Source: Candidatus Methanoperedens sp.
GTDB taxonomy: Archaea > Halobacteriota > Methanosarcinia > Methanosarcinales > Methanoperedenaceae
Direction of reading: 5' to 3'
NCBI GenBank assembly: GCA_023249105.1
Contig: JAHFDG010000043.1
Location: 1-34,791, forward strand
Length of the DNA stretch: 34,791 nucleotides
A program made the translations under genes and the position numbers. Positions 1 through 34,791 of the stretch are shown piece after piece (position 1 is the first letter of the stretch; every line of letters starts with the position of its first letter). Below the pieces are notes generated by a model. The model worked only from the letters and a program-made list of their open reading frames with translations. It was not told the origin of the DNA and searched no databases.

Positions 1-290
1 TTTTTCCTATCCGGGCTTCTTATGACTTTGACTTCCATAAATTCGTTTCTTCTTGCCCTGACAGGGTATATATTTGATGTTATTACGCGCTGAAGTTTTA
101 TTTTTTTTATTAGGCTGCAGGCGGCATAAACTAAACTCCTTATCGTAGCACCCATCGCCATATCACCACAGTGAACGGCGCAGGGTCTTCGATCAGAAAA
201 GGGTCACGTATAGAATCAGGAGGTTGCTTCGGGAGCCTATCGGCGCCGGAGATTAATATTTTCAAAGTGATAATTATTCGGCGCCACTGA
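1..290. other. Gene-free stretch, nothing recognised
   Basis: No convincing reading frame, RNA gene or promoter was recognised here. The stretch is unremarkable apart from a short motif (CCTATCGGCGCC near 233-244) that recurs in the repeat block to the right. It may hold the tail of something lying outside the window. Confidence 0.5.
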
Positions 291-700
291 TGGAACACGG
301 AGCGCACGGATTAAAATTATCCGTGGAAATCCGTCAAATCCGTGTCATCCGTGTTCGGTCGCTGTGGAATTACTTTTCAAACTCACCGGCGCGCAGAAGG
401 CATTTGAAAAAAATCTGCGTTTATCTGCGTTCATCTGCGGTTCGCGATTTCGATACGCATAGGCTGCATTGGTTTCCTATCGGCGCGCCGAACAGTTGAA
501 AATATTTAACTCTGAGTTCGTACGAGTTCGTACTGGTTCGTTGTTCATTTTCCCTCTCTCCTTTGCGCTCTTTGCGTGCTTTGCGGTGAATAATGCCGAG
601 GTGGCTGCATCGGATTTCTTATCGGGCGCCATAAATTAATTGCTCATAATTTATAAATTTATTATTTCAACTTTGTGCGTTCTTAGCGGTGATACTTGCG
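285..700. repeat. Block of degenerate intergenic repeats
   Basis: The block is built of internally repetitive phrases. From about 295 to 358 the words CACGGA, ATCCGT and CCGTGT recur. From about 415 to 442 ATCTGCG is repeated three times. From about 558 to 592 CTTTGCG recurs. A 28-bp unit starting GGCTGCAT and ending in CGCGCC or GGCGCC occurs at 462-489 and again, with a few changes, at 603-630. Related phrases reappear at 9538-9582 and at 34491-34556, so these are dispersed repeats rather than coding sequence. The function is unknown. Confidence 0.6.
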
Positions 701-781
701 TTTTTAATTATTTATCTGCGGTTCGGTTCAATTAGAAAGCATTATTATTCCACCTGCATTTTAAGGGGGCGAGGAATCCTA

Positions 782-1540
782 TTGAGTGTAACTGCATTTA
801 CTGTTGAAAATATCCCGTTGATAAAGGCGGGTGATGATCTCGCGCGCATTTTGAACGGCAAGACTGAACTCAAAGAGCACGATATCGTTGTTATTTCTTC
901 CACAATAGTATCCAAGTCAGAAGGCAGGATTGTTTCACTTGATAATGTGAATGTGACCGAAAAGGCAAAAACCATCGCAAAAAGAAACGACAACGACCCG
1001 CGATTTGTGCAGGCAGTGCTTGATGAAAGCGAGGAAATATTGCTTGAATCGCCCTTTCTTCTCGTCCGCACCAGAAACGGCAGCATCTGCGTTAATGCAG
1101 GGATAGACCATTCCAATGTTGAAGGCGAGAAAAACATCCTGTTGCTCCCCGATGACCCTGATAAAAGCGCGCGGCAAATAAAGGAATCCATTTTTAAATA
1201 TACCAGCAAAAAAGTCAGCGTTGTCATCACGGATACCAACGGCAGGGCTTTCAGGATAGGTCAGACAGGAGCCGCCATCGGGATTGCGGGAATAAAAGCC
1301 AGCCGGGACTGGCGTGGCACTAAAGACCTGTTCGGGAGAGTGCTTGAGGTAAAAAACGAAGCAGTTGTGGATGAAATTGCTGGTTTTGCGAATATCCTGA
1401 TGGGAGAGGGCAACGGTGGCACGCCGATTGTGATAATCCGCGGCATGGGCATGTATCACGAATCCTATGGAATAAGAGAATTATTCAGGCCGGAAAAAGA
1501 AGATGTGATACGCAGGGCGCTCAAATCTCTGTCAGCTTGA
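782..1540 (+). CDS. cofE: Coenzyme F420-0:L-glutamate ligase
   Basis: CofE adds the gamma-linked glutamates to F420-0 using GTP, the last step of coenzyme F420 biosynthesis in the cytoplasm. The protein matches CofE in the order of conserved blocks: the VENIPLI start, EHDIVVISSTIVSKSEGR, the ITDTNGRAFRIGQTGAAIG block, and the DWRGTKDLFGR region. I chose TTG at 782 because a purine-rich AAGGGGGCGAGGA site precedes it and it gives 252 residues, the usual length for the archaeal enzyme. An upstream in-frame ATG at 689 would add 31 residues coming from the repeat-rich leader. The stop overlaps the convergent HD-domain gene by 20 bp. Confidence 0.93.
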   Translation: MSVTAFTVENIPLIKAGDDLARILNGKTELKEHDIVVISSTIVSKSEGRIVSLDNVNVTEKAKTIAKRNDNDPRFVQAVLDESEEILLESPFLLVRTRNGSICVNAGIDHSNVEGEKNILLLPDDPDKSARQIKESIFKYTSKKVSVVITDTNGRAFRIGQTGAAIGIAGIKASRDWRGTKDLFGRVLEVKNEAVVDEIAGFANILMGEGNGGTPIVIIRGMGMYHESYGIRELFRPEKEDVIRRALKSLSA

Positions 1541-2705
1541 ACTGCTTTGTATCTTTCTTCACTTCAAAGAATTCCTTTGCGATATTTCCCACTTTTTCCC
1601 TGTATTCCGCAGGCGTGAAAACCCCGAGGCGCCAGTTATCAAGCTGCGCTTTTTCAAGGGATGCCACAAGGCTTGAGGCTTTATCAATAGGTATCATTTT
1701 TCCGTTTACCATGACCTGTGCTTTCATTTCAGCAATCTCTGGTTTTTCGGGGATGTCCACAAGCACATATCCGGGCTCGACTCCAGCCGTTTGCGCCATC
1801 TCATTTTCAACCCTTTTGATATTGTTTCTGAGTTTTACAACATCTATGCCAACTGAATCAAAACCGGTATAAAGCGCCCGCTTGAACAACTTTCTTTCAT
1901 CAAGCCGTTTCGCAATCTCGGATGCGTAACCGCCTGCGTTTTTCATTTCGTTCATAAACATTACATCATCCATTCTCTGTAATATCTTCGGTGAAAGCCC
2001 GTTCTCAATCATGTACCCGGCGGCATGCATGCACATGGATTCCGCAATCCTGCTCACATGATGGAAATAAACTGTGGGGTGCATCAGGAACCGCGATACA
2101 AGAAGCGACTCGGCAGCCTGCAAGCCCCCAAGATTCAGGACAAGCTTATTCTCATTAAACCTGAGTTCATGAATTAACCTCACATGGTCAATAAGACCGA
2201 ACGCCACGCCTGTATAATGGGCATCGCGCACAAGGTAATCCATCCTGTCCACGTCTATTTCGCTGTTGATAATCTGGCCGGGATAAGTCTCGCCTTTAAT
2301 ATGCTTTGCAATAGCAGATGGTGATAAGGAATAATCCTTGAACACATCGGAAATTTCCTCTTTTCTTAACAATTCTTCAACATCATCATGACGTTTCCTT
2401 GTATAGCGTTCGATAAGCCCTTCTGTCGCATGGGAAAAAGGACCATGTCCGATATCATGAAGCAATGCAGCCGCCAGCAATTCATTGCGCTGGGGTTCAT
2501 CCACCTGTTTAACCATCTGCCGGGCAAGGTGATATACTCCCAGTGAATGCTCAAATCGCGTGTGATTTGCTCCTGGATAAACCAGATTGGAAAAACCAAG
2601 TTGTCTTATTCTTCGGAGTCTCTGGACATGCGGGGTTTCAACCAGAGCGAGCGCAAGGTCATCAAGCTCTATATAATCATGTATCGGGTCGCGGATTACT
2701 TTCAT
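1521..2705 (-). CDS. HD-superfamily phosphohydrolase (SAMHD1/dGTPase-like)
   Basis: This 394-residue protein has the HD metal-binding set: H53 in FEHSLG, H83-D84 in LLHDIGHGPFSH, and the later Asp in INSEIDVDRMDYL (about 148-157). That arrangement is typical of COG1078, the family containing SAMHD1-like dNTP triphosphohydrolases; the actual substrate cannot be read from sequence. The start lies 11 nt after the stop of the PIN toxin gene, so the three minus-strand genes antitoxin, toxin and HD protein probably share a transcript. The 3' end overlaps cofE by 20 bp. The family is certain; a nucleotide-related or defence role is inference. Confidence 0.9.
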   Translation of the reverse strand: MKVIRDPIHDYIELDDLALALVETPHVQRLRRIRQLGFSNLVYPGANHTRFEHSLGVYHLARQMVKQVDEPQRNELLAAALLHDIGHGPFSHATEGLIERYTRKRHDDVEELLRKEEISDVFKDYSLSPSAIAKHIKGETYPGQIINSEIDVDRMDYLVRDAHYTGVAFGLIDHVRLIHELRFNENKLVLNLGGLQAAESLLVSRFLMHPTVYFHHVSRIAESMCMHAAGYMIENGLSPKILQRMDDVMFMNEMKNAGGYASEIAKRLDERKLFKRALYTGFDSVGIDVVKLRNNIKRVENEMAQTAGVEPGYVLVDIPEKPEIAEMKAQVMVNGKMIPIDKASSLVASLEKAQLDNWRLGVFTPAEYREKVGNIAKEFFEVKKDTKQFKLTEI

Positions 2706-2716
2706 AATATTTATTT

Positions 2717-3157
2717 TTATTTTTTTAGTTCGAATGGATTAACTACCTTTAACCACGGAATCTTATCAAAGTCACTATCTTCTGTGTAAATGCTGAACAC
2801 CTTGTTTTCTCTCATCGTCGCGGCAAGCAATGCATCCCAGTAGTGAATATCATATTTTGTGCAAATATCAATCGCAGATGCGACTGTATGAGCACTAATA
2901 TTAAGAACATGCCAGCCCTGAAAATCTATTATTAGTTCTATGAACCTTTTTGCTACCTTTTCAGGTATCGGATGCTGTATTTTTTTTGTAACCACTACAT
3001 AAAACTCAGACAGGTTCTGGACAGATACTGCATATTTTTTTTTTCCTTTCCAGCAATCTGCTGTCAGGTCTTTACAGATTCTTTTCTTCTCAGGCTCGCT
3101 CTCGTCAAAGACATAGCTCAGTAAATTTGAGTCAATCAATGATAGTTCATCGCTCAT
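2717..3157 (-). CDS. PIN-domain ribonuclease toxin (VapC-like)
   Basis: A 146-residue PIN-domain protein begins with LSLIDSNLLSYVFDES, giving the first acidic residue. It continues with LSEFYVV, then HYWDALLAATMRENKVFSIYTEDSDFDKIPWLKVVNPF, which carries the remaining acidic cluster expected of PIN nucleases. VapC-type toxins cleave tRNA or rRNA and are neutralised by the adjacent antitoxin. I chose the ATG at 3157 (MSDEL) rather than an in-frame ATG 18 codons upstream, because 3157 overlaps the antitoxin stop by only 11 bp and the domain starts there. It is the second of three genes running toward the HD hydrolase. Confidence 0.88.
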   Translation of the reverse strand: MSDELSLIDSNLLSYVFDESEPEKKRICKDLTADCWKGKKKYAVSVQNLSEFYVVVTKKIQHPIPEKVAKRFIELIIDFQGWHVLNISAHTVASAIDICTKYDIHYWDALLAATMRENKVFSIYTEDSDFDKIPWLKVVNPFELKK

Positions 3158-3386
3158 AAAGCTCGTTTCTGTCTTTATACAATCTTTTGCCGAATTTGAA
3201 GCCGTGCTCAAGCATTTTTAGAGCTTCTTCCGAAATTCTCTCCTGTTTTTTTTCGTATATCCATTTTTGCATTGCTTCTGTGATTGATTCCCCGAGAGAC
3301 CCTTTTTTAGTTCCATGAACAACGCCGACAATCCTTCTAAACTCTTTTTCCACGTCATTTTTGACGTTTACTGTGATTGTTCCCAT
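3147..3386 (-). CDS. VapB-type antitoxin
   Basis: This 79-residue protein begins MGTITVNVKNDVEKEFRRIV, a beta strand plus helix typical of ribbon-helix-helix antitoxins. A basic, helical C-terminal part (about 45-79) probably binds the toxin. The ATG at 3386 is preferred over an upstream ATG at 3467 because a minus-strand TATA-like AAATATATA (about 3408-3417) is centred 26 nt before it, which fits a leaderless transcript. It should repress its own operon. The stop overlaps the toxin start by 11 bp. Confidence 0.82.
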   Translation of the reverse strand: MGTITVNVKNDVEKEFRRIVGVVHGTKKGSLGESITEAMQKWIYEKKQERISEEALKMLEHGFKFGKRLYKDRNELYER

Positions 3387-3405
3387 ATTAATTACATTTA
3401 GATTT

Positions 3406-3418
3406 TGTATATATTTAA
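3406..3418 (-). promoter_or_regulatory. TATA box of the antitoxin-toxin-HD operon
   Basis: The minus strand reads TTAAATATATAC here. Its centre is about 26 nt upstream of the antitoxin ATG at 3386, so transcription should start at or next to the start codon. Confidence 0.6.
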
Positions 3419-3507
3419 ATGTTATGTATTTGTAATTAGAATATTTTGCGAGCTGAACATGGTTCATTATCGGTTATTTTGAGAGCTTTCAACCCAAATC
3501 CCATAAA

Positions 3508-3541
3508 TGAATATATACTATAAAGAACAATCTTAACGATT
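3508..3541 (+). promoter_or_regulatory. Leaderless promoter of the NfeD-stomatin operon
   Basis: An ATATATAC element at 3511-3518 is centred 27 nt before the ATG at 3542. No Shine-Dalgarno site precedes that ATG. Together these indicate a leaderless archaeal transcript. Confidence 0.65.
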
Positions 3542-3982
3542 ATGGAATTAGATATCGGCTGGGTAATGGTAATTATCGGTTTAGGTCTTCTTATCGTAGA
3601 AGCAATGCAGCCTGGTTTTTTCGTGGCTGTTCCGGGAACTACACTGATAGTCCTGGGCGCTGTCACACTGTTAATTCCCGATTTCGCGCAGCAGTATGCG
3701 CCGGCGATAATAGTTGTGACTGCATTAATTTCCAGTATCATTACCATTACGCTCTATCGAAAGATGGCTCCGGGGCAGAAACCACAAACTACAAGTATGG
3801 ATGTCCTTGAAGGCAAGGAAGGGACAGTAATTAAAACCGTGCGCCCTGATTCGATTGACGGAAAAGTAAAGATAGACAACCAGATATGGAGCGCAACCGG
3901 GGAAAGCGTTATCGGTGAAGGAAATAAAGTTATTGTTATAAGCTCTGAAGGAGTTCATGTAAAAGTAAAAGAGGAGATTTAA
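3542..3982 (+). CDS. NfeD-family membrane protein
   Basis: This 146-residue short-form NfeD protein lacks the N-terminal serine-protease domain. Hydrophobic segments at about 5-20, 27-46 and 51-70 are followed by a C-terminal OB-fold domain (about 86-146, with GKEGTVIKTV and GEGNKVIVISSEGVHVKV). Short NfeD proteins are encoded next to SPFH proteins and are thought to work with them in membrane organisation. The stop is one base before the stomatin-like start, and the gene opens the operon from a leaderless promoter. Confidence 0.88.
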   Translation: MELDIGWVMVIIGLGLLIVEAMQPGFFVAVPGTTLIVLGAVTLLIPDFAQQYAPAIIVVTALISSIITITLYRKMAPGQKPQTTSMDVLEGKEGTVIKTVRPDSIDGKVKIDNQIWSATGESVIGEGNKVIVISSEGVHVKVKEEI

Positions 3983-3983
3983 A

Positions 3984-5090
3984 ATGGCATATGAACTGTT
4001 AATTGCGATTTTTATCGCAGTAGCAATATTGATTTTGTTTATTTCAGGGGTAGCGATTATCCAGCCTTACGAACAGGCTTTATGGATTGTCCTGGGGCAG
4101 TACAGGAAACGATTGAATCCTGGTTTTAACTGGGTGTATCCACTGATAAGCGACGTCATCCGGCTTGACCTTCGAACTCAGGTTCTTGATGTCCCCCGGC
4201 AGGAAGTCATTACCAAGGATAACTCCCCCACAAATGTAGATGCAATTGTTTATATCAGGGTCGTAGATCCGAATAAAGCATATTTTGAAGTCGTCAATTA
4301 TCATGTTGCCGTAGTATCACTTGCTCAGACAACACTTCGAAGCGTAGTGGGTGACATGGAACTTGATGAGATACTTTATAATCGTGATTTTATAAACACA
4401 AAACTGCGTGATATTCTTGACCATGCCACCGATGCATGGGGTGTCAAGGTCGAAGCCGTTGAAATAAGGGAAGTCGATCCTGTCGGTACTGTAAAAGGTG
4501 CTATGGAGGAACAGACATCTGCTGAAAGGAAGCGAAGAGCTGCCATTTTAATTGCAGACGGCCAGAAAAAAGCCGCGATCCTTGAAGCAGAAGGCGCAAA
4601 GCAGTCAAAGATTTTGAATGCTGAAGGTGCAAGACAGTCAAAGATCCTGGAGGCTGAAGGTGACAGGGTTTCACAGATATTGAGGGCCCAGGGTGAAGCC
4701 CAGGGACTCAGGATTATTTCAGTTGGTTCAGTGCCTCTTGATAAAAAAGCGCTGACTGTTCTGACTATGGACATGATGAAAAGTGTGGCAAACGGCCAGG
4801 CCACCAAAATAATCTTCCCTATGGAAATCTCAAAATTACTTGAACAGACCGCCAAATACCTCGGAGCTTCTGAGAAGATACAAGAAATTGGCTCTCCTAT
4901 GGACACGGAAAAGATTGTTGGTACAGCAGATGAAGTGCTTGGAAGGATCCCACGGCCAGAGGAGCTAAGGCAAGAGCTTCAAAGCATTGAAAAGGAGATG
5001 GCTCGCGAGACGGAAGAAAGCCTGAAACAGGCTGAGAAAATAAAAAGCAGGGAAATAGAGACTGATAAGAAAGTTAGAAAAACAACTTAG
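3984..5090 (+). CDS. SPFH/Band 7 stomatin-like protein
   Basis: The 368-residue protein has one N-terminal membrane helix (about 3-28). A Band 7 domain follows (about 28-200) with the PYEQALWIVLGQYRK and DLRTQVLDVPRQEVITKDN blocks of prokaryotic stomatins. A long coiled coil then contains repeated heptad-like units (AAILEAEGAKQSKILNAEG and related, about 185-240). The charged tail (about 320-368) is rich in Glu and Lys. Stomatin homologues form large oligomers on membranes. The gene lies between nfeD and a GNAT gene, whose ATG follows its stop without a gap, so the three should be co-expressed. Confidence 0.93.
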   Translation: MAYELLIAIFIAVAILILFISGVAIIQPYEQALWIVLGQYRKRLNPGFNWVYPLISDVIRLDLRTQVLDVPRQEVITKDNSPTNVDAIVYIRVVDPNKAYFEVVNYHVAVVSLAQTTLRSVVGDMELDEILYNRDFINTKLRDILDHATDAWGVKVEAVEIREVDPVGTVKGAMEEQTSAERKRRAAILIADGQKKAAILEAEGAKQSKILNAEGARQSKILEAEGDRVSQILRAQGEAQGLRIISVGSVPLDKKALTVLTMDMMKSVANGQATKIIFPMEISKLLEQTAKYLGASEKIQEIGSPMDTEKIVGTADEVLGRIPRPEELRQELQSIEKEMARETEESLKQAEKIKSREIETDKKVRKTT

Positions 5091-5519
5091 ATGGATATCG
5101 ATATCAGAAAAGCAACACAGGCTGATATAAAAGATATAAAAACTCTCCTTTCTTTTTATTATCTTGAAACCGAGAAAGTAGAGAAAAACCTTCCTGAATT
5201 CATAGTGGCAGTGCTTGATAAAAAAACCATTGGATGCGCCTGCCTGGATGTAGGCGAAATTGTAGAACTTCGGTCTATCGCAGTACTTCCAAGTTATCGG
5301 AACAAAGGCATAGGTTCAAGATTGGTGGATGCTATTTTAAGCCGCGCCACCGGGTTTACAGATGCGGTTTATCTTCGTACCACCTCGCCTGCGTTTTTTG
5401 AGAAAAAGGGGTTCGTGCGCTTAAAGAACGACGAGAAAAAGCTCATCTGGAATGAATGTGCGCAATGTGATAAATATGAGATTTGCAGGCAGACATTGAT
5501 GAAGCTTGTAATAAAATAA
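5091..5519 (+). CDS. GNAT N-acetyltransferase with C-terminal Cys motif
   Basis: This 142-residue protein has the GNAT fold. The acetyl-CoA pyrophosphate loop is in AVLPSYRNKGIGSRLVDAIL (about 64-83), and the later LRTTSPAFFEKKGFVRL block is typical. It resembles the COG1246 group of ArgA-like acetyltransferases, but glutamate as substrate is not proven. A CAQCDKYEIC motif near the C-terminus (about 125-134) could bind a metal. The ATG directly abuts the stomatin stop, so translation is probably coupled. The family is certain; the substrate is unknown. Confidence 0.85.
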   Translation: MDIDIRKATQADIKDIKTLLSFYYLETEKVEKNLPEFIVAVLDKKTIGCACLDVGEIVELRSIAVLPSYRNKGIGSRLVDAILSRATGFTDAVYLRTTSPAFFEKKGFVRLKNDEKKLIWNECAQCDKYEICRQTLMKLVIK

Positions 5520-5726
5520 ATTATTAATTCTAATGATTAATTATTATTTACCTGCTTTGTGACCAACAAACCTAAGGTTGCATATAAAGTATATATTATT
5601 GGGGTATAGTAGAAATCTTCCGGTATTCCATATCGGGCAAAAGGTTAAAACGGGGAAAAACCGAAAAAATAAATAATTTGAATATCGGTGAGATTGCTTC
5701 TTCGCTCTTGAATCGGAGATGATTAA

Positions 5727-5834
5727 ATGAAAGTGAAAGTTGTTTATATCAAACGGGATAAAGCAGAAAAGATTAATGGGATTCTTGCGGCTGAAAAAGA
5801 ATTCCTTGAATTTGAGAAAAAAACAAAGAGATAA
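5727..5834 (+). CDS. Small hypothetical protein, 35 residues
   Basis: A short frame encodes a highly charged peptide beginning MKVKVVYIKRDKAEKINGIL. A good Shine-Dalgarno-like GGAGAT lies 7-10 nt before the ATG, and an AT-rich element (AAATAAATAA, about 5665-5675) could be a TATA box. It lies upstream of aIF2 gamma on the same strand. The peptide looks like a strand followed by a helix with no membrane segment. I do not recognise a family; it could equally be a chance frame in a leader. Confidence 0.4.
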   Translation: MKVKVVYIKRDKAEKINGILAAEKEFLEFEKKTKR

Positions 5835-5939
5835 CAATCAAATTTAGTGTGTTGCCGTGAAGTCCCAGCGCATTTTAAGTGAAAGTTGTTAAATACAAAG
5901 AGCCCAATGTTAGGCATCGTTTTCAAATTGGAGGATTCA

Positions 5940-7169
5940 TTGCAACCTGTTGTAAATATCGGTATTGTAGGACACGTTGACCACGGCAAGACCACGCTTG
6001 TAAAGTCGCTATCGGGCGTATGGACTGACAGGCACAGTGAGGAGATAAAAAGGGGAATATCGATAAGGCTCGGCTATGCAGATATAATTCTCAGGAAATG
6101 CCCGCAATGCCCTGAACCTGACGGTTATACAACTAAAGAAACATGCGAAAAATGCGGTGCAAAAACCAAGGTGCTTCGAGCTATTTCGTTTGTGGATTCC
6201 CCCGGTCATGAGACACTGATGGCAACCATGTTATCAGGCGCGGCGTTGATGGATGGCGCACTCCTTGTTATCGCTGCCAACGAACAATGCCCGCAGCCGC
6301 AGACAAAAGAACATCTTATGGCATTGAATATCCTGGGGATTAAAAATATACTGATTATCCAGAATAAAATCGACATTGTTCCGCGTGAAAAAGTCCTTGA
6401 GAGTTACAACCAGATAAAAGCATTCGTGAAAGGGACCGTGGCAGAAAATGCGCCGATCATCCCAATCTCAGCCCAGCAGAATACAAATATCGATCTTGTC
6501 ATTGAAGCTATTGAAAAATATATCCCGACCCCAACACATGACCTGAATAAATCACCATTGATGTATGTGGCGCGGTCTTTTGATATCAATAAACCCGGTA
6601 CACTTCCTGGCAAACTTGTAGGAGGCGCCATCGGCGGGTCTTTGAATTTTGGTGTTTTTCATCCGGGTGATGAAATAGAGATGCGTCCCGGCAGGAAAGT
6701 CGAAAGCGGAGGAGTTGTCAAATGGGTCCCAATCAAAACCATGATCACTACAATACATGCAGGGAAAAAAGAGTTAAAAGAAGCTGTACCAGGTGGCCTT
6801 ATCGGCATTGGCACCAACCTTGACCCAACTCTCACCAAAAGCGATGCCCTTGTAGGGCAGGTCGCGGGGATTCCGGGGTCGTTGCCCCCGATACTTGAGG
6901 GTTTCCTGATGGAAACAAAACTTCTTGAACGTGTTGTCGGGATAAGCGATGAAGCTGCAGTCGAGCCCATACGTTCAAATGAACCACTGATGCTTAATAT
7001 CGGGACGGCTACTACAATTGGTGTCGTCACAAGCGCAAGGGGGGCTGATGCAGAGGTCAAACTTAAAAGACCGGTATGCGCGGATAAAGGCGCGTATATT
7101 GCAATAAGCAGGCGTGTGGGAGCGCGCTGGAGGCTTATCGGTTCAGGCACGTTGAAAGAATTTAAATGA
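5940..7169 (+). CDS. eif2g: Translation initiation factor aIF2 subunit gamma
   Basis: The gamma subunit of aIF2 is the GTPase that carries initiator Met-tRNA to the small ribosomal subunit. Visible motifs are GHVDHGKT (G1), DSPGHE (G3), NKID (G4) and the archaeal/eukaryotic zinc knuckle with CPQC and CEKC (about residues 57-78). Two beta-barrel domains follow. I chose TTG at 5940 because a perfect GGAGG stands 5 nt upstream and the protein then begins just before [11 protein letters not shown], as in other archaea (409 residues). Upstream in-frame starts at 5886 and 5907 lack such a site. It overlaps the next gene by ATGA. Confidence 0.96.
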
Positions 7170-7537
7170 CAAGAAAAGTGATTATCGACACCAACGGGAT
7201 GATGGTCCCGGGGCAGTTCGGTCTGGATATTTTTTCAGAGCTTGAAATATTGGGTTTTGATTCTTATATAGTCACAAGACCTTCGGTCAAAGAATTAGAA
7301 AAAATTTATGCGGAAGGGAAAGGCAAGAACAAAAAAGCCGCTAAAATTGCATTATCATTGCTGGACAGGTGTACAATCATAGAAAAAAACGGATTCGCTG
7401 ACGATGTCATTATGGAACTGGCTATGACTGAAAAAGCTGCTGTTCTAACTAACGACATAGAATTAAAGAAAAGATTATGTAGTAAGGGAATCACTACTGT
7501 GTATCTTCGAGAAAAAACTCGTTTAAGTATTCAATAA
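7166..7537 (+). CDS. PIN-domain protein, Fcf1/Utp23-like (COG1412)
   Basis: This 123-residue PIN nuclease-fold protein has the acidic residues expected of the fold: D8 in [10 protein letters not shown]43-44 in PSVKELEK, and D in [12 protein letters not shown] (about 97). It belongs to the archaeal group related to Fcf1/Utp23, which in eukaryotes acts in rRNA processing. It sits in a translation/transcription operon, starts inside the aIF2 gamma stop (ATGA overlap), and has no antitoxin partner. A housekeeping RNA role is therefore more likely than a toxin role. Confidence 0.85.
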
Positions 7538-7557
7538 CTTTTATTAAGAGGATTTAG

Positions 7558-8193
7558 ATGTATAAGAAAATGAGATTATCAGATACGGTGAGAATTGCAC
7601 CTGAATTACTTGGTGAGCCTGTACAGGAAGCGGTTAAACTCGCTTTGCGCGAAAAACTTGAAGGGCTTGTGGACAAGAGAATCGGCGCAATAGTAGCGGT
7701 AAAAGACGTAATTGAAGTCGGGGAAGGACATATTCTCGCCGGAGATGGCGGGGTTTATTACGATGCTGTTTTTGATACCCTGACCTTCATGCCCGAACTG
7801 CAGGAAATCATTGAAGGAAGCGTTGTTGAAGTTGTCGAGTTCGGCGTGTTCGTGGGCATAGGTCCCCTTGACGGTCTTGTGCATGTAAGCCAGTTGACCG
7901 ATGAATTCATCAGTTATGACGAGAAAAACTCACGCCTGATAACCAGAGAATCAGGTCGTGCAATAACAGAAGGGGATAAAATTCGTGCAAGAATCATCGC
8001 TGTGAGCTTAAATGAGCGCGAACCCAGGGACAGTAAAATAGGTCTTACCATGCGCCAGCATGCCCTTGGCAAACTGGAGTGGATTGAAGAGGCCCGCAAG
8101 CCAAAAGAGGGCGGCGAAGAAAAAGCAAAACCCAGGAAGAAAAAGAAAGAAGAGGGAAAGGCCGGGAAATCGGATGAAACCGGGGGAACATAA
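7558..8193 (+). CDS. rpoE1: DNA-directed RNA polymerase subunit E' (Rpo7)
   Basis: Rpo7 is part of the polymerase stalk that binds emerging RNA and aids open-complex formation. The protein matches the archaeal subunit: a tip domain starting MYKKMRLSDTVRIAP and GDGGVYYDAVFDTL, then an S1 domain (about 80-165, VVEVVEFGVFVGIGPLDGLVHVSQL) ending in GLTMRQHALGKLEWIEE. The last 35 residues are a Lys/Glu-rich tail longer than in many relatives. The stop shares one base with the start of rpoE2. Start at 7558 follows the family N-terminus MYK. Confidence 0.95.
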   Translation: MYKKMRLSDTVRIAPELLGEPVQEAVKLALREKLEGLVDKRIGAIVAVKDVIEVGEGHILAGDGGVYYDAVFDTLTFMPELQEIIEGSVVEVVEFGVFVGIGPLDGLVHVSQLTDEFISYDEKNSRLITRESGRAITEGDKIRARIIAVSLNEREPRDSKIGLTMRQHALGKLEWIEEARKPKEGGEEKAKPRKKKKEEGKAGKSDETGGT

Positions 8194-8378
8194 TGGCAGA
8201 AAATGTTTGCAGGCAGTGTCACAGGATTGTCAGCGGACAGATATGCCAGGTCTGCAATTCGACGGCGCTGACCTCTGATTGGAGCGGTTATGTTGTTATA
8301 ATTGACCCGGAAAAATCACAGATCGCAAAAAGGCTTAGCGTTAATTTACCTGGAAAGTATGCATTGAAGGTACGCTAA
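8193..8378 (+). CDS. rpoE2: RNA polymerase subunit E'' / Spt4
   Basis: This 61-residue protein is archaeal Spt4, the zinc-binding partner of Spt5 in processive elongation. Zinc ligands are visible as C6-x2-C9 and C18-x2-C21, followed by the SDWSGYVVIIDPEKSQIAKRL core. Its ATG overlaps the rpoE1 stop by one base, so translation is coupled. The order rpoE1-rpoE2 is standard in euryarchaea. Confidence 0.95.
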   Translation: MAENVCRQCHRIVSGQICQVCNSTALTSDWSGYVVIIDPEKSQIAKRLSVNLPGKYALKVR

Positions 8379-8379
8379 C

Positions 8380-8916
8380 TTGAAAAGATACTGCCTGCCT
8401 GAAGAGTTAAGAGAGGAGCTTCGAAAACCCCATGGTGAACTTTATCCTGGAGACGGCATCGAGAATGCAAAGCAGATTGTCAAAGATTTACATAAATATT
8501 CTAAAATAATTTCTGTAGGGGATATTGTTACATTTAATCTCCTGACCGCAGGGTTGGTCCCTGACATCTCCTTTGTGGATGACAGGACAAAACGCTGCCC
8601 AGCTTCCGATAAAATCATGAAGGGCACAAGGCATGCGCATTTTAAAACAATAACTGTTGAAAACCCCCCCGGAACAATAACCGAGGAACTATTGCAGGAA
8701 ATCGCAAGGGCAATGGAATCAAAAACACCGGTACAGATATTTATAAAAGGCGAAGAGGACCTTGCAGCCCTGCCGGCGATTGCCATGGCGCCTATTTCAT
8801 CAGTAATTATATATGGGTTGCCTGACAAAGGGGCGGTACTTGTCCGAGTGACCGAGAACAAGAAAAAAGAAATACAATCATTGCTTGATAAAATGAAGTG
8901 TAAGGAGAAAAAATAA
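8380..8916 (+). CDS. GTP-dependent dephospho-CoA kinase (DUF359)
   Basis: DUF359 proteins include the archaeal kinase that phosphorylates dephospho-CoA with GTP, the last step of CoA synthesis, shown for a Thermococcus enzyme. This 178-residue protein has the conserved blocks KIISVGDIVTFNLLTAGLVPDISFVDDRTKR, NPPGTITEELLQEI, and KGEEDLAALPAIAMAPISSVIIYGLPDKGAV. It uses a TTG start at 8380, one base after the rpoE2 stop. Its stop overlaps the S24e ATG by one base. It sits in a transcription/translation operon, as in many euryarchaea. Confidence 0.88.
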   Translation: MKRYCLPEELREELRKPHGELYPGDGIENAKQIVKDLHKYSKIISVGDIVTFNLLTAGLVPDISFVDDRTKRCPASDKIMKGTRHAHFKTITVENPPGTITEELLQEIARAMESKTPVQIFIKGEEDLAALPAIAMAPISSVIIYGLPDKGAVLVRVTENKKKEIQSLLDKMKCKEKK

Positions 8917-9371
8917 TGGAAGTTCAGATTATCAAAGATAAGACAAACCCTATATTGAAAAGAAGAGAGATATCGTTAAAAATAAAGAATACAATAACCC
9001 CCTCAAGGATTGAGGTTAAGGGTAAACTTGCAGCACTGCTGAATTCAAAACCCGAGTTAATCGTGATAGAGAGTCTTGATACGTTATATGGAAAACAGGA
9101 ATTGACAGGAACAGCATGTATATACCAGACCGAAGAGCGCCTGAAACAGGTAGCTCACGAGCATCTTGTTGCAAGGGATGCGCCTAAAGTTAAAGAAGGC
9201 GCTGAAGAAGCTGCTGCCGCGCCAGCCCCGGCTGCACCTAAGGCACCCTCGGCAAAAGAAGCTGAAGTTAAAGCCGAGCCAAAGGCTGAAGCTAAACCTG
9301 AACATAAAGTCGAAGCAAAACCCAAAGCAGAAGCCAAACCAGAAGAAAAGAAAAAATCTGAAAAGAAGTGA
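8916..9371 (+). CDS. rps24e: 30S ribosomal protein S24e with a long charged tail
   Basis: Residues 1 to about 95 are a normal archaeal S24e ([18 protein letters not shown], the [13 protein letters not shown] block, [13 protein letters not shown]). The usual archaeal protein ends near residue 100. Here about 55 further residues of low complexity follow (about 95-151), first Ala/Pro-rich and then repeating units of Lys, Ala, Glu and Pro such as KAEAKPE. The tail is in frame and ends cleanly before S27ae, so it looks real rather than a frameshift. It is probably disordered and exposed on the ribosome surface. Confidence 0.93.
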
Positions 9372-9376
9372 TTTTA

Positions 9377-9526
9377 ATGGCAGTTAATGAATTTTATGAA
9401 ATAAGCGGTAATAAAGCGAAAAGGATAAAACCGTCATGTCCCAGATGCGGACCCGGCGTATTTCTTGGTGAGCACAAGAACCGCCTTGCATGCGGTAAGT
9501 GCGGTTATACCGAGTTTAAGAAATAA
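9377..9526 (+). CDS. rps27ae: 30S ribosomal protein S27ae
   Basis: A 49-residue zinc-ribbon protein follows S24e after 5 nt. The four zinc ligands are C21-x2-C24 and C39-x2-C42, within [28 protein letters not shown], here named by position. Length and ligand spacing fit archaeal S27ae, the equivalent of the C-terminal part of eukaryotic ubiquitin-S27a. It is the last gene of the operon that begins at aIF2 gamma. Confidence 0.95.
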
Positions 9527-9549
9527 TTTTTTATTTGCGCTCCCTGCGC

Positions 9550-9582
9550 CTTTGCGGTTATAAAGATGCAAAGGCCGCAAAG
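9550..9582 (+). terminator. Hairpin plus T-rich run after S27ae
   Basis: CTTTGCGG (9550-9557) and CCGCAAAG (9575-9582) form a perfect 8-bp inverted repeat with a 17-nt loop. It is followed by AATTTTTGTTTGG and TTTTT, so transcription could end here. The arm is also a member of the CTTTGCG repeat family seen near 558-592. Confidence 0.5.
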
Positions 9583-9657
9583 AATTTTTGTTTGGTTTTT
9601 AATTATACAACCCCTTTTTTAATGCCAAATTACATATTCTCATAGTTACAACTCTAA

Positions 9658-9960
9658 ATGATTATGCTTACCCGAAGAGTCCTCCACGAACTGGAATTAT
9701 TAAAGAGACACATAATCGTACTGAAAAAAGTGATAGATGTCGGGCCTATCGGAATCATGAAACTCTCACTGGAAACTGGCATACCTGAACATCTTGTGAG
9801 GTATTCCCTTCGTGTTCTTGAGCAGGAGGGGTTAATAACTCCTTCAACACAGGGCGCCGTAGCTGCAAAATCGGCAGAAGAAGCATATTTGCAGTTCAAA
9901 TCCGAGCTTGAAAAGACGGGGGAAATGACAGAAGAAATCAAACGGATTGGTTTTGGATAA
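9658..9960 (+). CDS. Predicted winged-helix transcriptional regulator
   Basis: This 100-residue protein has a winged-helix DNA-binding region at about 18-62 (VIDVGPIGIMKLSLETGIPEHLVRYSLRVLEQEGLI named by position), then a helical tail (about 70-98). The ATG at 9658 has no Shine-Dalgarno site. A TTACATAT element at 9630-9637 is centred about 24 nt upstream, fitting a leaderless start. Archease begins two bases after its stop, so it is probably in one transcript with archease. A role in regulating the RNA-ligation genes is inference only. Confidence 0.7.
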   Translation: MIMLTRRVLHELELLKRHIIVLKKVIDVGPIGIMKLSLETGIPEHLVRYSLRVLEQEGLITPSTQGAVAAKSAEEAYLQFKSELEKTGEMTEEIKRIGFG

Positions 9961-9962
9961 CA

Positions 9963-10412
9963 ATGCAAGGGGAAAGGAACGAAAAAAAATACGAGTATCT
10001 TTACCATATAGCTGATGCCAAGTTCAGGGCATACGGGTCCACGATGGAAGAGGCTTTTGAGAATGCCGCGATGGCGATGTTCAATGTGATGGTTAATACT
10101 TCTAAGATTGAAGCTAAAGAATTAAGGAAAATCGAGATAACATCTCCTGATATTAAAATGCTGCTCGCTGAGTGGCTGTCCGAGTTATTGTACTTGTTTG
10201 AAGTGGATGGGATAGTATTCTGTGAATTCAGGATGGAGAGAATTGAAAAGACTGGCGAGGGTTTTTCTTTAACCGGGAAGGCATGGGGGGAACCAATCGA
10301 CCTTTCCCGCCACATGTTTGATACGCAGGTTAAAGCCGTGACGCTTCACGAGCTTGAAGTGCAGGAAAAAGAGGACGGTGGATTCTGGGTTCAGGTGGTT
10401 GTGGACACCTGA
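9963..10412 (+). CDS. Archease (RtcB activator)
   Basis: Archease helps RtcB-type tRNA ligase form its guanylated intermediate and turn over. The 149-residue protein shows family blocks YEYLYHIADAKFRAYGSTMEEAFENAAMAMF, LLAEWLSELLYLFEVDGIVFCEF, and the C-terminal VKAVTLHELEVQE plus VQVVVDT. The Asp in HIADAKF is one of the metal-binding acids. It starts two bases after the winged-helix gene and lies 70 bp upstream of rtcB on the same strand, the classic partnership. Confidence 0.93.
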   Translation: MQGERNEKKYEYLYHIADAKFRAYGSTMEEAFENAAMAMFNVMVNTSKIEAKELRKIEITSPDIKMLLAEWLSELLYLFEVDGIVFCEFRMERIEKTGEGFSLTGKAWGEPIDLSRHMFDTQVKAVTLHELEVQEKEDGGFWVQVVVDT

Positions 10413-10482
10413 GCCTCAAAAAGCACCAAACTTAATAGCTTTGCAGGTATAATATTAAAACAAGAATTAACGGAAGATTACC

Positions 10483-11946
10483 ATGCCTGAAGAAAGAAAA
10501 GATGCTGCAAGCATCCTTACAAAAGTGAATGATTACACATGGGACATACCCATGACTTATAAACCCGGCATGAGAGTGCCTGGACGCATTTTCGTTTCCC
10601 GGGAATTGCTTAAGAGTCTTGAGCATGATACGCTTGAACAGACAGCCAACGTCGCAACCCTTCCCGGCATCCAAAAATACGCTATGGCTATGCCTGATGC
10701 CCATTCAGGATATGGTTTTCCCATCGGCGGCGTCGCTGCTTTTGACAGGAACACAGGCATAATCAGCCCCGGCGGCGTGGGATACGACATCAACTGCGGC
10801 GTGCGAATAATCAGGACGAATCTGACTGCAGATGAAGTTCGCCCAAGGATGAAAGAACTTATTGAGCTTCTTTTCCATGAGATTCCCTCAGGCGTGGGCT
10901 CAAAAAGCAAGATTCGCGCCTCGGACAGTGAGCTGACAGATGCCTTCCTGCACGGCGCAAAATGGGCAGTGGAAAGCGGATATGGCGTTCCTGAAGATAT
11001 CGAGCATTGCGAAGAGAACGGTTTTATGAAGATTGCCGACCCCTCCAAAGTAAGCGAGAAGGCGCGAAACCGTGGCAAACCGCAGCTTGGAACGCTGGGC
11101 TCCGGCAATCATTTCCTTGAGGTGCAGTACGTGGATGAAGTGTACGACGAAGAGGTTGCGAATGTCTTTGGTCTTCACAAAGGACAAGTGACCGTCATGG
11201 TACATTGCGGTTCGCGCGGCGCAGGGCACCAGATTTGCGATGATTACCTGAAGATTCTTGATAAAGCCACACATAAATATGGCATTGTCCTTCCTGACAG
11301 GCAGCTTGCATGCGCGCCTGCGGAATCGCCTGAAGGCCAGAACTATTTTAAAGCCATGGCCGCGGGTGCAAATTATGCATGGGCAAACAGGCAGGTCATT
11401 ACACACTGGGTGAGGGGGGCGTTTGCACGCTTTTTCAGGCGCGATATGGATGACCTGGGCATGAACCTCATCTATGACGTGGCGCATAATGTTGCCAAGC
11501 TTGAAGAGCATGTTATTGAGGGGGAGAAAAAGATGGTGTATGTGCACCGCAAAGGTGCAACAAGGGCATTCCCGCCCGGGCATCCCGATGTTCCGGCGGT
11601 ATACAGGAAAGTCGGGCAGCCCGTACTCATTCCGGGCAGCATGGGCACGCCTTCGTTTGTACTCCACGGCACGCAAACAGCCATGGAACTCACGTTCGGA
11701 AGCGCATGCCACGGCGCGGGCAGGGTATCAAGCCGGGCGGCGGCGAAGCGTGAATTTTACGGCGAGACCATACAAAAGGAATTGGCTGCCAGAGGTATCT
11801 CTGTGAGAGCCACTCACCCGTCCATAATAGCGGAAGAAGCTCCGGGGGTTTATAAGCCAAGTGAGGAAGTGGTGGACGTGGTGCACCAATTGGGAATTGC
11901 CCGGAAAGTCGTGAAGCTTATGCCGATGGGAGTGGCGAAGGGATAA
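10483..11946 (+). CDS. rtcB: RNA-splicing ligase RtcB
   Basis: RtcB joins 2',3'-cyclic phosphate and 5'-hydroxyl RNA ends with GTP and manganese, acting in tRNA splicing and RNA repair. Visible active-site blocks are [12 protein letters not shown] (D102, C105), [22 protein letters not shown], and the guanylated-His segment [11 protein letters not shown] near residue 410. The protein ends [10 protein letters not shown], as is usual. Length is 487 residues with no intein, although archaeal RtcB often carries one. A TATA-like TATAATATT (about 10448-10456) and a GGAAGA site precede the ATG, so it can be expressed apart from archease. Confidence 0.97.
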
Positions 11947-11955
11947 AAAGAATAT

Positions 11956-12306
11956 TCAAAGGAACAATATGCGATTATGCATTTCTTCAGGGGACATAGT
12001 TTCAACAATTGCCTTCAGCCTGCGAATACATTCCCCTATTGATAGATGCTGCTGGTGAACGTATATTATCCCGCAGTGTTCAATTCCAGATTCGGCAGCC
12101 ATGCTGAGGAAATCATCGTCATGAGTAAATATTGTTGCTTTCTCCTCTAAAGCGTATCTTAATTGTTCTTCATCGCTAAGACCGATGTTGCCTTTATCTA
12201 TGGCAGACCACGCTTCCACACCCCTACGTTTGAGACCTTCAACGATTGCAACATTTACGTTCTCATCCGCGTAAATCTTGATGCGCTGTTCTTCTTTCAA
12301 ACTCAT
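11956..12306 (-). CDS. DUF5615 PIN-like toxin
   Basis: This 116-residue protein has the DUF5615 signature: IKIYADENVNVAIVEGLKRRGVEAWSA at the N-terminus and TIFTHDDDFLSMA in the middle, both supplying acidic residues of a PIN-like site. Such proteins are the toxin half of VapBC45-like pairs and are presumed RNases. It starts inside the antitoxin stop (ATGA overlap at 12303-12306). It is convergent with rtcB, whose stop is 9 bp away. Confidence 0.87.
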   Translation of the reverse strand: MSLKEEQRIKIYADENVNVAIVEGLKRRGVEAWSAIDKGNIGLSDEEQLRYALEEKATIFTHDDDFLSMAAESGIEHCGIIYVHQQHLSIGECIRRLKAIVETMSPEEMHNRILFL

Positions 12307-12593
12307 GAAGTAAATTTTTTACGCAGTTTTTCTATTTTCTCTTTCCTCAGCCTGATTTCTTGGTCTAACTCTTCCCTGTGCTCATAATAAAAAGAAAGGG
12401 CGTCATGTACTTGGGGAAGAATCAGGTGCGGATGGGCATTAACAATTTCATCTGGAGCATGTCCGAGATACTCATATTCAATAATAATATCCAATACGCG
12501 AACCCTTGTTCCAGCGATTATCGGACTGCCTTTACTTATCCTTGTATCGGTTGTGATGTAGGGGTGTTTAACCGCTTGCTTTTGCATTGACAT
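12303..12593 (-). CDS. DUF433 antitoxin
   Basis: This 96-residue DUF433 protein has the typical ITTDTRISKGSPIIAGTRVRVLDIIIEYEYLGHAPDEIVNAHPHL block (by position about 14-57), a winged-helix-like DNA-binding region. A charged C-terminal helix (about 72-96) probably contacts the toxin. DUF433/DUF5615 pairs are a widespread toxin-antitoxin type. ATGs at 12593 and 12587 are both possible starts. A minus-strand TATAAAT at about 12602-12608 would be the core promoter, closer than usual, favouring the second ATG or a later start. Confidence 0.85.
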   Translation of the reverse strand: MSMQKQAVKHPYITTDTRISKGSPIIAGTRVRVLDIIIEYEYLGHAPDEIVNAHPHLILPQVHDALSFYYEHREELDQEIRLRKEKIEKLRKKFTS

Positions 12594-12656
12594 TAGATGT
12601 TATTTATACTTTCATTCACATAAGTGTGTTGCTAAGTTATAATAGTTATAGAAAAT

Positions 12657-13304
12657 ATGCCTTACGCAGCAAAAGACAGACAGGAATTCATAAAACGTAT
12701 CAACCTGACGCCGGATGAACGAATCCTTGACTTCGGTGGAATGCTTGGAGAGGAGCTTCCATACGCAGTTTCCGGCATTACCACAAAAAGACAGATGACA
12801 GGCGCCGTTCTCATAAAACCTACGCTATTGCCATTTAAAAATTCAGTATTCAAATCGGTTGTTTCATATCATTACTTTGACCTTATTCCATCCGACATTC
12901 TTGGCTATGCTTTTGATGAGACAGCGAGGGTACTGGACAAAGATTCAACCTTTTCGTTCATAATAACCCAATGGGCAGCAGAGAACGAGGCTCAGCGCTC
13001 AAGCCTTTTTTTTAATGACCTCCTGAAAAGCACAGGCGCTCTTTTCCAGCATGAATTCGAAGAAGTAAGCAGGCTGCTATTTGAATCCGGTTTTAGCGAG
13101 ATAACCGCAGAAAGTGTAAAACGCGAAATAGTGATACCCAAAGATTTTGTTAGGTCGCACCTTTTAATGCTTGGAAATCTTGTGAAAAAAGAAAAAGAGC
13201 AAGGGGGGACAATAATAAAGAATCTTGCAAGACAGTATTTTAACAATATGAATATTCACGGGGAAGCCATGCTGCCTGCAATTCACTTTACGGCTAAAAA
13301 ATAA
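12657..13304 (+). CDS. Class I SAM-dependent methyltransferase-like protein
   Basis: This 215-residue protein looks like a class I methyltransferase. ERILDFGGMLGEELP (about 20-34) stands where the SAM-binding loop belongs but does not fit DxGxGxG well. SVVSYHYFDLIPSDILGYAFDETARVL and FSFIITQW resemble motifs IV and V of the fold. A second part (about 115-215) is helical. It precedes an RNA methylase by one base, suggesting a shared transcript. The substrate is unknown and catalytic competence is uncertain because of the weak loop. Confidence 0.6.
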   Translation: MPYAAKDRQEFIKRINLTPDERILDFGGMLGEELPYAVSGITTKRQMTGAVLIKPTLLPFKNSVFKSVVSYHYFDLIPSDILGYAFDETARVLDKDSTFSFIITQWAAENEAQRSSLFFNDLLKSTGALFQHEFEEVSRLLFESGFSEITAESVKREIVIPKDFVRSHLLMLGNLVKKEKEQGGTIIKNLARQYFNNMNIHGEAMLPAIHFTAKK

Positions 13305-13305
13305 T

Positions 13306-13905
13306 ATGAGGAAAAAACATCTTGAGATGCTGCTTGAGGGGCTCAAAGGCTTTGAGTCCCCAAAGCCGGAAAGGGAGCAGTACTCCACGCCAGCGACAGT
13401 TGCTTCTGAGCTATTGCATTTTGCTTTCATGCGGGGGGACCTTGTTGATACCGTATACGACCTTGGGTGCGGCGGGGGAATACTTGCAATCGGGGCAAAA
13501 CTCCTTGGAGCAGAAAAGGTTATAGGTTTTGATGATGATAAAGAAGTTCTTGAGATTGCACGGGCAAATGCAAAGAGACTTGGCGCAGATGTCGAGTTCG
13601 TATGCAGCCGCATCGAAAATATTTGCGGAAAAGCGCATGCCGTTGTAATGAATCCACCGTTTGGCGCACAGGTTAAAGGAAGCGACCGCCCTTTTTTGAG
13701 GAAAGCCCTCGAAGTAAGCAGCGTGGTTTATTCCATACATAATGCCGGAAGTCTGGAATTCATAAAAAAATTCATTAGCCCATCGGTCATAACAGAGTAT
13801 CAATTAATTGATTTTCCTATAAAGAGGACATTCAGGTTCCATACAAAGGATATTAAGGTCATAAAAGTTGAGATATACAGGATTGAGAAACGAATAGAGG
13901 GATAG
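13306..13905 (+). CDS. METTL5-like N6-adenine RNA methyltransferase
   Basis: This 199-residue methyltransferase has motif I VYDLGCGGGILAIGA (about 49-63), an acidic loop GFDDDKEVLEIA, and the catalytic VVMNPPFGAQ (NPPF, about 112-115) of N6-adenine methylases. Length and architecture fit the archaeal COG2263 family related to METTL5, which methylates small-subunit rRNA. That specific target is inference. It follows the upstream methyltransferase by one base. Its stop lies beside the unusual Csl4 start region. Confidence 0.85.
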   Translation: MRKKHLEMLLEGLKGFESPKPEREQYSTPATVASELLHFAFMRGDLVDTVYDLGCGGGILAIGAKLLGAEKVIGFDDDKEVLEIARANAKRLGADVEFVCSRIENICGKAHAVVMNPPFGAQVKGSDRPFLRKALEVSSVVYSIHNAGSLEFIKKFISPSVITEYQLIDFPIKRTFRFHTKDIKVIKVEIYRIEKRIEG

Positions 13906-13907
13906 TT

Positions 13908-14672
13908 ATTAGAATTAAAAGAAAGAAAATAACAAGCAGGAGAAAGCTTGGGAAAAGCGACGCTGAGGGGCCCAAAGATGTAAAGGAAAGCGAGCTTGAG
14001 CTGGAAGAAGAAATAGAAGAAGTCCATGAGGCTGGAGAAGAGACAGAAAACCCGGAGCAGCTAGAACAGCCTGAGCAGCCTCCAGAAGAAGCCCCCAGGG
14101 AAGAACCGGAGGAGAAAACAAGAGCTGTTTTACCCGGAGACCTTATTGGGACTTCAGAAGAATATTCGCCGAGAAACGGAACGTATGTGGATAAAGGGAA
14201 TATTTACGCTACAGCCAGCGGAATTGTTAAGATAAACACAAAGGACAGGTCTATTTCAGTTATTCCGGTCACCAATACGCCACCGCATATACAGGTAGGC
14301 GATATCGTAATAGGTCAGGTTACAGATGTAAAAGATTCAGTTGCACTGGTTGAGATTGCCGGGATAAAGGGAAAGGGAGAGCGGGAGATTGTCAATGCAG
14401 ACCAGGCAGCCATTCATGTTTCAAACGTAAAGGATGCGTACGTGAAAGAATTATACTATGAATTTGCCCCGTTTGACATCGTTAAAGCCAGGGTTATTGA
14501 CCTTCGGAATATGCGTCTCACTACGGTAGATAAAGAACTCGGGGTCATGAAAGCCTATTGCGGCAATTGCAGGGCAGTGTTGAAAATCGATAACGGTAAA
14601 CTTAAATGTCCTAAATGTGAAAGAACAGAGACAAGAAAAATATCCTCGGATTACGGGACAGGAATTGTTTAG
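13908..14672 (+). CDS. csl4: Exosome RNA-binding protein Csl4, non-canonical start
   Basis: Csl4 forms part of the cap of the archaeal RNA exosome. The core is clear: VLPGDLIGTSEEYSP N-terminal domain (from about 14127), an S1 domain, and a zinc ribbon with C-x2-C pairs (CGNC, CPKC) ending KISSDYGTG. The frame stays open upstream to the end of the methylase gene, yet holds no ATG, GTG or TTG between 13902 and the GTG at 14187. Starting at 14187 would delete the conserved PGDLIG block. An AGAGGGA site six bases before ATT at 13908 makes ATT a candidate start. The leading 75 residues would be basic, then very Glu/Pro-rich. The start remains uncertain. Confidence 0.85.
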   Translation: MRIKRKKITSRRKLGKSDAEGPKDVKESELELEEEIEEVHEAGEETENPEQLEQPEQPPEEAPREEPEEKTRAVLPGDLIGTSEEYSPRNGTYVDKGNIYATASGIVKINTKDRSISVIPVTNTPPHIQVGDIVIGQVTDVKDSVALVEIAGIKGKGEREIVNADQAAIHVSNVKDAYVKELYYEFAPFDIVKARVIDLRNMRLTTVDKELGVMKAYCGNCRAVLKIDNGKLKCPKCERTETRKISSDYGTGIV

Positions 14673-14680
14673 GTGATATT

Positions 14681-14959
14681 ATGGAACTTACAATCCTCAA
14701 TAAGACAGAAAATGAAATAAATATCAAAGTGACAGGTGAAACGCATACCATGCTCAATATCTTAAAGACTGCTTTACTGAATAACAAGCATGTCGAGATG
14801 GCAACGTATGATATAAAACATCCAACAATCAGCGAACCTGTGCTTTTTGTGAGGACAGATGGCGCAGACCCGGTTGATGTGATTAAAAAAGCATCCAAGG
14901 AAATTGTCAAGGAATGCGACGAGTTTATTAAATTATTTACTAAGAAGACGAAGGGTTAA
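14681..14959 (+). CDS. rpoL: DNA-directed RNA polymerase subunit L (Rpo11)
   Basis: This 92-residue protein matches archaeal Rpo11, which pairs with subunit D in the polymerase assembly platform. The conserved block ETHTMLNILKTALLNNKHVEMATYDIKHP (about 21-49) and the following LFVRTDGADPVDVIKKA fit the alpha-like dimerisation fold. A GGTGAT site precedes the ATG, and Csl4 ends eight bases upstream. The csl4-rpoL order is common in euryarchaea. The 3' end overlaps the convergent DUF2240 gene by 20 bp. Confidence 0.95.
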   Translation: MELTILNKTENEINIKVTGETHTMLNILKTALLNNKHVEMATYDIKHPTISEPVLFVRTDGADPVDVIKKASKEIVKECDEFIKLFTKKTKG

Positions 14960-15419
14960 TTAAAACTCCATATTCCTCATCGATGAGGTCATCCACCATT
15001 GTTCCGTGCTCAAGCGCAACGAGAATGGCGCTGACCTCTATCAATACCTGTTTTGCAAGTTCTTCCTGTTTTTTATTTATTAACGCTATTACTTTGCGCT
15101 TCTCTATTCCTGTTTTGAGTATTATGCGCTCAATTATCCTGTCAAATATGGTTTTTTTCTCAAAAATCCCTGGTTCCGGCCTGAATCCTGAGGGGATTTC
15201 AACTCCGGATAAATCAAAAGCAGGGCGGACCAGTCCCCCATCTCTTTTTAAAAGACCTGATTTCTCGGCATCGTTTAAGATATTTTTTGCCTGCTCGGGA
15301 TTGAACCATTTCAAATCAATAGAAAGTGCAAGCACGAATTCGCTGTCTTTGAGCGCATCTTTTCCCTTTCTTAAAAAAGGCATTGAAACTGTATAGGTAA
15401 GGTCAGATGATGAACCCAT
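14940..15419 (-). CDS. DUF2240 family archaeal protein
   Basis: This 159-residue protein fits the archaeal DUF2240 family. An N-terminal region resembles a winged helix (SEFVLALSIDLKWFNPEQAKNILNDAEKSGLLKRDGG, about 26-63). A PEPGIFEKKTIFDRIIERI segment follows, then a long helical part (about 103-150). The family has no established function; a nucleic-acid role is inference. It overlaps rpoL by 20 bp and lies 29 bp downstream of the next minus-strand gene, probably in one operon. Confidence 0.75.
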   Translation of the reverse strand: MGSSSDLTYTVSMPFLRKGKDALKDSEFVLALSIDLKWFNPEQAKNILNDAEKSGLLKRDGGLVRPAFDLSGVEIPSGFRPEPGIFEKKTIFDRIIERIILKTGIEKRKVIALINKKQEELAKQVLIEVSAILVALEHGTMVDDLIDEEYGVLINPSSS

Positions 15420-15448
15420 TGCTAATTACTCCTTTTTAGACAAAGTCA

Positions 15449-15955
15449 TCAAACGTCGGGCGCATTTTTTATTATTTCTTCTACAAGAGTATCGGCTATC
15501 CTTTCACTTTCGGTCCTGCCCAGACCATCGATATTGTGCACATTTAAGGTAAGTACGCCATTTTCAAGGTCAGTCCTGACAAGATACGAATCTCCTTTGA
15601 AGGGGATACGATCGAACTTATCATCGAGAAAAGAATAATGGAGGGTCACTTTGAAATCAATTATCCCTTCCGTTTTCACATCTTTAAGCACAGAATCAAG
15701 TGTGCTGTTGTTGAGAGGATAGAAATCAACGCTCTTATCCGTGATTTCGATATTTATGCTCCGTTTGGCCTTTATGGGGCGGCCTTTCCTGTCCGGACTG
15801 TCCGTGATAAACTGTCCGGATTGCCCATCCATTCCTGCCATTGTTTTGACAATATAGGGCAGGCCTGCCTTGAAATTATATTTTCGCTCAAATTCGGGAT
15901 TTTTTGGAAACTGGTGATACATGCGTCTCATATTTATCTTGTAATCGTCAGGCAT
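15449..15955 (-). CDS. Conserved-looking hypothetical protein
   Basis: I do not recognise a family. The 168-residue protein (ATG at 15955) begins MPDDYKINMRRMYHQFPKN, then alternates predicted strands, with IVKTMAGMDGQSGQFI and RGRPIKAKRSINIEIT-like basic turns, and ends in a helix EIIKNAPDV. No membrane segment or metal cluster is visible. An in-frame GTG at 15985 would add 10 residues. Base composition matches the neighbouring core genes, and it is upstream of DUF2240 on the same strand. The protein is soluble and probably alpha/beta. Confidence 0.65.
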   Translation of the reverse strand: MPDDYKINMRRMYHQFPKNPEFERKYNFKAGLPYIVKTMAGMDGQSGQFITDSPDRKGRPIKAKRSINIEITDKSVDFYPLNNSTLDSVLKDVKTEGIIDFKVTLHYSFLDDKFDRIPFKGDSYLVRTDLENGVLTLNVHNIDGLGRTESERIADTLVEEIIKNAPDV

Positions 15956-16009
15956 TCTTAAAAGCTTATTGCTTAAGCTTTGCACCCCATGTTCCTATTT
16001 TGGTGCTAC

Positions 16010-17017
16010 TTTAGGTGCAAAAATAATATAATAGAGCACAACATTTCTCTTTTTGCTCAGAATATAAAATGAGTATCAGAGAATACAATTATTAAAAAAA
16101 TACACCAACAAAAATAAATTATCTCATAAAAATCAACTATAATTAACAATCAAGTTCCCTTGCAGGATGTATGCCACCGAGAATCTCACTATCCATAGAA
16201 AGATTATTTCTGAATGCTGAATTAACTTTACCTACAAAATGATTATATCTTTTTTCAAAATCGTCATAATGCCCCATGGCTATTCTCCAATTCTCCTTCA
16301 AATTTGGTTTTATTTGGGCTTGTGGCTTTTCATTCTTAATTTCTTTAATAATTTTTAATTGTTTTGTAACACTTTCTTCATAGTATTCATTGACGATTGC
16401 TTCATATTCTCTCAAGAGGTGTCCAAAAACAGAAGCATCTTTTCCAATTAGGAAATGATACCATTTTCCTTTAAAACGATTGTACCAAGGAATCCAAAAG
16501 CGAAAATGTACTCTTATCACTTCTAAGTTAGGTTCTTGGAGCTTTTTAAAATCATCACCTTGTCTTAAATCATTGATAACATTGTGGAACGTTTGATACC
16601 TATATTGCCCGCCTTCACCTGTTGCCTGCGATTGAATAAAATGAAACTTGCCAACATAATCATCATTTTTAAATTCTTCAAAAAATTTTTTTGCCAATCT
16701 TCTTTCTAATAAATTCCTATAAAGTTTTGATAATTTTTCGGAAATATCAGTAATATATAATAATATAAATAACTGAATAATCAAAAGAATATAAGCAAGA
16801 ACAATAGCCCATTCAGGTAATTGTGCATATGTAAAAAGAATAGAAGAAAAAATTGCAGCTAATGAAGCGATTATTGCAGCAGCGATTGTATTATCTTTCT
16901 TTTGAGTCATATAACATCTATGAATTTATATCTTACTATTTCAGTATATCTCTTCCTACTGTTATTTGCTTCTTTGCACTCAAATCCTATAATTTTCTTT
17001 AGCTAATTTAGGTGCAA
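16010..17017. repeat. 11-bp direct repeats flanking a membrane-protein gene
   Basis: TTTAGGTGCAA occurs at 16010-16020 and at 17007-17017. Both copies are followed within a few bases by a TGCAAAA or GCAAAA word, and an inverted TTGCACC lies at 15980-15986. The pair brackets the AT-rich gene at 16143-16910. This could be an insertion footprint or a regulatory motif. Confidence 0.35.
16143..16910 (-). CDS. Hypothetical two-helix membrane protein
   Basis: I recognise no family. The 255-residue protein has two adjacent membrane helices (about 9-27 and 33-53). A 200-residue cytoplasmic part follows, rich in aromatic and charged residues, with a patch HFRFWIPWYNRFKGKWYHFL (about 134-153). A coiled-coil-like stretch (about 166-205) is also present. 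Base composition is markedly more AT-rich than the neighbouring genes, and 11-bp direct repeats lie on either side, so recent acquisition is likely. Two TM helices plus a cytosolic domain occur in defence effectors, but nothing specific supports that here. Confidence 0.65.
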   Translation of the reverse strand: MTQKKDNTIAAAIIASLAAIFSSILFTYAQLPEWAIVLAYILLIIQLFILLYITDISEKLSKLYRNLLERRLAKKFFEEFKNDDYVGKFHFIQSQATGEGGQYRYQTFHNVINDLRQGDDFKKLQEPNLEVIRVHFRFWIPWYNRFKGKWYHFLIGKDASVFGHLLREYEAIVNEYYEESVTKQLKIIKEIKNEKPQAQIKPNLKENWRIAMGHYDDFEKRYNHFVGKVNSAFRNNLSMDSEILGGIHPARELDC

Positions 17018-17050
17018 GTGCGACTTTTAGTGCAAAACTTTGCTAGCACG

Positions 17051-18190
17051 TTAAAACAACCCTATATTGCTCTTCCTGACCACTTCATCGTAATTCCTGA
17101 TCCCCAATATTTTCTCTATCATATCAGAATGCTTTCCCTTGATTTTATCGAGCTCGGATGATGAATAATCCGTGATGCCTTTTGCAAATACCGCGCCCTC
17201 GCTCTCTATCTCGATAATATCTCCCCTCTCGAATACACCTGCAACCTCGATAATCCCGGAAGGCAAAAGCCCTCTTTTTTTCCTGACAGCCTCACCGGCG
17301 CCTTTATCAACGATGAGCTTACCGCTTGTCTTTGAAAGGATTATCCAGCGCGTCCTGTTCTTGTATTTCCCGTCCCTGGCAAGGAACAGCGTCCCGATAT
17401 CCTCTCCATCCATGATTTTCATAACAACATCCTGAATGGCGCTATTTGCTATCACCATGTGGCAGCCTGCCATGGATGTTATCCTGGCAGCCTCAATCTT
17501 TGTCCTCATTCCGCCCACGCCTTTCATGCTGGTCGGGCTTCCGCCGTAGCTCTCAATTTCTGGTGTGATTTTTTCTATGGTGCTTATGAGCTTTGCATCC
17601 TCATTTTTCTTGGGATTCTTGTCATAAAGCCCGTCAATATCGGATAAAAGGATAAGGAGTTCTGCCTCAACCTTGCTTGCAACCATTGCGGAGAGCTTGT
17701 CGTTATCGCCGAAGGTCGCCTCTATTTCATGGACACATATCGGGTCGTTTTCATTGATTATAGGAACGACACCTGCATCCAGTAAAGCCGAAATGCTGTT
17801 TCGGAGGTTAAGATACGTCATCCTGTTCGAGAATGCTTCATATGTAAGCAGAATCTGCGCCACCTTCAGGTCATGCTTATTGAATGCCAACATCCATTCC
17901 TGCATCAGGATATTCTGCCCCACGGCGGCGGCGGCCTGACGCAGCGGTATCTCACGAGGTCGCTCTTTTATTTTTAGCTCCCCGCACCCTATCCCTATGG
18001 CGCCTGAACTTACTATTATCACAATTTTCCCGGCGTCCCTCAATCTTGCAACCTGCGCTGCTATATCTTCTGTCAATCGCCTGTTAAAACTGCCATCCTC
18101 TCTGGAAAGGGACGATGTCCCTATTTTCAGGACAATCCTTTTGACATCCTTAAAAAGCTCTTTCCTGTCAATAGTTTTAGTGGATTCCAT
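17051..18190 (-). CDS. proB: Glutamate 5-kinase with PUA domain
   Basis: ProB phosphorylates glutamate, the first step of proline synthesis. The 379-residue protein has the amino-acid-kinase domain: VLKIGTSSL at the ATP site, VIIVSSGAIGIG, INENDPIC and TFGDNDKLSAMVA at the glutamate site, and GVGGMRTKIEAA. A C-terminal PUA domain spans about 283-360. The start at 18190 (MESTK) is chosen because the proA stop is one base away, so translation is coupled. An in-frame ATG at 18226 would overlap proA. No proC is present in the window. Confidence 0.95.
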   Translation of the reverse strand: MESTKTIDRKELFKDVKRIVLKIGTSSLSREDGSFNRRLTEDIAAQVARLRDAGKIVIIVSSGAIGIGCGELKIKERPREIPLRQAAAAVGQNILMQEWMLAFNKHDLKVAQILLTYEAFSNRMTYLNLRNSISALLDAGVVPIINENDPICVHEIEATFGDNDKLSAMVASKVEAELLILLSDIDGLYDKNPKKNEDAKLISTIEKITPEIESYGGSPTSMKGVGGMRTKIEAARITSMAGCHMVIANSAIQDVVMKIMDGEDIGTLFLARDGKYKNRTRWIILSKTSGKLIVDKGAGEAVRKKRGLLPSGIIEVAGVFERGDIIEIESEGAVFAKGITDYSSSELDKIKGKHSDMIEKILGIRNYDEVVRKSNIGLF

Positions 18191-18191
18191 C

Positions 18192-19547
18192 TCATCCCTT
18201 ACCCATTTTGTCAGCAAGGCTTGCATTTAGCTTTTTATGCGTATATTTCCTTGCGTTCTTTCCGACATAATCAGCCACTTTATGCCCGTTCCCGATGAGT
18301 GCATATTTGTATATCAGGAGCCCTTCCATCCCGACCGGGCCGCGGGCATGGATTTTGTTGGTGCTGATACCCACTTCGGCACCTTTACCGTAACGGAACC
18401 CGTCTGCAAAGCGCGTGGATGCATTCCACATCACGCTGGATGAATCCACAAGGTCAATGAACCTGCCTGCATTGCTTTTATCACCGGTCACAATGGCATC
18501 TGTATGGTGGGAACCGTATTTGTTGACATGGTCTATAGCCTCATCCAGCGAATCCACTATTTTTATGGAGAGGATAAGGTCATTGTACTCCGTTTTCCAG
18601 TCATCTTCCGTGGCATGAAGCAGGGCTTTTAAGAAACCCATTTTTTTTAATAGCGCAAATGAGCGCTCATCGCACCGAAGTTCCACACCTGTCTCGTTGT
18701 ATCTCTTTCCCATCTCAGGAAGGAATTTTTCCGCAATTTCCTTATGCACAAGCAGGGTTTCCATGGCGTTGCAGACCGCGGGGTACTGGACTTTGGCATC
18801 ATAACATACATCGAGCGCCGTATTCATATCAGCCTCGTTGTCCACGTACACATGGCAAATACCCGCAGAATGACCAAGCACAGGAATCCGCGTGTTGTCC
18901 TGGATGTATTTCACGAACTCGTTTGAGCCCCTGGGAATGATGAGGTTTATGTAATCATCGAGTTTTAGCATCTCGTTTACTTCTTCCCGTGTCTCCATGA
19001 GCGCGAATGCTCCCGCCGGCATGCCTTCCGTGCCTTCGATGGCGTTCACGAGCACATCGAAGATAGTCCTGTTTGAGTGCGCCGCCTCGCTTCCACCTTT
19101 GAAGATGGTGGCATTCCCACTCTTTAAGCACAGCGACATAATCTGCGGGACGACATCGGGGCGGGATTCGAAAATGACGCCGATTAATCCAATCGGACAG
19201 CTTACCTGGTAAAGCTCAAGACCGCTGTCAAGTTCGAGGGCGGAAATTGTCTTCCCTACCGGGTCTTCGAATTTGATGACGTCTTTTATTCCCGCAATCA
19301 TCTCGTCTATTTTTAGGTCATCGACTTTCAGCCTTTTGAGGAGGGCTTTTGAGAGCCTGCCTGCTTCTACGAGCTTTTCAGCAGCCGCGAGGTCTTTCTT
19401 GTTAGCTGAGATGAGCTTTTCCCTGTTTGAGACCAGAGCCTGTGCCATTGCTGCGAGGGCGCTGTTCTTGATGGCGCCGGGCACGCTGGCTAGGGAGATG
19501 GAGGCGCTTTTTGCGAGGTTGACTTTGGTGAGGAGTGGGGTGGACAT
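18192..19547 (-). CDS. proA: Gamma-glutamyl phosphate reductase
   Basis: ProA reduces gamma-glutamyl phosphate to glutamate semialdehyde with NADPH, the second step of proline synthesis. The 451-residue aldehyde-dehydrogenase-fold protein has FESRPDVVPQI, the NATIFKGGSEAAHSN cofactor region, and the catalytic Cys in VQYPAVCNAMETLL (about residue 260). A long C-terminal extension, RKYTHKKLNASLADKMGKG, follows the usual end. It is first in the proA-proB operon, one base before proB. Confidence 0.96.
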   Translation of the reverse strand: MSTPLLTKVNLAKSASISLASVPGAIKNSALAAMAQALVSNREKLISANKKDLAAAEKLVEAGRLSKALLKRLKVDDLKIDEMIAGIKDVIKFEDPVGKTISALELDSGLELYQVSCPIGLIGVIFESRPDVVPQIMSLCLKSGNATIFKGGSEAAHSNRTIFDVLVNAIEGTEGMPAGAFALMETREEVNEMLKLDDYINLIIPRGSNEFVKYIQDNTRIPVLGHSAGICHVYVDNEADMNTALDVCYDAKVQYPAVCNAMETLLVHKEIAEKFLPEMGKRYNETGVELRCDERSFALLKKMGFLKALLHATEDDWKTEYNDLILSIKIVDSLDEAIDHVNKYGSHHTDAIVTGDKSNAGRFIDLVDSSSVMWNASTRFADGFRYGKGAEVGISTNKIHARGPVGMEGLLIYKYALIGNGHKVADYVGKNARKYTHKKLNASLADKMGKG

Positions 19548-19703
19548 GTTAGGTCTTATTAATATTCTGGGGTCTTTTACATCATTTTAGTTTTTATAGA
19601 TATGGTTTTTGCTCGTCAGACTAAATTCGAGATAAATGTATCTTTTTTGATAATCAATAACAAATAAATATAAATAGTATCGGTCAATACATCGAACAAT
19701 TTT

Positions 19704-20258
19704 ATGACACGGGGACCAGAAACAACAAATTTGGGAAATAGATTGACTCAAAAGTTAAAGAAAGTCGATAATAGTTTGAAAGTTTATGTCGGACATGGTA
19801 AGCTAAGCCAATCTAAAAAAGTTCAAGGATTTATGTCTGAGGAAATTGATAATGGGACAAAAGTTGCAGAAATCGATATAATTATTGCAAAATCTAATAA
19901 AAACGTCCTATTTCTTGTTGAAATCGAAGAATCAAGAGCGCCTCCTAAAAAAATTTTGGGGGATATTTTTTCAATACTTTTTTGTGATGGCATTCAAGTA
20001 GATAAACAAATATATTCCCTAAATTCCCAAACTAAAGTCTTAGTTGGTACACATTATAATTCTGATGGTAAAAAAGCTTCACAATTCGAATTAATTAATG
20101 AAAGAATTGGACTGTTTACCAATCCGAAGGGGCCTTTAGGTATTAATTGTATTCAATTTATTTATGAAGAAAATCTTTCTAAAACGATAGATAAAATTGA
20201 AAGGATGATTATTGACGAAATTACCAAGTCTGCACATAAGCAGAAACCACCTGCATAA
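19704..20258 (+). CDS. Hypothetical protein, possible PD-(D/E)xK nuclease fold
   Basis: I recognise no named family. In this 184-residue protein the segment VAEIDIIIAKSNKNVLFLVEIEES (D58, then E73-x-E75) resembles the D...ExK core of restriction-endonuclease-like folds, with Glu in place of the usual Lys and Lys residues soon after at 82-83. A hydrophobic strand and helix (DIFSILFCDGIQVD) follows. The gene is AT-rich and monocistronic, with an AATAAATATAAATAG promoter-like stretch about 30 nt upstream of the ATG. It lies between core genes and a decayed toxin locus, so a mobile or defence origin is plausible but unproven. Confidence 0.6.
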   Translation: MTRGPETTNLGNRLTQKLKKVDNSLKVYVGHGKLSQSKKVQGFMSEEIDNGTKVAEIDIIIAKSNKNVLFLVEIEESRAPPKKILGDIFSILFCDGIQVDKQIYSLNSQTKVLVGTHYNSDGKKASQFELINERIGLFTNPKGPLGINCIQFIYEENLSKTIDKIERMIIDEITKSAHKQKPPA

Positions 20259-20290
20259 GCCATGAGTTACTGCGAATCAAAAAAGAGAAA

Positions 20291-20458
20291 TCACATATTT
20301 ACAGTCCGAACTCTGCCTTTCGATTTTTTTGGAGGATAGCGAACAGACCTCAAATGCACATCTATAGGGCCTTCCCAGCCTTTTAATTTATCCGGATCCT
20401 CGTCAATAAGCTTAAGAAGCTCATCCTCATCTTTTGCTTCATATCTCTTCGCTTTCAT
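20291..20458 (-). CDS. Small putative antitoxin, 55 residues
   Basis: A short frame encodes MKAKRYEAKDEDELLKLIDE and continues with a helix and the basic motif VRYPPKKSKGRVRTV. Its ATG lies six bases after the stop of the frame-shifted toxin remnant, the usual toxin-antitoxin spacing. I recognise no named antitoxin family. The frame is intact although the toxin is broken, consistent with selection to keep an antitoxin or with recent decay. Confidence 0.6.
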   Translation of the reverse strand: MKAKRYEAKDEDELLKLIDEDPDKLKGWEGPIDVHLRSVRYPPKKSKGRVRTVNM

Positions 20459-20464
20459 AATATT

Positions 20465-20665
20465 CACTTCGCTTTGTTATAATATATCTCTTTGTATTCG
20501 GAAGCCGGTCTTGCGCTGAATACTTTGAGCTCGCTGCTTCCTGACGGTACTGCAATAACCATTATCAATCTTACCTTTGAAAATTTGCTCTATTTCATAA
20601 TCTTTTATCCCATGTTTGAAAGCATGCCCATCAAATTCCAAATACAAGTTCTTCCAGTTGACCAT
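20465..20665 (-). pseudogene. Frameshifted toxin gene (BrnT/DUF4258-like)
   Basis: The frame from ATG 20665 encodes MVNWKNLYLEFDGHAFKHGI and then KDYEIEQIFKGK, the N-terminal part of a small RelE-fold-like toxin. In this frame the rest becomes a basic nonsense-like sequence. One register over, the DNA reads IAVPSGSSELKVFSARPASE followed by YKEIYYNKAK and a stop at 20465-20467. That is the typical FSARPAS...E.Y end of such toxins. The shift must lie between about 20556 and 20580. The segment between the two halves is also shorter than in relatives. A real lesion or a sequencing error would both explain it. Confidence 0.6.
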
Positions 20666-20906
20666 AACCTCTGCACATGGCAAAATATCTGGGATGATTA
20701 AAATCATTTTCGTAAGCGCGGTGAAAGTGAGTTGTGCACGCGTCCAAACACCACATTGAAAATCATCCCGCAATATTTAAATAAAGGAAACACCCTTCCG
20801 TTTCCGAGCGTTTTTGAGAGAACGCGAAAAAACTGTTACAATGTATGGAGAAGAACCGTAAAAAAAACAGACAGTGTCTTCTTCAAAAACCCAACTTGGA
20901 GGAAAT

Positions 20907-22496
20907 ATGAATCTTAGACAACCAAATGCGAATGAAGCGACGCAGACCTTTAATCGCTCAAAAAGCGTATCCCCGATGTCAGGGATATGTACCAGATGTA
21001 TAGACGGTTGCCGCGGCAACTGCGAAATCTTCAAATCCTCGTTCAGGGGACGTGAAGTGATTTATCCCGGGCCCTTCGGAAATATAACCGCAGGCGCAGA
21101 CAAAAACTACCCGGTGGATTACTCCCACCTGAACATACAGGGCTACGCAGTGGGAGCATGGGGATTACCTGAAGGAGAAGACCCGAATCCTGATACGGCG
21201 ATATTCCCGCGAGTGAACACAGAGACAGAATACGGCTGGGATAAGAAAGTCCGCATGAAAGTGCCGATTTTCACAGGTGCGCTCGGCTCCACTGAAATCG
21301 CACGCAAGAACTGGGAACACTTCGCGGCAGGCGCTGCAATCTCAGGGATAACGCTCGTATGCGGTGAGAACGTGTGCGGCATCGACCCCGGGCTTGTGCT
21401 TGACAGCAACAAGAAGATTAAGAGCTCACCTGAAATGGACCGCAGGATAACCACTTACAAGAAATACCAGGAAGACTATGGTGAAATCCTTGTACAGATG
21501 AATGTGGAAGATACGAGGCTCGGCGTTGCTGAATACGTCTCTTCAAAGCATAACCTGGACACAATCGAGCTTAAATGGGGACAGGGCGCAAAATGCATAG
21601 GCGGCGAGATAAAAGTCAACAGCATCGAGCGCGCGGTTGAACTTAAGAAACGGGGATATATCGTTACACCCGACCCGACAGACCCTGCGGTAAAGGTTGC
21701 ATACAAGGAAGGAGCTATAAAGGAATTTGAGCGGCACTCAAGACTTGGATTCGTCACAAAAGAAGGATTCATGGAAGAGGTGGACCGCTTGCGTGACCTT
21801 GGTTTCAAGAGAGTTACACTGAAGACCGGCGCTTATTCAATGGTTGAAGCTGCAATGGCAATGAAATACTGCTCCGAAGCAAAAATCGACCTGCTCACTA
21901 TAGACGGCGCGCCTGGCGGCACTGGCATGAGTCCCTGGCCCATGATGGAAGAATGGGGTATCCCGACATTCTATCTCCAGTCGCTTATCTATGAGTTCGC
22001 AGAAAAGATGAGCAAGAAAGGCATGAGAGTTCCAGACCTTGCCATGGCAGGCGGCTTCTCAAGTGAGGACGGCGTGTATAAGGCGCTGGCAATGGGCGCG
22101 CCATACTTCAAGGCCGTATGCATGGGAAGGGCATTGATGATACCCGGTTTCGTGGGTAAGAATATCGGACAGTGGATAAAAGACGGCGATTTGCCCAAGA
22201 CGGTTTCCGAGTTCGGAAGCAGACCTGAGGAAATATTCGTTTGCTATGAGGAACTTGCACAGCGCTTTGGCAGTGACATAAAGAACATCCCGCTCGGGGC
22301 AATCGGTATTTACACCTATGCCCAGAAGTTCAGGACAGGCTTGCAGCAACTGATGGCAGGCTCGCGCAGGTTCAATATTTCGACTATCGGGCGCCAGGAT
22401 GTCATGGCTCTGACAGAGGATGCTTCAAAGGTTTCTGGAATACCTTATGTGATGAATGCTTATCGCGAGACGGCAGAAGCAATACTGGATGAGTAA
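20907..22496 (+). CDS. FMN-binding glutamate synthase-family protein
   Basis: This 529-residue protein is the stand-alone archaeal homologue of the FMN domain of glutamate synthase (GltB). An N-terminal Cys cluster (SGICTRCIDGCRGNCEIF, about 25-42) is followed by the TIM-barrel domain. That contains ELKWGQGAKCIGGEIK, the LLTIDGAPGGTGMSPWPMM loop and the FMN-phosphate region AGGFSSEDGVYKALAMGA. ATG at 20907 is chosen for its GGAGGAAAT site; an in-frame start at 20874 has none. Close relatives occur in methanogens. Glutamate formation is presumed from homology, since no amidotransferase domain is present. Confidence 0.9.
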   Translation: MNLRQPNANEATQTFNRSKSVSPMSGICTRCIDGCRGNCEIFKSSFRGREVIYPGPFGNITAGADKNYPVDYSHLNIQGYAVGAWGLPEGEDPNPDTAIFPRVNTETEYGWDKKVRMKVPIFTGALGSTEIARKNWEHFAAGAAISGITLVCGENVCGIDPGLVLDSNKKIKSSPEMDRRITTYKKYQEDYGEILVQMNVEDTRLGVAEYVSSKHNLDTIELKWGQGAKCIGGEIKVNSIERAVELKKRGYIVTPDPTDPAVKVAYKEGAIKEFERHSRLGFVTKEGFMEEVDRLRDLGFKRVTLKTGAYSMVEAAMAMKYCSEAKIDLLTIDGAPGGTGMSPWPMMEEWGIPTFYLQSLIYEFAEKMSKKGMRVPDLAMAGGFSSEDGVYKALAMGAPYFKAVCMGRALMIPGFVGKNIGQWIKDGDLPKTVSEFGSRPEEIFVCYEELAQRFGSDIKNIPLGAIGIYTYAQKFRTGLQQLMAGSRRFNISTIGRQDVMALTEDASKVSGIPYVMNAYRETAEAILDE

Positions 22497-22545
22497 AGAA
22501 AGGGAATTAATGGCTTTACGAAAGTAGAGCCTTTCTTTTTTTTGA
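22495..22545 (+). terminator. Intrinsic-type terminator with GAAA tetraloop
   Basis: GGCTTTAC (22512-22519) pairs with GTAGAGCC (22524-22531, one G-T wobble) around a GAAA loop. It is followed by TTTC and eight Ts. An outer pair AAAGAAAGG (22495-22503) and CCTTTCTTT (22530-22538) is also perfect, so two alternative hairpins are possible. It lies directly after the glutamate-synthase-like gene. Confidence 0.65.
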
Positions 22546-22559
22546 TTTTAAGTTGTGGT

Positions 22560-22612
22560 CAAGGACTCCCGACAAATTTCGGGGGCATCATCGGGATGCT
22601 CAAGGATTCTAT
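22560..22612. repeat. Two small hairpins within a TCAAGGA direct repeat
   Basis: CCCGA and TCGGG form one mini-hairpin and GCATC and GATGC a second. The word TCAAGGA stands on both sides (about 22559 and 22599). This looks like a small intergenic repeat element of unknown function. Confidence 0.35.
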
Positions 22613-22703
22613 AATTCTTTTGTTTCTTGGTGTATGATATTCAATTCAGGCGCATTAATATAGATATAATTTCAAATAAATTTTAAATCATAAGTAACAA
22701 TTC

Positions 22704-23312
22704 TTATTTGTCAGTAATTCTTAGAATTTCTTCAATAATGTTTTGAACTTGGGTTGATGGGTTGCTTTCAACACTGATTAATTCCACTCCGTTTGTTTCA
22801 TGTATTTTTATTAATTTTTTTGTGTTTTCAATTGCTGTTGCCCTTTTTTCTAATAAAATATCATAAATGTCTATATTCTTGTCATAGGTAGGTATGTGTT
22901 CTTTTAATTTCTCTATTACTTCGGAACGCGTTACGTTGGAAACGATGAAGGAAAAATGCAAAAGAAACCACAATTCAAAATTGGGGTTCGACAGACATAT
23001 TTTAATGTCTTTTCCTGCAATTTTACGGGCTTTTGACATATCTTCATTTGTATTTTCATCACAATCAAAAACGCACCAAATGGCATCCCCATTTTTTAAA
23101 TCTAATGCCTCTTTTTTAATTTGCTCTCTTGAAAATTTTGCAAGGTTAATCGGATCCGTACATCTTGAGTTAGGCGTCTCAATTCTTAAATTAGAATGTC
23201 TTGTTTTATATCTATTAAAATATATCCTTTCTGTTTTTTCTCCCTCACAGACGATTACAAATACTTTGCGTGGTATTCTCACTCTTAATTTTCTTCGTTT
23301 GTAACCACTCAT
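22704..23312 (-). CDS. RloB-family TOPRIM-like nuclease (AbiLii-like)
   Basis: RloB-domain proteins are the partner of an AAA-type ATPase in abortive-infection systems such as AbiL. In this 202-residue protein the TOPRIM-like acids are visible: E23 in FVIVCEGEKTE and D83-x-D85 in WCVFDCDEN. The RloB hallmark NPNFELWFLLHF is at about 109-120. A nuclease activity is inferred from the fold. The start at 23312 (MSGYK) is one base from the ATPase stop, so expression is coupled. The AT-rich composition contrasts with the neighbouring core genes. Confidence 0.88.
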   Translation of the reverse strand: MSGYKRRKLRVRIPRKVFVIVCEGEKTERIYFNRYKTRHSNLRIETPNSRCTDPINLAKFSREQIKKEALDLKNGDAIWCVFDCDENTNEDMSKARKIAGKDIKICLSNPNFELWFLLHFSFIVSNVTRSEVIEKLKEHIPTYDKNIDIYDILLEKRATAIENTKKLIKIHETNGVELISVESNPSTQVQNIIEEILRITDK

Positions 23313-23313
23313 C

Positions 23314-24591
23314 TTAAAATATCCTTTCATCTTTAATAAAGGGTATAGCTCCATATCTTCCTGCAAGATACCCTTTTTGAATATTTTTATCTTTGCGTGG
23401 ACTAAATTCTACGAGAGAATAAAGGTCTGTACTTCCAACACTTGGATTTTTTTCAGTAAACCAGAATTGATCCCTTCTGAATAAATCTAGATCAAGCAAA
23501 TTAGTATTGTGTGTTGTAAATATTAACTGGGCATTACTTCTATTTTGAATTGGATTATGAAATAATTTTATTAAAAAAACATTTAGTGAATAATGTAATT
23601 TAGTATCCAATTCATCTATAATCAGTACACGACCATTTTTTAAAACATCTATCCAAGGGCCGATTAATGCAAATAATCTTTTTGTTCCTTCAGACTCTTC
23701 ATTAAAATTAAATTCAACTTTCAACTCATCGCCTTTTTCATTAAGGACTTTATGAATTGTTTTAATGTCTATTTTTTCGAGATCCCCACCTTTATCACTC
23801 ACTAAAAACTTTAGTTGTTTTTGAATCATGACAGGAATTTCATCGATTGAAATTTTTTCATAGGAAGCAATAATATCATCAATTCCCAAATCAGCTTCTA
23901 AGAGGGCTTTCAATATAAGTTCTTTAAATTCTTTATCTTTATTAAGTGATCTAGCGGTATAATCAATTAGTTGAGGATGATCCGTTGCGCCTATAACTGT
24001 TAAAGTATCTTTAAACCAATCAAAGGCTTCAGATGTTTTCTTATAATTCAATTGAGTTGAACTTGATAGATAAAGGACGTTATCTAAAGTTTTTTCAGAT
24101 AAAAATTTTTGTTCTTTTTTATCGATTGTAAATTTGTAATGATTAGTGTCCTTTCTTTCAAAAATTACTGATTTCCGGTCTTCTGGATAATAATATAAAT
24201 ATTCATCAATAATTTTTTCATTAGTAAAAGCCACTCCATATACGTATTTAATGTTGTTTTTAATAAAAACAATTTTGAATTTAGTTGGTTTAGAGAGATA
24301 TTTTTCATCGAGTTTAAATGGAGAATAACTTATTTCAGTCCCTTTTTGAAATGTATGTGACATCATTACCAAATTTTTTAAAGAATTAAATGCTGAAACC
24401 ACATTGCTCTTACCAGAAGCATTTGCTCCATACAATACTGCACTTCTTAATAGCTTATCTTTTTTTAAGACTTCTGTTGTAATTAAATTATTATCCAACG
24501 ATTTATCGGGAGAAGCTACTAAACTTAAAGTGACTTCATCCTTAATAGATCGAAAATTTTCCAAACTAAATTCAATTAACATTTGATTCAT
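23314..24591 (-). CDS. AAA15/AAA21-type ATPase of an RloB defence pair
   Basis: This 425-residue ABC-like ATPase begins LIEFSLENFRSIKDEVTLSL. Walker A is GANASGKS (55-62), a signature-like NEESEGTKRLF is at 297-307, Walker B VLIIDELD is at 322-329, and the H-loop FTTHNTNLL is at 358-366. Such ATPases act as sensors that control a linked effector, here RloB. The gene opens a two-gene AT-rich unit whose predicted promoter contains a perfect palindrome. An in-frame ATG at 24582 is an alternative start. AbiL or a PARIS-like arrangement is the nearest description. Confidence 0.88.
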   Translation of the reverse strand: MNQMLIEFSLENFRSIKDEVTLSLVASPDKSLDNNLITTEVLKKDKLLRSAVLYGANASGKSNVVSAFNSLKNLVMMSHTFQKGTEISYSPFKLDEKYLSKPTKFKIVFIKNNIKYVYGVAFTNEKIIDEYLYYYPEDRKSVIFERKDTNHYKFTIDKKEQKFLSEKTLDNVLYLSSSTQLNYKKTSEAFDWFKDTLTVIGATDHPQLIDYTARSLNKDKEFKELILKALLEADLGIDDIIASYEKISIDEIPVMIQKQLKFLVSDKGGDLEKIDIKTIHKVLNEKGDELKVEFNFNEESEGTKRLFALIGPWIDVLKNGRVLIIDELDTKLHYSLNVFLIKLFHNPIQNRSNAQLIFTTHNTNLLDLDLFRRDQFWFTEKNPSVGSTDLYSLVEFSPRKDKNIQKGYLAGRYGAIPFIKDERIF

Positions 24592-24612
24592 CCAGATTAT
24601 TAAATTAATATT

Positions 24613-24631
24613 TTTGTGACAATTTCACAAA
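24613..24631. promoter_or_regulatory. Palindromic operator candidate of the ATPase-RloB unit
   Basis: TTTGTGA (24613-24619) and TCACAAA (24625-24631) form a perfect 7-bp inverted repeat with a 5-bp spacer, a typical dimeric-repressor site. It lies 22-40 bp before the ATPase start, at the predicted transcription start. Confidence 0.55.
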
Positions 24632-24653
24632 TATTCGTATCTAAGTTAAAATA

Positions 24654-24662
24654 GTATATAAA
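24654..24662 (-). promoter_or_regulatory. TATA box of the ATPase-RloB unit
   Basis: The minus strand reads TTTATATAC. Transcription would begin about 25 nt downstream, near 24632, beside the palindrome. Confidence 0.55.
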
Positions 24663-24955
24663 CATTCTGCTTTTAAATTCTTGAATGCATATTAATTTAG
24701 TTGCTTTGAATTAAGTTTATCGTTGAGCGCCTGCTTTTTTGATTTTAAGAGATAGTTTTGGATTCATATCGCCTCTCCGAGCATGAGAACAAGCGCGTTT
24801 TGCAGTCACAAACCCCATATGAGCCCTATATATAGCATTTTCATGACCCTACAGGTTTATTCCCTGTTATGTTCGTATATCTTTATGCGCCAAAATACCC
24901 ATCTCCACCCCTCATGCCGTAGTTCTTATATCCCCTTCAACTATTAACATCCCTC
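24663..24955. other. Gene-free stretch with one assignable promoter
   Basis: I found no coding frame or RNA structure here. A CTATATATAG element at about 24822-24831 could be an orphan promoter. A CTTATATC element at 24925-24932 is centred 27 nt before the ATG at 24956 and probably drives that gene as a leaderless transcript. Confidence 0.45.
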
Positions 24956-25258
24956 ATGGAAATCAGGCTATCCCGCCCGTGCGTAGACGACCCCACCCGG
25001 TATATTGCAGAATGCAATCTCGGGAAAAAGGTGAATATCGCGAAATTGTGTGATATTTTAAGGGAAATCGGCGCAAAAGATTTGAAATGCTCAGTAAAAC
25101 TTGGAGTTGCACGTTTTGAACATGAAGGGAGAAGCGTGATGCTGTATCAAAGCGGGCGCGTTGACATAAGGAAAATAAAGAACACCAATGAAGCCGCAAA
25201 AGTAATGGAACAAATAATTTCTATAATAAAGGATGCTATCAGCGATATATCCTCTTAG
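24956..25258 (+). CDS. Small protein resembling one TBP repeat
   Basis: This 100-residue protein has the strand/helix order of a single TATA-binding-protein repeat. A strand ending in LGKKVNIAKLCDILREIG is followed by LGVARFEHEGRSVMLYQSGRVDI and then NTNEAAKVMEQIISIIKDAI, recalling the saddle pattern LIFSSGK...AKS..EA. The match is to pattern only; the conserved DNA-intercalating Phe pairs of true TBP cannot be confirmed. It is leaderless (TATA 27 nt upstream), and its 3' end overlaps the convergent membrane-protein gene by 20 bp. The function is unknown. Confidence 0.65.
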   Translation: MEIRLSRPCVDDPTRYIAECNLGKKVNIAKLCDILREIGAKDLKCSVKLGVARFEHEGRSVMLYQSGRVDIRKIKNTNEAAKVMEQIISIIKDAISDISS

Positions 25259-25556
25259 AAAATTCACCGATGGTATTACTGGTGCTTTTAACAAATGTAT
25301 CCATCTTATTATCAAGATGTTCTTCAACGCCTTTGATATTTATCCTGATGGAACGCTCTTTTGCATCAAGCGTTTCTTCAAGGTCCCGAAGCCTCTGGTC
25401 AAGCAATAATATCATGACCGCAAGTGAACCTATCAAAAGCATGGCAGAAATGATTATGACCGGGTCCGAATTGCCAAGACGTGTAAGCCATTTATAAGTC
25501 AATACTATCGAAGACAGTGTCATAACTGTGGCAAGTGCGATATGTTTCATGTCCAT
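25239..25556 (-). CDS. Small two-helix membrane protein with coiled coil
   Basis: From the ATG at 25556 the 105-residue protein has membrane helices at about 4-20 and 31-50. A charged amphipathic tail follows (DQRLRDLEETLDAKERSI onward), likely a coiled coil on the cytoplasmic side. A GAGGTGG site seven bases upstream supports this start over an ATG at 25649. I recognise no family. The promoter region is shared with the divergent Ig-like gene. Confidence 0.65.
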   Translation of the reverse strand: MDMKHIALATVMTLSSIVLTYKWLTRLGNSDPVIIISAMLLIGSLAVMILLLDQRLRDLEETLDAKERSIRINIKGVEEHLDNKMDTFVKSTSNTIGEFSKRIYR

Positions 25557-25676
25557 TAATCCACCTCGGAATCTTATTAACAAATTATTCTTTTCTGTAT
25601 ATATAGATTTAATGGAAAGAGACCGCCGGGAATCTATATATGTATCCATCGCATTTAAAATAGAATTCCCGGAGGG

Positions 25677-27095
25677 ATGGACATTAGAGGATACGATGAT
25701 GGCAGGAAAACAAATGTTATTATTTTAATTGTACTGGTTGGAGGAATATTTGCAGGATTTGGCCTGGACAGGTCTATCAGCGGCTGGACAGATACCTCCA
25801 GGATGTATATCATTGGTATCCCCGGCAACGTGGGCGTGGGACAGGTTTCCAAAGTCACCTTTATCACATTCGACAACAATGAAGCTATTGGCAATGCCAA
25901 TATTACGCTTGATGGCGCTGCATCCGGGCGGGGAACGACGGATACAAACGGCAGGCTTGAACTTTCAATAAATGCAACCACAAACGGAAGCATCAATGTT
26001 ACCGCAGAAAAAACAGGTTACAAGAATGCGACCTCAATTCTTATGGCTACGCCGGGTCTTATTATCAGCGCAACGCCGAGCTCAATAACCTCAGGCACAG
26101 CATCTTTTGTTACATTTTCGGTGAGCGGTCTTGGAAAGCCGGTTGAAGGCGCAGCCCTGGGTCTTTCAGGAGCCGGGATTTCCATTGACGGGGTTACAAA
26201 TTCCAACGGCCAGATAATTCTCCAATTGAATCCCCCGAATACAGGCGCGATTACTGCTGCTGCCAAAAAAACAGGATATTCCGACGGTTCAACAACTATT
26301 ACATCAGCAAGCCAGCAAACATTGAGTGTTTCTTCAAGCCACAGTTCAGTCACGGTCAACTTCCCTGTGTTTGTTACCTTAACGGTTACAGCAGGCGGCT
26401 CGGCTGTGAATGACGCCGTGATTACTTTAAGCGGGGCGGCGTCGGGAAGCGCGATAACGAACCAGGACGGCAAAGCCATTTTATCCTTCACTTCCGCCTC
26501 AACAGGTACAATAACAGCCTCTGCAAGTAAACCGGGCTATGCGGGCGGCTCGGTCGCAATAACCTCGGCAGGCACACAATCATTATCGCTTGCTTCAAGT
26601 CCTTCATCTGTTACCGCAGGAGTTCCGACATATGTTACGTTCACGGTAACGAGCGGGAGTAACGTGGTGAGCGAATCCACAGTCACTCTTACAGGAGCAG
26701 CAAGCGGAAACGGTGTCACGAACCAGAACGGTCAGGTCATACTCCAGGTCAATTCGACAGGCACGGGCACGATAACTGCATCTGCTACCAAGAACGGTTT
26801 CTCAGGTACGAGTACAACGCTTACAGCCGTCGGGCAGCCAACTCTAGGTGTGAGTGCAAGTCCTTCAAATATCACAAACGGCGTAGCCTCGTATGTGACC
26901 TTTACGGTAACAAGCGGCGGTTCTGCCGTGAGCGGCGCAACGGTGAGCGTGTCGGGCGGAGGCATTACTGCTGACGCAATTACAAATTCACAGGGCCAGG
27001 CGACATTGCAGCTCAATGCGGCGGCTTCGGGAACCATAAGTGTGACGGCGCGGAAAACAGGATATATCGATGGGATAACGACTTTAGCCCACTAA
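25677..27095 (+). CDS. Membrane-anchored protein with five Ig-like repeats
   Basis: After a short basic stretch and one membrane helix or uncleaved signal (about 13-29), this 472-residue protein consists of five tandem beta-sandwich repeats of about 86-88 residues. They end at the marker KTGY or a variant at residues 112-115, 198-201, 285-288, 372-375 and 460-463. Each has V(T)FTV, an acidic or polar loop, SGAASG, and a TN..GQ..L turn, as in bacterial Ig-like (Big_1-type) or carboxypeptidase-regulatory-like domains. It is probably extracellular, possibly adhesive. The GGAGGG lies directly against the ATG, closer than usual, and a TATA-like CTATATATG is at about 25634. Confidence 0.8.
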   Translation: MDIRGYDDGRKTNVIILIVLVGGIFAGFGLDRSISGWTDTSRMYIIGIPGNVGVGQVSKVTFITFDNNEAIGNANITLDGAASGRGTTDTNGRLELSINATTNGSINVTAEKTGYKNATSILMATPGLIISATPSSITSGTASFVTFSVSGLGKPVEGAALGLSGAGISIDGVTNSNGQIILQLNPPNTGAITAAAKKTGYSDGSTTITSASQQTLSVSSSHSSVTVNFPVFVTLTVTAGGSAVNDAVITLSGAASGSAITNQDGKAILSFTSASTGTITASASKPGYAGGSVAITSAGTQSLSLASSPSSVTAGVPTYVTFTVTSGSNVVSESTVTLTGAASGNGVTNQNGQVILQVNSTGTGTITASATKNGFSGTSTTLTAVGQPTLGVSASPSNITNGVASYVTFTVTSGGSAVSGATVSVSGGGITADAITNSQGQATLQLNAAASGTISVTARKTGYIDGITTLAH

Positions 27096-27100
27096 TACCC

Positions 27101-27709
27101 ATGTTGCGCCGCATTCCTGAATTAATGGATAAAGGCAGGCCGGTGAGCGTGCTTTTCACTGATGAGGAAGGCGAACAAACCCCTGGGTTGTATTGTGAAC
27201 TAATCCAGAAAGCCAGGTTTGGCGAGTCCTTCCTCATAAAAAACCAGGGCTGCAAAGTAGGAGAGTACGTGCTTGGCAATACGGAAATCACACCCCTTGA
27301 TTATTATTACAATTCAAGGAGATACCAAGATAAAAATGCAGCAAAGAACGCTGTCGCCAGTCTTTACAGGCTCACGAAAAAAGGAAAATCAATAAGGATC
27401 AGCCCTTACTCAGGAGAGGATTTTGATATCCTCCTCCTTTTCCTGAAACCCGAGCGCGCAATGCGAATTGTCCAGGCGCATGCCTACAATAGCGGGAAAC
27501 CGGCTGAGTTCAGGACAGGCGGGATAGCTTCGATATGCAGCGACTGTACGACTTATCCATTACAGGGGATGATTGGGATATCGCTCGGATGCAAGGGTTC
27601 AAGAAAGCACAGCAAATACCCTGATGATGAGCTTGTAGTTGGAATACCTTTTAAATTGGCAGGGGAAATCGATGAAGCGCTTGGGACGATTCCGGGGACG
27701 CATGAATGA
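27101..27709 (+). CDS. DUF169 family protein
   Basis: This 202-residue protein fits DUF169 (COG2043), common in methanogens and other anaerobes. Recognisable parts are RPVSVLFTDEEGEQTPGLYCELIQKARFGESF, LFLKPERAMRIVQAHAYNSGKPAEF, and the Cys-containing ICSDCTTYPLQGMIGISLGCKGSR. The conserved Cys residues suggest redox or metal chemistry, but no function has been assigned. It begins five bases after the surface-protein stop, so it may share that transcript; the products seem unrelated. Confidence 0.85.
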   Translation: MLRRIPELMDKGRPVSVLFTDEEGEQTPGLYCELIQKARFGESFLIKNQGCKVGEYVLGNTEITPLDYYYNSRRYQDKNAAKNAVASLYRLTKKGKSIRISPYSGEDFDILLLFLKPERAMRIVQAHAYNSGKPAEFRTGGIASICSDCTTYPLQGMIGISLGCKGSRKHSKYPDDELVVGIPFKLAGEIDEALGTIPGTHE

Positions 27710-27733
27710 TTATTAACTTTGCTTTATTCAAAT

Positions 27734-27745
27734 AGTATATATTTT
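27734..27745 (+). promoter_or_regulatory. TATA box upstream of the small beta protein
   Basis: AGTATATATTTT is centred about 21-30 nt before two candidate ATGs (27760 and 27769), fitting a short or absent leader. Confidence 0.5.
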
Positions 27746-27759
27746 AGAATGAACAATAA

Positions 27760-28101
27760 ATGGTATTCATGTCAATCCTCAAAAAAATTTCTAATTTTCT
27801 AAAGAAAAATACAGGGGCTTCGGAAAAAGAAGACAATAAATCCAGGGCTCATGGATATACAGGCAAATTTGTCAAACAAAACGGCATAGATATTGGTGAA
27901 AGTATTGGGGTTACCGAAACAGGATTCATCGTAAAAAATTCTGAAGGGTTCATGTCTATTCCTTTTGAAGCCGTTGTCACCAATAGTGAAATTATCGCAG
28001 TCGGGGATTTTAACAGGGAAGAATCCATCCAGCTTGGAAAAGAATGGTTTGAGCGGAAAGACACGTTGAAGTTTGACGAGAAAGGAATGCTCGTTAAGTG
28101 A
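27760..28101 (+). CDS. Small beta-rich protein, archaeal hypothetical
   Basis: This 113-residue protein has a basic amphipathic N-terminus (ILKKISNFLKKNTG) that might touch membranes. A strand-rich domain follows (about 32-113) with GIDIGESIGVTETGFIVKNSEGFMSIPFEAV, resembling a PRC-barrel-like fold; this is inference. ATG at 27769 (MSILKK) is an alternative start. It is followed by Pth2 with an 18-bp gap, so they may be co-transcribed. Confidence 0.7.
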   Translation: MVFMSILKKISNFLKKNTGASEKEDNKSRAHGYTGKFVKQNGIDIGESIGVTETGFIVKNSEGFMSIPFEAVVTNSEIIAVGDFNREESIQLGKEWFERKDTLKFDEKGMLVK

Positions 28102-28118
28102 CGGGGCGCGCCGAACCT

Positions 28119-28466
28119 ATGACAGAGTACAAACAATGCATCATCGTACGCGATGACCTTAAATTATCAAAAGGGAAGCTTGCAGTCCAGGTAGCCCATG
28201 CGGCTCTCTCCTCGTATGAATGTGCTGGCGTTAGGGTTCGTGAAGGGTGGAAAGAGGGCGGGCAGAAAAAAGTGGTATTGAGAGTTCCCGGCTTAAAAGA
28301 CCTTTTTGAATTAAAAGAGCTTGCAAGAAGGCAGGGTTTACCTTCAATGTTGATAACCGACGCCGGATTGACCGAAGTGCCGCCCGGAACGATTACCGTG
28401 CTGGGAATAGGGCCGGCTGAAGTTGGGGAACTGGATAAAATCACAGGACATTTGAAACTGCTTTAA
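28119..28466 (+). CDS. pth2: Peptidyl-tRNA hydrolase, archaeal Pth2 type
   Basis: Pth2 frees tRNA from prematurely released peptidyl-tRNA. The 115-residue protein shows the family blocks QCIIVRDDLKLSKGKLAVQVAHAALSSY, with the catalytic Lys and His region, then GLPSMLITDAGLTEVPPGTITVLGIGP. The ATG at 28119 (MTEYKQ) gives the usual length. A GTG at 28098 inside the previous gene's stop is also in frame but adds an unusual GC-rich segment. The stop overlaps the convergent CoA-binding gene by 4 bp. Confidence 0.95.
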   Translation: MTEYKQCIIVRDDLKLSKGKLAVQVAHAALSSYECAGVRVREGWKEGGQKKVVLRVPGLKDLFELKELARRQGLPSMLITDAGLTEVPPGTITVLGIGPAEVGELDKITGHLKLL

Positions 28467-28858
28467 TATTTTGGTTTTAACCTGTTATATTCTTTTTTCA
28501 TGCACCTGTCCATAATAACCTCGATCCCCGCATCCCGCGCTTTTGCAGCAGCCTCTTCATTCACGATACCCTCCTGCATCCATACAACCTTTGCCTTTAT
28601 TTTGATTGCTTCATCCACAATGGGAGGAACAGCTTCAGCGCGCCTGAAAATATCCACCACATCCACTTTTTCAGGTATGGAAAGGAGGTCAGGATAGCAT
28701 TTTTTCCCTTCCCACTCTGTCAATTTCGGGTTTACAGGGATAATTTTATAGCCGTGGGATTCAAGAAAACTTGCCACAAAATGGCTCGGACGCTCCGGGT
28801 CATCTGAAATGCCAACCACTGCAATAGTCCTGTAATTTAAAATATTCCCGATGGTCAT
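28463..28858 (-). CDS. CoA-binding domain protein (YccU-like)
   Basis: This 131-residue protein is a stand-alone CoA-binding domain of the succinyl-CoA-synthetase type. It has a Rossmann start TIAVVGISDDPERPSHFVA, then GYKIIPVNPKLTEWEGKKCYPDL, VDVVDIFRRAEAVPPIVDEA, and VVWMQEGIVNEEAA, ending in IEVIMDRCMKKEY. The role of these small proteins is unclear. The ATG overlaps the stop of a CcmD-like micro-ORF (TAATG), so the two are translationally coupled. The TATA box is expected upstream of that micro-ORF. Confidence 0.88.
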   Translation of the reverse strand: MTIGNILNYRTIAVVGISDDPERPSHFVASFLESHGYKIIPVNPKLTEWEGKKCYPDLLSIPEKVDVVDIFRRAEAVPPIVDEAIKIKAKVVWMQEGIVNEEAAAKARDAGIEVIMDRCMKKEYNRLKPKY

Positions 28859-28986
28859 TATTTCAAACTTTCAAGGGTCTTAAGTTCTTTGTTTAATGCC
28901 AGGTGCATTCGAATCAGGTTTAAAATATAGGCTATGAAAACAATCCACACGATGACAAAAGCTGTATCTAAATAACTCATGCTCAT
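28858..28986 (-). CDS. CcmD-like single-helix microprotein
   Basis: This 42-residue protein begins MSMSYLDTAFVIVWIVFIAY. A single membrane helix (about 6-25) is followed by a basic and charged tail (IRMHLALNKELKTLESLK). That layout, helix first and then R..LALNKEL..LE, is the CcmD pattern; CcmD assists the CcmABC heme-export complex in cytochrome c maturation. Its stop overlaps the ATG of the CoA-binding gene (TAATG). Heme-synthesis genes lie 750 bp away. Resemblance is by pattern only, since single-helix proteins are hard to assign. Confidence 0.6.
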   Translation of the reverse strand: MSMSYLDTAFVIVWIVFIAYILNLIRMHLALNKELKTLESLK

Positions 28987-29057
28987 GTCAGTTATTCTAT
29001 CCCCTTATTACATAAATGTTATGAACTATAATCCATACTGTAGAATCCATACACATA

Positions 29058-29066
29058 CTTAAATAG
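29058..29066 (+). promoter_or_regulatory. TATA-like element of the small RHH-like gene
   Basis: CTTAAATAG is centred about 24 nt upstream of the ATG at 29085, and no Shine-Dalgarno site is present. A leaderless transcript is likely. Confidence 0.45.
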
Positions 29067-29084
29067 GAATTAGTAGTAGTAATT

Positions 29085-29234
29085 ATGATGCAGCGCAAAC
29101 AATTTGTTTTAAGGGAGGAAAAAGCGGTCAGAAAAGCCAGCATGCAAACCGGACAGGCAGAGAGCCGCAGCGACAGGCAGTTAATTAGAGAAATACTTGA
29201 CCGCAGGCATGAGGTTTCCGTAATTTTAAGTTAG
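29085..29234 (+). CDS. Small ribbon-helix-helix-like protein, 49 residues
   Basis: The frame encodes MMQRKQFVLREEKAVRKASM, then a polar turn and the helix RSDRQLIREILDRRHEVSV. The order strand, helix, turn, helix with the RQLIREILDR ending resembles an RHH DNA-binding fold such as an antitoxin. A TATA element lies about 24 nt upstream. Its end overlaps the convergent Fic-like gene by 9 bp, so it could be that gene's partner or an independent regulator. No family is named with certainty. Confidence 0.55.
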   Translation: MMQRKQFVLREEKAVRKASMQTGQAESRSDRQLIREILDRRHEVSVILS

Positions 29235-29678
29235 CTCGGAATGCGACCTGACAAACTCCAGACAGAATGAGAATACTTGGTTGCCCTCTTCTTTTAAAAC
29301 GCTTGCAGGTCTTTCCTCATAGGTTTTGTATTGCCGCAGTCTTCTACTGTAAAGCTCTTTTCTGAATTCGTAGGATTCTTCCGGTGTATAATTGAAACAG
29401 TAGCCATTCTTTTTCAGGAAAAGCTCCACAGCATATAGGGCTGTCCTGTGATTTCCGTCCGGGAATGCCTGCAATAGGATTATGTTCTTAAGGTAGTATG
29501 CTGCGATTTCAAAAATATCACGATTCGGAGTGTATTCTATCAGCTTTTCCAGTTCATATTTTTTAATTGGATATTCACCGCTTCCGGTGTATTCTATCCG
29601 AGGGTCTCTTAGAGCATCCTCTTTAAGTTCATTGTTAATATCCAATAAATTCTCTAAAGTAAGTAGTTTTTGGCTCAA
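29226..29678 (-). CDS. Fic/Doc-family protein with altered catalytic motif
   Basis: Fic proteins usually transfer AMP, or phosphate in Doc, to a target through HPFx(D/E)GN(G/K)R. In this 150-residue protein the motif reads LLQAFPDGNHRTA (69-80): the catalytic His is Gln (Q70, codon CAG), and the rest (F72, D74, G, N76, R78) is kept. The C-terminal SFCLEFVR helix is intact. Loss of the His should abolish classical AMP transfer. The start at 29678 is 57 bp from the divergent ahbD start. No inhibitory motif is obvious. Confidence 0.85.
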   Translation of the reverse strand: MSQKLLTLENLLDINNELKEDALRDPRIEYTGSGEYPIKKYELEKLIEYTPNRDIFEIAAYYLKNIILLQAFPDGNHRTALYAVELFLKKNGYCFNYTPEESYEFRKELYSRRLRQYKTYEERPASVLKEEGNQVFSFCLEFVRSHSELT

Positions 29679-29735
29679 TAGGTGCCCATAGGGGCTGTTT
29701 CCATAAATACATAAAGGTTAAGGTAACAAAGGATA

Positions 29736-30812
29736 ATGCGTGATTTATTGACAGAACATAAAGTTAAACCTCCAAGGCTTATTGCATGGGAATTGACAAA
29801 CGCCTGCAATCTTGCCTGTATACACTGCCGGGCATCGGCCATTAAAGAGCCTGCGCCTGATGAATTATCCACGGCTGAGGCAAAACATTTTGTAGATGAG
29901 CTGGTCGAGTACAAACCTATTATAATCCTGACCGGGGGCGAGCCGCTTCTTCGCGCCGATGTTTATGAAATTGCGCGGTATGCCACAGGACGCGGCCTGC
30001 GGGCGGTGCTTGCTACCAACGGGACTCTTCTCACTCCTGAAATCGCCAGGAAATTAAAAGAATCAGGCATACAGCGGGTGAGCATCAGTATCGACGGCGC
30101 GACAAAAGAGACACATGACACCTTCAGGGGAGAGCCCGGCGCATTTGAGGCTGCGCTCAGGGGGATAGATATTTTGAAGAAAGAGGGCTTAAGTTTCCAG
30201 ATAAACACCACAATAACGAAAAGGAACCTTGTTGAAATTCCGCGCATTTATGAATTTGCGCTTGAATTAAAGGCGTCCGCGCTTCACATATTCCTGCTTG
30301 TCCCAACAGGAAGGGGTGAGGAAATCGAATCCGAGGAAATCCCGCCTGAGGAATATGAGCGCGTGCTTAACTGGTTCTATGATAAGAGCAAGGATAAGAG
30401 GATCCAGTTAAAAGCCACGTGCGCCCCTCATTATTTCAGGATAATGCGACAGCGCGCAAAAGCCGAAGGAATAAGGATTACGCCCGAAACCCACGGGTTT
30501 GAAGCCATGACGAAAGGATGTCTTGGAGGCTCTGCATTCTGCTTTGTTTCAAGTAAAGGTGATGTCTATCCATGCGGCTACCTGCCTGCGCTTGCCGGGA
30601 ATATCAGGCAGAAGCCTTTTTCAATGATATGGGAAAAATCAAAGGTTTTCAACGACCTTCGCGACCCTGGGAAACTCAAAGGCAAGTGCGGGAACTGCGA
30701 GTACCGCACCGTGTGCGGGGGCTGCCGGGCAAGGGCGTATGCAGCAACCGGGGATTACCTCGATGAAGAGCCGTATTGCGTGTATGTGCCTGTGAAAGCG
30801 GTGAAGGCATGA
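29736..30812 (+). CDS. ahbD: Radical SAM heme synthase AhbD
   Basis: AhbD converts iron-coproporphyrin III to heme in the siroheme-dependent heme pathway of archaea and sulfate reducers. The 358-residue protein has the radical SAM cluster C24-x3-C28-x2-C31 ([15 protein letters not shown]), GGEPLLR, and a C-terminal SPASM-like set of cysteines ([32 protein letters not shown], then C777 region at the end). The [11 protein letters not shown] block favours AhbD over AhbC. A CATAAATAC element about 30 nt upstream is a likely promoter. Its stop overlaps the next gene by ATGA. Confidence 0.88.
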
Positions 30813-31264
30813 TTTCACTTGACGATGTTGATAAAAAGATATTGAACGCAGTACAGCTTGATTTCCCGCTTGAGCACAGGCCGTTTGAGATACTTGGAAA
30901 AAGCCTCGGCTTAAAAGAGGAAGAGGTTATAAGGCGTATTATCCGGCTTCAGAGAGAGGGGGCTATAAGGCGCATAGGTCCGATAATCAGCACCAAGAAA
31001 ACAGGAGGCGTGAGCACGCTTGTGGCGATGAAGGTGCCGGAGGAGGGGGTGGATGAAGTGGCCGGGATTATTAACGAATACGACGAGGTCTCGCATAATT
31101 ATCTTCGACCTGCGAATTACAATATCTGGTTCACGCTTTCGGCTGAGAGCGAGGAGAGGATGCAGGAGATTCTGGGGGAGATTTCTGAGAAAACGGGATG
31201 TGAGGTCATGAATTTGCCTACGAAGAGGCTGTTTAAGATTGGGGTGAAGTTTGATATTAGGTAG
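30809..31264 (+). CDS. Siroheme decarboxylase subunit (AhbA/AhbB, AsnC-like)
   Basis: AhbA and AhbB together decarboxylate siroheme to 12,18-didecarboxysiroheme. The 151-residue protein has the Lrp/AsnC-like winged helix ([32 protein letters not shown], about 4-35) and the characteristic [30 protein letters not shown] plus [16 protein letters not shown] with its conserved His and Tyr. I cannot tell AhbA from AhbB by eye. Start at 30809 (MISLDD) overlaps the ahbD stop. Only one subunit and AhbD lie here; AhbC and the partner must be elsewhere. Confidence 0.85.
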
Positions 31265-31300
31265 GGTTATAGTCAATACAACAATTCATAAATCAGATGG

Positions 31301-33079
31301 ATGATAGCAATGCCTACAAATAACGTTACAAATCGAACATTTGAAGAACTTTTCAGTTCTAATATCAGATATGAAATACCATTTTTCCAAAGGGGTTACG
31401 CTTGGGAAAAAAGACAGTGGGACACACTTTTCTTTGATATTGATGACCAGATTTTAAATGAAATTTCAGGAGATAATGATTTTGACCAGCACGAACATTT
31501 TTTCGGTCCGATAGTGGTTTTAGAGAAATCTAACTCTGACCCGCAATTGAAAAGATTTTTAGTTATTGACGGACAGCAGAGGATAACCACAATTTATTTG
31601 CTTCTTGCTTTAATATCTGAATCGCTTAAGAGTAAATCTAATCTTTCTGAAGATGCTAATCAATACGTTCACGAATTGGATAAGTATCTAAAAAATGATA
31701 TTATAGATAAAACTGACGATTACAAAAAATTAAAAGTCTATAGCAATAAGGGAGATAGACTGCCATTATATACTATTTTATTCAAAGAAAATCCCGTAAG
31801 TCCTTACTTGGCTGCTGACCAACAACTTTACATTCCAAGTCATAATAAAATTGACATGTTCAGTAATTTTGCACGTAAAAAAATTAAAAGCTATGATGTT
31901 CAAAAATTATGGCAGCTCGCTCAAGCATTATTAAAATGTTTGAAAATTGTTTGGATACCTCTTGACGAAAACAGGGACGACCCTCAGTCAATTTTTGAAA
32001 GTTTAAATGATAAAGGAATACCGTTATCAGCAAGTGAACTTTTATGCAATTTCATTTTCAAGCCTTTAATCGATGATGTAACTAATCAGCATGAGACATT
32101 ACATACTGAGAAATGGCTTAAATCAATAAAAGAAGTTGGTGGGGATTCCAATTTTGAGCATTATTTAAGAAATCTTTTCTCTATTGAACAGAAAAAAATG
32201 ATAGGAAAAGGAAGAAGAATTTATGTTTTCTTCAAATTGAACAATAAAAATCTTTCAAAACAATCGGCATTTTATTATTTAAATGATATAAGTGATTGTG
32301 GAAAATTATACAATCAGATTACTAACCCCACAGGCTACCCCTACCCTAATACTGATTTAAAAAATGTACTTATCAAAATTAAGCAAACTAATATGGAATC
32401 ATCAATTCCATTTTTACTTGCAATTTTGAAAGCAATTAAAAATCAGTCTCTATCTGATGGAGATGCTGTTAAAATATTAGATGAAACTTTAGTGTTGCTT
32501 GTTAGAAGAAAAATATGTGAATTAAAAACAACAAAATATGATACGCTTTTTCCAAGTTTATTCAGCAAAATTAAAGATGAACCTAATAAGGTTAAAGCAA
32601 TACAAGATTGTATAAGAAAAGAAGATTTGTGGGTATCAAACCAAGAATTTGAAGAAGCTTTTATTAATAAATCCTTGTATAAACAAACTGAACTTTCTTT
32701 TGCAAGGCTTATTTTACAAGAAATTGATAAAAAAATGCAATCTCACGGACAACTTCCAGATTATTCAACAATTAATACAATTGAACATACAATGCCACAA
32801 ACTTTGGATGGTGAGTGGAAGGACTATTTAGGCAGCGATGTCAATGATTTGAACCTTGACAGAATAAAAAATTCATTAGGCAATCTTTGTCTAATAAGTC
32901 GTCCTGCAAATAGTTTTGTGGGTCAAGACCCATTTGAAAAAAAGAAAAACAGCTATACTGATGTGAGTGCATTAACAAGAGATATTAAAGCACGAAACGT
33001 TAAATGGAATATTGCATCTATAAAGGATATATCAAAAGATTTAGCACACTATGGATTAGATATTTGGAAATGGAGTTAA
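31301..33079 (+). CDS. DUF262/DUF1524 protein, GmrSD-like type IV restriction enzyme
   Basis: This 592-residue fusion joins a DUF262 domain with IPFFQRGYAW (26-35) and LVIDGQQRITT (87-97) to a C-terminal DUF1524 HNH-like domain with EHTMPQ (495-500) and NSLGNLCLIS (about 524-533). GmrSD-type enzymes use NTP hydrolysis to cleave phage DNA bearing modified bases. Both signatures are intact. The gene is much more AT-rich than the neighbouring heme genes, suggesting transfer. ATG at 31310 is an alternative start. No methylase partner is adjacent, as expected for type IV restriction. Confidence 0.87.
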   Translation: MIAMPTNNVTNRTFEELFSSNIRYEIPFFQRGYAWEKRQWDTLFFDIDDQILNEISGDNDFDQHEHFFGPIVVLEKSNSDPQLKRFLVIDGQQRITTIYLLLALISESLKSKSNLSEDANQYVHELDKYLKNDIIDKTDDYKKLKVYSNKGDRLPLYTILFKENPVSPYLAADQQLYIPSHNKIDMFSNFARKKIKSYDVQKLWQLAQALLKCLKIVWIPLDENRDDPQSIFESLNDKGIPLSASELLCNFIFKPLIDDVTNQHETLHTEKWLKSIKEVGGDSNFEHYLRNLFSIEQKKMIGKGRRIYVFFKLNNKNLSKQSAFYYLNDISDCGKLYNQITNPTGYPYPNTDLKNVLIKIKQTNMESSIPFLLAILKAIKNQSLSDGDAVKILDETLVLLVRRKICELKTTKYDTLFPSLFSKIKDEPNKVKAIQDCIRKEDLWVSNQEFEEAFINKSLYKQTELSFARLILQEIDKKMQSHGQLPDYSTINTIEHTMPQTLDGEWKDYLGSDVNDLNLDRIKNSLGNLCLISRPANSFVGQDPFEKKKNSYTDVSALTRDIKARNVKWNIASIKDISKDLAHYGLDIWKWS

Positions 33080-33140
33080 ACCCCGCCAGCGGCGGCGCTT
33101 CCGCATGGGTCTGGGGTCGCAACCCCAGCGCCATAAGGCT
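33080..33140. repeat. GC-rich hairpin element after the GmrSD-like gene
   Basis: CTGGGGT (33111-33117) and ACCCCAG (33122-33128) pair around a CGCA loop. Outer words GGCGCT (33094-33099) and AGCGCC (33127-33132) and a nearby CGCCAGCGGCG extend the structure. The block starts directly after the stop codon and is very GC-rich inside an AT-rich region. It may be a terminator or a REP-like repeat. Confidence 0.5.
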
Positions 33141-33225
33141 AATAATGACCAAAAGTGTTAATAGTACGCTTATCTGCGGTTTGTTTTTCAAAAGACTGCT
33201 ATCTTATTTTTGGGTGATCCCTCAG

Positions 33226-33648
33226 TCAGGTACGATAGATGACGTTATAGCCCTCATCTTTAAGTTGGTCAGTGGTGACATCAAATTCAGATTTTATTTC
33301 GTATTCAATGCCTCTATTTTGTAGCCAGAACAATAACAGTTTATCGATTTCAAACCCCGTAAGAGAACGTACTATTTTATGAGCATTATATAGTGTGGTT
33401 AAATCTTTAACAGTTATATCACGGACTTTTATATTTTCCACGTCTTCCACGTCCACTTCTTCTTCCTCTGTTATCTTATATAAGGCGTCTTTTTCATACT
33501 CCTCTATATCTGCCACGTACCTGCTAACTTCTATGGCAAGTTTGAATTCTGGAATTATTATGTAGTTTGACCAGCCCATATGATTTTTCACTCCAAGATA
33601 AATATCATAGTTCTCGATATTATAACCTTTGATAATCAATCTTTTCAA
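33226..33648 (-). CDS. Hypothetical protein, acidic middle region
   Basis: I recognise no family. The 140-residue protein (TTG start at 33648) begins MKRLIIKGYNIENYDIYLG, with a run of acidic residues at about 52-72 (TEEEEVDVEDVENIKV) and a C-terminal alpha/beta part (LYNAHKIVRSLTGFEIDKLLLFWLQ). No membrane segment or metal motif is visible. The start is uncertain because the TATA-like TTTATAAAA on the minus strand lies only about 10 bp before it, which would favour a later start codon. It lies between the restriction gene and DUF429. Confidence 0.5.
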   Translation of the reverse strand: MKRLIIKGYNIENYDIYLGVKNHMGWSNYIIIPEFKLAIEVSRYVADIEEYEKDALYKITEEEEVDVEDVENIKVRDITVKDLTTLYNAHKIVRSLTGFEIDKLLLFWLQNRGIEYEIKSEFDVTTDQLKDEGYNVIYRT

Positions 33649-33708
33649 TGGTTTTATAAATCTTTGTAACTGTCTTTATTATCTGGCATGTAGATAAAAG
33701 ATTATTTC

Positions 33709-34392
33709 ATGAATAGCAGAGAAACAATATTCATAGGCGTTGACCTTGGAACCAGCATGCTCCGCAAAAGCACCGGTCTTGCTTACCTTGTTGAAAAAAA
33801 TGGAAAACCCCTGATAGAAGCCCTACCTGAGCATACGGTATCAGACGATAAGAAAATCCGCGAATATTTAACCGATTTATCAGAAAATTCAAGTTCAATG
33901 ATTATCGGCATAGATGCGCCTCTCTCAAGACCTGAGCACGGAACCATGAGGGAATGCGAAAGGCGGCTGCGCAAACACGGAATCCCATGCTACCCTTCAG
34001 GCGCGCAATGGGTAAGCAGATGGGTGGATAAGGGGATTGAACTTAAGAAATGGGCTGAAAAAGAACTTGATGCAAGGGTAATAGAAGTCTATCCCTATGC
34101 AGCCAGGAGAATCCTCCATATTGGCATCGATGAGAAGAAAAAATCAAAGGCAGGTAGGAAAATAATCCAGGATGGACTTTCAGGTTTTATAGCCGGGCTG
34201 GATGAAATCACAAGTGGCAGGCTTTTGTTTGATGACCAACTGGATGCCATACTTTCCGCATACGTCGCCTACTGCGAAGGTAAGGGGAATGCTTCTAAAA
34301 TAGACGGCGGGGACGGCGTAATCTACGTGCCAATGAAACGGCGCAACCATACGATAAACGAATATTATAGCAAGGTTCGTAAATATCCATAA
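33709..34392 (+). CDS. DUF429 family protein (RNase H-like fold)
   Basis: This 227-residue DUF429 protein has the N-terminal TIFIGVDLGTS strand with an Asp of the actin/RNase H-like fold. IIGIDAPLSRPEHGTMRECERRLRKHGIPCYPSGAQWV, IEVYPYAARRILHIGI and FDDQLDAILSAYVAYCEGKG follow in family order. The acidic residues suggest metal-dependent nuclease or phosphate chemistry, but no function is established. It stands alone on the plus strand. Confidence 0.85.
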   Translation: MNSRETIFIGVDLGTSMLRKSTGLAYLVEKNGKPLIEALPEHTVSDDKKIREYLTDLSENSSSMIIGIDAPLSRPEHGTMRECERRLRKHGIPCYPSGAQWVSRWVDKGIELKKWAEKELDARVIEVYPYAARRILHIGIDEKKKSKAGRKIIQDGLSGFIAGLDEITSGRLLFDDQLDAILSAYVAYCEGKGNASKIDGGDGVIYVPMKRRNHTINEYYSKVRKYP

Positions 34393-34490
34393 TTTCAAAT
34401 CTTGACGTATAATTTTTCATTGGTCATCGGTTAAGGAGTCTGACTGACTTGATAAGTCTTGTAATTTTCCAATTTAGTTTAAATTTAAAT
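34393..34490. other. Intergenic stretch, nothing recognised
   Basis: AT-rich, with no frame or structure of note. Confidence 0.4.
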
Positions 34491-34556
34491 CGAACACTGA
34501 TGACACGGATTAGACGGATTTTCACGGATTTATTTTCGTATCCGCGCGCATCTGTG
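34491..34556. repeat. Copy of the CACGGATT intergenic repeat family
   Basis: The words ACACTGATGACACGGATT, GACGGATT, CACGGATT and CGCATCTGTG occur here. The same vocabulary fills 285-358, partly on the opposite strand, so both window ends carry the family. Confidence 0.55.
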
Positions 34557-34642
34557 TAAACCTTTAAGAAAGGTTTATCAAACGAAGGGGTATGGTCTTT
34601 TGACCATACCCCTAGACCGCATAAAGCGAGGTGTCGCTTTAT
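34557..34642. repeat. Three consecutive perfect inverted repeats
   Basis: TAAACCTTT/AAAGGTTTA (34557-34577, loop AAG), GGGGTATGGTC/GACCATACCCC (34587-34612, loop TTTT) and ATAAAGCGA/TCGCTTTAT (34621-34642, loop GGTG) each form a perfect stem of 9-11 bp. They lie beside the group II intron end. Confidence 0.75.
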
Positions 34643-34683
34643 CGCCGAATAAGAAGGAGAGATTGCTCCCCCCCCTCTTCTAA

Positions 34684-34717
34684 GAACCGTACGTGAAAGT
34701 TTCCCTTCATACGGCTC
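34684..34717 (-). ncRNA. Group II intron domain V
   Basis: On the minus strand the sequence begins GAGCCGTATG, has a GAAA tetraloop after AAGG, and ends CACGTACGGTTC. It is exactly 34 nt. This is the near-invariant catalytic domain V, including the AGC triad and the bulge region. A following hairpin-like purine/pyrimidine segment (about 34650-34683) is in the place of domain VI. The rest of the intron would continue beyond 34791. Confidence 0.9.
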
Positions 34718-34750
34718 AAGCCTCTTATAACCCTTTGAATCGGGCAGCAG

Positions 34751-34791
34751 TTATTTGTTATGGTAATAGATACCATTTTTAACTGCTTTTG
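34751..34791 (-). CDS. Possible C-terminus of the intron-encoded maturase (partial)
   Basis: In one minus-strand frame entering from the window edge, twelve codons (KAVKNGIYYHNK) precede a TAA at 34751-34753, 33 bp before domain V. Intron-encoded reverse transcriptase/maturase genes end in domain IV just upstream of domain V, so position fits. The fragment is too short to prove. Confidence 0.3.
   Translation of the reverse strand, partial: KAVKNGIYYHNK

What the first reader, a model, noticed from the sequence alone, without database searches (positions are those of the whole stretch)
13902..14190. Csl4 lacks any ATG, GTG or TTG start for its conserved N-terminus
The frame is open from the end of the methylase gene to the Csl4 core, but the first usual start codon (GTG 14187) falls inside the conserved domain. 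AGAGGGA lies six bases before an ATT at 13908. Initiation at ATT, a coupled frameshift from the upstream gene, or a sequence error are the choices. The added N-terminal region would be basic, then Glu/Pro-rich.
Basis: seen in the sequence. Interest (0 to 1): 0.6.

Follow-up and report, generated by a model that had tools for sequence, protein, structure and literature searches.

The report
Conserved AUU start in archaeal Csl4
In a whole order of methane-cycling archaea the gene for the RNA-exosome subunit Csl4 almost certainly begins translation at the very unusual codon AUU instead of AUG, and this odd start has been kept in more than 90 distinct sequences, so it is not an error and may serve to control how much of the protein is made.

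Summary
The Csl4 frame (13887-14672) has no ATG, GTG or TTG before GTG 14187, which lies inside the Csl4 N-terminal domain. The window is from a Ca. Methanoperedens genome. In 115 distinct loci from the same order (five families), 94 have ATT at this codon, 3 have ATC, and 11 keep ATT with an ATG one codon upstream; six have ATG and one TTG at the same codon. The upstream Shine-Dalgarno GAGGGAT is nearly invariant. A phylogenetic footprint shows GAGGGAT fixed, a variable 4-nt spacer, ATT fixed, then three-base coding periodicity. In a third of loci an in-frame TGA overlaps the Shine-Dalgarno, so the frame cannot begin upstream. Frameshifting from the methylase gene is excluded: that gene ends at variable distances in all three frames and is not detected in two families. 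Sequencing error is excluded by the many independent genomes. The start yields a basic-then-acidic N-terminal extension found in this order and one sister family. It works like infC (AUU) or sigR (GUC). Regulation by aIF1 is inferred, not shown.

The parts
13897..13903 (+). Shine-Dalgarno GAGGGAT; pairs with the 16S 3' end (CACCUCC) through GAGG plus GAU with one bulged rRNA base
   Evidence: 16S 3' end found in this genome; duplex energy -8.3 kcal/mol with the bulge; 0-2 substitutions per position on the tree of 94 sequences
13904..13907 (+). variable 4-nt spacer (AGTT here)
   Evidence: 6-18 substitutions per position
13908..13910 (+). AUU start codon of csl4
   Evidence: ATT 94, ATC 3, ATG 6, TTG 1 at this codon, plus 11 with ATG one codon upstream, of 115 distinct loci; 0/0/2 substitutions
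13908..14672 (+). csl4 as proposed: 254 codons plus stop
   Evidence: Pfam ECR1_N; NCBIfam NF034126 exosome Csl4, 216.9 bits against cut-off 90; PDB 2ba1
13908..14120 (+). N-terminal extension: conserved basic head (MRI-K/R...SRRKL) then E/P-rich linker of variable length
   Evidence: mostly absent outside the order
14121..14672 (+). conserved Csl4 core: N-terminal domain, S1, zinc ribbon
   Evidence: alignment to A. fulgidus Csl4
14187..14189 (+). GTG, first usual start codon; inside the N-terminal domain and not the real start
13306..13905 (+). upstream methylase ORF (METTL5-like by my reading); its end overlaps the csl4 Shine-Dalgarno
14681..14959 (+). downstream RNA polymerase subunit L gene
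   Evidence: Pfam PF13656

Best explanation
Csl4 is translated from AUU at 13908, guided by the Shine-Dalgarno GAGGGAU (seven bases between its GAGG core and the AUU), with initiator Met-tRNA reading AUU as in bacterial infC (the tRNA step is inferred). The start was probably already present in the common ancestor of the order and has been kept, with two or three lineages switching to a usual start at the same codon or one codon upstream. The most likely reason is a deliberately weak initiation rate that can be tuned by the initiation machinery, above all aIF1, which discriminates against non-canonical starts; this would set the amount of Csl4 relative to Rrp4 on the exosome cap. Shown here: the location of the start and its conservation. 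Inferred: weak initiation, aIF1 control and the purpose. The confidence given is for the AUU start itself; for the regulatory purpose it is about 0.3.
For: Footprint on a tree of 94 sequences: GAGGGAT 0-2 changes per position, spacer 6-18, ATT 0/0/2, then mostly 10-22 at third positions against fewer at first and second positions, a coding period that begins right after ATT. The Ile/Leu codon two codons later is ATT only 13 times, ATC 31, ATA 42, so ATT is not kept merely as Ile. In 33 of 99 loci the Shine-Dalgarno itself makes an in-frame TGA (tGAGGG), leaving only GGG-ATH-NNN-ATT as possible first codons. The third base of the start codon changed 5 times, against 24-38 changes at ten fourfold sites of the same gene. 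Natural replacements fall on the same spot: ATG at the same distance from the Shine-Dalgarno in six genomes of one genus, TTG at the same codon in one genome, ATG one codon upstream in 11 loci of another clade. The 23-nt motif is found in 99 of 186 order genomes once or twice each, at csl4 positions wherever compared; the reversed control pattern gives none. The anti-Shine-Dalgarno is present. aIF1 discriminates against non-canonical starts in archaea (PMC6237735, PMC8211752).
Against: No protein or ribosome data were seen. About five T-to-G changes would be expected neutrally at a site that is always T (my estimate), and one or two were seen, so selection against AUG itself is only weakly supported. 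Some relatives have an ATG a few codons in (L002, L003, L006), and L008, L013, L014 have a TTG just upstream of the Shine-Dalgarno, but these are not conserved. Nothing here tests aIF1 control.
Confidence: 0.9

Rival explanations
1. Ribosomes reach the Csl4 frame by a programmed frameshift from the upstream methylase gene or from a small upstream ORF.
For: In the window the methylase ORF overlaps the site and its stop is 2 nt from ATT. In most loci the -1 frame has a stop that overlaps the ATTAG.
Against: 33 of 99 loci have no ATG/GTG/TTG-opened frame reading into the site in either other frame. The methylase stop lies from 10 nt past to more than 600 nt before ATT, in all three frames, and no methylase was found upstream in two families. 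Six genomes have ATT-CGN, which removes the other-frame stop. The codon before ATT can be anything.
Confidence: 0.02
2. Sequence or assembly error that destroyed an ATG.
For: The window comes from an assembly in 134 contigs.
Against: The same ATT occurs in 94 distinct sequences of five families, several in single-contig genomes.
Confidence: 0.005
3. The real start is GTG 14187 or another internal usual codon, and the upstream frame is open by chance.
For: Gene callers that know only ATG, GTG and TTG would choose it.
Against: GTG 14187 cuts into the solved N-terminal domain. The upstream part has codon-periodic substitution and a conserved basic head. Internal usual starts differ in position from species to species and are absent in some.
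Confidence: 0.02
4. AUU is the start, but it is a neutral relic: initiation from a strong Shine-Dalgarno is good enough and there is no regulation.
For: The extended Shine-Dalgarno could compensate for the codon. T-to-G conversion is only modestly below my neutral estimate.
Against: Starts other than AUG tend to be replaced by AUG (PMC5622118). No change of the third base to A was seen and few to C, where many would be expected.
Confidence: 0.4

Closest known systems
infC (IF3) AUU start, Escherichia coli and other bacteria
   Same: A conserved AUU start in a housekeeping RNA-machinery gene; the initiation factor that polices starts represses it (PMC5472188 and references there).
   Different: infC encodes the policing factor itself, so the loop is autoregulatory. 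Csl4 is an exosome subunit, and archaea use aIF1 instead of IF3.
sigR GUC start, Streptomyces
   Same: A non-canonical start with a strong, highly conserved ribosome-binding site, conserved across one taxon (32 of 34 species), in a gene that is not an initiation factor (PMC5472188).
   Different: Different codon; bacterial; repression by IF3 shown experimentally. Here only sequence evidence.
AtubA of a Kariarchaeaceae MAG, proposed ATT start
   Same: An archaeal gene with a proposed ATT start and a suitable ribosome-binding site (PMC13394414).
   Different: One gene in one genome there, inferred from the fold; here order-wide conservation with a footprint.
Archaeal Csl4 (A. fulgidus, PDB 2ba1)
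   Same: Core N-terminal domain, S1 and zinc ribbon.
   Different: A. fulgidus Csl4 has no N-terminal extension; most relatives sampled outside the order have a usual start near the core.

Membership tests
Archaeal exosome subunit Csl4 | NCBIfam equivalog NF034126 over its cut-off | tested here: met
   216.9 bits, cut-off 90
Archaeal exosome subunit Csl4 | Full N-terminal domain present in the translated product | tested here: met
   Residue 79 of the frame aligns to residue 2 of PDB 2ba1, provided translation starts upstream of GTG 14187
Genes with a conserved non-canonical start codon (infC, sigR type) | Start codon other than ATG/GTG/TTG with a Shine-Dalgarno at normal spacing | tested here: met
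   GAGG, 7 nt, ATT; anti-Shine-Dalgarno present
Genes with a conserved non-canonical start codon (infC, sigR type) | Conserved across a taxon | tested here: met
Genes with a conserved non-canonical start codon (infC, sigR type) | Repressed by the start-codon fidelity factor | not testable with these tools
   aIF1 is present in the genome; no expression data
infC autoregulation | Gene product is the fidelity factor itself | tested here: not met
   The product is Csl4
Programmed frameshift gene | A conserved usual-start ORF in another frame that reads into the site | tested here: not met
   Absent in 33 of 99 loci; upstream gene end variable

The most novel reading that the evidence does not exclude
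An archaeal counterpart of infC-type control: the AUU start makes Csl4 output depend on initiation stringency (aIF1 level or ribosome state), coupling the make-up of the RNA-degrading exosome to translation initiation throughout this order.
Probability: 0.3. Interest if true: 0.8.

Novelty: new variant of a known kind. Interest (0 to 1): 0.62.

Why it matters
I found no report of a taxon-wide conserved AUU start in archaea in the searchable papers. If true, csl4 is probably annotated with a wrong start in much of this order, the protein has an unstudied N-terminal extension, and there is a natural substrate for testing start-codon fidelity by aIF1 in vivo, with AUU, AUC, AUG and UUG variants at the same codon already provided by evolution.

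Tried and rejected
A first motif scan used a wrong offset and was redone. A structured RNA element was not modelled: flanks beyond the Shine-Dalgarno are not conserved. Readthrough of the TGA that overlaps the Shine-Dalgarno was rejected because the codon there is AGA, CGA or TGA in different species and the frame upstream of it differs. Coupling to the methylase stop is possible in some Methanoperedens genomes (stop 2 or 10 nt before ATT) but is not general. The tree is FastTree on short, partly incomplete cores with many open forks, so the counts of changes are approximate.

Full report
What is there. The window lies in a 3.28-Mb archaeal genome whose nearest named relatives are Ca. Methanoperedens. 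The frame 13887-14672 encodes Csl4 (Pfam ECR1_N; NCBIfam Csl4 equivalog; A. fulgidus Csl4 structure). It lies between a methylase gene and the RNA polymerase subunit L gene. The first usual start codon, GTG 14187, is residue 101 of the frame and falls inside the N-terminal domain, which aligns from residue 79. Among 273 long ORFs in 283 kb of this genome no other has so long a stretch without a usual start.

Relatives. Matches to Csl4 were found in 57 of 60 near relatives and 195 of 200 genomes of the class. DNA around the site was read from these and further order members. The site reads GAGGGAT-N4-ATT-AGR-ATH in most. Over 115 distinct loci with an assigned start the codon is ATT in 94, ATC in 3, ATG in 6 and TTG in 1; 11 more have ATT preceded directly by ATG. 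The last group is one clade, which includes a genome whose contig length (5,751,492) is that of Methanosarcina acetivorans as I remember it (not tested). In the genus with ATG at the codon itself, the ATG stands at the same distance from the Shine-Dalgarno. Two loci of another family in the class (L160, L161) also have GAGGGAT followed by an ATT and a similar basic head, though with a GTG four codons upstream, so AUU may be older than the order.

Why ATT is the start. First, in 33 of 99 loci the base before GAGGG is T, so the Shine-Dalgarno itself contains an in-frame TGA. There the frame can begin only at GGG, ATH, the next codon or ATT, and the codon before ATT is unconstrained (Val, Ile, Leu, Pro, His, Gly, Asn and others). 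Second, substitutions counted on a tree of 94 sequences give 0-2 changes at each GAGGGAT position, 6-18 in the spacer, 0, 0 and 2 in ATT, and then high counts mainly at third positions, starting with the codon after ATT. Upstream of the Shine-Dalgarno the counts are 12-25. This is the footprint of a ribosome-binding site, a start codon and a coding sequence. Third, the next Ile codon of the protein uses ATT, ATC and ATA freely (13, 31, 42), and fourfold sites of the same gene changed 24-38 times against 5 for the third base of the start. Fourth, lineages with a usual start have it at this codon or one codon upstream. The 16S 3' end carries CACCTCC, and GAGGGAU pairs with it as GAGG plus GAU around a bulge, -8.3 kcal/mol, which would explain why GAU is conserved too.

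Alternatives. A frameshift from another frame is impossible in 33 of 99 loci, where no ATG, GTG or TTG opens either other frame into the site. The methylase stop is anywhere from 10 nt past to over 600 nt before ATT, in all three frames, and no methylase was found upstream in two families. A sequencing error cannot recur in five families and in single-contig genomes.

Meaning. The start adds a head of the type MRI(K/R)...SRRKL followed by an acidic linker of very variable length, seen in this order and one sister family and lacking in the other relatives sampled. Its function was not tested; RNA or partner binding by the basic head is a guess. AUU starts are exceptionally rare: among about 69,000 reconstructed ancestral starts two switched to AUU (PMC5622118). 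The best studied non-canonical starts, infC AUU and sigR GUC, put a gene under the fidelity factor IF3 (PMC5472188). Archaeal aIF1 does the corresponding job (PMC6237735, PMC8211752), and one aIF1 gene was found in this genome. I therefore think weak, tunable initiation the likeliest single reason, but only the start itself is supported by data. Neutral T-to-G change would have produced roughly five AUG at this site by my estimate, and one or two were seen, which hints at but does not prove selection for AUU over AUG.

Novelty. Paper searches found one proposed single ATT start in an Asgard archaeon (PMC13394414) and no conserved archaeal case. I call this a new variant of a known kind.

Noticed in passing
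L159:17870-18000 (own genome C21, leuA), and L190-L240: The 2-isopropylmalate synthase gene (NF002085) also lacks a usual start before its conserved FDTTLRDGEQ in 24 of 45 distinct loci. In all 45 a small ORF opened by ATG/GTG/TTG in the -1 frame reads ...RDR(F/L)L.. into the leader, with Arg codons CGT/CGC/CGA/CGG, and usually stops 0-4 codons later. This may be a programmed +1 frameshift or a leader peptide with reinitiation; it extends beyond the order.
   Followed up: partly
L110, L124, L125 and L182-L187: The Csl4 extension is expanded into low-complexity repeats in some genera: SRDQFKGQ-like in the clade with ATG one codon upstream, and RG/RD-rich, over 150 codons long, in the genus with ATG at the start codon.
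   Followed up: no
G238:C9:158286-158827: In one genome of the phylum Csl4 is hit in two overlapping pieces, the upstream one with an in-frame TAG; pseudogene, frameshift or assembly error not resolved.
   Followed up: no
G005:C105:59099, G018:C49:24801, G020:C102:42313, G207:C18 and C79: Four genomes hold two copies of the csl4 start motif; the protein search shows short or partial csl4 pieces at some of them, perhaps contig-end duplicates or strain mixtures.
   Followed up: no
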